This document shows positions 1 through 64,000 of a DNA stretch of 64,000 nt, in pieces. Both the position numbers and the translations under genes were made by a program. Numbering within the stretch: the first letter of the stretch is position 1; the number at the start of each line of letters is the position of its first letter. The stretch covers positions 1,178,001 through 1,242,000 of the forward strand of contig NADL03000459.1 of the NCBI GenBank assembly GCA_002205965.3. The letters run 5' to 3'. The DNA comes from Kappaphycus alvarezii. Taxonomy: Eukaryota; Rhodophyta; Florideophyceae; Gigartinales; Solieriaceae. The notes beneath the pieces were generated by a model. It made no database searches. It was given only the letters and a program-made list of their open reading frames with translations, and was not told where the DNA came from.

Positions 1-309
1 CGATTGAATCACAGCTGCACTTGGCTCTAATGACTGCAAACGAGGCCCCCCAAAATGCAAATACGTTCCTGACGGTACTTTGTTGTTGGTTTGTAGGGGA
101 ACAGTCATCTTGGTCTGACAAATCCCTCTCTGCAGTCTGTGCGGCGTCATACGACTTATTCAGGAGTGCGGCAATGCGTGTGGGACTGATAGTTTGGTTC
201 AGCATTTGCGGTGGGTTTTGTGAAGGTTGCGAAGTAGTTGATGTCGTGCCGTTTCGGTGAGCGGAAGATTCCATTGAGAGGTCGAACAATTTGTGACGAA
301 ATGACTTAG

Positions 310-1330
310 ATGTGATGCAGCTGCGGGGAATGGGGGACGGGTGCGAATGGGCAGTGTGTGCGGTTGAGGGGCGCGGAGGCAAAGCAAATGAGTGGTGGGT
401 GCTGTTGTGGGGAGTGGGGGTGAATGAACGAGCGTCGGGTGTACTTGTAAGTAGTGGTAGGGGACGCAAACGGGCAGTGTGTGCGGTCGAGGGAGCCAGG
501 GAGATAAGAAAAAGCCTTAGGCGCGGCTGTGGGGAGCGGCAGGAGATTCGAACAATCCTTGGACGGGGTTTTGAGGAGACGGGAGGAATGAACAAGCCTT
601 GGGTGTGGTTGCGAGTATTGGTGAGGGTGCAAACAGGAGGTGTGTGCGGTTTTGGGGGGCGTGGGGAAGGCGAGCAAGCCTTGAGCGCGGTTGTGGGGAG
701 TGCAGGGGGGACGAGCCTTTGGTATGGTTCTGGAGAGTCGGGGGGTATAAACGAGCCTTCGGTGGAATGTGGGGAGTGGAAGGGGATAAACGAGCCTTTA
801 GTAAGGCTTTGGAGAGTCGGGGTATAAACGAGCCTTCGGTGCGGTGTGGAGAGTGGGTGGATGCCACACTGGCGGTACGTGCGGTTGTGGAGAATCGGGG
901 AGGCGAATAAGCCTTGGGCTTGGTTGTGGGGAGTGCGAGGGTCGATAAAATAGCCTTGGGTGTGATTTTGGGGAGTCTGGGGGGTGAACGAGCCTTCGGC
1001 GCGGTGTGGGGAGTGGGGGTGGATGCCAACTGGCGTTTCTTGCGGTTGTGGGGAATGAAGGTGGGGTGCGAACCGTCAGTGGGTGCGGTTGTGGGGAGTA
1101 GGGGAATTGAATGAGCGATGGGTGCGGTTGCGGGGACTGTACGGAAATGGGAACGAGCGGTGGGTACGGTTGTATTGAGTCGAGGAGAATGCGAAAAGGC
1201 CTTGGATGTGGTGGTTGGGATAGGGTCTGAAAATGGAGCGAGGGGTGGGTACGGTCGTGCGGAGAGGGGTTTAAATGGGATCGAGCGGTGGGTGTGGTTG
1301 CGGGGAGAGTGTAGGGAATGGGAGGGATGA
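310..1330. repeat. G-rich degenerate minisatellite, period about 39 bp
   Basis: A purine/G-rich stretch is built from imperfect units whose core reads roughly AGCCTTSGGTGCGGTTGTGG followed by GGAGTSGGGGG and RATRAACG. The AGCCTT word recurs at 677, 714, 754, 793, 831, 910, 952 and 991, giving spacings of 37-42 bp and one double step. From about 1,110 the word drifts to GAGCGRTGGG, still spaced near 40 bp. Because 39 is a multiple of three, long open frames run through the array, mostly on the minus strand as Pro/Arg/Lys-rich 13-residue repeats. Open frames overlap on both strands, so coding function is doubtful. I read it as non-coding tandem repeat unless transcript evidence says otherwise. 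Confidence 0.7.
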
Positions 1331-1795
1331 GTGGGTTATGTCGTGAGGAGATGGTGAAGATTGGGAATGAGTTGTGGGTGAGGGCGTGGGCAGTGGGTGG
1401 GCAGTGGGTGCGATCGGTTGGTGCGGTTTTGGTGAGAGTGTGGGAAATGAAAAAGAGCGGTGGGTTCGATTGTGAGGAGAAGTTGAAGGCAAATAGGTTG
1501 GCTGTGGGGGCTGTGTTGGTATGACGTGCGGACGGTCTAAAGGGTGGTCGATGGGAAAGCAAAGGGAGACGGTGGAGGCGAATAGGTTGGGTACGAGAAC
1601 TGGGATGGTGTGACTTGTAGTGGAGGGAAGGATGGTGGGTTGGTTTCCAAGAAAGCAGAGGAAGGGAGCTGCTCGGAGCAAGGTGTGCGGTTATGCGGAG
1701 AAACAGAGGAAAAGTGGTTGGGTGGACAGCCCTGTGTGTGTGAGAAATCCAAGTTGGAATTTGTTGGAAGCTGGTTCGTTTCTCGTTTCAAAGTG

Positions 1796-1824
1796 TGACC
1801 GGGAAATCCCAGATTTCCCGGTCA
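1796..1824. repeat. Perfect 13-bp inverted repeat with 3-nt loop
   Basis: TGACCGGGAAATC, loop CCA, GATTTCCCGGTCA. All 13 pairs are Watson-Crick. It sits just downstream of the G-rich array and could form a stable hairpin in either strand. No element boundary is visible next to it. Confidence 0.85.
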
Positions 1825-1830
1825 GGGTTT

Positions 1831-2358
1831 GAAATGCTGAAACAAACGTGGCCAGCTGGGCTTCCCTGATTGGCTTTTCATTTTACATTTTTTCAATGTT
1901 TCACGTTTCAAAAAGTTATAGAACGCCCCTGAGTGAGTAACATTCATAATGCCGCTTGAAACTAAACGACAGGAACTGATTTGAATCGACACAAAATCTG
2001 TTGATGAAATTAAAAAAATTGCTTCAACGGAATCAGCGATCCAAGATATATTGAATTACAGGGGACGGTTGACGGAGCACACAAGACATACTGTCCTTGA
2101 GTAGAAGGAGAACAAAAGGCGATCCGCCGTCGACAGGTCACAAAATAAACAGAGATAAAGGTCCACGTTCCGTCAGGTTATGGGCAAAAACGAACAAACA
2201 TTTCCGGCAACTCCCCACCATCTTACCGAACGCGCAACCACGCTACCAGAAGGGCTCAAGCTGCCCCATTCACTGATCTCACCAGAGGAATCCTCCACTT
2301 CGCCAAACTATCAGCGTCCGACAGCGACCCACCATATCAATCATCTAACCAACCCACC
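1831..2358. other. Intergenic, no recognised feature
   Basis: AT-richer sequence between the hairpin and the copia-like gag relic. It may include the remains of the 5' end of that retroelement, but I see no clear LTR border or primer-binding site. Confidence 0.4.
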
Positions 2359-3078
2359 ATGAACACACTCAGCATACTAAAAACCTCCAAACTTGACAGA
2401 TCCAACTATGCGCCCTGGCTTTTATCTCAAACGGGTGCCACCGATTCGATCCAAGCTAGGGAACACGTCGATTCCGACCCACCCCCCGACCGATCCAGCC
2501 CAGCTAGCCAAGCTTGAACATAAAAGTGACATACTATTATGCGCCCTCATCGATAGCATACCACCAGAAATTGCCAATCTCATCATCAAACCGGGTTCAA
2601 ACTCTACACCCGCCAGCGTATCCAGCAAGTACAAAAGTACCTGGAAACCAATTGAGCAAGTGACCACCAATACCTCAAGTCCGTAGCAGAGAACACGCAC
2701 TTCACAGAAAATCAAGATATCCACAAATACCTAGCTAATCCCGAATCCATTCGTGCTCAAATGATCGCCACCGACTATCCCAACTATCAAGATATTGGAA
2801 ACCCGACCACAACAGTGACCTTCATGATAAACAGACTTCGCCATAACACCATCGCGGCTCCGATAGGCATGCAAATGCTCAGCAATAAGCCCAAGGACCC
2901 CAAAGAATTAGTTCATCGCTTCAACGAACTCAAGATGTTCTTCACCTCGACAGGAGCCGCATCATCCTCTGGTTCACTGATCGCTGATACCACCGCGGCT
3001 ATCTTAGCAGTACAAAAAATCCTGTTGTATCCTCCCATTGATTATTTTCTGGCGGGCATCGATAATGACACTTCGTAG
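2359..3078 (+). pseudogene. Ty1/copia-like Gag relic
   Basis: Reading from ATG 2359 gives a start typical of copia-type Gag proteins: a leucine-rich lead, then LDRSNYAPWLLS, matching the family pattern 'L-x-G/R-x-N-Y-x-x-W'. The frame breaks near 2510 and continues at +1 with KSDILLCALIDSIPPEIANLI, the second hallmark of the UBN2/Gag fold. It then returns to the first frame near 2690 (HQYLKSVAENTHF onward) and runs to the stop at 3078. Two frameshifts make it a relic. No zinc knuckle or protease follows. Instead, unrelated minus-strand coding sequence begins, so the element was cut or overrun there. Family assignment rests on motif resemblance only. Confidence 0.55.
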
Positions 3079-3199
3079 TTGGCCTACCAACTGCGGTAGG
3101 GTGGAAGCCCAACTTCCCCCTGGAGGTGACAGGATGGAATCCAAGAAATTCTTAACGACATGTGCTGCCGTCTCATGATACCCCACCGGTCCGTAATTC

Positions 3200-5014
3200 A
3201 TACCTCAGGAAGGAAATGTAGCATCCACAATAGTTGACGCTTGTTCCACTTCTGGGAGTTCCTTACACGCCGGTTCTTCCCGCTTTAAACGCTTTGAGGG
3301 CGGCGAGTCTTCCCCAGAAGAGAGAATGATGACCTCGGAAACTTGATATTGTCCCGCGGGATGATCATTAGAAGTAACCTGCGAAGATTCCCTACGCGGA
3401 CGAGTCTCTCCCCGCCTTTCTTCTAATTCGGGGTTCTGGGCTTAACGCCTGACAAAGAAGTGCTTGAGAAGAACCTCTCCCTGGTTCTTTCCGTTGGCTC
3501 ATCTTGCCGAGCTGACGAAGAGACGTCGGCGAAAGTACGCGCCTCGCAGATGTCCCCTCGTCCCTCAGGGCCCCGACCTCTATTTGCGAAGGAACCTCCA
3601 GATGCCGCGCCCGACGGGCGGTCCTGCCGAATCGCCCTGCGACAACGGGCCTCTGCCTCATCAATTGCCTGATTAGACCACGGGTCGTACCAAATGAAGT
3701 CTCGCGCCGCCCCAAACCGTGATCGGCAATAAGTGTAGCGCTGAGCGCTGCCACGCTGACTGTCTCTCCGCTGTACCCGCGTCCAGTCTGCTTGATCCAC
3801 CACTCGATTTAAGACTAACCAATCACCATACCCTTCCTCACCAAGGACAACTCGCAGCACGTCCGGACCAAGTCGATCGAGCGCATCACGGATTCAAGGA
3901 GGTATCTACCACAGCCGATAGGTATCGTATACCTCCCAGATGACGAAGCAGACCACACATATGGTCCAACCGGTACAGTGTACAACCCACCAAGCGGAGG
4001 AGCTATTCGCCAATACATCAGAGCCACGATATGCAAACACTGGAGGAAGCTCGGCCCATACACTCCACGGAACCTCCCACTCTTCCCACCAAGAAGGTAC
4101 AGCAATGCACCGAGAACGCAGCCCCAAAGGTTTCCAGCATTCTGCCTCCGGTTGGTGCTACTGGATGAAACAGCCGAACTCGGACCGGCAATGCCATTCG
4201 TACCGCACCGTGCTGGACCAGAATGAGAGATCTGCCTTCTTTACCTTGCGGTAATCATGGAACAACACTTGTTCTGCCCATAAGACCGCCTGTGAATGTA
4301 CATCGGCCGTAATGCCCATCTCGGTCCAGTTGTGAACCACCTCCTCCATCCTACGCAGAGACTGCGCATACTGGTGTTCCCCAGGAGAACGGCTACACCA
4401 CAGGTCCAGCGGGCGAGGACCAACGTCAGGAAATAAGGGGCCGTTGAGCAACCGCAAGTTGTCAGCCAAGCGTTCAACCTGGTCGCTCCGACGGAACTGA
4501 CGGGGAGGTAGTGGCACCCACCTACCCGCCCTCCACCGACGATAACGCGTGCCCAAGTCAGCGGAGTGCATCGAAACTCGCGCCCCCACTCGAATGACCG
4601 CAACGCATTGGACGTTATTCCCCCTGGTAGTACCAGCCGCGACCCCTCCCACCGCATGTACCTCCGCATACACTGGTCGTCCTGAAACTGGCAGACATCA
4701 AGCCACGGAGCACGCGAGAAACGATAGGGTTCCTCCGACATCAGACGGAGCTCATGCTCTTCTTGGATGGAGCGCGGGAATATCCCAAACTGAAAAGCCG
4801 CTTGCAGTGAATATGAAGGAACGGGCTTGTGAGAAGATGAAGGGGAACGGGCGAGAGAAGACAGAAGAGGGATTGGGACAGTGTGATCTGTGGAGCTGGT
4901 GCAGGTAACGGTGTACAAAGTGGGATGGGAACTCTGCGAATCGGTGAACGGCGAAAAAGGACCCAAGCTATGGCAACGAATATGCCGAAAAAGGAACCAA
5001 GGGTTGGATGCCAA
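3200..5014 (-). pseudogene. Unrecognised broken coding region, Gag-like
   Basis: Protein-like sequence of biased, GC-rich composition runs on the minus strand through several frames. One frame spans about 5014-4560 (LRLMSEEPYRFSRAPWLD). A second spans about 4600-4158 (QVERLADNLRLLNGPLFPDV, then WAEQVLFHDYRKVKKADLSF). A third covers 4105-3815, and a fourth covers 3860-3423 (RDFIWYDPWSNQAIDEAEAR, then Arg/Gly-rich and Glu/Ser-rich tails). At least three frameshifts are needed to join them. The order helical N-terminal part, tryptophan-rich middle, basic Arg/Gly tail would suit a retroelement Gag. I do not recognise a family, and it could equally be a decayed host gene. Confidence 0.35.
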
Positions 5015-5242
5015 AACGAGGTTTATTCATTTTTGGTGATGTTGTCGTAACTACTATATTCGCCGATTCGGCACCCGCGCATGCAGTGACCTACCCATTT
5101 GGGGTCTTGCCCCTTCCCGTGGTTGTAATCTCCCGGAGGTGCGTCGGAGTACCGCAGCTTACAGTTATTGCGATTATATAACTGTACGTCAATAAAACAG
5201 GCGAACGTGGAAAACGTGTACAACCCCGATTTAGGGTTGATA

Positions 5243-5262
5243 TTTGGGGAGGCCTCCCCAAA
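5243..5262. repeat. 20-bp perfect palindrome
   Basis: TTTGGGGAGGCCTCCCCAAA is exactly self-complementary. It lies immediately beside the tRNA-like element at 5278-5345 and may belong to the same short repeat. Confidence 0.85.
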
Positions 5263-5277
5263 AATGGGGAGACCCCG

Positions 5278-5345
5278 CACCTCGAACCCGGAACCTTCAC
5301 GCCAGGCTCCCGAGGCACTCCCACCTGGGCCAAATGGCCCAAGTT
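5278..5345 (-). repeat. tRNA-like (SINE-type) segment with A and B boxes
   Basis: On the minus strand TGGCCCAGGTGG (5321-5332) fits the RNA polymerase III A box. About 40 nt further on, GGGTTCGAGGTG (5278-5289) fits the B box. The intervening sequence does not fold into a proper cloverleaf and the T stem does not pair, so it is not a functional tRNA. A tRNA-derived SINE or a tRNA pseudogene is the likely explanation. Confidence 0.35.
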
Positions 5346-5579
5346 GGTACTACAGTAACCAAAAAAGGGAATATTTTGAATATCGAAAAAACCACGGTAA
5401 GGCGCGCTTAGCTAGCAGTATAGTCGGATACTGCAGCGGACACCCGTTTTACTGATGCCATAAAGTTACGACGCTCAGAAGGGAAATATGTAGTGAAATT
5501 GGCACACATACTGTACTGCCATCGGCAGAGCTAATTTTGGTGATCTTTTTTTGATCTGATTCACCGCTAACCAGCAGGC

Positions 5580-5599
5580 ACTGTACTGTACAGTACAGT
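5580..5599. repeat. Palindromic (TACTG/CAGTA)n pentamer cluster
   Basis: ACTGTACTGTACAGTACAGT is a perfect 20-bp palindrome made of the pentamer TACTG switching to its complement CAGTA at the centre. The same motif recurs at many places in this window. It lies in the part of copy 1 that is absent from the sister copy at 11.8 kb. Confidence 0.8.
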
Positions 5600-6062
5600 A
5601 AGGACAATTTTCTTTTGTCGCCCACTATTATTTTTGGTACTGTATCCTCACCCGATGGGGCTTGAGGGTTTGCAATCTGGACCACTCGGCCCCCAAATGG
5701 GACCTGATATTTTCGCAAGTGAAAGGAACTTATTGGGCCAAGTGTCAACTTTGCTTATCTCTAACTTGGCTGACCCTAACCTCACTCACACCGCCGTCCT
5801 AGATAACCCTAAAATAGTTAACTAGTATTTATACCTACCTGGCCACTAGGGCCCCAGATTAAACAGCTACCCGGTGTTAGCTCTGAACTTGACTCCCAAC
5901 TTCCGCCTTTGCAGAAACCTTGCCAACGGCACCTTTGGCTATAGCCACGTTTATCCGCACGGGTCTCCCTTTCTATTCCCCCTCTCTATCCAACATTATA
6001 CTACCCCTTTTATTGTTTGTTTGTGATATTTGCTCACGCTTGGCGCCCCGGACTCCGGCGTC

Positions 6063-6072
6063 TATATACAAA
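6063..6072 (+). promoter_or_regulatory. TATA-like box in retroelement LTR, copy 1
   Basis: TATATACAAA in the context GCGTCTATATACAAATAGG, matched by TATATATAA at 12342-12350 in the second copy. Conservation between diverged copies and position ahead of the hairpin leader support a promoter role. Confidence 0.5.
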
Positions 6073-6085
6073 TAGGAACTTCGAG

Positions 6086-6139
6086 GTTGTCGTTGGTGAC
6101 AACATCCTAATCTCCAAAGGAGATAATCAGCAAAGCTGA
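6086..6139 (+). other. Three adjacent hairpins in retroelement leader
   Basis: GTTGTC-gttggt-GACAAC (6086-6103), ATCTCC-aaa-GGAGAT (6110-6124) and TCAGC-aaa-GCTGA (6127-6139) follow one another closely. In the second copy only the first stem is kept, with a different loop (GTTGTC-gtctgt-GACAAC, 12365-12382). The other two are eroded there. This could be a structured 5' leader used for packaging or translation of the element's RNA; the function is inferred only. Confidence 0.5.
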
Positions 6140-6482
6140 CCCAATACTACATCTTCTTCGTCCTGTATTACACCCCTGATGTCTACGGTTCTTTGGAATC
6201 GACCCATACCAAGTTTCTAGCATTCCGCGGACCAGGGTCCGGCCTTACAACCCGGAGGACAAGTATACCGTCCATCCGCCCAAGGAATTACCCTCGTTCT
6301 TCCAACCCAGTTCTCCTCGCCGTCGGCGGGCTGTGCTACTGCATCGCAGGGTGCTTAAAGAGAAAGAGGGACAGCGAACACCCTGTGAGTCTTCGTGTCT
6401 GTGTGTTGGATTTCTCATTGTCTGACGGTGTTCCGTTCCTAGACGAGAAGAACTGCGCACCGCGCATAGCACTACATTTCGG

Positions 6483-6780
6483 TTAGTAGGCCAACAAACA
6501 GGCAGATCTAATTCTTGTTGAGGTCATTTTAGCTCGTATTATTTTTTGAAGCCTCCATAGAGAGTATGCGTTTGTGATGCTCTGCAATTTTTTTGGCGTT
6601 CCCGTGCTTTTCTTTTTGCCATAAGTATCCATATTCTTGAGGTAGTTGAGGAAAACATTCTTGCTCCTTCCGACGTGTTTGGCAATGCTGCGAGCGCTAG
6701 TCCCAATAAATGCCAGTGCCGCATTTTCGCCGTTTTCTTCTTCCGTTAGTTGCTTTGCTTTTCCCGTTGTTTCAGGTAAG
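6483..6780 (-). pseudogene. Tc1-like transposase N-terminal relic
   Basis: A minus-strand frame reads a helix-turn-helix start resembling Tc1/mariner transposases: LTEEENG, then GTSARSIAKHVGRSKNVFLN, YGKKKSTGTPKKL and LQKIIRAKMTSTRIRS. The order HTH, Gly-Lys linker (GRPR-like in intact relatives), second HTH is the same as in the nearly intact copy at 27-28 kb, but divergence is large. Nothing catalytic follows; the relic ends where the LTR copy begins. It cannot be the missing N-terminus of the next relic, because on the minus strand the order would be wrong. Confidence 0.55.
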
Positions 6781-7499
6781 GGATGACTCTGTTTTGATGT
6801 TGTTGTGTTTAAGAGAGGTGTTCGTGACACAAACAAAGGATTTTTCCTACATTTCTATCAATTTACAAGAGCGCAGTTGCATTTAACGAGTGCTGTCCCT
6901 ATCTTTTTTCACAACTCATATTCATAAAGAACTGAAATATTCACTTCCAACTTTTATTCAATCACTTATTCGTTGTTTTATTAATTTAATATCTAGTTAT
7001 CGATAAGTTCCGTGGAAATTTCACGTTTCGCGCCACTTAAAGTGAACTTATCGGGGTATTCGGGGTATCCTAAGTTTTTTGACAGCACAGTAGTACCAAC
7101 CCATGCGTTTCGGCATTTTTTGAAGTACTGCAGCTCCTAATACTGTACATAGAGTATTATAACTCTAAAAATTAGCTTGTGTCCATGTAAGTGTGGCAAC
7201 ATCAGTAAGATCACCCTCGATATAGTGCCAAATTTGGAGAAATGGATGTGACTGGGACTAATCGAAGCGTTGACCTGTAGTTAGAATGTTCACAACCGTG
7301 TTGAAATGGTGTTGCACATCCCAATTGACCCCTTCTGAAAATATAGGGCCATTTACAATCAAAGCAATAAAAGCAATCTCTATAAGCACAACTAATCGAG
7401 CGTATGACCCCTCGCTTAACAATAACTTCAACAACACGAACTCACACAGACGCAACATTTTACTTCCGAAGTTATAACTGCAGTTGCTTCCAACAAGAA

Positions 7500-8290
7500 A
7501 AAACAATTCTTAAGGTCAGCAACAGTACAAAAATGACGCTTAATGAGGTAAAAATTCCTCTGTAAGACGCTCCGAAGGGTTTCAATTGGGTTAAAATCAA
7601 GCGAGCGGCCGATTACTTCATCAAACGTATACCCTTTCCCGTAAATCAGTCCATATATTTTTTTCTCACATGAATAAGGGCGTTGTATGGCTGAAAGTTT
7701 CAGTTAATTGCCGTAAAATCACCCTCTTTGGTAACAAATTCTTTTCCGTTGACTTGACGTAGCTTTTAGATGTTTGTCGTTCTATCAGGACTTGCGAATC
7801 TCAAAATTATCTCTAGGAAAAGCCTAACACACCATAATACTACACTATCTCGCTTTTACGTAATAGGTGCTCAGTAAATTCCCTTAAACCATACTAATAG
7901 CAGCGTGTTTCATATTTTTTATCGAAAGTGAAACTTTTCCATCAAAAAATACCGCATGGGACCATTTTTTCACGGCCAATGTGCTTTGTTTTGGTTTCCA
8001 ATTCATTTGAGCAACTTTGTGAGCTTCAGTGAGAGGTGCGGCGCTCTTTACCTTTATGAAGCGCAGTTTACTGTTATGTTTTGATAGTGGCGGCCTGAGA
8101 TACAAAAAAGTCTAAATTGAGCTTGTCGCGAATCACCCTATATGTTTTTTTCCGCTCGGAGCCGCCCGAACCAGTTTCCGCTCTGCTTTCTCGGGAAATT
8201 TTAGAGCCCTAACAGATCTGCTGATCTCTTTATGAATCTGCGGAGCGTCATTTCTGCTCCTGCCCACCTATTGGCAACTGCCGGAATACT
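7500..8290 (-). pseudogene. Tc1-like transposase catalytic-domain relic
   Basis: Reading the minus strand through several frames gives the family landmarks in order. They are AAPLTEAHKVAQMNWKPKQ with W-SHAVFFDGKVS (cf. V-FSDEKKF, first catalytic Asp), then FQPYNALIHVRKK (cf. FQQDNAxIHxS, second Asp), then RSLDFNPIETL (cf. SPDLNPIENxW, catalytic Glu) and the VYxxGRxF-like tail RNFYLIKRHF. The second Asp reads Tyr (TAC) at about 7690. Many stops and frameshifts show an old copy. No terminal inverted repeats were found. Confidence 0.6.
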
Positions 8291-9006
8291 GAGACATTCC
8301 CCTTTGTAGGCGAAAATGTTTCCACTCTATAGCTCGAAGTGATGTGTACCTCTCGACATTTATGGATGCTATTCGACTGTATGTGGTGTAGGGGAGAATA
8401 GTGGAGTCTGTTTTTCGCTTATATTTTTTGAATTTTTCCCCTGGTTCAAGAGATTGTTATCCTGCCGTATCCATTCAGGCGCGGTTTATTTGATACGATG
8501 GTCTTTGATTAGTCTTTTATGATTTTGGTATAAATAAAAATGTCTTCTTTCGGGTTTTTTGTACATTTGATTTCAAATAATAGATTTATTGATAAATTTA
8601 ATGGGCACATTTGGAGATATATAAAACTTATAGGTGTCGCACAAAAACAAGCGGCACTGAACTATAGGCAAATTCGGGTAACTCTTACCGCAGTTGTCGG
8701 AAGAGAAAAGTGACGGGAAAAAATAATCTTAATCGTCAATGTAGCTGTTCAAAAACAGCTTGAGCTGATGATTATTAAATCGTGAATTGTTATAGTACTG
8801 TAAAGTACTTTGTTTTGTGGCAAATGACTAGGATCTAACCTTTTTGGTACAGAACATTGCATTAGGTTGCTGTTATGCACTAGTTGTACGTACAGTTTCG
8901 CTCTCTCTGCCCCCTTCGCTCATCTGCTCTTTGTCTGCTCTTCAGTCTACTTGAATGTACAAGCTATCATCATTTGAATTTGCTCTGTTTAGAGAACAGC
9001 GACAAG
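8291..9006. other. Intergenic, no recognised feature
   Basis: AT-rich sequence without convincing coding potential. It includes one TACTG/CAGTA-type motif near 8795-8810 (TAGTACTGTAAAGTACT). Confidence 0.4.
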
Positions 9007-11427
9007 ATGTCCACCACGCCAATTGCAGACAATCAAGGCCAGGCAAATCAGTTGAAAAATGGCTCCTGTAGTGAAGCCCTGATTCTCTCCAATTTTACGG
9101 AAAACAGGATGTCTTCCATGTCGCAGGTGTTGGCTGGAATCATCGATAAAAAAGCTCCTGGTAGGTAGATTAAGATCTCTTCGGTACTGGTATGGTTAAA
9201 TGCATCCCTGAGTTTTCCCTACAGCTGTCATGTTTTGGTCAGATCTTCGCTCAATTACTACCGTGCAATTAAAGTTGAGGAACATATGGGTAAGCTTCAA
9301 AAACAAGAGTGCTTTATGGCCATTTTCAATTTTTTTTCATTTTATTACACCAAAGTACTGCTCTATACTTTGTTTTTGAAATGCATATAAATAATTCTAT
9401 CGCTCAAAGCCCCTCTCCAACCATACATTTTAAGTTTATCTTTAGAACTCGAAGAAGGAGGCTGATAAATTGAAAATAAAACGTTGTCTGGACGAAACCA
9501 TGAGTATTGGCAACGTCTATACCTAACAGTCGTCATGGACATTGAACACCATCTCGCTTCGGACCTTGACGAAGACAACCCCAGCCTTACCCCAACTTCA
9601 AGCATCCCAACTACAGACTCTACTGAAGAGGGTTATTACGACCCCGACGATGAGCTCATCGCCCCAATCCCTCTCCTATCACCAACATAGCTCTACTTCC
9701 CTCCGAAACCTATAACCACGCCTCCCTAGCACCTCCTCCCGCCCTTGCCAATTACGAATACTTGATGGAATCATGCACATGCGACCCTTCGTGTTTCTCA
9801 CCTTATCTCAAAGCCATCGCCAACAAGTTCAAGACCTTTAATGAAGTAAATAAGGTTGCGTTTGTTCAAAACGTGCCATTTGCAGTAGCTGCCCCTCCTA
9901 ATGTGACTAATAAGTTTCTACCAGAGATCCGTGCTCCTAACATAAAGAGAAGACGTCGACAAACAGCGAACCATCCAGGAAGAAAGACCATTGCCTACGC
10001 TATTAAGAGCAGAGAAGTATGCAGAAGTGCATTTACTGCAGTCGTTCAGTTATCGGAAGCTACTATTCAACGCCACGCGATCCAAGTTGCTACATTCGCG
10101 GTTCCATCTATATACAACACCAATCATAGCACGTCGAGAAAGGGGAAGTTTGTGGTACAAGGAACTGTTGTTGAAGCTTTCTAACATCAATTGCCTCTTT
10201 GTATGCTTTAAAATGCCCTCTAGGCCGTAAATCTACACAAGAATCGCCTTTGCGTCTTTTATCTAGTGATTTTACTCGATTCAAAGTGCATGATATGTAT
10301 GTTGCTAAATGGGAATGCATAATGTAGGGGTTAACGACCATGGACCCTTCATTGTCAAAACCGGAACAGTCGCTCTCAAATAATTTACTCTTAAGGTACT
10401 GGGTCGAAGAGATGCCTCAGCTTCGTATCAACAGTAGCGGAAGCGATCTTTGCGGCACTAGCACTGCGTTAAATAATATTCTATCTACAAAGCGGCCTAC
10501 GAATGTTCTCTATCAAAGCTCAAAAACATTTCTGTTACAGCACTGTAGAGAAGCTCGTTCGTAGCTCAGGCAATATAAAAATGCCATCAAAACGCTTCAA
10601 GTGGTCAAGGTGGGTTCATAAATTTAGTTTTGATTTCGCAGAGAAAATCTTGTTGCCCAAGCTGCAATTAAAGCCTGGACAACTTCGCTTAATAACTGGC
10701 CTCAAGTTTGACATCTTCGGTGTTTCATGTAGCAAGCTATCTAGGAATTATATCTTCGGTCTACCTGAAGGGCCACTGGCCGAATGAAAAGACGGTAAAC
10801 GTTTTCATCTCTATGTTACACTTCGTTTTAGACAAAATCCTGGAAAGCTCGGCAATTGCTGTATTGGCATATCTAATACTGCCTGCAGACAATTGCAGCG
10901 AGCAGAATAAGAATCAATACATTCTATAGTATTTATCTCAGAGAGTTATTGAATGTTAAGAGGACAGTATTCCTCTTCAGTTTTTGATATCTGGGCATAC
11001 AAAGAATGTCTGTGATGGCGCCTTCGGACATATCAGAAGAAAGTTTCGGCAAAGTGACATAATTTGACCTGATGGCATGATGAAACTTATTGACAATACT
11101 GCACACTCGACATTTGTCATTCCATCAACGAAGGTGGAATGGTTCAATGGGAAACGATATTTGGAATATTGATTTACCATAACCACAAAATTGAACCTAT
11201 CTGAAGGGCATTTATTTTCGTTTTGCACTGTAAGCAAAGGGACACTTATAATGAGGAAGTTATGTACTTCTCTTGAAGAGGATTGCTTTAGTTCATTGAA
11301 ACGGCATACTTTAGTTTCTACAGTACTAGTTTCTTTCTCCAGCAAAGATGTAAGGGTTAGGTTAAAGCTCCAATGGGCGCCTTTGAGCTCCGTCCCATCA
11401 CCGAAAGAAGGTGACAGAAGGGAGTAA
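9007..11427 (+). pseudogene. Relic of an ADNC..QNKN transposase-like gene
   Basis: Core 9764-11427 carries, in order and across frameshifts, the landmarks of a widespread but poorly characterised eukaryotic family (I believe annotated as DUF7869; name from memory). These are a CTCDPSCFSP start, a basic RRRRQT patch and VCRSAFTAVVQLSEATIQRH. Next come SSDFTRFKVHDMYV, SSGSDLCGTSTALNNIL and FSFDFAEKILLP with FDIFGVSCSK. The last are PADNCSEQNKN at 10882-10914 and SGHTKNVCDGAFGHIRRKF from 10990. The ADNC...GHTK-D pattern resembles an RNase H-like (DDE-type) catalytic core; that is inference. The last block (10921-11427) stays in one frame with three stop codons (TAA, TGA, TGA). A short ORF starting MSTTPIADNQG at 9007, followed by a GTAGGT donor at about 9161 and a CCCTACAG acceptor at about 9223, may be its first exon. 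Confidence 0.6.
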
Positions 11428-11766
11428 CTGACACTCAATGTACTTAACAGGTACTATTCCGGCAACAGCGAGATTGAGGAGCGATTTTTTGGTCAGGGGC
11501 AGAGGGCTTTACAGAGTAGTCATTTAGTGACCAAGAGATTTGTCATAACTTTCGAATGAAAAACGGCATGAACAAACCGTAAAACGTATGAGGTTTATCA
11601 CAGTATGCCCTCAGTAAAAACTTTTTTGGGTGTTTTGCGTAATTTTTACAAAATGTGCCATAACTTTCGTTCTTCAAAAAGGCCATAAGGCACTCTTGCT
11701 TTTGAAGTTTACCCTTATTGGACAAGCGTTGGGGTAACCTTAATCGGCACCCGTCCCGCAGGTTTC
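11428..11766. other. Intergenic, no recognised feature
   Basis: Between the relic above and the second LTR copy. Short minus-strand frames here show no family resemblance. Confidence 0.35.
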
Positions 11767-12756
11767 TGTAGTGCAATTGGCACTCACACTGTACTGCCAC
11801 CGGCAGAGCTGATTTTGGTGATCTTTTTTGATGTAATTTTTTTTATAGGCCTTACCATTGCCATCTGTAAGTACTACAATGTTCTGTAAGGGAATTTTTA
11901 TCCACAAACGTCGGACTTGGTACTGCATGTCCCCTCGAATCGGCCCAAGGGCGTGTATTCCGGGCCACTCGGCCCCTAACTTGGACCTGATATTTTCGCA
12001 GGCGAAAGGCATCTGTTGGGCCAAATGCCGACTTTAATCATTTCTAACCTGACATTGTCCTTATTTACCCCGCCATCTTATATAACACTAACCTAGATAA
12101 CTATTATTTATACCTACATGGAAACTACGGCCCCAGAATAAGCAGCCAACCGGTGTTGGCTCTGAAATAGACTCCCAACATGCCGTCTTTGCAGCAACCT
12201 TGCAACGGCAACTTTGGCTACAGCCACGTTTATCCTCTCTGGTCTCCATTTTATTTTACCCTTTCTTCCCCATATTTCACCATCCCTTTCATTGCTCGTT
12301 TGTGTTATTTATTCACAATTAGCACCCAGGACTCCAGCGTCTATATATAAATAAGAATTTCAAGGTTGTCGTCTGTGACAACATACTAAACTCTAAAGGA
12401 TATACTCAGCACGGCTACCCCACTCCTACATCTTCTTTGTCTAATATTGTACCCTTGGTGTCTACGGTTCTTTGGTCTCGATTTCTATCAAGGCTCTAGC
12501 ACCCCACGGGTCTCGACTTGACCGTAAAACCCAGAGGACAAGTCTACCGTCCAGCCGTCCAAGGAATCATAGCCGCTCTACCATCCCAACTTCTTCTTGC
12601 CGTCGGCGAGATGAGCTACTACATCGAAGGGCACTTAGGAAGAAAGAGTGACTGCGAACACTCTGTGAGTGTTGATGTGTGTGTGTTGGTTTTCTCATCG
12701 TCTAACGGGATTCCGTAGCTAGACTAAAACAACTGTGCATCGCGCATTGCACTCCA
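11767..12756 (+). repeat. LTR/leader repeat, copy 2
   Basis: Direct repeat of 5489-6476 (~990 bp). Well-matched blocks include GGCACTCACACTGTACTGCC, the segment around GGACCTGATATTTTCGCA, the TATA box at 12342-12350, and the hairpin GTTGTC/GACAAC at 12365-12382. The following Gag-like start is broken here by stop codons. Unlike copy 1 it runs on into a plus-strand gag-pol relic, so this copy is the true 5' end of that element. Confidence 0.6.
12342..12350 (+). promoter_or_regulatory. TATA-like box in retroelement LTR, copy 2
   Basis: TATATATAA in the same position relative to the hairpin as in copy 1. Confidence 0.5.
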
Positions 12757-15350
12757 GATCCTCATGACCCTGGAGATGAATTTGTACAAGGATGAGGACG
12801 GTAAGACCACCTCTGTTTAGATTGTGCACAAAGAAAACACTGCTGACCGATACTAAGCAAGGTGCTGAAGTCGAGTGTCCCTCCACACTCTCTATACATG
12901 AGCTAAGCTTCGTCGGAGAAGACTGGGCACAATGTGACAATGCGTTTCAGGGACTAGGACAGGAGGTTAATGGGATTATTGGCCTTTTTGGCAAGATTAA
13001 GTTGAAGAATATCGACAGATGTCCCAAATCTACAATTTGATCCAACAAGAGAAGTTGCACTACATGCAAAATACCCTTTCAACTGACCCCCAGGAATTAC
13101 TACCTGGACATCTTGTATAGCTTTACGGAAATTTTCTAACAGGCCCTTGATATAGTTGGAAACTCGTGCAACTCCAATATTCGGCAAAACAATGTGAAGA
13201 ACTTACTTAAGTCCCCTCCAATAGCCAAGTTAGTTAATGGCGGTTTACGTGCAAATGAAGCTCTCAATAAAGGTTTAAAAGGCCGTTATTAGATTGATTC
13301 TCAAGGTACCCTGCTCTAATCGAGATAATGCGCAAAATAATTGATTTTTCTCCCATTTAGTCCCATTATATATCTGGGCCATTAAATCTTTTTCTAGTGT
13401 CTTGACCCATGGAATCAAATTTTAGCAGTTGCAAAGCTAGAACGAGGCTGTTTTGCAACTCAGAAAAGATACTGAAGTCGCTTGTATGAAGATTGACATC
13501 TTTTCTCAGTTCAACAGCAAGAATATAGAGTCTTGTTATTCAGTGCAACTTCGTCGACAATGAGGACCCCACGCCGTTTCATGGTGAAAGTGTTGACACA
13601 GGTGTGCAAGGCTCCGTTATTAGAAAGTAACAAGCCTTCGCATACTGCCACTTCGCACAGAATACAGCGCCCCTTGCTACAGTCAATCGAAACTGCAATT
13701 TAGGCAACTTTGGCTACTTTTGCACTGGAGTTGTCAAGTTCCGGATTTTCCTGTCTACCACTGGATTTATTGAGTTGAATTTAGCTGTAATTGATTATTA
13801 TGTACCCCTTATTCTAGGATTGGAGATCTTGACAAAGTTCCATGCAACCGTGGACGTTGGTAAGAAGCTCTTTTGCGCCTACAAAGGACATTTTTCTGTT
13901 CTAATGGTTCACAACGGGGGGCATCTGTGCATCAAATAGCTTGTTACAGATATGTTTTACAAAATGAAAGATTCATGCAGTGTGCATAAGAAATTTTATT
14001 ATCCTGAGTCACAGCGTCTCTACTCTGTTCTCCGCCGGGCTAGTCCTGATCAGAGTGACCCGGATAAATTCAAGAAGTAGGAGGTAATAGGGCCTTATTA
14101 TGACGTTGTCCAACGTCTCAGTTCAACAAATGGTCTTTTCAGGGCAATTATGGCTAAAAGGGGATATAATGTTAAACCAAGTCCTCTTTCCTCGTCCTTT
14201 TATCCATTGAAAGTATTACTGTACCACATTATGTTAGCACGCACACGAATTTCAACGCCACTGCATTCTTTTCTGGAGAATGAGCTCAAGATGTTTTGGG
14301 TCGTGTCAGGAGATATGGTATATGCGTTATGTTGGTCACCCTACTGAACTGCATGCTGATGTAGGTACATAGTCCCTATCAATGCTGTTCATCGTTGAGT
14401 ACAAGCTGGCCTCGGTCAAGTTTATCCTGTCCGGAGTTGAAAGATGCAACGTAATATTCATTGTATAAAGTTAACATGAGTACCTGTTGCAGATATTTAG
14501 GAAGTTTAAAGCAGGTATACCGAGACTCAGCGAGGAAGAAGCATTTTAATTCGCTGTCAAGGTGTTGAATGATACAGTTGATCCCCATGGTGTCGTCTCA
14601 AAATTGATTATATTCGGAGTGATGCCCCGTATACTAGTGACTTTGGTCAACTTTCCAACTGAATGAAGGGTATAGAAACTATTCAAAAGTTCAGGCGTGA
14701 ACTTGCAAATTCTATAGCCGAGAAGCAAATATGTAGAGCTCTTCGCCATAATTTACCTGCCGCAGAATAGGAAGGCGTAAAGATATGAATAAAATTAATT
14801 GTCTACCGCGGAGATCTCTAGGCATGGAATGTCACCTACCAAGTGTTGGACGTCTATGAAAAGATCTTTCACGTTAATGTGAACGGAAGTAATGGCTAGA
14901 TTTCTACTGACGCTTTGAAGGATTAACGCATCATTAAAGCAAGTTCAAGTAACCGAGGGCAAGCAAGAGTCAAAGCAGAAGAAGAAAATGTCGTTCTTTA
15001 TCAAGATGAAAAAGGTACAGAAATTTCAATCACCGGTGAGATCGAGAAGCTCATGGTCAAAAATAGTTCAACCAAAATGGAAGACAAGGCAGATCCAAGT
15101 GAGTCGCTGTACTTCTCGACCTTTTTCACAGAAGTGATCCATCATGAAAACAATCTGTACGGGCCATAGATGTTTGGGAGTAATAAGACCGCCAAAGTCC
15201 AAAACATCTTGCTGTATTCTACAAGCCGTCGATTATGGCGATGTGGGCGAAACTGCCATTGCGTCAGTGGAATCATTGAACTATCCCTTAAGCATATTGG
15301 TACCGCAGAACAGAATCCTGAAGCTATATATATCGCACAAGTTCAACGGT
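12757..15350 (+). pseudogene. LTR retrotransposon gag-protease-integrase relic
   Basis: Plus-strand relic following LTR copy 2. A Gag-like piece at 12900-13037 reads SFVGEDWAQCDNAFQGLGQE. A clean 66-codon stretch at 13739-13939 has the flank of a retropepsin-type protease: STTGFIELNLAVIDYYVPLI, LGLEILTKFHATVDVGKK, then NGGHLCIK. After it KKFYYPESQRLYSVLRRASP with SPDQSDPDKF and YYDVVQRLSS resembles the linker/zinc region preceding integrase. ETIQKFRRELANSIAEKQIC and ICRALRHNLPAAE resemble the post-integrase segment seen in fungal and oomycete retroelement polyproteins. Stops and frameshifts are frequent. No reverse transcriptase follows, so the element is truncated near 15.3 kb. Confidence 0.5.
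13739..13939 (+). pseudogene. Retropepsin-flank segment of pol relic
   Basis: Uninterrupted frame in which DYYVPLILGLEILTKFHATV matches the usual 'D-x-x-x-PLLLGLD-x-L' strand that ends aspartyl protease domains of LTR elements. It is followed by a Lys/Cys stretch and GGHLCIK. The catalytic D-[ST]-G triad is not visible upstream in this frame, so only the C-terminal half of the protease survives. Confidence 0.5.
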
Positions 15351-15857
15351 AAAAGGAAAAAGGACTCTTCATACACAATGCACACAGTATTAGCCATCGT
15401 TCTGTTCGAATACTTACTTCCCATTACTGAAAAAGTGCTCTGTGTCGTTGTTTTTTCGTCTCTTAGTCAACTCACTCCTTACGCTACTGCTCTATATAAC
15501 CACCTAAACGTGCATAAGCTAGGTTCGTCGAACAAAAGCGAACACCATTCACAATGCCGCAGTGCGTACGTATTGTTGACACAGAGACTACATTATCACG
15601 CCATAATGGCTCAAGTGATATGTCGACATCTCTATTTCTGTTTCCTGAGTACCAAAGGCAGACAAAAACACAGTCCCACGACAAAGATGAAATACATCCA
15701 TTCAAATGTCTATTGTGACAAAAGCAGCCTTCACCAACCACCCTTGTGGTATTATGCGGAGATATTTCGATGTGGGATAACACAAATATTCGACACATAT
15801 GCAAAAAAACACGCAACAAAGAAAACTCAATCAATTCACACACAAACAAATCAATAG
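15144..15857 (+). CDS. Unrecognised 237-codon open frame
   Basis: Uninterrupted frame of 237 codons, rich in His, Ser, Tyr and Lys, with no domain that I recognise. An overlapping frame contains MPQCVRIVDTETTLSRH from about 15553, which superficially resembles the first exonuclease motif of DnaQ-like proteins, but no further exonuclease motifs follow. It lies directly downstream of the gag-pol relic and may be decayed retroelement sequence. There is no evidence of expression. Confidence 0.2.
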   Translation: MKTICTGHRCLGVIRPPKSKTSCCILQAVDYGDVGETAIASVESLNYPLSILVPQNRILKLYISHKFNGKRKKDSSYTMHTVLAIVLFEYLLPITEKVLCVVVFSSLSQLTPYATALYNHLNVHKLGSSNKSEHHSQCRSAYVLLTQRLHYHAIMAQVICRHLYFCFLSTKGRQKHSPTTKMKYIHSNVYCDKSSLHQPPLWYYAEIFRCGITQIFDTYAKKHATKKTQSIHTQTNQ

Positions 15858-16335
15858 ACGTAGGCTCACCAAGCGAGCACTATTACAAGTGCTGTTACGT
15901 AAAGGACCAACCAAGTTCTTCCCAGGACTGACACACCCATTTGTAACTCACAAGGGATGCGCTATCTCCAACTCTTCCTTCGTAGCCATCAAAGGATATA
16001 ATCACTTCAGCCACGATATAAGCTAAAGCTTTCCGCAGACTGATGGCGAAATGTGCCATGAAATCTACCAAAAACCCAGAAAGCAGAACAAAAGTACTTC
16101 AACTTATCCAAGGAACATTTGATCAAGTTTCTGTGATCCTTTTACGGGTTATGCGATTAAGGATATTTCTAGATCGAAGATCAATGTTTTTTACTCAAGA
16201 AACGCAAGAATATCTGCTAGCGCTCACTTATCAAACGCAAATGCATAAAGAACAAATAACACACAAAGAAACACATAGAGAAACCTAAACGCAAATACAT
16301 CCACTTTTCCGTACACGATCACTGTGAACACATGT
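15858..16335. other. Unassigned, short open frames only
   Basis: Frames such as KFFPGLTHPFVTHKGCAISN (about 15910-15975) look protein-like but belong to no family that I can name. Confidence 0.25.
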
Positions 16336-16410
16336 CGGGCACAAGATTTGAACCCAGATCTGATTCCCAGAATCGTCTGATATAAATACCCCCAGTACAG
16401 GAACCCCCCC
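16336..16410 (-). repeat. tRNA-like remnant with B box
   Basis: The minus strand contains CTGGGTTCAAATCTTG; GGTTCAAATC (16345-16354) is a near-perfect polymerase III B box. A weaker A-box-like TGTACTGGGGGTA lies about 40 nt upstream. Stems do not pair as a cloverleaf, so this is a tRNA-derived repeat or pseudogene. Confidence 0.35.
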
Positions 16411-16674
16411 ACCTCATTAGCTAAGACGAATGTCTTGGGGAGTGTACCTTCGCGTGCATGGGCGCTTTCGGGAGCCCGTGTGCGTCGGAGTGCACCCTGA
16501 GGATATTTCCATTAAGAGCATCCAGGTGGAATCTTGTGGAAGGGAGGCCCCCAATTTTTTCGGGGCCCCCTGTTTTGTGCCAAGTGTCGCGATACGATTG
16601 ATATAAAAGAGACTATCTAAACGCACAGAGAATAGACAGGTTGAGGTACAGTAGCGAAAAGGGGAGAGGGTGGG

Positions 16675-16853
16675 AGAGAAATAGACATTCCAGATCAGAG
16701 CCCTCCTCGGTAGATCGAGTGACCAGGCCTTCTAAGGCCTTTGCAAAGCCAGCCCCCCAGGCCATTGATCTCCCAAGTCAAGGGAACGCTCGGCTATTGG
16801 CTCGCTACTTCCAGAAATATCTTCACCAATATACACACGTGTACACCACGCGA
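16675..16853 (-). repeat. Direct repeat of YR retroelement, downstream copy
   Basis: 179 bp, from AGAGAAATAGACAT to CACCACGCGA, the same length as the copy at 20723-20901 with about 11 mismatches. Flanks on both sides diverge sharply at these borders. Confidence 0.8.
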
Positions 16854-16999
16854 AGGTCAAAAGGTCCCAGACCCCCCGGAGACACGCACTGCACTAACCC
16901 GCTCGTGCAAGGTGAGCGAAAAACCACGAAGAGGCTGAGGTGACCTCGATATTACCATCGAAATAAACCTGAAACATACCCTCTGACTTCTAATCCATG

Positions 17000-18300
17000 C
17001 GCTGCATAATCCAGGCTCGTGAGAACTGCAAATTAACCAACTCATTCAAGGTACCAATACGTAAGCTGTGTGAGCCGTAGTAAACCTAGATGGAGGTGAG
17101 ATTTGCAGAATTCCGAGAATCGTCCGTAGCGCATCCCCCAGATCCGCTGACCCAAGGGTTTCGTTCTCTCGCAAATTAAAAAGGCCCGCACTCGTAGGCC
17201 GTAAAGCATCCCACCTGGTCAGCACAGAATGCGGATGAGCTGCAAGCGACCAGGTTGGGTTACCTGGATACGTAAGCCTAAGAGGGCGAGTAGTAAGCTT
17301 CCCTTTGCGATGTGTCAAAACGACCCCCCACTTTCGTTCACAGTAACCTGGCCAGGAACCACATGTTCAATGGTAACAGCTCGGCACTGGAACAAATAAC
17401 CGAAAGTAAACATCGCGCAACATCCTAAAATGCGCAGGTCATTTGTTTGTGCACCGAGCTGTACCATCCTCAACACGTGGCGAGCAGGCACTCCCACACG
17501 GATATCCCCGGAACCGGAAACACGGTCCATCTTCTTCTCATACGCTGCCGGGAGGCTAGAGACAAGTCGCGTTCTGGTGGGAGAGGGGTAGCCTGCGTCT
17601 TCATGATACCGCGATATAGTAGTCACATTCTGTCGTGCCGATTGCGGCCCGACCTTGCCTTCCAAAGACAGTTACCCAATATACGCCAGGACGTCCCCCT
17701 CCCCTCCGGTAGAGCATAACGGCCTTCCTCGTCGCAGAAGGCGAGCCAGTGTCGGAGCTGGCTTGAGCGAATCCGCCATGTGCTCTCTACCCACCCGTAC
17801 TGTGCCAATAGCGACGCTGCCTCCTCTCCCGAACCTACCTCATTGCCTCGTCTTGTCCCAGCACCAGTTCGCGCGAGAACTACTGCCCGTATCCCTTGTT
17901 CCCATTCCGTCCGCAATTTATCTCCGCCACGACCATCCGCCACCTTCCGTTGATGTGTCGTTCTCCCTCGAGTATACCGGGCTCGCTCCCCAAATCTGTC
18001 ATGCGTGAGCTGAGCGCGCGCAAGCGCGCGAACCAAGCTTGAGCAGGCCAACGAGGAGCGATCACCACTCCTTGTCCAGCCTCCACTTCTAGCTTCCGAA
18101 CCACTAGCGGCAGCATTTCGAAAGGCGAATTCCACAGTCGCACGCGCCCGTCCCCCAGTCGCCCTCCATGTGCGTCTGCAAAAACTTTTCTCGAGCTGCC
18201 CACCTCTCTCCCGGAGGTCGATTCCGAAAAACGACTTCGTCCAGTCCATACTCCTCTTGTATCGTCTCCACCAAGCTGTTCGTCAGTCGTGCGTCCTCGG
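17000..18300 (-). pseudogene. Tyrosine recombinase domain relic of YR retroelement
   Basis: It begins after RNase H with GVVIAPRWPAQAWFARL, a phrase typical of the RNase H/recombinase junction in DIRS-like elements. The N-terminal SAM-like recombinase part follows: WRIRSSQLRHWLAFCDEEGR at about 17720-17780. The catalytic domain then appears as SGDIRVGVPARHVLRMVQLG and CAMFTFGYLFQCRAVTIEHV. The cysteine-arginine in the last phrase is where the box A arginine should lie. The C-terminal H-x-x-R and nucleophilic Tyr cannot be placed with confidence. The frame is broken at least three times, so no active recombinase is encoded. Confidence 0.55.
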
Positions 18301-20014
18301 GGTCCCACGTCCTCGACAATGCGTCGGCAAAGCGATTAATCGCCGAGGGAATCCACCTCGCTTCTATACGAACCCCTAGCGCCCTCAAGAACACCTCCAG
18401 CTTCCTCAACTCGGCCATCATCGGCCAAGGCGTCGAAACCATCGCGTTGAGCTAACAAACCACTCCTTAATATTCCTCGTGTACCAGGAGACGGCGAACG
18501 CGGGGGTTGGACACGTATGCGGAGAAATTTCGATGGAGCAGGAGCCGAACGGCGCGCAGTTCCCGCAAAGTAATCGGTTCCTCGCGGTCGCTCGTCCCCA
18601 AAAACCTTGACCCTCCCACAAACCCGGCAACCCTCCTTCCTCGTCGTAACCCAGAATACCTCCATATCCTACGTCCTCAGCGTCGCTGTGCATTGTCATG
18701 TCCGGTGGCAGCCGCACCAAATCCCTTCCTTCGCCCCGGGTCAACGAACGCCAGTAAGCCAAGTCCCGGAGGGACTGGCGACACAGCCGCACCCTTGTAC
18801 CCTCCACTTCCTTCCTCTCTCTGCGTGCAGAACCTTGTACCCTGCGTACGTACCCCGAATTTACTCGGTCCTGCTGCCCTCTCTCCTCTCGCTCCGCAAG
18901 CCACCGCTCCGCTATGGACATGTCGACGTACAACGAGCGAGTATAAAAGCGATCCATAGGGAGGGCGAGGGTGAAGGATACACAGACTCCACAGAAACGA
19001 CGGAACAACTTGCATGGAACCAAAAGGCGGTTCCGTTACGTCAACGCTATCAGCTTCCGTGCCATTCTCCGAACCTTGCCCACCTTCCGGTCCCCGCATA
19101 CACCCTCATTGCTTCGGTATCCACCCAAACCCCTAGATGCTACAACTGCCTTGACCCCTCCAGTTCCCCTTCTTTGGGAGTCGAACGATACTAAGCCTTC
19201 GGAACAAGCCATCCAACACTGTCATCGCTCTTGCACAATCCTCCTCCGTAGCTACCCGGCCGGGCGGAAACGGCGCGAGGAGAAAATCGTACATGTATGT
19301 GAGGACTCGGTAGTGCAGACGTTCCCGCAGGTGCTGCACGAATGGTAGCAGCAACTTGACGAACCATAGTGCTGACCTCCCCTACCTGAACGGAAGTGCG
19401 ATAAAACGATAAAAATGTCCATGATAATGAAATAAGAAATAGTCTCGCACGCCTGGGTGGAGGTGGAAGTGTGTGTACCCACCTTTCATATCCCAAGACA
19501 TCAATGCGTCTCCCCTTTCCATCTCCATCGCAAATCCCTGCAGTGTCTCCATTCTCACACTTCCTCTTCTCCAATGCTTGCTCTGCCTACTGAAGTTCTC
19601 TACGAACCTCCCCTTCCTCGCAACTACTTCTCCTTGCAATACCGTAAAAGACGACAACACCATCTTACCCTCTCTGACCGCCCTCTTTACATAGTTCCTG
19701 CTGACCTCCTCGTAAAGTCCCTGCACAACTCCCTTTTCCATATCTTTCCTTGCGTACTCCTTGTCTTCCTTCGTCTGGGGGACATCTCCCAATACAAGTT
19801 CATCGGTGAACGGCACATCGGCATATCTCTTATGCCAAACTTGATTGCCCTCACTACGTACTGCGAAGCTCCCAATTCCGACCCCCATGCGTCGGCAATG
19901 CGCGCCGTCCCCCGCCATAGAGCATGTCCCCGGACATGGCTCTTGGCTTCTCCTTCCCCAAGCTTCATTTTTGGCATCACTCATTATCGGCGGCCGACAC
20001 CGAGCCGTCTCCAC
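18104..20014 (-). pseudogene. Reverse transcriptase-RNase H of YR retroelement
   Basis: The long frame 20014-19382 ends with SWDMKGGYTHFHLHPGVRDY and FYRFIALPFR, the RT motif 'D-x-K-x-x-Y-x-H-x-x-x-H-P ... ALPFG' of DIRS-type elements. An in-frame TAG follows the LPF motif. The same frame then continues to LTYMYDFLLAPFPPG at about 19280-19310, where the catalytic Y-x-D-D reads Y-M-Y-D (GAC to TAC). After shifts, LCRQSLRDLAYWRSL, MTMHSDAEDVGYGG (RNase H catalytic Asp at about 18690) and RWIPSAINRFADALSRTWD (18330-18400) complete the RT/RNase H order. Disabled by the Asp loss, at least two stops and several shifts. Confidence 0.65.
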
Positions 20015-20687
20015 TGCTATGGCCTCTCACCCTCTCAAGTCGCGCCTTGGCCAACTGCTTGACCGCTTCAACCTCCAATTTCGTAGTCAACGCCTCTCTT
20101 GCGCTTCGGTACGACTCTGAGAACACTGCATCCTGTACTTGTTCAACCAAGAACGTCATCTGCATAGCAGCCTCCACTCCCTCTTCAGTGATGTCCCTAA
20201 AGTATTGAGCCCTCATAGATAGGACCTCCACAACCGCCTTCATTGACATTTCCGCAAGCTTCAGTTTTCTACCTATGTCGTCCACGTTACCTTCTTCAAT
20301 CCGTGCTACCTCCAGTACCATCAACCCCAGCTCTGCCCATACACCTGCTGCATTGATATAACCCCACTCTTTTTCAGATCGTCGATCCTTGCTCTTGAGC
20401 TCGGATAGAAAGGCGTCAGCCGGCGGCCGGAAATATCCCATGTGCGTAACCAGGACATGTGGCCTTCGATTAAATATACCCCCTTCTCCTACCAACTTCG
20501 AGGCGTTCAGTTCCGTAACGACTTGACCAAAATCTCGGCGCTCCGGTTTGAGACTGACCCATGCAGCCCTCAACAAAGCTGCTGGTTCTCCCGCGCCGGC
20601 GGCCCCAGTTCCTTGGCTTCCATCGTTGACGTTGTCGTCCGCCATCGCCTCGTAGACACTCTGTTTGTGCCCTCTAGAAGATGTCAC
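19977..20687 (-). CDS. ORF1 (Gag-like) of YR retroelement
   Basis: Intact frame of 236 codons starting 36 nt inside the upstream direct repeat; a second Met (MADDNVNDG) about 14 codons in is an equally good start. The N-terminus is acidic and Gly/Ala-rich. The middle has KPERRDFGQVVTELNASKLV and an aromatic NRRPHVLVTHMGYFRPPADA, and the remainder is strongly helical with heptad-like Leu/Val spacing (VEVLSMRAQYFRDITEEGVE onward). Position before the RT and the helical, oligomerisation-like character suggest a Gag role. No zinc knuckle. It overlaps the RT frame by about 38 nt. I do not recognise a named family. It is the only unbroken frame of the element. Confidence 0.55.
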   Translation of the reverse strand: MTSSRGHKQSVYEAMADDNVNDGSQGTGAAGAGEPAALLRAAWVSLKPERRDFGQVVTELNASKLVGEGGIFNRRPHVLVTHMGYFRPPADAFLSELKSKDRRSEKEWGYINAAGVWAELGLMVLEVARIEEGNVDDIGRKLKLAEMSMKAVVEVLSMRAQYFRDITEEGVEAAMQMTFLVEQVQDAVFSESYRSAREALTTKLEVEAVKQLAKARLERVRGHSSGDGSVSAADNE

Positions 20688-20708
20688 CGCCCTGATCTCT
20701 ATGGGGGA

Positions 20709-20730
20709 ATTTCTCTGCCTGCAGAGAAAT
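20709..20730. repeat. 10-bp perfect hairpin at repeat/ORF1 junction
   Basis: ATTTCTCTGC-CT-GCAGAGAAAT straddles the inner border of the upstream direct repeat (20723), so the repeat's first eight bases form one arm. It could mark a recombination or priming site of the element. Confidence 0.7.
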
Positions 20731-20901
20731 AGACATGCCAGAGCAGAGGTCTCCTCGGTAGATCGAGTGACCAGGCCTTATAAGGCCTTTGCAAAGCCAG
20801 TCCGCCAGGCCAGTGATCTTCCAGGTCAAGGGAACGCTCGGCCATTGGCTCGCTACTTCCAGAAATATCTTCACCAATATACACACGTGTACACCACGCG
20901 A
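20723..20901 (-). repeat. Direct repeat of YR retroelement, upstream copy
   Basis: 179-bp partner of 16675-16853; it precedes ORF1 on the minus strand and probably contains the promoter. Confidence 0.8.
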
Positions 20902-20925
20902 CACCGTTCATATACACTTTAAGGA

Positions 20926-22030
20926 TGGCTTTTAGTTGATGCCGATGACCGGAGAACAGTCTCTATTCGCACTTTAGGCTACTGATTCTAATAAATCTCA
21001 TAAATTACTTGGTCTCTATGTAGGTGAAGTTCTTGGTGCAGGAAATAATGCCTCCTAAGCTCTGACAGACACAATTCCGTAACGCTTCGAGGTCAAGCAG
21101 AAGCAACAAGGTAACACTGAGTTCTTTGGCGGTTGCATCTCCCGAACTGACAACTATCTAACCAGTATTAACCAGACCATCTTCATCAACATGCTTTCAC
21201 TTCTTTCTGAAGAGATTTTCTTCAAATCTATCCTATTATTCGTGCTCACGTCGCTTGGGTTGCTGACAATCATCCTTAAACCATTTCTGCCGTGAAAAGC
21301 CATCTCAAGTAACCGTGTCTTCGCTCCACGCCTTGCACATCGCGGAAATGAACCGCTTTGTTTGTCGCCTCAAGTCCAAGGACTTCGATCTCAAAGTTGA
21401 TCATTGGAAGGAAAGGAACCCCACGTGTCTACTATGATTCCTCCTTTAGAACAAACACAGACTTGTTTTCCCAGGTTGGTTGCGTGGGGCTAATATGTGA
21501 ACTATAGGAAATGAATTTTTATGAATCACGCATGTCGCAAGGCTAAGCGGGTTGTTCGCTGAGTTTAAAAGGGAAAAGTTTATGCAATATTGGAAAATGT
21601 TGATACGGCCTTCATCCTCTGTCTTCATCTTGAGGATGTTTATAGTTTTTAAGGTACCACTACAAACGTTCACCGACTCCCACTTCTTGTCAGACACCGT
21701 GACTAGGGGATAACTACTTCGGAAATTTTGCTAGTTGATTAAAATCGCTGTACTTTTGAGGCATACAACCGTTTTGAGATTGCCCTAGCGGGACTGGTGC
21801 GTGAGAAGGTGAACATTGCAGTTGTCGTCACCAAGAATACTCCTAGACATCTTCCGGACAGGCTGCTATCTACTTTTCGTGATAACAGTGCGGTCGCGCA
21901 ATGGGCTAAACCTTTGATTACTGCCCCGTGTACTCCTAAACCACTCTGGTGTTTGTCGTTTGGTTGATTCTATGAAGGGACCTGGGTAACTCCACCCGCA
22001 TTTGAAAGAGGAGGGAGAGTGGGGATTCAC
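20926..22030 (+). pseudogene. Scraps of an LTR retroelement
   Basis: Several plus-strand fragments look retroelement-derived. At 21340-21430 the reading EMNRFVCRLKSKDFDLKVDH recalls the C-terminal RNase H/connection segment of Ty3-type pol ('W-x-x-x-L-x-x-Y-x-F-x-I-x-H'). At 21755-21900 FEIALAGLVREKVNIAVVV and TPRHLPDRLLSTFRDNSAVA are open and protein-like. At about 22003-22020 a purine run AGAGGAGGGAGAGTGGGG could be a polypurine tract. No catalytic motif is present, so the class is a guess. Confidence 0.3.
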
Positions 22031-22450
22031 TGGGATTCACTCGTTTGTTGGTGCTGCTTGTTGCGTTGGGCTCCCATTACGTACTGATTGTATGTGCAAC
22101 CTGCCAGTTACAGTTTTGTTTCTTTTGGACTGATTTGCAGTTTGCCCATTCGTGCTTGTTCGGAAACTTTGCAGCTTGGGCTGCTCGCGGCGCTACCCTC
22201 CAAGTTGTGTGCACGCCATGTCGATACAGAAATTTACTTAGTGTTCTCTCCCAAAGTAGGGAGCTAGTTGGAAAGAAAGTAGGAGAGTTTAACAGACCGG
22301 GTGTCAAGTTCCCCTTACCTTTGCAATGAACTCGAACGCCAAGTAGACGTACCAACCGTACCTACCGCCCGTCAGTAAGATGACAATTCTCTTCCGACCT
22401 GTTGTTCTACATGCATCGCGGGGGTGCCGTACTACAGTGTCGAACAGAGC

Positions 22451-22477
22451 AGTACTGTACTGTACTGTACTGTATGG
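22451..22477. repeat. (TACTG)n pentamer microsatellite
   Basis: AGTACTGTACTGTACTGTAC followed by TGTATGG: four to five tandem TACTG units. Confidence 0.85.
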
Positions 22478-22533
22478 TTCGATCAGTACTACACCACGAG
22501 ACTTGCATGCTGTATGGTAGAAGGAAGAAGGAT

Positions 22534-22578
22534 GAATGACGCTTTATTGTTTGAAGTCAAGTCCGCTCTACGCAGGAC
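22534..22578 (-). repeat. LINE 3' tail copy with AATAAA
   Basis: Read on the minus strand this is GTCCTG..TAG.GC.GACTTG then AAACAATAAAGCGTCATTC, the same 3' tail as at 44671-44716. AATAAA lies at 22543-22548 and a CTTCTTCC-rich tail follows toward 22520. It is a heavily 5'-truncated insertion of the same family. Confidence 0.6.
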
Positions 22579-22985
22579 CTCGGGTACTGCTAGACGGACG
22601 ACTTCGGGCACTCAAGCGAGAAAGGGACTGGACTGTACAGTACTACAAAATTTTGGGCACGGCATTTCTGGGGGGAAATTGGGGTGCTTTACTGATTAGT
22701 GATGCAGGACGGCTATTTTCCGAAGGCTAAGGGGATTATGTCTGTGTTATGGAGAGTCTGGAAATGCGGCATTTCTATGACTAAAAACAGTAGTTTTGTA
22801 CCAATTACTGTACTGTTTTTGTAGTCTTTTTCTCTTATTCTTTGCAACCATAGGCTCATCTATTTTTCAATCACTAAAACACCCCAATTTTCCCCTTTCC
22901 TGAGTGAAAGATGTTACGAACTCTATTTTATCGCCAAAATTAAAAAAATAACTATACAAAATTAACTATAGGGCATACCGCACAG

Positions 22986-23024
22986 TACAGTACTGTATGT
23001 ACAGTACGTACATACAGTACTGTA
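22986..23024. repeat. 17-bp inverted repeat of pentamer motif
   Basis: TACAGTACTGTATGTAC, spacer AGTAC, GTACATACAGTACTGTA: perfect 17-bp arms built from the TACTG/CAGTA family. Confidence 0.85.
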
Positions 23025-23620
23025 AAGGTGGATCCTACAGTGAACACTATCTAGATAATTATTCATATTGTACACACCAATGGGTCACTATAAGGCGATA
23101 TACTTTTGTATAGTGAAAGGAGAGATCTCTCAAGGGCCATCAGAGAATTTTGTTACATGTGGAAACTTCAAAATTTTTTAATCAGATGGCAAGCCACACC
23201 ATTTTCTGCCTTCGCCGATCCAGTACTGTACTGGAGTAAAAAGTGTCGCTAGATTTCTGCGCTACTATTCCGTATTTCATGGCACAACCATTGGTAAGAA
23301 AAAGTGGAAACCATATTTTCCCTCCACGGGTGACACGGGTAGGTAGATTTTTCCTTTTCTCGGTTTTTCATTCGTGTGTGCAGCTTTTAACACTGCAGCG
23401 TACTTTGTTACTATCTTCGGCCCCCCGGTCTGCCACCGCCCCAACAACTTGCGTGTTTCTTCACATCACCCATCTCCCTGTCTTTTCTTACCATCTCAAC
23501 TCCCAACTCCACGTTAAAGCCTCGCCTCTGAACTACCGTAGCAGGGTGATTCACACGGTGGAATCAGCTATCCGGCACCCGATATCGCAGTACAGTGCAA
23601 CAACATAGACCAAACCAACA

Positions 23621-24391
23621 ATGGCCGAGGTTCCACCCAATCAGCAGAGCACGATTACCCTCAAGCTCAAAAGCAAGGATGGCGAGGTTTTCGAGGTTGA
23701 CAAAGCCGTCGCCATGCAGATTAACTTTGTCAAGGGAATGCTCGAGGACGTTGATGAGATCGATGGAATGGAGATCCCGATGGGGGAGGTCGAAGCCTCC
23801 ATCCTTGCAAAGGTCGTCGAGTTTTGCAAGTTTCACTACGTGCAGGAGCTGAATCAGACCAGTGCAGATGACATCGACCGCTGGGAAAAGAGTTTCGTCC
23901 AGGTTGACAAATCCACTTTGTTTCAGCTTATTCTTGTACGGTCATTCGTCCTCATCCCTCCTCTCCTTTTCTCTTCCCCGTCCCCTCTGTTCGTACTAAC
24001 CTACCGCTCAACCCTCCACCTTACGATGCACTCGTCTTTACTTGCCATTTGTTCCGGGGATTTGCTTTTACTGCAGGCTGCTAACTTCCTAGATGTCCAA
24101 TCCCTGTTGGACCTTACTTGCAAGACGTAAGTATTTCACTATTTCACTGATTCCGCGTAGAATGGACTGCTTTGCACCCCCGTCTCGCCATTCATTGACA
24201 CCCAAGCTTTTCTTTCTCGTCTCAATGTGCGCGTTGAAATTGGATTCCGTTGACCGCGCAGGGTCGCTGATATGATCAAGGGGAAGACACCCGAGGAGAT
24301 TCGAGCAGAGTTCGAGATTGAAAATGACTTTACTCCAGAGCAGATGGATGAGGTCCGTCGAGATAACGCTTGGTGCTCTGATGATCGTTAG
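23621..24391 (+). CDS. SKP1: SKP1, adaptor of SCF ubiquitin ligases
   Basis: Encodes a 164-residue SKP1, the bridge between cullin-1 and F-box proteins in SCF E3 ubiquitin ligases (cytosol and nucleus). Three exons are inferred: 23621-23935, 24077-24126 and 24262-24391, separated by GT...AG introns of 141 nt (phase 0) and 135 nt (phase 2). Spliced, they give the expected order. The BTB/POZ-like fold opens with [19 protein letters not shown]. Next comes a short acidic loop ([13 protein letters not shown]), then the linker [10 protein letters not shown]. The family signature crosses the first splice as [20 protein letters not shown]. The F-box-binding tail [25 protein letters not shown] and DNAWC completes the protein. 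NDFTPEQ keeps the proline that is hydroxylated in some protists. Length matches the ~160-residue family norm and no disabling change is seen. The start context CAACAATGGCC is good. Confidence 0.95.
23936..24076 (+). other. SKP1 intron 1
   Basis: GTACGG...TTTTACTGCAG, 141 nt, phase 0. Joining the exons restores the signature LILAANFLD. Confidence 0.9.
24127..24261 (+). other. SKP1 intron 2
   Basis: GTAAGTATTT...GACCGCGCAG, 135 nt, splitting a Thr codon (AC|G). Joining restores [12 protein letters not shown]. Confidence 0.9.
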
Positions 24392-26560
24392 GATACTTTC
24401 CGTGGACACGAGACTCGAGCATCCCCAATTCACACATCTCGGTTTTTCTTCACTTCAAGTTCCTACCCCTTCCTTCAAACTCCTGTGCGTGAGCATTCAA
24501 GCAAGACTTCAGCTCGTGCCGTCTAGATTAACGGCACTTGATCGTCGAATAGCCACTGTTGTCTTTGTACATTTCATTCTCCTCTCTATGCTGAGAGCTC
24601 ACGCTAAGATGTTGTCTTTCGCACGAGAAAGTTCTTGCGTGGGGCCATGCGAACTTTTCTAGGAGGCATGCGATGTTTTCGTGAGATCTAGTTTGCTTGA
24701 ACGGTTGGCAAAATTGCAATAAAGTACTGTTTGATTGCGAGAGGAGCTTGATGTCGCTGTACCACCCCCTGACATTGCGAATCAGGCGAGAAGAAATCGG
24801 AAGCGACGCCAACCCGGGTGGGATATCTGAGAGGTCAGCCGGTATCAGAAAAATAGGTGATCCGTAGGGCCGCAAGCAGGGGCCTATTCATGGACCGTTA
24901 TTAGACTAGTCCAGTTCAGACAAAAACCTCTTACATAGTGCACTGTGCACGATTGAGGTGAAGTAAGGTTTTCAGGGCCTAGGGTGTTCGCTGCCTACGT
25001 AAGACGCGCCGAATGGCGCAGGCCTCCCAGCGCGCTGCCTCTCCCGACGTAACCACTGCCCAGCATCCCCGCTGTACTGACGCTCTTTGCGCTGACGCCC
25101 GTCAGGGCAAAGCACTGCTGTCCGCACAAACCAACCGTCTGGCTGACGTCAACGTCATGTGGACTCTGCGCGCTCCACGAATTTTATCCCGTCCTCCCGC
25201 GGCTCATCATCGCTCTCCCTGCTCACAGTTTACTCCTCCCGTCCCGAATCACAAAGGCTATCGTCACACACGACGCGCAGAGTACCCCAAGAGACGCCGC
25301 CACGGAGCTTGACCACTCCAATTTCCAATGGTTCCATCTGTTGGTCGAGACTCCCGTCAGCCCCCAGCCACCTGTCAAGGGCCTTCTACGTCAACCGAGC
25401 TGGTCAACCGCATCGCTATTTTAACCTCTCTGATTCGATCTTTACTCTCATCGCCGCGGCCACGCTATGACCTACTAAACCCTGTCCGTACAAGATCGGG
25501 CTAATTGCCTTCGGCCTATACTTTTTCTATGTTGACCAAAGTCTTGCTGGCCGCCGCCATAGATGAAACGAAGGATTTACTTTCCCCGTACCAAATACAC
25601 GGGCGCCATTCTTGACGATACGCTCACCCCCCTCCAAAGTTTCCTCGCCCTCAGCTGTCCTGGTTGATGCAGAGAACGCCTGCAATCTTGTGGAACTTCA
25701 GAAAATACTTGCTCTCCTCCCAGCCCACACGTCCACCATAGCCCGTTTCACCCGTTCATCCAATTTCATTCACATGCTAAATGGCCGTTCGCGACCATCT
25801 CTGTTGGTCCCGAATCCCCAATACACCCTGATCCTCAGTGCCTAGGGTACCCAGCACGCAGGAACCTGCCAGCATGCTGCTCCTTTCCCTTAGAATCCAC
25901 CCCCTTGTCCGCCAGATCACGGGCACTACCAACATCTACCTCAATCAATGATTCGAGCATGATTGCGTCCGCATTGGGACGTGTTACAATCTTACCAATG
26001 TACTCTGGTTGGTACAGTGCTGCGGCCCCGCCGTCGGCCGTTACCTTAACCTACACAAAACATGGATTTTCTAGCACCTACCTCCTCCCCAGCCCGCTCC
26101 TTCCGCAGTGACTTGGCCCTTGGAAGAATGCACTGATCACGGCTTCGATTTCTTCGGTGCCCCGCTCGGGACCACAATTTGACTGCATCGTTCCTTCAAG
26201 CCAAAGTACTGGTATGTCGAGACGCTCCCCTCTGCTGCACGGTGTCTGCGACCCTTGCCCACATTTCCCAGCATGCGTCTCGGCTTGCCTCATGACCCAC
26301 GCCTCCCGTCTATCCGACGCACAGCACTCTACGAGCGCTGCGCTCCAATTCGAAGACCTGCATTGCATCTCCCGCCTGTACCTACACGGCACGGCGTCAC
26401 CCTCAAAGACCAAGCGTCAGTCAAAATTTGATCCCAGTCCGCCTGAGAGATCATGGCTTCTCCGCCTTTCAACCCTCTGTTCACGCCGCCTCCGCCAGCG
26501 CGACGAAGTTGTCGTCCGCGCCCGCGCTAACAACGCCCCTTAGCTGTATCCCGCTGGGCC
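24392..26560. other. SKP1 downstream region and unassigned GC-rich block
   Basis: 24392 to about 25000 is SKP1 3' flank. From about 25000 to 26560 the sequence is GC-rich, with open frames of 70-130 codons on both strands (longest 26157-26543 +, 128 codons) but no family resemblance. Open frames in opposing strands of a C-rich block are weak evidence. A decayed retroelement or a multi-exon host gene are both possible. Confidence 0.3.
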
Positions 26561-26700
26561 ACGGGTAATTTACAGTTTTCCACGTCGGCCACGTGTAGTG
26601 TAAATGATAAACTTTGCTGCGTCAATAGAGAGATTACGCAACTGTAAAAAAAACTGCAACGAAACTCTACTTAAATTACAGAAGCAAAAAATCATTCCAG

Positions 26701-26736
26701 AATTCTGCAATGTCGCATGAGCTACATTGCAGAATT
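26701..26736. repeat. Perfect 13-bp inverted repeat, 10-nt loop
   Basis: AATTCTGCAATGT, loop CGCATGAGCT, ACATTGCAGAATT. Lies about 180 bp left of the Tc1 element in otherwise featureless AT-rich DNA. Confidence 0.85.
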
Positions 26737-26918
26737 GTGACTTTTTAGTGAAGTGAAAACTGTAATTACTATTATACCGTAATACCTGTGCAACGTTTCT
26801 GCAGATATGGCGCGTATAATACTAAAATTTGAATGCATGTGTAGCACTGCATCAAACGTCCCCTCATCTTTCGAACTACGTATCCCAACCCGTATCCTTA
26901 CCCCTACTCCTACTCCTA

Positions 26919-27033
26919 CAGTGCGGGACAAAATGATAGCCCACCCCTATCTTTGAGGCATACTCCCTGAAAAAAAACATCCATTTAAACAGAAAAACTT
27001 GCCATTTCTATTTATTTCTGATGCCGACTCTGC
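26919..27033 (+). repeat. Left terminal inverted repeat of Tc1 element
   Basis: Pairs with 28358-28470. Shared blocks include CAGTGCGGGACAAAATGATA, TTTGAGGCATACTCCCTG and CATTTAAACAGAAAAACT. Confidence 0.9.
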
Positions 27034-27157
27034 AATTTAAACGATTCTCAAAAAGGGCAATTACTTTTTTCTTTTCATGAAAAAGGCTACCTGGGAGGCT
27101 GACAAAAAGATAGCACATTACCATTTTACACGGAGTCCAAAGCGAGCCAGTCCGGCT

Positions 27158-28156
27158 TCAGTAGTCCGTCTTCTTAACACATCTTTCTAATACTTGCTTC
27201 ACACGTTTGGGCATGCTTCTGAGTAAAGACAGTAGTTATTCTGATGATATATCCTCCCATTCTTTAAGCACAGTATTTCTAAGCACCCCCACATTACAAA
27301 ACTGCCTCCCATTCGCGTATACCTTCCTCGTCAGCAGTCCCCAAACGTTTTCTATAGAGTTGAGGACTGGACTTCTAGCGGGCCACATCATAACCTTAAT
27401 ATTCTTCTCTTTCAGCCAATTCTTCGTCGTCCTCGCAGAATGAATTGATGCATTATCTTGTTGAAACTCCCATAAATATGCGTGATTCTCAGCAGCAAAC
27501 GGTAGCAAATGGTTCGCTAATGTCTGCGTATACCTCTCAGCGTTTTGGTTCCCTGAAACAATAGCCAAACTCGACTTTCCAGCCGCAGAAAATGCACCCC
27601 ATACCATCAATGGTACTCCCCCCATCTGCCGCTTCGATAAAACAGTTTCTTCCCCTCGTAAGTCATTCCAGTAGGACTGGAACCCGTCTGGCCCATCCAT
27701 ATTAAATTTCTTCTCGTCTGAGAAGACCACTCTTGCCCAGTCTTTGTGGCGATAGGGAGCATGGTCTACTGCCCATGTAAGACGATTAGCGATATGTTCG
27801 GAAGTGAGAGGGGGACATCGCTTAACTTTCTGAAACTTTATAAACGGGGCACAGGAAAGGACTCGGCGGGTCGTACGCTTGGAAACTGCGAGTTGAAGGG
27901 TCTTGTGAATGTCTCCAGCAGTCACATTTGATTTCTTTGCCTCTCTCAATATACGGCGTTCGGTGGCTGGCGACAATTTCCGCGGCCTTCCCGGTGACTT
28001 TTTCTTTCCGTACCCCTCCTTATTCTTTATGTAGGCCGCCACAACCTTTCTCGAGCGCTTGAGCTTAACAGCAATGGAACTAATCGTCCACTTTGCATCT
28101 GAGTATGCTGCAATCTGGGCTTGCTCAGTTTCGGTGAGTTGCGGACCCTTTCCCAT
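27158..28156 (-). pseudogene. Tc1/mariner DD34E transposase with one nonsense codon
   Basis: From ATG 28156 the frame is open for 306 codons to TAA at 27236-27238. The same frame then runs on for 25 more codons, LLSLLRSMPKRVKQVLERCV to KKTDY, ending TGA at 27158-27160. That tail (SMPKRVxxVL) is the normal Tc1 C-terminus, so the TAA is a premature stop in a 332-codon gene. Seen in order: a helix-turn-helix (residues ~8-48), a GRPR linker (56-59), a second helix-turn-helix (~63-100), D147 in VVFSDEKKF, D234 in FQQDNASIH and E269 in SPVLNSIENVWG. There are 34 residues between D234 and E269. The last motif normally reads SPDLNPIEN, so two side positions have changed. The truncated 306-residue form keeps all three catalytic residues. 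Confidence 0.9.
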
Positions 28157-28357
28157 TTTGGTGTGACCAATTGACCGCTGCAGTGCCTCGAAGGGGTTCG
28201 TGGTGAAGTACTGTGGACGTTTAATGGCAAAACCGCCTTGCGTTTTGGCGCAAAAGTGCTGTTTCTGTTCAGTGTGCTATCTTTATGTCAGCCACCGAGG
28301 TAGCCTTTTTTGTAAAAGATATAGAAATAATAGCTTTCGGAAGGATTTTTCATGGAG

Positions 28358-28470
28358 GCAGAGCCGGCATCAAAATAAATAGTACTGGCCAGTTTTTCTG
28401 TTTAAATGGAAGTTTTTTTCAGGGAGTATGCCTCAAAGGTAGGGGTGGGCTATCATTTTGTCCCGCACTG
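28358..28470 (-). repeat. Right terminal inverted repeat of Tc1 element
   Basis: Partner of 26919-27033; ends ...CATTTTGTCCCGCACTG followed by TA. Confidence 0.9.
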
Positions 28471-28542
28471 TACCCTTACCGTTACCTTACTCTTATCCCC
28501 ATCTTTATCCCTATCCCTATTCCTCACAAACTGCTTGACGCG

Positions 28543-29421
28543 ATGAACACCCTGCAGGACCTCGCCACTATAGCCGAATCTCGTTTGGAGGAACAGAACC
28601 CTTCTCCAGATAGCGCGGCGAACTCTGGCGACATTACCTCTAGCGCAACGACAACTCAGAAGGCGCCCCAATGCAGCGGTGAAGCAACAGCGTTAGCTCG
28701 CATCGGGCGTAGAACCGAAGTTCATCGCAAACGATGAAGTTATCATCACACGTGAAGTAGCAGCCGCAAAAGCGCACATTGCACCGAACGGTACCTCGAA
28801 GGACCGATTTTATATTGCGACAAAGCGCGAACGCGAGGCAGAAACTTTACTGTCTTGTGACTTGGAAAGAAATTCGGGACAGCAGAAGCGCATTCAGCAA
28901 CGGTTCAACGAGCGGGACGCGGTCGATAAGCGAATTAGTGGAATCGGAGGGGAGTTGGGAGAGCTGGAAGAACTTCTGAGTTCTATGAAGGATGAGCGCG
29001 AGGACTTGGCTTGCGCAAAAAGCGCGAAGCGAAAGGCTGCGGCGGAAAAGGAGGCTGATAAAGAAATGATTGGTGCCTTAATTTGCTCGACAGCGATGAA
29101 GCGTAAATGATGCGAAGAACGTCACGACGCCAACATAGAAGCACAGGAGCGAGCACTGAAAGAGCCGAAGGAGTCTACGAGAAAACAGGCAAGGAAACCG
29201 TTTCAAGGCGATATGGAAATGTTTGCGGCCGCGCTTAAGGCATCAGATGAAGCCATGATTGCACTGAAGAAGAAGAACTTGGAATTAAGGCGCATGCGCC
29301 TTGAACAAGAGAAGGAGAAGGATAAATGGACCGCATCGAGCGTGAGAAGGAAAGGGAGAGCGGCTAAGAGCTTGAGCTGGAGAATTTCAAGTTAATGATG
29401 CAGTCTTTTCCGTCTAAGTAA
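28543..29421 (+). pseudogene. Myb/SANT-like, coiled-coil transposon-type protein relic
   Basis: ATG 28543 opens a short Ser/Thr-rich leader. A +1 shift near 28710 gives FIANDEVIITREVAAAKAHI and APNGTSKDRFYIATKRERE, resembling the Myb/SANT-like domain of proteins linked to DNA transposons in fungi and oomycetes. QQKRIQQRFNERDAVDKRIS, then the acidic stretch GELGELEELLSSMKDERE and the Lys/Glu-rich helix KSAKRKAAAEKEADKE follow. An in-frame TGA at 29108-29110 interrupts it. The same frame resumes with DANIEAQERALKEP and FQGDMEMFAAALKASDEAMI, the conserved C-terminal coil. A final +1 shift leads to LELENFKLMMQSFPSK and a stop at 29419-29421. One nonsense codon and two shifts break an otherwise complete gene. 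No matching transposase is seen nearby. Confidence 0.6.
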
Positions 29422-32400
29422 ACGTGTAGCGTGATGTTTCTGTCGCTTTGTTTGTATTGAACATTGTTAGAGACGCTCATATACTTCCTACGATGGCTAG
29501 CTTGGGAAACAGGCGCACGGGGCGGAGCCGGCGGCGAAGTTGGGCTCCGCCATGTGCTTCTGTTCGCCAAGCGAGCTTATCTCAGACTGACACAAAACTT
29601 TTCTACATTGACGAACTGTGATTTATACCACTTCACAATATTTGTCGCTTCTAGATTTTTCTCTTCGATAATAAAGTTGCAGGCGTCAAAAGAACGATTG
29701 TCGTGATCTTTAACCCACTCATGCTTGATTTTGATCTTCTTTCCTTTCTTGTGATGCCTCCAGGCCATTTAATATTGTGGAATCGTCGACGATCACTTCC
29801 AACAAGTTCTCAACCGCAGCTCAGAATTTCAAAGTTTTAGAACCGTAATTCCAAGGCTGCCCGCATTTGTAGAACAATTTGAATTGGCCGTTTCCGCATG
29901 CATAAATTTCGCTGATATCAGTGAGTTTCACAACTTCGAGAAGCTTTACAATATCTCATCGTTCCCACAGGCAATTTTGTTTCTTAATAGTGTAAAATAT
30001 TCGGAAACCCCAGCGCACAGACCAAAGCGACAGCTAAGAACCTCAAGTTCTTTGGAGTAATGGTAATAACTTTGAGTACGTGCTTACGTACTCAATTTTA
30101 TTGCCATTATTCCAATATAAGGCCAAGTAGATCATCGATTGCAAGTATATCTGGGCACTACAACAAATTTTGGCAGCATTTAACTACTTATTTTACGCTT
30201 TTAAACACTATTAATGTAAGCGTGTGGAGTTGCTTCCTCTAACAGTGGCTCTTTTCGCAGATAATCTTAACAAGTTCTTGAAGCCATTCAATAGCGGGTT
30301 CGCGTGTACTTACTTCCCCTGTATAGACGTTTTATGCAAAGGATTTTTTTGGAAACCAACTTAACGTATACTCCGCTGTAGCTAATATCTGTCTTGGGTA
30401 CTAAGATTTCTCAAGAATGAGCCATAGGAATTATCACCCCTCTGTATTGGCACCGCACTTTAGCGGCACAGCTTTCTACCCTGTCTCGCTCACTCGAACT
30501 TTTAGGCGCCCATAGTCTCCTTCTTCTTTTACTTCGAACAACTTTACATATGCATACTACCCCGTGGACAATCTTCTTTTGAAAAATATCTCTGAAAGAA
30601 CCAAAATGATTCCATTACCTATCAAGCTACAGTAATATATTCTATCTACAGCTGTATATGGGTTAACTGATATTGATGTAATTATCGCGATAATAATGCA
30701 CAAGGCTAGAAGGCCAAATACTTGAAGACGTAATTTATGTTCTTGAGAGTAGATCTGAAGCCTAGAGGCTTGAACGACAGGAAAGCGATAATGAGAACTA
30801 TGAAAATATTCCAGTTTGAAGACATACTAGGTACTGGTCAGAAAGCTGAAGAGCAAAAAACTGCACAGGATCAGAAAAAATGTCGCTATTCACGGCTGCC
30901 TTAGCGCCCTGAGAGGGGGAGGGTACCAAAACCTTCACGTCAATATCGTAAGAGACTCGCAGTGCAACGATCCCTTCTTCGTTCTGCGGCTACTATCTAA
31001 GGATGTGAAGTGTAAACAAATGTTTTATCACCCTTACTCACACTTTGGGGCCGTTCCGGATACTAACGTGAACTCTGAAGAAATGGACTGAAAAGTAATA
31101 ATGAAATATATTTTAAGTGGTAAAACTCCTCTATTATCCTTATTTCATCAATTTCTGGAAGAATACAAAGCGTTGGAGGAACTATATTGAATAAGATACA
31201 TTTTTAATAAAAAGCAAAGCTTAGTAACTTTTCACCACGGGGATGATACGGGTGCCCTCAAACTTCCCACCATCGTCGGAGGTTTGTTTATCAAATCAAC
31301 TATACACTTTTGGAGTAATTTTAATTATTTTTTGATTTTACGAGATGCTCAGAGATTCCTCCACTTGTTTATCTTTAATTATCATTACATGTGAATAAAT
31401 TTAATTTAGAGTACACCGAAACCAGTTTACTGTATATTTCATGGTGATCAGTACTCTAATGCAGCCTGGAAGGCGGTTGACGGTCCGTGAGTATTTGGTT
31501 GTGAATTTCTGACAGTTTTTCGACCGTGTTTAGTCCTACCTATCGCGCTAACTGGATTTTGAAGCAGCCTGGTGGGATATTGTCGAGTACGTACCGTATT
31601 CAATGGCAGTAAGTCACTGTAAGTGGACATGAGGTTCACAGTAAGGGTCATATCGAAGCATGCAGTGTTTTTTAAGATAAGGGAAATTTGCGTTCCGCAA
31701 ACAAAGCACATTTTTAGTGATAATTTCATTTATTACATCTATGAATTATCAGAGCTCCGTGTCGTTTTCTTTTCGCCTTTTATAGTGAAGGCAATCTTTT
31801 CCGTGCCTTCTTTTTCTGCGATCTTCGCAATGTTTATTAACCGTTACTTCGAAAAACTCCGCATCAAACATTTAGACTGTGAACACACGCGAATCAAACC
31901 GCAAAACTCTTTAGCTTTGCAGAAGTAGCTTCAGTGTCTATTCATGTGGGTCTATTCATATCATATTCTTTTGTTGAAAGTCATTTATTGTTAAATAGTT
32001 TCATCAACACAAATGATGGCAGCGCTGGACAAAGTAGAACCGTAAAATTCCTACATTTCGATTTCATACAAAATTACGGTGCAATTTTTTTATCTCGCTG
32101 TCCTTTTTTCAGTCTTTACACTACTCACTGGTAGCTTTTGTCCATAAAGCATGCTCTTAGGAATTTGATCATTGCGTCACTGACCTGCTGCAACTTTAAG
32201 GTCAAGCAAGTTGAAAATTCGGGTTGAAATTGCGATAGGTTTCCTACAACGGACTTGCGCATTGATTATATATCATATCTCCGCTATACTAGATCCAAGT
32301 ATTACAAAGTAGGCTCCGTCCGCACTGATTGCTAACTATTTCAATGAACTCTGCAATAACTTAAGAAAAAACACATAAGCCATTACAAACGAACGTGAAG

Positions 32401-33611
32401 GCAAGAATTTCTCTGCGGCGGTATGTGTTGTTGTTGCTAGTAAGGTTATAGGGAAGGATTGAGGGCGACCGCCCGCACTGGTATCGATAAAATAATGCGT
32501 AGCTCGCGTTTTTACTCGGTTGACGACATTCTCTCCGTTACCGTAAAATTGCAGATGCTGGTTGCATTAATGTGGAAGCACCAGGTCCGTAAATAATTTC
32601 CGGCTGCATGGCGAGCGATCTCGCAAAAAATCACATGTAGATATTTTGACCACATTTTCTTTACAGTAAGGAGTAGGTGTCAGCAGGCATTATTGAGTTG
32701 ATTTTTCCTGCAAACGGTTTTGCACACCGACAAATGAGTAAATAGAGGGTTTATTTACTGTGGGGGCTCGAAAGGCTGAGAACCGATAAGGTTCGGTGAC
32801 CGCCATGCCTATATTCTGTACTTTACGCGGCATTTTAATATAGTGTTTGGTTTTTCGTTGGCTACGTACTGTAAAACTTCAATCTTACAACAAGTCAGGC
32901 CCGAGATTGGCTTTCTCGATTTAAGATCACAACCATTTCAACGGAGCTGATGCAAATTTTTGGTTTCTCAAGTCTTCACTCGCGCTGCCACCTACCGCCC
33001 TCCATTTATCCTTCGTGGACAAATCACAAATATTCATTCTTCTTTGTTTTGTGCTCTTTATTGGTTCTCTAAATTACGTGGGAATCAATCTTTTTGCAAG
33101 TTTTGTATTATATTTTCGCGGTCTTCCCTCGCAGAAGCCAGTGGTTGCTTCCACACTACTCACATAGCTTGCAGTTTTGAAAGCCCATCAATTTCAAGGT
33201 TATTTTGTATCCAAGAGATAGCTTATCAAGTTGGTATTTGAATTAGCTGTCAACAGGTTCCCGGACCTCTGAACAAAATTGCTACGAGAAAGCTTCATAA
33301 ATATTTTCATGTTGCTTAGACGAATCAATCGGCCCGAGATTGCTCGGAAGAGCACATGCATATCCGAAAAACTTCATCTAAAAAGAACTGACCTTAAAAT
33401 GCGTTCATGACTCGTGTGACGAGTGACGTTTTCTCAATTTTTAGCCTGATTTGGGTCGCGACGCTAGTACGCTAACCATCTTATGAAAACTGTCTGTTTT
33501 AAAGTTTAAAACACCTGATCTTGTTTTACAATGACCCTTTGGGTCTGTGTTAGTGATCAACGATCCAGTCTGCTAATCAAAAGTCGATTACATTTTAGAC
33601 TGTACAGTTTA
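29422..33611. other. About 4.2 kb without recognised genes
   Basis: Moderately AT-rich. Frames of 60-100 codons occur on both strands (for example 31448-31729 - and 31623-31928 +) but overlap one another and show no motif. A minus-strand stretch at 29577-29768 is Lys-rich and open; I cannot name it. Confidence 0.35.
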
Positions 33612-33613
33612 TA

Positions 33614-35106
33614 CAGGATTATCTAGCAGGTTCCTAGTAGGGGTATGCTACAGATCCCTTTTGGACCTGGTATTTATTTCAGAGTCACTTACTAACTTTC
33701 AGACACGTTTCCTAACTGTCTAACAGTCAAAAACACTGACGTCTAACTTAGTATTTGTTATCGGGATTCTTTAAGCGCCAAAGTAAACAGTTACCGAAGG
33801 CTTGGCTTTAGTTTTTGCTCCCACCCTTCAGGCCCCGTCACTACTTTTAGCGGCTCCCGTATACGTGGCCATAACATAGCTATACACTTTTTTCCCCGCT
33901 CGCAGCCCTTCGGACTGATCATCCGCGAGGTTTTGGCCCTTTTTCGTTTGATCTATCGCTTTTCCGTTTGCGCACGTTCCGCAGACAGGACTCTATCTCT
34001 AGGCTCTTGTTAGACTGGCGCTCCTCTTCGGAGGAATGTATCTGTAGTCCGCGGCGTTCACGCTATCCTCTGCGAAAGGACAGAAATCTCCTTTAGAGCC
34101 TCGCTTTCCCTCGTTGTGCGCCAGGCGCAACTCCTAGCTCTGCTTCTTTGGTTGCTTGCCGACTTCAGTCGCTCTTCCCCCCTTTCCTTTTTATTTCCTT
34201 TCCTCTTTGTCTGCTGGACTGTAATGCAATGCACAGAAACTGCCCTAGAAGGGTGTTTTCGTGGAATGCCTAACATAATAAAGGAAAAATCAGTTGTTAT
34301 CTGTGCAAATACCCGTCGTCCGATGGACCCGCTTTATCTTTAATCCCTGTGAGTGGTAGTAGCTCGATGCCTAAAAGGCGGTTGTGGTAGATACTTTGGA
34401 AGTCGGGGCAAGGAAACGAAGTGTGTAGAAGCAATTCAAGTCAATAGCTGTGATGAAATGAAGTCCACTGAACAGTAACTAAGGGCAAAGCCAAAGAAAG
34501 TTAAAATAGTCCGAGGGACTGAAAGGAAAACAGGAGAAAGAAAGATGGTGGAAGGTAGGCCGAAGCCAAACGAGTGCCACGCGTACCGCGTCGGTAGGGG
34601 CGAGCGATGGGTCTTAGTAGGGGATTTGGTCCTCCCGCAGGGGACGTTGGTAAGCCTAATAGGTAGCGGAAACAGTCCTACGCATGGGTAACGGGGACCA
34701 ACCACGAGGTCTAGAGATACAGTCCTCTCTGGAGACGCGACACCAGCCACGGGCGAAGAAAGACGCAAGACGCGCCCAAAGGGGAAAAAGAAAAAAGACA
34801 GAAGCCTAAAGGAGGATCAGGCCAAGAGGCTACGAAGGGATACGAAGGGGATGAGTTTAACTATAGCCATACTCCTCCTTAGAGGGGAAAGCGAAAGGTG
34901 GGAGCTAATTCCAGAGCCGAAACTTCGCTCACTGTTTACTTGGCGCGCCATAGCGGCCGAACAATAAATAGTAAGTTAGAAGTTAGCCTGTCAGACTGTT
35001 AGTGTCTTATGACACGTTTTTAAAAGTTAGTGAGTCACTCTAAAATAAATATTAGAGTCAAATTACTCCATGGCCCGGCCTACTGGGTCACTGCCACGTA
35101 GTCCTG
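33614..35106. mobile_element. Non-autonomous 1.5-kb element with long diverged TIRs
   Basis: The ends CAGGATTATCTAGCAGG (33614) and, on the other strand, CAGGACTACGTGGCAG (from 35106) begin inverted repeats. These remain alignable for about 220 bp, at roughly two-thirds identity by eye. Conserved blocks include TATTTATTT.AGAGT and ACT.ACTAACTTT, then TAACAGTC, TCTAACTTA.TATTT and CAAAGTAAACAGT (left) against CCAAGTAAACAGT (right). TA flanks both ends (33612-33613, 35107-35108). The interior has no transposase frame. TA duplication and CAG-starting ends suggest a Tc1/mariner/pogo-type MITE, but the ends differ from those of the 26.9-kb Tc1 element, so another transposase mobilised it. Confidence 0.6.
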
Positions 35107-35650
35107 TAAGGAATGTAAAGTTTAAAGTAGTAATCGAATTTCGAGTAGAAAATTGGGTCGTCGATCCCTACTGCAAACCCTGTTGTGGTGAAAAACTGTG
35201 GATAGCATTGCAAGGCACGTGTGCACGATTTGGGCCACTAAATTACTGCTTGACTAAAGTACAGGCCATGGTACGGAAAGAAAATAGCGATTTCACTACT
35301 ATAGTGCTCACTTTTTAATCAAAATATTTTACTGCAGTACTGGTTTAGGGGTTTTCAAAAATTGGTAGAACCTTGGAGAGTTCGGGCCTCGACCATCCCA
35401 GCCAGACTGAAAACAACAGTTCAACCAGCGATTACCTGGTGTGCACCTATACCCCCACACCTGGTATATAGACAAAAGTTTGTCGGTTCTGCGAATTCTT
35501 CCAATCCGACAGGAGGTCCAAGTCTCTAGTAGATTTGCCTTCCTGTACAATTGAAAGCGGGTTATAACATTCTATTTACTCTGATCCCTCTAGATAACGC
35601 CCAGTGCCGATAAACATAAGGCTTCCAGGGATCAAATCCCGTGTATCAAT

Positions 35651-35674
35651 CCAGTAAACGACGTCATTTACTGG
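35651..35674. repeat. 8-bp hairpin
   Basis: CCAGTAAA-cgacgtca-TTTACTGG, perfect 8-bp stem. Confidence 0.7.
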
Positions 35675-35730
35675 GAGAAGAAATTGTTGACAAAAATATT
35701 TACGGCATCTACAGGGATGGGGGTTCTGTG

Positions 35731-35758
35731 CCCTTAGAAGGTCACCCTTAGAAGGTCA
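35731..35758. repeat. Perfect 14-bp tandem duplication
   Basis: CCCTTAGAAGGTCA twice in direct succession. Confidence 0.9.
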
Positions 35759-36159
35759 CCGCAAGTGCCCCGGCTCAAGCATCAAGCCTCGCGAGAAGAT
35801 CGTATCCTAGGCCGACTGAAAGGGAGAACAAAGGTGAATTTCGGAGACAGGGGACAGGCATCGAGGATTGGAAACTAGTGGTTGAATCTTGATACAAAAA
35901 CCGAGCTATACCAACAGCTTGTCTAGTCTCACTCTGTGGTAAACGCTGAATTTATCTAGGACAGTCATTGCATTAGAAGAATCAGAGTTATACAAAAAGT
36001 GAGCCCTTCCGAGCCGAGCAATTTCTCGACTCCACAAACCCAAAGGTTCATTGCGCTACACAGAGCACATCCTCCCCTTGGGCTTCCTCACCTGTTGGTG
36101 TTAATCGAACTCTTTTGCATAGCCGTTGCCTACATACTGCTGGCTCGTCTAAACACGCT

Positions 36160-36232
36160 GTGTCCTTTGACTCGAAGAGTCCCAAACAAATCTCTACCAG
36201 GCACCTGTCAGGCCACTGAGCTACTTCCCATC
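36160..36232 (-). repeat. tRNA-like segment with canonical A box
   Basis: On the minus strand TAGCTCAGTGG (36213-36223) is an exact A box, and GACTCTTCGAGTC near 36160-36175 resembles a B-box/T arm. The D loop is expanded by about 14 nt and the stems do not complete a cloverleaf. This points to a tRNA pseudogene or a tRNA-derived SINE. Confidence 0.35.
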
Positions 36233-37057
36233 ACAGGGATAAGGAGAAAGCGTGTCCATCGGACGTCCGGTAGTCGCACAGTTACTAGTTGCCTCTCCTT
36301 TTATTGTCGTAGGTATTTTGGTTCTTTACCCTCTCGGGGCTGTTTCTATGCATTGCACCACAGACCTTATTGGCTTCTCCATCTCTTTCAAGGAGGTTAC
36401 TGACGATGTATGCGACCGGGAATGCTGGTCTGTTATTCGCCGTATCCTAGTATTAGCGTTAGGGCTTTGATTAATGTGTTCTGTTTCTGTATCTGTATTG
36501 CTTAAATCATCACCTTGATCCTGTATGGCAATCAGTTCAGGCTCTCTGAGACTGATCGATGGCAAATCATTAAGTGTTAGAAATATCTTATGGGGTCAAA
36601 CGCCATCATATAATATGATAACAATGGAGCGTCTGACTCGTTATCGTTTAAGCGTTGTGAAGGCTATCGCTTTCAACTTAGAGGAACAAACACCTGCGTC
36701 GACTCGATTGATAGCACATTGAAACACTTTTCTGACTAGCATAGATCGAATGTATCCTCCAAGAGTAAAACACCGAAAGTGCTCCCTTTTCTGACTTAGA
36801 GAAGTCGCATGTCACCAGACTAGACGAATTATCGAATCCTAAACAATGATTTCGTCGTGGAAATACTGCAGTTTACCCTTGGAAAGCAAACCGGCACTTT
36901 CAAAAACCATCGACAGATTCAGAGCTTGAAGAGTAATCGCAAATCATCACAATCCAGTGTTCTGTCCTCGGCTCACGCACTTGTAAGGATTTAATAGCAC
37001 TTCACTGGTGCTTATCCACCCTGAGATACGTCACGACCGCCAGATAGCAACCCTCAC
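36233..37057. other. Unassigned interval
   Basis: A few frames of 65-75 codons on both strands, none resembling a known protein. Confidence 0.3.
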
Positions 37058-37120
37058 GTGAGATTTGGCATAGGCTGCCCGGCATCCGGTCACGGGGCCC
37101 CATCTCAATGGCCAACATCG

Positions 37121-37530
37121 CAAGAGGCCAGACATCAGGACCATAGGGAGCGCCAGAGGGAAAGGCCTCTTCGACGTTACACTCGTGAATCCACTTGCAC
37201 CCTCAAACACACGGGCCCGATGATTGAACTTGTAGCCATCTCTGAACGCCGCGAAAGCGTCAAAGTTCAGAAGGTATCAAGACTTTATCACCACGCATGC
37301 CAGGTTCCGACAGATCCCAGTGCCAGTATCCAGTCTTGGGGGTTGGCACCCCAACGCATTCGCGGTGCTAACAGATGTGGCCAGGCACGTCCCCATGCGA
37401 GCTGTGGCGACCTGCGGGTGGGTGCGATCCGTCCTCATGCAACGACACGCTGCGCGAACGGTTTCGTCCAACGTAACATGTGTTACGGCTGGTCTTCCAC
37501 TAGCCTTGTGAGAGAGTCCTGTCTGATTCT
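37121..37530 (+). pseudogene. LINE restriction-like endonuclease (C-terminal) relic
   Basis: Frame from 37119 reads RKRPDIRTIGSARGKGLFDV then TLVNPLAPSNTRAR. Pro-Asp at 37128-37133 followed 13 residues later by Asp matches the PD...D core of the restriction-like endonuclease found at the C-terminus of R2/CRE-type LINEs. After TGA and TAG the same frame goes on with LNAAKASKFRRYQDFITTHA (the Lys-bearing helix), then IPVPVSSLGGWHPNAFAVLT and DVARHVPMRA, the usual closing helices. Nothing of the reverse transcriptase remains upstream. It may belong to the same LINE family as the fragment at 44.7-45.8 kb, but the two do not overlap and I cannot prove it. Confidence 0.6.
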
Positions 37531-37874
37531 GTCTCCTTTTCAGACCCTAAAATACACAGACCTGCTCCCCCGGTCTCGGGAAATAGTTGTCCTACATCTC
37601 TAATCAGTAAAGAATCACAAATTTCTTCCAATCTGAGATATGAACAGGACGGGCGCCCCGAATTGAAATACAGCTCAGTTTGCGTGATGATCATGCAATG
37701 TATTTGTTGGACGTTACTTTGTGCAAGAAAGGCTAGTATTCTGAAGAGTTTTCGTTCTTTTACCCAGGCCGTCAAACTCCCTGGTAGCATGCATCCTTTC
37801 TAATAGCCTTTGCAAATTCTACTGCTGCAGTTAGTACGCCGAAGTTGAAAACATCAGCTAATGCAGAGTCAGTT

Positions 37875-38222
37875 TCATGGACCAAGCTTTGCACAAATCC
37901 AAATCTTCAAGTTTCTAATACCGCATTTGAGGTTTTCGTTGTGTACAAATTTGTTTGCGCAGCTGACCTTCCAACCGTGCCTTTCGACGAATTTTAATTT
38001 TCGAATTCCGTTCCTGAGACCAAAACTATCAGTGAAATCCCTCACCACACGTAATTGGCCATTAATTTTAACTAAAAAACTATATCTGTAAGATTGTATA
38101 ATGACCCCACCATACTCAGGCGAGTTCAATGTACTTAAACTACCATGACAACCAGCGTCATAGCTCAGCCACTTCTTAGCTGTTTCCCGAATCGCTTCAC
38201 CAAGGGCGCATAACAGCAACAT
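37875..38222 (-). CDS. Unrecognised 115-codon open frame
   Basis: Reads LGEAIRETAKKWLSYDAGCH, then SYRYSFLVKINGQLRVVRDF and KLKFVERHGWKVSCAN, a balanced, globular-looking composition. No family is recognised and there is no transcription evidence. It could be an exon or a chance frame. Confidence 0.25.
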   Translation of the reverse strand: MLLLCALGEAIRETAKKWLSYDAGCHGSLSTLNSPEYGGVIIQSYRYSFLVKINGQLRVVRDFTDSFGLRNGIRKLKFVERHGWKVSCANKFVHNENLKCGIRNLKIWICAKLGP

Positions 38223-38680
38223 TTAGAAGGCCACTGCCTTCCCTTAACTTGTCCCACAACCACCAGTTTTCGCGCGGCTGACGTGAACATTTTCGAAAAT
38301 TCCGCTTGGCCCGCGAGCCGCATCTTCCAATCACGAACCCATCTCTTCTAACCACTTCGCTCCACTCCGTAACTTCAGTCTTGTCTTGGTTTTCGTTTTC
38401 TTCAAACCGGTGCACAGTTGCATCTTGCCCACATCTTATCCGGCACTCCGCATCCTTATTTAAACAACTGTAGGGTTTTAGTAGCCAGCAGGAGAGTACA
38501 TTTGAACCGAGTAGCCGGCTTACGCCCGGCCGCAAATTCGGCATCAATATACGTTGACGATACTGCTTTCCAGTGGTGCCAACGAGACAAGGAGATTTGT
38601 GTGAGCTCATCGGAACAGTAATCGCAAAAGAAGCAAAACTTTGAGCAGAATCTGCCGTACGGATCCACGGGAAGTCGGCG

Positions 38681-39614
38681 ATGGATATTTTGAAAAAGAA
38701 GGCCTTCGAGGCCCAAATCAACAAGGTCGGCAAGGACCTTGGTTTGGGCTCAAACGTCACCTCTGGCTTTTCGGGAAGTTCACGCCAGGAGCCTCGCAGT
38801 TCGGCTTGGAATGTCTTTAGCTCCCCGGACTCAGGAAATGATCGAGACGAATCTGCCAGGGACGAGCTTGCAATCTCACCAGCCATTTTGACTCACTTTG
38901 AATCTATGCCCTACAACTTCCCACCTTACCTTCGCTTGTTCTACATCAATCGTTCCATTCTGTCAAACGCTGCGGAAACCCCTGTTGAAAAGGCGTACGA
39001 GTTTCTTTGCGCGATGGCGACGATGCTGTTACTGAATACGGTGCTCACCGTGTTGTTTACATCGCTGGACAATGGGAGGACTGGCCGTTTTTGTTGATGT
39101 CTGCCGGCTTGACGGTGTTGCTGACAGTTATCAGTTGTTTGCCTTCGAAATTGGATTCCGTGGCGCATATCAAACATCGACGGGATTGCGTAAATGGTAC
39201 ATTGCGTTGATGAGCGTCAACATGGTTCTGGTGTCATTATACGCTTTTGTTGGGGTTGGGTTTTTTAATGGTTGGACACGGCTGGCAGCTCTAAACGAGG
39301 CGGAAGGGGAAAACGAGGAAGTTGGCCACGGAGGGGCCAGAAGAATCGGAACCATTATAGAGTCTGTATTATGGTCTGCGTTGCTGCTTTTCAACATACA
39401 CGTACTGTTTAGTTATTACCACCTTGTGCACGAGCGAAACCAAGGATTGTCACCCGAAGCGATTGCAACAGCGAATCGGGCATTGGCGAGTGGAGACTCT
39501 AGTAATAGCAATGGACCGGTGGTGCATGACGGTGAAGAGGGCGGTAGGGCTGCACAGGGTAGAAAGACCCGGATACAAGAGATACGGGACCGATATCGAG
39601 TTGATCAAGTGTAG
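38681..39614 (+). CDS. Four-helix membrane protein, SCAMP-like
   Basis: ATG 38681 opens a hydrophilic N-terminus (lysine-rich start, then SSRQEPRSSAWNVFSS). MPYNFPPYLRLFYINRSIL follows, resembling the N-W/F-P-P segment before the first membrane span of secretory carrier membrane proteins. Span 1 is LCAMATMLLLNTVLTVLFTS. A second span, FLLMSAGLTVLLTVISCL, lies at about 39086-39140 in a different frame. FRGAYQTSTGLRKWY, span 3 (IALMSVNMVLVSLYAFVGVG) and span 4 (IESVLWSALLLFNIHVLFSY) follow in a third frame to the stop at 39612-39614. The tail is Ser/Gly/Arg-rich. Joining the frames needs two single-base shifts, or a GT...AG intron. A 94-nt intron 39041-39134 would restore the frame but delete span 2. 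SCAMPs act in post-Golgi membrane recycling; the assignment rests on topology and weak motifs. Confidence 0.45.
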
Positions 39615-40400
39615 AGATTTAGGGTAGGCGCATGTAGAGGTTAAGATGCGAGGTGTGCAAAGATGAGGATGAGATTGTGAGGAAATTTGTCGTTTTGTTG
39701 CATGCTGTATTTGTGCATATCAGATACTTGTTTGATGAAAGACATTGAGATGGCGACGAACTTTCTCGTTTTGTTTCATGCGGCATTGTGCATGAATGAG
39801 ACGTCTTCTACGGATATGGAGGGACGGGAAGAGAATAGTTTTTTTCCAAGTATTTCATTGCGGTTGTTTTGTTGTAAATGTGCACAAGCAATGGAATCAG
39901 AGCTGTGATGGTCAGCACTGCGATGATGATGGGAATCAGTAGGTAAAGAGGTCAGAGGAACAAGCACAGAGCAATATACACGCGGAAAGACGCTTGGAGA
40001 GATGTCGGAGAGGCCAAGTTTGAAAGCATAAAAGTTTGTGCGATGTGGAGTGATCTTGGACGAATGCGAAAGTTCGGGTAGGGGAGTGCGACTGATTTCA
40101 TTCTGAGGACATCAAGCCATTGAAAGATGTGGTATGAGATGCTGTGTTGGAACGATACATACTGGTTACCGTGGGTGTTTCGAGGATGAGCGATTGTGTG
40201 AAAGGTGGAGATTTTAATGAGCAAGAGTTGACATGGTTGAGTTGAAGGCGTTGACCCCCTGCGTGTTCCTCCTCTCTAGATATGCCTTTACGGGGTAAGC
40301 TGGACAGGAGCATGGAGGGCGTTATCTAAGGTGGCATAGCTGACAGAGAGTTTATTAAGTAAGGTAGGTGTAGGAATGAATTGTGATGGGGTGTTGGATG
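39615..40400. other. 3' flank of the membrane-protein gene, no further gene seen
   Basis: Frames of up to 90 codons on both strands without resemblance to known proteins. Confidence 0.35.
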
Positions 40401-40419
40401 ACATTGGAATGGAGTGTCT

Positions 40420-40620
40420 CGTTGGAAGGTGGGGATGGAAAGGGGTTTGGTTCCAGGAGTGCGAGCGTGACAGGACTGAATGGTGCGGTTGTGTTACGAG
40501 GAGGTTAAATGGGGCACAGGGGAAGCGCAGTGAACGAGCTATGTGGCGAGGTTACCGGGAGTGGGGCAGAATGACATTGATGTACCTGTTAACTGTAGGG
40601 CGAAAGATTTCCACCGTGCT
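40420..40620. repeat. Short G-rich segment resembling the 0.3-1.3 kb minisatellite
   Basis: Phrases such as GAATGGTGCGGTTGTG, GAGGAGGTTAAATGGGG and GAACGAGCTATGTGG echo the array at the left end (GGTGCGGTTGTGGGG; TTTAAATGGGATCGAGC). Only about four loose units are present. Shared origin is plausible but not shown. Confidence 0.35.
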
Positions 40621-41560
40621 CTGACTGCTGGGAATGAGATGAAACGATAGTGAGCCGAAATAGCACAAGGCGCTTGTGCCATCCTTTGAGTGAATCGGGA
40701 AAGAATATGGCGTTGATTGCAAAATGACGCAGGAGAGTAGCGTAAATCATTGTCTAGTTGAAAAACAGAGGTTTGTCATTGCTACGGTAAGGGATGCTTG
40801 GCAGCGTGAGCCGCCTGAATCACTTTTACGGGATGTGACTAACTTTGTTGAATTGCAGTCTTTTTTTTATTAATTATGTCTACAACTGGGGTATGCCACA
40901 GGCATTTCTTGTTGTATTTTTTTTTGTTGCGATTTTAAAGCTATGCGTGAAACTCTCGACTGTTTACAGAATATTTCGAGTTGCACTGATCATGCAAGGT
41001 TTGTATGCCACAATACTTTTGGCAAGGCAGTGTTTTTAGAGAATTATGTGCAAGGCTCTTTTAATGGTAGGAGAGTCATTAATCTTGTTATTCTATGATC
41101 GTGAGTGCATTTAATGAGCTTTAAAATTGCAACTTGTCACGCAGTCCACGCTTTAGTACTGTACAGTACAGCACTGTATAATCCATCGGTTGTGCACTAG
41201 TGAAGCAGACGCGGCAAATACAAATGTTTTTAGCAACTCTGCAGCACCAAAGTAATGAAAAGGACGGGTATGCTCAACTTTGCGCGACATGAAAATCTTA
41301 CCATCACGCGCAAGATCATTCGCCACTACCCTCAGAATCTAATTCATCCCATTGAATCATCCGCAAGGTGCAAGGTGCGGATGGTCCTGTGACCAAATCA
41401 CAGTAAAGGACTTGAAAAAAAATCACATCAACAGATTATTTCATCTACGAGACGTACACTTTTGGACAATAATTTCATGGTAGCGAATGAAGCCTTGTGA
41501 ATTTCTTACATTTGCTTCTTTTTGCCTCGCTGTAATTCCTCCTCTATTGGATACATGACA

Positions 41561-41590
41561 AGTACAGTACAGTACAGTACATTACTGTAC
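41561..41590. repeat. (CAGTA)n / TACTG pentamer cluster
   Basis: Four CAGTA units, then ATTACTGTAC, switching strand sense within the cluster. Confidence 0.85.
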
Positions 41591-43210
41591 TCTACCAATC
41601 CGTTAAATCCACATTCCACTAAACCACCGTCACGCCAAATCATACCGTAACAAAAACTCATCTCATCTCGTATTCACCGTCACAAAGTACCAAACCGCAG
41701 TGGTTCCCAGTGGCACAACATGCCCCACCATCCCCACTCACAATCACATGACACATGTCGGCTCTCAGCAAACCTGGCGGCTCACTCAAACCCCTTGCAC
41801 ATCATCTGACGTTTGGTTAGTAAACTTTATTCCAAGTCCGGATTTACGTTAGCTTACATGATACCTTTTTTGTCCCGCACCATGCCATGCCTGATTTCGT
41901 TTCAGCGGAGCCGCTCACACCCGCTCCTTTTAACACAAAACAGAGTATTGCTCAGTCCTCCACCTTTTTCCTTCCAAAAAAAATTTGTCCGCGCTCGAAT
42001 GCCAAGTGGGGACCGCTTCAACAGGGATTATCCACTGCTTCCAAATCCATTACACAAACTACCTATGCCCCCATCGGGACCAAGCCTGCGATATATTTGT
42101 CCAGCCACAGGCTCCAATGCTCCCATTACCGCCACCGATTGGTCTCTGCACATAACAGCCATAGTTCAAACATGCATGCCCATGGCCATGTCTGCAAAAA
42201 AGCAGCAGCTCATGTGACGCTCATGAAATGTACTGGTTCCTAGGTGTGGAATGAGTCGAGGAAGACTGCACCACAATATGTTACCGTATTACACACCCCA
42301 GTGCCTCATAGATACTCTATCTCAACCTCACAGGTTGCCTGCGGTCCACCTCTTTGAACGGAATTTGATTCTCGATACTGTCGGTGCTGCATTGAATGGT
42401 CACGGTTATGTCCAGTCTTTCCCGCCTGCGTCATCCAGCGGCGTTGCTACAACCTTGCACCGCTTGATGCACTGAGCATTGGATTCTCGTCGGTATACTG
42501 CAATATTAGAGGGCATACGACAGCCGCTATTAATAACCCAGCGGAAAGTAGCAGGTGGTGAGCCTGTTGGCCTGATATCTCGACTGGTTGGTATTGTACA
42601 TTGTTTGCAGATATGCGCTTGGAGCTTTGCATGATATTCAGTGCGGTCCTTAGCATGATAGAGCTACGGAAAGGCAACACTAATGTGTAGAGGTATCCGT
42701 TTTGGGAAGCTTATTGCAAGGGGGCAGGAAGCGAGTGCTGCTGGATGTGGTAGTGCCTTGGGTGGAACACATCCTCTAGTGCATAATGGTACCGCTCCAT
42801 GTCCTTTGGCAGGCAAAGTGGAAGGTGAGTTGTGGGTTGAATTTGGGTCTGACATATGCGTTCGGCCCTTTTAGCTGACTCTGCAAATCGCAGCAGTAGG
42901 GTTGCTTGTGCTTTAGTGTAGCGGTGTTTGTCACCATGCAATGGCAGTGGTGTTGGTGGAGTGTCTCGTTTATTGTGATGGGCGAATATAGCAAAGTACG
43001 GCGATTTTGAGTGACAAGAGCATGTTTTCTTTGCATGCCAAGCCACTCTCAGTATTCACGGGATAGCCTATGCCGAAAAGGGTGGCGACGTTTGAGTGCC
43101 AAGAGGGCGTTTCTATGGACGCAAATCTTGCGTACCACTTTCAGCATTTTCCGGCCCAATGTTGATTCACATTTCCAGATTGAAATACTGCAGTCGACTC
43201 AGTAGCAGGT

Positions 43211-43231
43211 GCAGTACTGTACTGTACAGTA
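43211..43231. repeat. TACTG/CAGTA pentamer cluster
   Basis: GCAGTACTGTACTGTACAGT followed by A; palindromic core ACTGTACAGT. Confidence 0.8.
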
Positions 43232-43470
43232 GGTTGATTGGGTGCCCCATTTGAAGACAGTGATTTCGTTGGAGATTGGCAACTCTGTGTGCTATATCAA
43301 CAGTAGTACAGTATCGAGTGAACATGCCTTTTTTTGTCTTGCAACCAGTTCAATGTCTACGAGTCCTTATTGCCACTTCTTTTCAAGTTTCTTTTGTTTA
43401 TTATTTGCGTTTTTTGATTCGAGGATATCACAGAAAACAGTGAATAGTACCCTCTCCTTTTTCAGCGTAT

Positions 43471-44650
43471 AAATTACACTACATGAAATATACTGTAAAG
43501 TACTGTACACCACTTGACCTGTAGCAGAAATGTATACAGTGCATTAATTGAAGCATTTATGAAAAAAAAAAACGAGTCCTGTACAGTACAGTACATATCT
43601 AATTCACATATCCACACAGTCCAAACCATCCGATTAGATCCTAATCTTAATATGCGGTCAGGCAATGCACTCTCCAAATGACAGATGAATCACTCGGGCG
43701 ACTTACAGTATGTACTCGGCTGCACTAGGCTGGATAGTATTCTACTGTAATGAATATGGTCAAGAGGACGTGCAACACATGTTTCAAAGTAGTTTACTGT
43801 CACCTTATTGTTCCAGTAAATGACCCCCCCCCCGTGTTCCCTATTCATCGGTAGAATTCAGAGAAATTTAGAAATCTAGGTGCAGAGAAGTTTGACGTGT
43901 ATATTGCTTTCACCGATGCTGCCGCCGGCATTTGCTTCCCACTAAAACTGTGGATATGCTCGCAGTCTTTCAGTACGTATTGTAGCATACATAGGCTCCA
44001 TTCTTCTTAGCACGGCAGATGAAGAAAAGTTCGCATTGTTGATTCCGAGGTTTTTCTCCAGCAACGGCAAAGCAGCGAACAGCAGAAGCAACTGTACAGG
44101 ATTTTGGAATGCCATTAGCATCTAGACAATACCGCGGGATAACCGACCCGTACCTTTCAAACATAAAACATTCCCTCTGTAGTCTAAAGCTTCAATCGCC
44201 ATATTTGGAACTTTAATAGATCGCCCGAGTTTTCTATCTTGTCACACGAGACAAAAAAACTTGCATTGTTGTGCAGTAAAGGAGTTGTCACACCCATTCC
44301 AAAACTTATGGCTTCTGCATTTCAGCCTGGATGTACTAATCCGACCTTTGAAGAACTTCTCAACTGGAAAGGGGGATATCAGGTATCTTACCGCTAAAAT
44401 CGACTCATGCGGGAAAAAATGAATAACCTGTCCGTAGGTTATGGATTGAAAGGGGAAAGATGTTTTACTCTTGGACGATAGGAAGAGTAGATTCTCTAGG
44501 ACCCTACCTGTGATAATCGATAACCTGTTTTTGGGACAAAACTCGTTGATACATTCAGGAAGATAAATAAAAACGCAGGTATAGATATGAAACATTACAT
44601 TTCAACCCATTGTCTCACCATAGAATTGTGTCTGTTAAAGAATAGATGCA
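43471..44650. other. Unassigned interval
   Basis: Another pentamer cluster at 43580-43594 (GTACAGTACAGTACA). A minus-strand frame 44242-44595 (117 codons) and another at 43970-44164 (Cys-rich end, QQCELFFICRAKKNGAYVCY) are open, but I do not recognise them. Confidence 0.3.
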
Positions 44651-44670
44651 AGAAGAAGAAGAAGAATGAA

Positions 44671-44716
44671 GAATGACGCTTTATTGTTTTTACACAAGTC
44701 TGCACTAAACAGGACT
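44671..44716 (-). repeat. LINE 3' tail with AATAAA
   Basis: Minus strand GTCCTGTTTAGTGCAGACTT then GTGTAAAAACAATAAAGCG and TCATTC; partner of 22534-22578. Confidence 0.65.
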
Positions 44717-44786
44717 TGGCGGTGTGATCGCCTGGATTTAGGCTACGAACCCAGACTTTGTCGTTCTAGTGTGCCTTGGCCAGCGC

Positions 44787-45746
44787 CTACTGCTGCACAT
44801 CCTTAAGGTAGGTTTGCACATAGGTGTGCATTGCAGAGAGGGGAAGCGGGTCGAAGGAGCCCAGGTCGACGGAGTGGGGATGGCCGGGGATGCAGAGGAC
44901 AAACTCGATCATGGGAACGGCAGCTTGGCGGAGGAAGAAAGACTTATCTTGGCGGCATCGAGAGCCAGTGAGGGCGGTGGAGCTTGGTCCGATGTGTGCC
45001 CCGGACCTGACACGGGCAGGTGCTGCGTCGATGAGACTTGCGGCAGCGGCGCCGTGGAGGAATGGTTCGATAAGTGAGAAGCCCAGGCCACCAGGTCGGA
45101 AGGGCAGCGCGGCCTGCGACCATGCTTCGTCCAACAGCGTGGTACCATGAAGCTCCGTAAAGTACGTCCGTTGAAGGTCGTCAAAAGCTTCGGCAGCGGT
45201 ACGGGCGTGTGTCGGATCGGAAAGTTTGAAAACATGGTCTACTACACATACCGACGCGCCGACGCGATGCATGTGATAGCGTGTGCGGGGGTCGGCGAAC
45301 TTGTGGAGCAGCTGGAGAGTGCAGCGGGAACTTTCAATTTTTGCGTGGAGAAACGAGTCGGTGAACTCCCGGTTGCCCAGGGGCGCCCCCAGAAGTTCAA
45401 ACCAATCTGAGGAGCACTCCTGCCGGGGGAACTCACGGAAAAAGGCTTCGCGCTCTGGTCGTCGCACAGTTGGCCAGAAGATGCGAGTCTTGTCCGTGTC
45501 AACGTGCAGGCCGTAGGCAGGTCTCTTGTCCCGTAGGATCCGAAGGGCACGTCGAAGGCCGGGCAGGGATCCCATGAAGGTGCCGTCGTCAGCATACCAC
45601 TGGTTCAGGATGATACCTGTTTCCCCGGCGATCCGCCGGATGAGTGGCTGGATCGTGAGGGAGAACAAGAGCATGCTGGGCGGGTCGCCTTGCTGAGTGC
45701 TTTGAGCGCTAACGATGGTCGTATGGTCATGATTCGAAACGATCAA
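44787..45746 (-). pseudogene. LINE reverse transcriptase, C-terminal half
   Basis: Open for 319 codons. It begins near STQQGDPPSMLLFSLTIQPL, the RT motif 'Q-G-D-P-L-x-x-x-L-F' (the usual Leu-Gly is Pro-Ser here). It then has QWYADDGTFMGS with the catalytic Y-A-D-D at residues 51-54, and GLHVDTDKTRIFWP (motif D, conserved Lys). The thumb region follows with FELLGAPLGNREF and LPFRPGGLGFSLIEPFLHGA, phrases typical of LINE thumb segments. The frame closes with HTYVQTYLKDVQQ, lacking an endonuclease domain. The first palm aspartate is missing upstream, so the fragment cannot work although its frame is open. The intact frame suggests a fairly young insertion. Confidence 0.75.
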
Positions 45747-45830
45747 CTGAGATTGCGTTCAGCGCCTCTCGCTATCGTTTCGGATGCTGCCATCCAGAGG
45801 GAGGGAGGGGGGTTTCACTCACTGTATTGG

Positions 45831-46803
45831 AGGTGTTGACTAAAACCGCAGAGTGGATGTCCAGGCAATGTCAAATCCATTACTATAGAGCGCTAACAAG
45901 ATCAACAATCTACTATAGAATGTCGATGGGAGGTCAGCCATCGAACAAGCCGCGTTGGGGTTTATTGCCAACCCCGAGTGTTGCTGCAGAAGACTGACTC
46001 GAACCTTCGAAAACCGTTCCAATTCGCGACTGGCCATGGTTCTCGCGAGCACTGTGACAACAGGAAACGCCTCCGGATGGCACCCGTTTAGCGAGGACAT
46101 GGGAACATAAACAAGCTTACTTCTCCAGGAAAAGTCAGCAAGGAAGCCTTCGCATTTCCGTTGCTTCCCCGCCCTGGCTTATTGACATTGGTCAGTAGGT
46201 TGAACACCCGGACTGTGGGATGACAGGAGGCGATTGGATTGATGAATGTTCTATCGACATAGTCAGTGCGCCTGCGAATACCATGGCCCCGATGTCCGGT
46301 CTTGTCCGGTGTTGATACGTAATGCAGCCGAGGTTCGGTGAAAGGACGTCGAGCTGTGGCGTTTGAATACTAAGAAATGAATAGACATATGAAGGATAAA
46401 ATTTTCGAAATATGCAGCTGTAGAATGTTCACGTTGATCATACAAGCAGAGGGGAATTTATGGGTTATTTGAACGTATGGAAGATGTGGTCGGTTGTATC
46501 CACGCCGCTAGTGTGTTGTGCGGGATATGCAATCAGAGTGAATTTGTTGTTGGTTTGCCTTGCGAAGCAAGACCAGCAAGACCAAGAATGGTCTTTGATC
46601 CGATTCTCAAGGACAATAAACAAAGATCACCCGATTTGTATTCCCTAGCGACCGACAACTTTGCCATCATTGAGATTCGCCAATATGATATCAAATTGAG
46701 TACATGTATGGGGCATTTGAATAAAAATATGTCCAGCTGGAACGTTTTTCTTGTGTCCGATCAGAAGGAAAAGTATCGAAAAGAAAAGCCTTCAAGAAGT
46801 TAG
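45831..46803. other. Unassigned, includes a 108-codon frame
   Basis: The plus-strand frame 46477-46803 (MEDVVGCIHAASVLCGICNQ, then YSLATDNFAIIEIRQYDIKL) and a minus-strand frame 45840-46100 are open but not recognised. The latter may be LINE-flanking or RT-upstream debris. Confidence 0.25.
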
Positions 46804-49800
46804 ATTATAACATGTTAAAAAAACCCAGCATATGGTAAGGTCCGAGCGGTACTTTGAGGCACGCTGCCGCTGCCGTAATGTCCAACGCAGCTTGTCTGCT
46901 TGGCGGCCTTGAGCTGGCCTTTCAGGGAAATTTAAGAGGTACTACAGTGGTCACCTTGTCGGATACTCCGGGCCGAAACTGAGCACACCTTTCAAATATT
47001 AATTCACCCCACATTTTCTCCCTTTTCAAGAGGACTGCAGAAACTTTACAGAGCTCACAATTAAGTAAATTTTAAATTAGAATAACGACATGTGTTGCAC
47101 CCATCAATTCTTAATGCTTTTGAGCTATAAGTTTTATCTAGATCTCCGGTCAATGGGTCGATGCTAATGCAACATTTGTCAGAACACTTGTATTCATTAA
47201 TTTCAGGTCCTTTATTTTACGGACAGTATAAAAATGGGTCTTAAGCTGAAAATTAGTAGCTAACTGAGTGATTAGTGGTAGTCTTGCGTAATAGTGCGCG
47301 AGCAAGTATAGCCATCACCACAGAAGAACAAATACATGCGCTGAGGCGCTCGTAGATGCGACAAGGAATAAACTTTGTTGATAAATGATAGCTGCGGGAA
47401 ATGACCGGATAAAGCTCGTTGAGAAAGTTGGTCATTGCTGCTGAGGAACACTGAGTGAATAAAAATTAAGAGATTAGAAAAGGAAGCAAAGATTGCACTG
47501 GGGCGTCTGAAGAGTCAAGCGCGCGATGTGACTGGTTATGGTTCATATAGCGATCATTGTTCAGATAAGCACCGTCCGCCGCGTTATTTGCTACCTTTGT
47601 GGCCTTTGTGGGGCTGGTCGACAAAGATCAGACAATATTATAACTTCTTCGTTCCCAATTAGCTTTTACCTAAGATACTTGAAGGGCGATACGATAGTAG
47701 TGTTACAGGCGAGTGAGTGAGGTTGCAGCGGTAGATTTTCACCTGGGGAAGCTAGCCACATATCAATCCAAGGGATGAGGAGCGGTTCCTCGAGTTAACA
47801 ACCGTGCCCGGTTGCTCGCATGGCGTGCGTTACCAAAGCGCCTCGAGCAGGTAACGGCAGAGACGACAGTATCCAGTTGGTCAGAGGTTCTCTACATGGT
47901 CGCCATGGAGGCTCGAGGCTTACGAAATTGAAAGTAGAGGACGAGCCAAGGATTGGAATACAAGGTGGAATAGAACTCCATACAATATCATCTACAAACT
48001 TGATCATTTGTGAGTTACCCAAAGAAATTTTCTATTCTCAAAGTGTACCAAATAGCCGTCCCAAATCCGAAAGAAAGTATTTCAGATGTATCCCTACAGT
48101 TATGATTGTAAGTGGTGGTTTAAATGCCAAATTTGGGATTTTTTTCTTGATGAAAAATCTAGATCACACATAAATCCCCAAAAGATCGAGTATGTTTCTC
48201 TTCTAAAGAATTCATCTCACCTTCGCGACGGTAAGGCTCCAGAATCGCACGACACACACACAAACATGTCCCATCGTCATCATTAATTGTTTCATTCTCG
48301 GATGCTAACACCTATGCAGAAGAAGGGGATTTAATTCAGATAGAATGAAAATAGGGACTTTCACAGGGTAAAATGAGCTAGAAAGACTGAATGAGACTGA
48401 CTCATACACTGAAATCCAGAGCCGACCATTGATGGGTAAAATGATTTGATGGCCGATTTGCTACTAGATAACTGATTCAAGAGAGTTTTTGCCAAAGATA
48501 AGACTTCTGTAGAAATTTTGGAGCTATTGATGATTAAATGAACAGAAAACACGTTATATTAGTATAAGCACTGCTGCGGACCATCAATTAAATTATTGCA
48601 GACTACTAGAAACAAATTAATTGGTATAATCAAAGTAATTTGAAGTAGAAACGTCCAAAATGTCATAGAAGATTATTGCAGTCAGGAGATTGAAATAGAT
48701 AGCTTGAATCTTTTTACAATTGTTTCCATAATTGTGTCCTGCTATGTGTTCTAGACGTATAGTTTTCGGTACGGCTTCCAGTTGTGAGATTTGTATTGGT
48801 TCTACAACAAAACAACGGTAGGAAGCAAAATAAAATTGGATTTATGCATGATGGCAAAATTATGATATTATAACTTATTTATGGAGCATTGGATGAAAAT
48901 AACAAAAGACATGTGTTCCAATAGAGTATTTTGTTGTCAATAATGGATCTGCGATTCGTTTAGGACCAGAAAGATCACAGAATACATTTTTTGAGATTAA
49001 TTTGCGTATTTTTGGCAGATCTATCTAGCAGTTACAAGATCCGTACTAAGTAAAAATTGATGCCCTTAAAAATATACACTAATTCTTGTGCCAATTAGAG
49101 TGCTCGAGGGTAATTGTAATCAATTTTAGGAATTTTACCTTCCCGGTTTGAAATATTTGAGAAAAAAGCTTAGTAGGCGATTGTTGAGTATTTAAGCACG
49201 ATAATGCAATTGCGGATTACCTTACACAACATATTCGTAGAAATTATGAGTTCCATTGAACTCATAATTTATGTAAATCAGAATTTGGCTAAAAAGTTTT
49301 TAGTAATTGAGAGTTTCCTATATTGGTTGAAATTTGTGATCCGATCGAAGTGACTCGTATCCTATCTTTTCTGAAATTTTTGGTACGACCGAAATAAATA
49401 CAAATATATTAGGCAATGTAGCTCTATAAGAAAAGTAATGAAGATCCGATACAATTTGCAGAGAACTACTGCGAATTTCTATAATATCTTATAGAAAGCA
49501 AATGAAGCTTATGCGTGTATTTCTACTAAGAATTGGAAATCCATAAATAAACCAATTCATAATGTGACCAAAAGGGATTCTATCGGTTTTTACGCAACAC
49601 TTGTACAAGAAATAGACTCAATTGTATCAATTTACTCATGATTTAACATTCTTTAAAAGTAATTGAAATCATTCCTTACATTAGATTCTCATACGGACAG
49701 TTCACAATAACATTAAATTTAACGTAGAACTAATAATATTCTTCCATATGGACAAGTTCAATTCAGTGAATTAATGAAAATTCCCCCTGATCATAGCTAA

Positions 49801-50044
49801 CATAATAAAAGGTGTACTTCATGTTTCCTGACAAGAATTGCGATCAAGAATAGCTTGTACCGTAGTATTTATGCTTTCCTGTCCACCATTGGATATATTC
49901 TGACCTAAGTAGGATGCTGTATTAAGATTATTATCAATAGTCGCGCCAGTAATACCTGATTGAGCATTTTGTAATAGTGTTGGCTAGATAATTTGCGGCA
50001 TCTTAAAAGGTTTACCCCAAAAAGTTGTGAAAATTATTAATTAA
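46804..50044. other. AT-rich gene-poor interval
   Basis: A 117-codon frame at 47820-48173 and scattered 60-70-codon frames have no motif. From about 48300 the sequence is markedly AT-rich up to the copia relic. Confidence 0.4.
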
Positions 50045-52679
50045 GCTCAGGGATTGTTCATACAAATGCTGCACCGTACAAACCTCAGTCTAATGGTAAT
50101 GCGGAACGTATGAATAGGACTATATTGGAGTAAGGTCTGTACGATGCTTTCAGAAGCTAAAATAGATAAGAGGTTCTGGGCAGAGCCAGTTAATCACGCC
50201 GTTTACCTACAGAACTTGGTTCCTTTTGGACTTCGAAGCCTTTATGCAGAGGTGATGCTGCCAATGGAAAGCCGGATGTTTCTCATGTAAGGATCTTTGG
50301 TTGTTTAGTGCAAGAGCATGTGCCGGGGAAACTCCGTAGGAAGCTTGAATACAAAACTAAACGGTTCATTCTTATTGGACACATAGGACCAACTGTTTCT
50401 AAATCATTCAATCCAATCAACAAGTGTTTTCAAGTGATTCGACATGGTCGATTTGATGAAAATATTTTTCCAGGTTATCATGAAAACCCAATCTAAAAGG
50501 AAGAACGTAACGAGCTGTACTATTCTGATCCTGATATCAGCCCGGAAACAGAAGTAGACACAACCGATTCAACCGGATTAAGTGAATCAGATATCAATAG
50601 AACACTTTCACCTTCGAGCTTGGAGCATATTACAATTGAGGACTCAACTCCAGTTCCAGACCCATATCCACGGCCTATAAGTCAGCGCAGGGCACCAGTT
50701 AGTTACAGACTCGTAACGAAATCCGATACAGACATTGACATGCCAACTGTAGCTGATCCACTGAAGTCCAAAGATGCCGAGCATTGGCTTGAAGCCATTC
50801 ATACAGATCTAGAGACACTTAAAAGTTATAGTACTTGGGAACTCGTAAGACTCTCAGAAGGGGTTAATGTACTTCCTTCAAAAATTGTTCTTAAGCTTAA
50901 GAAAAATAGTCACGGGACAATTAACAAATACAAGTCACGACTGGTTGCTTTAGAATGCTTTCAAAAGGATTAAGACTTGAAACTGACATTCTCTCCAGTT
51001 TTCGAATTCACGACTGTTCGTGTTGCCTTAAAGATAGCGGTTCTTAAGAACTACAATAAAGCGCAGGGCACCAGTTAGTTACAGACTCGTAACGAAATCC
51101 GATACAGACATTGACATGCCAACTGTAGCTGATCCACTGAAGTCCAAAGATGCCGAGCATTGGCTTGAAGCCATTCATACAGATCTAGAGACACTTAAAA
51201 GTTATAGTACTTGGGAACTCGTAAGACTCTCAGAAGGGGTTAATGTACTTCCTTCAAAAATTGTTCTTAAGCTTAAGAAAAATAGTCACGGACAATTAAC
51301 AAATACAAGTCACGACTGGTTGCTTTAGAATGCTTTCAAAAGGATTAAGACTTGAAACTGACATTCTCTCCAGTTTTCGAATTCACGACTGTTCGTGTTG
51401 CCTTAAAGATAGCGGTTCTTAAGAACTACAATATACATCAAATGGATGTAACCGGGGCATTTCTCCATGGATCTCTGGAAAGCCCTATATACATGAGGCT
51501 AACAAAAGGCTTTGAAGACTACGAGAAGAGGAATAAGTCTGAAAGTTGCGAAAAATCATTTATGGGCTCAAGCAAGCACTCAGAATTTGGTTCGAGCACT
51601 TCACTAACTGTCTTACAAAATTGAAGTTCCATACCCTAAAAATATCAGACTTCATTTTTACATAGACGGGAGGGAATGCTATATTTTTTCTAATTGTCTA
51701 TGTATACGACATGCTTATCATGGGAAATGATCGTATTCTCATTGAAAGCGTTAAGAAAGGACTCATCCAGAGCATAAATGTGCAATACATAGGACCAGTA
51801 AGCGATTTTCCTGTAGTTAACATCATATTGAAGCCTGGCATGTACATTCTGTCTCAAAGCCATTACATTGCCAAAATACTCGATATGCATGGAATGAAGG
51901 AATAATCCCTATAGACAGATTATTGGACAGCTGCTTTACCTAGCCTCACACACGTCCAGATATTTCTACAGCGGTGGGAGTGCTAAACAGGCAGGCTTCA
52001 GATCCATGTCTAGCTCATTGGACTGCATTGAAACGAATTTTAAGGTACTTGAAGGGAACGGTTAATCATTGCTTAATTTTGAATCCGATCAACATAGTAC
52101 TAACTGGGTTTGCAGATGCGGACTGGGCGAACAGTGCTGACAGAGCATCTATATCTGGAAATCTGTTGCAACGGGGGGAAGTCTACCGTGTTTTGGAAGA
52201 GCAAGAAGAAACGTAGTGTTGCACTTTCCACGACAGAGGCGGAACATGTAAGCTTATCTGCTTTAGCTCGTGAAGTAACTTGGATGCGTGGTATATTAGA
52301 AGAAATGGATACGGCACAGCATACGCCAACAGTAATATACGAGAACAATACCTGTTGTATCAATTGGACCTCCGATATAGGACAGTTTCAAAAGAACAAA
52401 CATGTGGACATTAAGTTACATCACGTAAGGGACTTAATTAAGGGTGACTTTGTATCGGTCAAGCATATGGACACAAATCGCATGCTGCCGGATTTACTTA
52501 CGAAGCCTCTCCATGGACCAGATTTACGAACTCTCCGTAATCATCTCAACATATCCAGTTACACTGCGAGTAGGGGAGATGAACATCCAGGAATATCAGA
52601 AGTATCTCAAACGTCAACCCGTTCTACTCGTAGAAGGGATGTTGAGGATGGACGATATCTGAACGGTCTGACTCAGTAA
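50045..52679 (+). pseudogene. Ty1/copia pol relic (integrase-RT-RNase H)
   Basis: Integrase core end: GIVHTNAAPYKPQSNGNAER and MNRTILE (50050-50130). Next comes PDVSHVRIFGCLVQEHVPGK and a variable acidic spacer. The RT starts LEAIHTDLETLKSYSTWELV and VLPSKIVLKLKKNSHG with YKSRLVAL, then TFSPVFEFTTVRVALKIAVL. A 375-bp tandem duplication intervenes, then HQMDVTGAFLHGSLESPIYM (catalytic Asp kept) and LIVYVYDMLIMGNDRILIES, where the YVDD box reads YVYD. RNase H follows: TGFADADWANSADRASISG, ALSTTEAEHVSLSALAREV, KHVDIKLHHVRDLIKGD and LTKPLHGP, ending at TAA 52677-52679. Several stops and shifts. No LTR pair was found. It sits alone in an AT-rich, gene-poor setting and is much closer to the family consensus than the gag relic at 2.4 kb. 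Confidence 0.85.
50685..51433 (+). repeat. 375-bp tandem duplication inside copia RT
   Basis: Copy 1 50685-51058 and copy 2 51061-51433 run from GCGCAGGGCACCAGTTAG to TAAGAACTACAATA. By eye they are identical except for one missing G in copy 2 (CACGGGACAATT versus CACGGACAATT). Both carry the same TAA in GATTAAGACTTGAA. The short junction ATAA separates them. Confidence 0.9.
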
Positions 52680-55600
52680 GATTCAAATGAAACGTACTAT
52701 GTGTAAGAAACATATCCAAGTTAACCCATACTCACTCGTACTAATGAGATTCAAATATGTCCGTTTAATTGAATATAATTTGTAATTGCCGACCATTGGG
52801 AGATATATCACCTAATTCGGTATGGTTTCAATCGAATATATGAATTGCAGCTCGCTGTCTACTTCAAGAGATGGTTCCGAAGTTATGCACGCGTTGGAAC
52901 TGTTTAAGGTGCAATATGTATGCTAACTCTCAAAACCTAACGTCACACAGAAAGAAAAACAATTCAGTTCATTCGTATCTACTAAAAAAGTGTTTTTTCC
53001 TGTATTTTAATTCTTCCAAAAATTCTTCTTTTGAGATAAGTCCTGACTTATCAGTTTGTAATCAGCATTGAATATATGATGCTGCAGATCCGTTCTATTG
53101 CACACTAATAATCAAAGATGATACAACTGATATTTAAAAGAAAAATATGTGATTTCAAATTTATCTTTTATCAAGGGGACACAAAAGTAGCGGAAAAATT
53201 ACTTTCACCAGCTCATGCTTTCAAAGTAGCTATTTCGATACATATTGAATACCATAATATAGAAATGGGACCTGAAATATCTTGCTTTTGTCCAGGAAAA
53301 CAAAAAGGAAACCAGATTAAGAAGTAACGCAGTATAATACCATAGTCCTATATATGCATTTTTGAAAATGAAATTTTAATTTTGAATGAAACAAGCATCT
53401 TTTCGGGGAATTTTTATCCTGGTAAGATTTTTAAATATGATAATTAGGAAAAATATAAAGTAAAGAGACACTTTCTGTCTCATTAATACATTGAATAACA
53501 CTGAAGTAGGCAATAAAGCACACAAAAACTCTCTGTAAAATAAGTTGGCCTGAAAAAACATAAAAGTCCAGTAGTTAGCTTAATAAAACCCGAAAATATC
53601 GTGAGATGATGAAATAATTGTTAAATTACCGAAGGAGCTCACGGCATGGGGTGTTATTTATGTCAAATGAAACAAATATATATAAGCGAAAATCCAAAAG
53701 ATATGATGTTCAACACTATTGAGATCTCGATTGTACAAGTTTTTACTGGAATATTAATCAGGTGCAGTTTAAAGTTTTCTATCAGCATTTCGCGTTCTAC
53801 TCATAGAAAAAATGACTGCTTGGGCCCCTTTAAAATGGGAATTGAATGGTCAAAATAAAAATTTCTTTAAGAAGAACCCATAACGCGACGGATTGTAGAC
53901 GAAAAAAGCGAAAATTTGCGGTAGGAAATAGAGCAGGAAGTGCGTTAAAGAAATCGAGAACAAAATAATAATGGTCCACTCAATTTACAAAAACTCCTCC
54001 AAATTTCATTCGATCGCACCTAATCTGCGAAACAGATCGAATCCCGTTGGATCTGAGCTTGAATTTAATGATTTGAACTAATACACACCAGAACTCCATA
54101 CCTTCATTTATAGTTATTATGAAACCTTTTATAAGTTCTGAAGAATATCTATAGCTTGAAAATATCTTTTATAAGATATGTTCAACAGAAAAACTTCGGA
54201 TATTTCAATAAATGGTTGTCATTATGTAAAAAAAATTGAGAAAAATATTCAGCTGAAGTTAGTATGTGACTCTGATGACAATATACAGGGGATAAAATAA
54301 ATCTAAAAGCACTCCAGAACTCTCATAGAGGAAGAGAAAAGCGGAAAAGACCATTTTTACCAATTTAATACTAGTAATTTCCTGCCATAGAGACAGAATA
54401 CAGCATACTTCAAAAAACCATGAGAATTAAATAAAAAGATTTAAAAGTCCACTACATTCCAAGTGAATATTCGAACCATACATGAAAGGAAAAGTGGTAT
54501 AATAATTGCCTTTGTTTTATTTACCACCTGACTGGAGTGGGACTATTCAAATGTAACATTTAAAGAGAGATTAGGGAGTCAATATTTTGTAATCTTGACT
54601 GGTTTCAAACGAATGTTAGTCGCTTTGTAATAGAAGAGTACTATGTTACAATAAAAATGGAACTATTCTTCGTCAAAGATTCAATTTATCCAGACAAAAC
54701 ATCTATATAGAATCTGAAAGGGGAGTGGAATATCTGTGACTGAAAGTAGCTCAATAAGAACAATTTTTGTGGAGCAAGGGGAATAATTTCCTTTTCAACT
54801 TGCTTGAGAGGTATATCTAGTTCTCACATGAGAGCTGTAACTTTAATTAAGACTGGAGGAAACAACTATTTTAACATTAAAGAGGACTAATGAAGAAAAG
54901 AGTTCAAAAATTATAATTTGCCGAGATGTCATTTTAAGGCCAATTGCTGAAATGACTAATTTATACCTTTTTTTGTATCCAAAAAAGAGTCAGAGTATAT
55001 ACTATGTGAAAGAAAGTCACAATAGAGAACTTAATGGAAGAATGTTTGTGATTTATTGATGCAAATTATAGGCAGCTATATGTTTCTGGTTTCCACCAAA
55101 ATTTCATGAACGATAAAGGCAAATGTAATATAATACTACTAAAATATTCTCTCCACTGCGTAATTTAGATATTGGATCCTTTCAAATGAATGAATTGATG
55201 AAGAATCGCTCTTATAAAGTTCTAAAAGGGTAGTCTGACATTTAACTGGGATGTGAAATATCATGTGGGTTGCTTATTGTCATGAAAATCTTTTGATGTC
55301 ACTTAATTCAATCAGCAGTGCGAATGAGCAACTAATAAGTGAATAACATGATATAATTGAGGTCAACTTAGTTTAGCCCTATAAAGTGCGCTCAAATCAT
55401 ATCGGTGAATGGAATAATTGAGCGGAACCAATGCAGCGATGAAGTATTAAGAACAATTTACACACAGCTGAGTAATACTACAATGGGGCTTTATTATATT
55501 TTCCAGAAAAGTCAAGGGCTTCTGAAACGCATATAATCATCTACTCGCAGGTGGACGGGTTCTTTTACTCGCATACTGGTTGCATATGCGAGGAATTCGT

Positions 55601-58540
55601 TCATAATTTTATAGAATCCAGGAAGAAAATTGACAAGCCATCACAGGAGCTTTAATAGATGATGTGTAAGATTTATGTCCAAATTAACAATCAAAAGGGG
55701 AGTAATTAATTTCTCACGACTGTGTTATCTGGAATTTCACTGGAAGTTGACATACTGTAGTTGAGAGAACGAGATTTGCAAAGCTCGTTAATATTAGACC
55801 CGCTCTTGCGAAGTAGAAGTAATATGGATGCCTTGTAAGACTACATAATGTTTAGCTGAAAAGAAAAGAATTAAAATTGATTGACTTAGTAACCTTACTA
55901 ATGGATTTATGAAGAGGGGAAAATGTTCTATAGAAGAAATCATATAAAGTTAATTAGCATATGTTTTCTTTAAAGAATGCATAGAATACTGAAATTAGTT
56001 TTAAGGATATAGTATCCTGACATGTAGTCCACGAAAAAATCTTTCCAATGTTCCATATTCACCAAGGTGGCACCTTGAAGCACTTCTTGGATCATTTATT
56101 GATTAAGGGTGATGATACATAAAGACAAACCTATTTTTGTGCCAAAATCTTACCAAAGGTCAGTTTACCCATGAATTTATGTAGTGCAAGGTATCTCCGA
56201 AACATCAAATTTATTTTTGACTTCGGATGGATTACCATCAACTTCATATGGCGGGAGTATAAAAAAATACAATTTAATGGTCATTTAACCTAATATGCGA
56301 CTAATCTGGGCACTCATGAGTGAAGAAGATGGGTTTCGTTTCAATTTGAAAGAATATAGTATGCTAGTTTTATAAATTACTACACGAAGCTAGAAAAATT
56401 GCATGTAGTCAATAATATAGCTTCCAATGAACTCTGATGCATAGAAAAAAAATAAGAAAAAAATTTGTTCAAAAGGCGAAGTTACGACGCTGTGTGAGCA
56501 ACCGGGTACAAGAGCTGAATTTAAAGAGTCTGAAAAGAAAAAATGTAATATTTATGTGAAAATTTAAGCCCGAAAAATGTAATTTGAAAGAATTATATAT
56601 TCTTCGATATATAAACAAATATAAATTATAATAAATATGATATTTTTTGGTGCTTATTTTAAGTGTAAATATATCAAAAGCTATAAGAATACAAGTATGT
56701 GGTCATTAGCGTCAAATTAAACTTACTTCTGCAATTGAGCAGATATTTAATAGGTTTTGTAGTTTCGTTCGACATGAAAGATATGTTTCAATTTGGCAGC
56801 AAAATGAGTCTGTATGATCTCAAGAAAGAAGAAAAATTTCTCCTAAACCATTCATTTTTTTTACCGCAATTATTTTATTGCAGTTCAAAAGTATAAAACT
56901 TTTGGAACGTTTTAATGATATAACATTAATATAACGTTCAGACCAAAAGTAAATATTTCCGTACACTACAAGAAGTTTTTGTCGACTGTGAAACTATTGA
57001 ATATATTCATAGGTCAAGTGGTTATTGTAATTGCTTTTTTCCGAGAAAGTTAAGCCAGTAAAATAGTAATATTTTATTCCGCATAAAGGGATGAGTGATA
57101 TAGCTTGTTAATTCTCTTGCCTAATTTTTATTTAATTAGAATATTAACAATCTAATGTGAGCGTAGAGAAATAAATCTTTTTAGAGACTGAGTTACATTT
57201 AAAGTCGTGGAAGCAATTTTGTGGCTATAATATGCCTTGTAGAGTCAGAAAAGAAGAAGCTGGTATGAGGTACATTGCTGACAGCGGCATATAGGAGAAT
57301 TAAAAACTATCAATTAATTGCAGGAATTACTTTTTGGGATCATTTAGGCAGACGCGTTTCAATCACAGGAAGGAATTTTGCATCAGTTAAAATGTTCTTG
57401 GATAAAAACTTCTGGAATTTTTCCAATATAAAAATTTAATTACGAGAAGAGACACAAGTGCTTAGAATTCTGTATTTTGAAGCCAGCAAAACTCTTCCTA
57501 ACAGAGTGAACAGCATATATGTCCAGGATTTTTTTGACTTAAACTGGTTTGCGGTTCGAAAATTTACATTCTAGTAGTTGTACGTAATTAACAGGTCCTT
57601 CTATGTCACAAGTTTTTTATGCTTGAAATGAGTGATTGAATAAAATATGTGCCTACTCTATATGAAGTTTCATCTTCCGTTTGAGAAGTCCATGAGTTGT
57701 ACAGAAATTTTAAAGTGAAATACCATTTCATTTATTTCAATTCCACAATTTCTGCCGCAGTAAACAAATAGCTTTGATCTGTGTATAAAAAGATCCTCTC
57801 CGCTCTACTTCAGAACTTTTAAAACTCATAGCTTTAACCGAGGCGACGTTGTATGATATTATCAAAATATTAAGATAAAGACTGCGATTTGTGAGAATAA
57901 CACGGGTTAGAATCCTACTATAGTTTTTGCCCAATTAAAACCTGAGAAAGAATCATTTTAATCGTCTTAATGGCTAAACATTTAGGTTTCATCAGCTACC
58001 TGGAAATAAATGGTGTATCCAGTTCAAAATATATAAAATTTGGTTTCACTGACATCCCCATTGGAAATAATCATTGCATGACTATAGTTACTCTAGTGTA
58101 CCAGCACTATCGTGCGTTTCTATCATTTTATTGTAAATCCATAAGAATAAAATTTATTCATAGAAATAAGTTTTCACAACCACATCATATGATTGCGCAC
58201 ATATCAATTCATTACGGAAAAACAATCTGAGTCTGTTCGAGCCCTAGATCACGGAAACAATTACCTGTTAAAAAAGATATATGTAATTGGAAAAATAAAC
58301 CCATAATTTATTTTTAAGATGCGCGCAAAAGTACTGATTGCTATGATCAAGTTAAATTTGTAGTTAGGATTTAAGTTTTCACACAGTGATTAAATTAAGG
58401 AGGTACTATATTTTTGATTGCTGCTGAACTTTAAAGCTAAATATACCTTAAATCAATGTTTTTACTGTTGCGCCCGAAAATCGATAGAGTAATCAAAAAT
58501 ACACAAATCGAGAAAAATTAACCCTCACCACCACATTAAG
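52680..58540. other. AT-rich, gene-free compartment
   Basis: About 5.9 kb with no frame longer than 86 codons and no motif. Composition is strongly A+T with long runs of A/T-only words. No tandem array or telomere-like repeat was seen. Confidence 0.5.
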
Positions 58541-59330
58541 TCGTAAATGCGAACTAGGAAAATTACTGTAGTACCTGGGCCCTGCCCACATGGCACGTGG
58601 CATACATCCAAATTTGGGACAATGATCTCTGGCGCCCGACGGTGTGTATTGGCGCTGTGTCGCCAGATGTGGTCTGTTACGACCTTTATTTTTCGTTTAT
58701 TTATCGGGCCTGATTTAATGGCACTGTGGCCTACACCAATGTCATGGAAGGTACACGTCACAGTAAGTATTTGTAAGGAGGCTGCACTGTAATAGGGTTC
58801 TACACCCTGTGCAGATCATAGGGCTGCCGGCGGCTCACCGTGCCATAGCAAGCTCACCATTCCAGCTCGTGACATGGAACACCCTTGATTACTGTATTGT
58901 AGCTAATTTTATTTGTATTTATATTTAAACCGTTACTCTTACAGTGGCTTTTCTTACTTAGCTAATCTATTTAACCTTGGTAAGTTTGGTCACTACAGAG
59001 TAAACGGGCAACCAACTACTTACGCTGGGATATCCCCCATGCTTGCAACCATTAGGTCACTGCCACCCTTTTTGCAACTTGGGCAAACGAGCCCCGTAGT
59101 TTCTTTCAGTACTCAGGTGTTCCCTGTTTCTGGGTGGTTTTCTTGGTGGTTCACTAAACCCAACTTAGGCGCTCGACGCCAAGATAAGTGACGGCACGTC
59201 TAGTGAGTTTCGTACTCAACCCGAGTTCTAAACCAACAGCTCTACCACACTACCCAGAAAGTGGGATTCGGAGACCCAAGTGGCTATACTAGCCTCCAGC
59301 TAGTATTGCACTGAAATTAGAGTCCAGTAC
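58541..59330. other. GC-richer island in AT-rich DNA
   Basis: An abrupt ~0.8-kb block of balanced composition within AT-rich surroundings. It contains the inverted pair TCTGGCG...CGCCAGA (about 58626-58665) and two tRNA-like patches. Open frames of about 80 codons exist on both strands at 58525-58792 without family resemblance. A transposed or SINE-like insertion is a reasonable reading. Confidence 0.4.
59195..59262 (-). repeat. tRNA-like segment
   Basis: The minus strand reads GGTAGTGTGGTAGAGCTG (59238-59255), a good A-box/D-arm look-alike, then TTGGTTTAGAACTCGG and GAGTACGAAACTC. Stems pair only partly. A second A-box-like word, TGACCTAATGG, lies on the same strand near 59049-59060. Likely tRNA-derived repeat debris. 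Confidence 0.3.
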
Positions 59331-59434
59331 CGCCAATTGAAAAAAGCTGGGATGCCTTCCTTTGTTTCATATATGGCGACTCTTCAATGGGAGCGACTTT
59401 TTATTTTTAATGAAAAGACATTAAAATAACGTCT

Positions 59435-59689
59435 TCACATAAAGAAACTGTCAGTTTTGGTCTGCTCCATACCCTCGAACTGAGTTTGGCGAATCTTGCG
59501 TTGCATTGACCGTAGTTTCCTTAGTACACACTGCTTCCCTTCATCATCTTCCACACCATCCAATACCTTTTTCACCAACGCGATGGCCTCAAGTTGCTTG
59601 CCCAATAAGGGCAACGAAATAACACTAGGCTCCGTTTCTTCGCTTGCCGGGACCTCCTCGGAAAATATTCCACCACATCGCCCACCATC
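59435..59689 (-). pseudogene. Transposase C-terminal exon-like fragment with PIP-like box
   Basis: Open for 84 codons on the minus strand: CGGIFSEEVPASEETEPSVI, then LLGKQLEAIALVKKVLDGVE, KQCVLRKLRSMQRKIRQTQF and finally QTKTDSFFM before TGA. The acidic spacer, a helical Lys/Leu segment and a terminal Q-x-x-x-x-x-F-F box resemble the C-terminus of pogo/Tigger-type transposases, which end in a PCNA-interacting motif. The DDE domain is not visible upstream (59690-59900). A different nuclear protein could end this way, so the family is tentative. Confidence 0.35.
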
Positions 59690-59699
59690 TTAGACTCAT

Positions 59700-62600
59700 G
59701 GGTAGAGTTTTTAGAAATATTCCGTGCTGAAGATCCTGTTATGAAGTTATTGGAAGTAGTCCGCTGGATAAACAGTTCTATTGCGGAATCAAATTTGTAA
59801 ATGGAAGAACCTCCACTTCCAGATCAAACATGGATAACAAAGTTTACTAGCATGACATATCATTTAAAGAAGAAAAAAAGCTATTTTTAGTTTTATTATC
59901 ATAGATTCTTTAGTTTTGACCATTTCCATCAGGCCTTTGACTCTCCTGACAAACAATTGTCCTCATCTACTTCTCCTCTGTCTATCCCATGATGAATAGT
60001 TTTGAACCAATGAAAAGGGAATATCATCATCTCTTGAGCGATGTAAAATCCATGGTGTGATATTTTCTCTCAGATTTCAGTTCTATGGAGTTTTGCGTAA
60101 ATTAAATTGATTTGATCTATTTCAACTCATGAATGAATTGTTAATAAAAGTAACATTGGTGGAGCTATATAGATTTAATTTTGTTATTTAATACTGTTAT
60201 AGAAATATTATTTGGATAAAAAGACAATATTTGATATAAATATGAAGAAAACTGTTCATAATAGTCCAGAATTGTCTTAAATGATTTATTTCAGCGGATT
60301 TCTAGCTGCACCCGCAGAATGATCACGTTTATGGGGAAATTGTAAAAAGTTACAAGACAGGCTCTAAAATTTACGGAGTGTTAAGGTGAAAAGTATCTGT
60401 GTGGGCCTATGAAGTTCAAAATATACACTATTAAGCCAAACTGAGGGCATCTCAAGCACTTACACATTTATTAGGATTCATGGGTTACACATAGCTACAT
60501 GTTCATAAAATTCATTTTTAGTCCATCACTCTGTCGAGGTATTCAGTCAAATTATTTTCTAATTCCGAAATACTTTCATATTTACATGGAAGTCCAATCC
60601 TTAAGAAATAGCACTTTTTGAACTCTCATCCTTTGAAATGATTGAATAACAATTATTATTTTTGCGAAATTTTTTGAGAGCTTAACTATGTACCTTTTGT
60701 TACTCGAAAAATTTAAGAACTTCAGTCCATTTAGGAAGTAATTTTTCTTGAAACTTTTACTATGAGCTGTTGTAATTACTTTTTGAGTATTGTGTCTACG
60801 TTTATTTCTTTACCAAATTTCAATATTTCTTTAATTACAAAACTATTAACCCTCTTCAAAAATAGTCTCCATCGTGGTCAATTAGATCAAAATATGTATT
60901 AAAAAGATGTCCTTTCTGATTAGAGAACTCTGATGTATTTTTAATTATACTTATTTTATGATTTTCTCTGTTTTTTCTCTCTTCTCTCAAGTCTCAATTT
61001 GAAAATAATTTAATTGAAATTTATCCGTAATATACTTAAATCAGCGCAACTCCGGAAATCGTGCTCAGAACGACACTTGAATTCAGATATGTATAAAAGA
61101 AAGGAATAAACCTAACCCGTTAGTAATAACGGCATAAGTATCAAGATTTACAAGATCTTCGCATCTCACACTCAATTCAACAAGAAAAATAACTTTCCTG
61201 GCTACTTTCTTATGCATATTAAACCATTCCGAGGCCTTGGTAGATATCTCGTCGGGTTGTGTAAAAGACCCTTTGCTCTACTTCCGCAAATTAAAAACTA
61301 AGTCATATTCATGTTTGAGGTTCCAGAATGTAACAAATTTTCAAAGCTATAATTAAAAGATTAATTAATTACTGCGGAAAAACAAAAAAAAGTTTCTTTA
61401 AAATGCAGCTAACGTTAGTTTAGTTTTCTTAATAACCATTACTCCCGCATTGGCGCACTTTTCAGGATTCTCTTGTATGAAAAATCCAAATTGTTTCTTC
61501 TAAAAAAATAACCATCTTTCATTTGCACACAAATGTATATCCGTTTTTATTGAACTCTAAAAGTTTAAGAGGGGTGAAATAGAGTAATAAATGCATATGA
61601 AGACCTACATCAGGGGTTTTTGTAGCAATTATTACTTTAAAGTACAGCAATCTAAGAGGAGCCATGCGTATTGTCAAATGCGCAAATAATACAATGAGCC
61701 TATTCCAACTACAATATTGACAGCTTAAAATGTTTCGGTTAGATAAATTCTTTTCAGAGTTTCTTCTTAATTTCTGGAATATTTGGGATACTATTGACAA
61801 GGAAAGGCTATCTAATCAAAAATTGATGATTCATTACGTAGTAAATTATTGGGATTTTCCAAAGGTAGAGGAAGTAAATTTAAATTCTAAAATACCAAAA
61901 AATGAGGTTAAATGTTATATCTAACTGAAAAAATTATAATTAAATAGTTATGTGAACGCCTTTCAGAAATTAAGAAAGCTTTTTAGTTTCTTGTTTTTAA
62001 TTTGAAAAAATTTGAAATAGTTGAAGCAGTTGCTGAAATCTAATTTAAAAACTAATTTCGCACAAAGCATACTTCCCTTCAATTGAATCTTCTCACTTCA
62101 GATGCTAGTTTTCGATGAATGCCTTACAATTTCAAAAATACTGATGTTGGGGATTCGGGAAGTTCAAAAGAATCAATTTAGTTCTCCTACTTGTATAAAC
62201 TCCTTTTATCTCTTCAAGTTTTGGAACACCTTGGAATATACATATAAATTATAGTAATTTTCTGGAACACAAAGGATGTTAGTTTTAGGTATTTTTGTGT
62301 TCGAAAGGGAGCTTTAATTAAAACTATTCCTTTTCTGTCAATGCTTAGGAAACAATTCCCGGTTATTGAAATTAATGTTCCAAAATGTCTAAACTGTTCT
62401 TAACCTCTAGAATCTAGTTCAATTGAAGACTGCTATGTCTGAGATGCACATTTCTTCCGTTCGAAATTACGGTAATGGTGTAATTCAGTACTTTCCCTCT
62501 CTTATTATCTTTAATTCAAACATACTTCAGTAATAAAGTTCACAAATTTCTACTAACAGGATGTTATAATGCTCCTAATTCAATGCTTAGGATGAAAATA

Positions 62601-64000
62601 TTTTTATTGTAGTTTTTTAGTCGAATGAATTATTTTGTCATCATTTCTATCGAATAAAAATTAGCAGGAATGAAATATCTATGCATCTGTTGCAATTTCT
62701 TATCGATCTCTTTCCAATGAAATGATTTTGATTCTCACAGTTAAAATTTTTTGAAGCATTACACCAGACGAGGATGTAGTTCATGATGTTTAATTTCATC
62801 CTAGACTAATTTGATTATTGGATAACTCATTACATTCTATTAAACTTTTGAACGCCTCGGATCAATTAAGATTGGAAAGAAAAATAAGGTATGTTAAATT
62901 AAATTTAACATTAAATTTCATCAAGTCTATTGTCTCCGAATTCACTTTTTTGCCTGAAACTGTTGATTGCAAAAAGTTTTAATACCCTTTTGTTTCAGAA
63001 TGAATAAATCAATTATGGATTCAGTTAAGTTCGAAGAAAGAGATATGTATGTCAGGGAATCAGAAAACATGAAGAGTTCCTACGTTTTTATATTCTAAAT
63101 TTAATCCCCTTACTATTATATTCTATAGGTAACTTTACTAATTTCTCGGAGCAGTCATTAATCGATCACATTTCAAGTGATAGTTGCTATTATTTGGCTT
63201 CAGCTTATGGTTTTAATTAATTCGCATTTTTTATCTTGTCAAATTTTGAAACTCCGGCAAAGAACCTATGTAACTTTCAATAACTCTTTTATTAAACGTA
63301 TTTCTTGGCAGTTGCAGATATAAAATTATTTTAAACTTAATAAGCTTATAAATATTCTCCATTCAAATTCGATTCATTCCAAGCTAGCTAGAAAGTCATG
63401 CTGCTTTGAGTTGAGAACTCAATTTGGTCATTTTAAGGAGGCAATGAGTCGAAAAAATCAATACGGGTATATTTCAATAGACATATGGCATTTATACTGA
63501 TAGTTACGGAAACTTTGCTTCATTAATTACGATTTTCAGCCACCTGATTTCCGTTAATCATCAATCATTTTCCAGTTGCACTCCACAAGCTAACCGGAAA
63601 CAATTTTCAATTTATCTGTCCCTCAAAGCTGTGTAAGGTTTACTTTATTCATATAATGAGCATAATCAAGATGTTTATGTGGAACGGTAAGTTAATTTTT
63701 CATGTATAATCAGTTGTTTCTTAGTTATTTTTAATTGAAATATTTAATTTTTTAGAAAAACATATTAACCCCGTGTACGATTTTTATAAGTCCCACTCTG
63801 GTATTGAGAACATCTGAAAAACTTTTCTACCTCGTCGAAAAATAGTTGGAACTCGGTTGTATTGTCTTTAACACTGGTGTAATTCACTCCGTATTTCTTA
63901 TAGTTCCGCGATCGGTACCAAAAGGACAAATAAATCAAAATAAATATGCAGATAATATGATTGAGCATGATTTATAGTTGTATATAGTTTTATGAATACT
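59700..64000. other. AT-rich, gene-free compartment to window end
   Basis: About 4.3 kb of strongly AT-rich sequence. The longest frames are 93 (61519-61800 -) and 67 codons (63765-63968 -), both Phe/Leu/Asn/Lys-rich as expected by chance in such composition. No repeats, RNA genes or element ends recognised. Confidence 0.5.

Follow-up and report, generated by a model that had tools for sequence, protein, structure and literature searches.

The closest described systems to the element reported here are Sola transposons. According to the available sections of one account, they encode DDD transposases, generate 4-bp target duplications and have been found in bacteria as well as in metazoans, with terminal inverted repeats of 11-1124 bp and with most elements measuring 2-9 kb (PMC10741241). 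Elements of the Sola2 type duplicate AWWT targets, for example ATAT, AAAT or ATTT (PMC3627910, excerpts). The target duplication is TA in Tc1/mariner elements (PMC5199201, excerpts) and TTAA in Kolobok and piggyBac elements (PMC9587614, excerpts). The domain DUF7869 (PF25273) is covered by Pfam over 192 positions with no function named, whereas in the elements described below it lies between defined ends.

Here we analysed a 64,000-nucleotide stretch of the Kappaphycus alvarezii genome (contig NADL03000459.1), hereafter the window. Positions 9288-11714 are probably a dead 2.4-kb cut-and-paste DNA transposon that encoded a DUF7869 protein with a DDD core and most likely belongs to Sola, where it is Sola2-like.

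Extent, termini and target duplications

A search of the genome (336 Mb, 884 contigs) with the window DNA returned 17 matches, the window included. Eight were further near-full-length copies, 80-88% identical; the rest comprised six short pieces at 68-74% identity and two rows that represent the opposite terminus of copies already counted. When a longer query was used, the matches to seven of the eight sister copies stopped at 9267-9290 and at 11713-11738, while those to the eighth, C592, ran on into both flanks. Comparison with the sister copies sets the boundaries of a 2,427-bp element at 9288-11714. Inverted repeats are present at both ends, as 46-nt arms (9284-9329 and 11673-11718) that are 87% complementary; the terminal repeats of the window element are ~42 bp long. 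The features at the termini are as follows.

9284..9287, no strand: left target duplication, ATAT (sequence and comparison with the copies)
9288..9329, + strand: left terminal inverted repeat, GGGTAAGCTTCAAAAACAAGAGTGC... (46-nt arms; boundary from the copies)
11673..11714, + strand: right terminal inverted repeat, with the end ...GAAGTTTACCC (inverted arms and copies)
11715..11718, no strand: right target duplication, today TTAT; ATAT in the twin copy C592 (sequence and copies)

The tetranucleotide at the left end is also ATAT in C592, C679, C4, C665, C784 and C813; it is AAAT in C688, and C530 gave no clear call. The two flanking tetranucleotides are identical in C679 and C665 (ATAT/ATAT) and in C688 (AAAT/AAAT), and also in C592 (ATAT/ATAT) if the last base of the end is counted as substituted. 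They are one base off in the window (ATAT/TTAT) and in C4 (ATAT/GTAT), and no clear pair could be read in C784, C813 and C530. Target duplications of 4 bp are therefore clean in three to four of the nine host copies and one base off in two, and the clean sites are all AWWT (ATAT or AAAT). Inverted repeats and target duplications are what the preliminary description of this locus had proposed to look for at the ends of intact copies.

The same comparison moves the relic from 9007-11427, as first delimited, to 9288-11714, and removes a proposed intron-bearing first exon (9007-9168, with splice sites at 9161/9223), which falls outside the left terminus, on its upstream side. C592 matches 9007-9287 at 89%, and matching to the other seven copies begins at 9267 or later; as for this stretch, since it is found only with C592 among the eight copies, it is part of a larger duplicated segment outside the element. 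A 9-kb segment (6479-15421), containing the relic and the second of two LTR-like repeats, recurs at C592 with 87% identity.

Decay of the copies

All nine copies are broken. Their pairwise identity is 81.1-89.9%, their distance from the majority sequence is 7.0-10.9%, and each carries 5-10 in-register stops. Divergence at codon positions 1, 2 and 3 is 9.43, 9.53 and 8.28% in one coding stretch and 9.43, 8.35 and 8.11% in the other, and in the remaining three stretches of the element it is 8.95-9.94%. Such flat divergence, together with the stops, points to decay of unselected copies from one source and not to a gene family kept by selection; it is the pattern expected of transposon copies. Flanks within 1 kb are common to three of the 36 copy pairs (window/C592, C784/C813 and C679/C4) and the other 33 pairs share none, so the nine copies represent six insertion places. 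The absence of intact or repeated copies had been named as an outcome that would speak for a single-copy host gene: repeated copies exist, and none of the nine is intact. The ends, target duplications, repeated copies and dead-copy decay bear out the earlier view of a mobile, transposase-like protein.

Other features of the window

Two direct repeats of ~1 kb (5487-6477 and 11767-12754; 76% identical over 5489-6473 and 11767-12753, the ends extended by eye) start with TGTAGTG and end with CACTACA or CACTCCA. They resemble LTRs left behind by an old retroelement; no Pfam match came from the two pieces tried near the 11767-12754 repeat. A Tc1/mariner-like element at 26917-28472 has a 346-aa open frame with DDE_3 and Tc3-type helix-turn-helix domains, flanked by inverted repeats of ~200 bp that are 84% identical. 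A reverse transcriptase fragment lies at 44787-45758 on the minus strand (PF00078, E 1.4e-5; its 25.4 bits do not reach the curated cut-off of 29.6). Finally, 50684-51433 is an adjacent 375-bp direct duplication, young in view of its 99.7% identity.

The DUF7869 protein

The coding features, all on the plus strand, are listed below.

9469..11516, +: transposase relic (majority of the nine copies and window reading)
9774..9794, +: CTCDPSC, cysteine motif in the N-terminal part (weak match, in collinear position to C.C...C in the bacterial relatives)
10011..10034, +: REVCRSAF (weak match, in collinear position to RPVCR..F in the bacterial relatives)
10629..10643, +: FDFAE, with the first candidate catalytic aspartate (hhalign to bacterial WDFAQ)
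10774..10791, +: HWPNEK (window reading)
10885..10914, +: ADNCSEQNKN, with the second candidate catalytic aspartate (PF25273 match, hhalign)
10993..11025, +: GHTKNVCDGAF (GHTKN 10993-11007, CDGAF 11011-11025), with the third candidate catalytic aspartate (profile search, alignment by eye)

The motifs were recovered in the order originally reported, spread over two frames of the window, in which the first ATG is at 9535. The majority sequence of the nine copies has two long open frames of 386 and 360 aa that overlap at ~10438-10624 with one frame change. They far exceed all others in length (the next has 158 aa and runs on the opposite strand), and DUF7869 lies in the second of them. The frame change may reflect an intron or a frameshift, or be an artefact of deriving a majority from nine old copies. 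From the two overlapping frames we infer that the element encoded one protein of roughly 650-680 residues.

An unbroken piece of the window (10696-10929) matches PF25273 with E 2e-4, and its score of 21.4 bits falls short of the curated cut-off of 26; no DUF7869 match came from the eight further window pieces tried against Pfam. When read through its four stops in the genome profile search, 10792-11253 scored 60.1 bits, above the cut-off, which pieces of the sister copies C784 and C665 also pass (41.9 and 37.6 bits); five sister-copy pieces were tried in all, and the remaining three had no DUF7869 match. The resemblance that led to the relic being noticed is therefore beyond chance. Aligned by hhalign with the bacterial relatives described below, 10696-10929 and 10473-10787 gave E-values of 7.9e-7 and 6e-6 with the order kept, and the N-terminal piece 9654-10184 matched weakly (E 0.009, probability 4%). 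Solved structures searched by sequence with one sister piece yielded a best row of E 0.7, at chance level.

Further loci of this domain are numerous in the genome: at least 144 matches to PF25273 were found at E <= 0.001 (187 candidates, 150 scored), and none in 14 control genomes. Among 30 fetched loci and the copies, two kinds of DUF7869 could be told apart by eye. The window kind carries FDFAE..., ADNC.GQNKN and GHTKN.CD. The second has an LDNCTRENKN-like motif, varying by one or two letters in some, with DGADQ and GHTHADID where the frame holds; it was seen at L090, L092, L093, L094, L096, L106, L109 and L117, the last two being adjacent parts of a single place. A search for ends in ~1.5-kb flanks of the 30 loci listed 12 inverted-repeat rows for eight loci, and within those flanks no ends were accepted as proven for either kind. 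The best inverted repeat, with 30-nt arms at L115, has no AWWT flanks, and L110 has one GGG end in a locus that is cut at the other side.

Bacterial relatives

A degenerate pattern for DNC..QNKN, run on bacterial and archaeal genomes, retrieved 61 stretches, 12 with GHT near the motif and 49 without it. One of the 12 (L083) was dropped by eye for its unfit context. In the remaining 11 bacterial loci the motif lies within a related protein, in seven cases as an open frame of 635-668 residues and in four as a shorter one. Most of these loci come from metagenome-assembled records, which may be mislabelled (titles name Deltaproteobacteria/Desulfobacterales, Thiomargarita, Nitrospirales, Legionellales and others), and the full-length set includes the isolate Desulfocicer vacuolatum DSM 3385, whose gene lies at 4675-6645 of locus L049. 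The family, which the preliminary description called best known from animals, is present in bacteria too. All four bacterial relatives tried pass the PF25273 cut-off, as the relic core (through its stops) and two sister copies do; NCBIfam had no match to the three bacterial proteins tried.

Eight of the 11 bacterial genes are surrounded by inverted repeats with G-rich ends; inverted ends were not found at L038, L072 and L086. In all eight bacterial left ends the first AAAA starts at base 15 or 16; in the window it starts at base 12. Fifteen of the 16 flanking tetranucleotides are AWWT, and the two flanks are identical in three of the eight elements, L036 (AAAT/AAAT), L070 (AATT/AATT) and L057. 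In the other five (L045, L049, L066, L073 and L089) the flanks are unequal and A/T-rich, for example ATAT/ATTT, with ATGT once. Each of eight bacterial genomes searched gave one match. No relatives were found in the viral contigs scanned; the sole viral pattern locus, L009, is a phage-like contig with no DUF7869-like protein among its open frames of at least 120 aa. Neither L049 in plasmids and phages nor the window DNA in phages had a match.

Predicted fold and proposed mechanism

In models of one bacterial relative, the three conserved aspartates lie on a predicted RNase H-like core, in agreement with the catalytic core of RNase H type first suggested from the motifs. The structural neighbours among the matches listed are integrases and DDE transposases, and the predicted core with its three aspartates resembles those of retroviral integrases, Mos1, Metnase and IstA. 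The element differs from these in its AWWT duplications and in sequence, the best match being the E 0.7 row obtained with one sister piece. With the whole model, Foldseek gave no match at E <= 0.001, and Argonautes, UvrC and NurA were frequent in the best 50 rows. In the alignment of the 11 bacterial rows the second and third aspartates are invariant and the first is nearly so; in L049 the three are D355, D434 and D476, and the 41 residues between the second and third are a further difference from the integrases and DDE transposases named above.

The shared ends, the 4-bp duplications and the predicted core together suggest cut-and-paste transposition by the DUF7869 protein, for which a DDD transposase is the best reading. 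The protein would consist of an N-terminal cysteine-rich part, probably DNA-binding, and an RNase H-like catalytic core, DUF7869, whose three candidate aspartates (F/W-D-F-A, ADNC..QNKN and GHTK...D) would form the catalytic triad. It would bind the inverted ends and bring them together as a pair. Two metal ions, coordinated by the triad, would serve in cleavage at the GGG termini. Joining to an A/T-rich target would be staggered by 4 bp, and repair would leave the AWWT duplication. Catalysis by the three aspartates, the end binding and the strand chemistry are all parts of this proposal.

Superfamily placement and alternative explanations

Membership in Sola, judged by published features rather than by sequence comparison, appears likely. 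The 4-bp AWWT duplications, the candidate DDD transposase and the occurrence in bacteria and eukaryotes agree with what the available excerpts say of Sola and its Sola2 type (PMC3627910, PMC10741241), and the ~42-bp repeats and 2,427-bp size fall within the published Sola ranges. The Sola2-type elements of dictyostelids differ in their shorter inverted repeats (12-21 bp), and they carry a Fanzor1 gene (PMC3627910, excerpts), of which no sign was noticed here. The parts of PMC4455052 and PMC5199201 available gave no help in placing the element within Sola.

A less probable but still serious reading is that DUF7869 elements, present in bacteria and in the window's genome, form a separate superfamily. 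Their transposases would then be a lineage apart from Sola, in which bacterial and host elements have ends of similar layout, and their AWWT targets would be convergent with those of Sola or reflect a remote relationship. The open-access papers searched do not name DUF7869 and link neither it nor its motif strings to Sola, Pfam gives it no function and NCBIfam left the three bacterial proteins unmatched, whereas the candidate triad, the AWWT duplications, the size, the terminal repeats and the presence in bacteria fit published Sola. The preliminary statement that the mobility mechanism is uncharacterised accordingly holds for DUF7869 by name, but not for the 4-bp AWWT duplications and candidate DDD triad, which fit a described superfamily.

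It is very improbable that the inverted repeats are those of a Tc1/mariner, piggyBac or Kolobok element in which the DUF7869 protein is a passenger. A Tc1/mariner gene does lie elsewhere in the window (27236-28276), ATAT contains TA, and purine-rich ends are known in Kolobok (PMC9587614, excerpts); however, the duplications AAAT/AAAT (C688 and L036) and AATT/AATT (L070) are neither TA nor TTAA, and no TTAA was read directly beside the ends of the nine host and eight bacterial elements. Moreover, the DUF7869 frame is among the two longest in the majority sequence, and the same gene is present in bacterial elements whose ends are similar.

That the copies stem from a host gene family in decay or from segmental duplication, and are no transposon, is hardly credible: three of the 36 pairs have long common flanks, pairwise differences amount to 10-19% and every copy is broken, but their common ends stop abruptly at the inverted repeat with unrelated flanks in 33 pairs, and the 4-bp duplications, the codon-flat divergence and the at least 144 domain matches in the genome contradict it.

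Implications

With a Sola2-like transposon as the preferred reading, DUF7869, a domain of unknown function in Pfam, gains a likely function as a transposase core, together with ends, preferred target sites and a fold prediction. Since bacterial elements have open full-length genes, the mechanism is testable in a simple system. For annotation, it is preferable to mask DUF7869 genes, of which this genome has at least 144 matches, as transposons and to leave them out of the host gene count.
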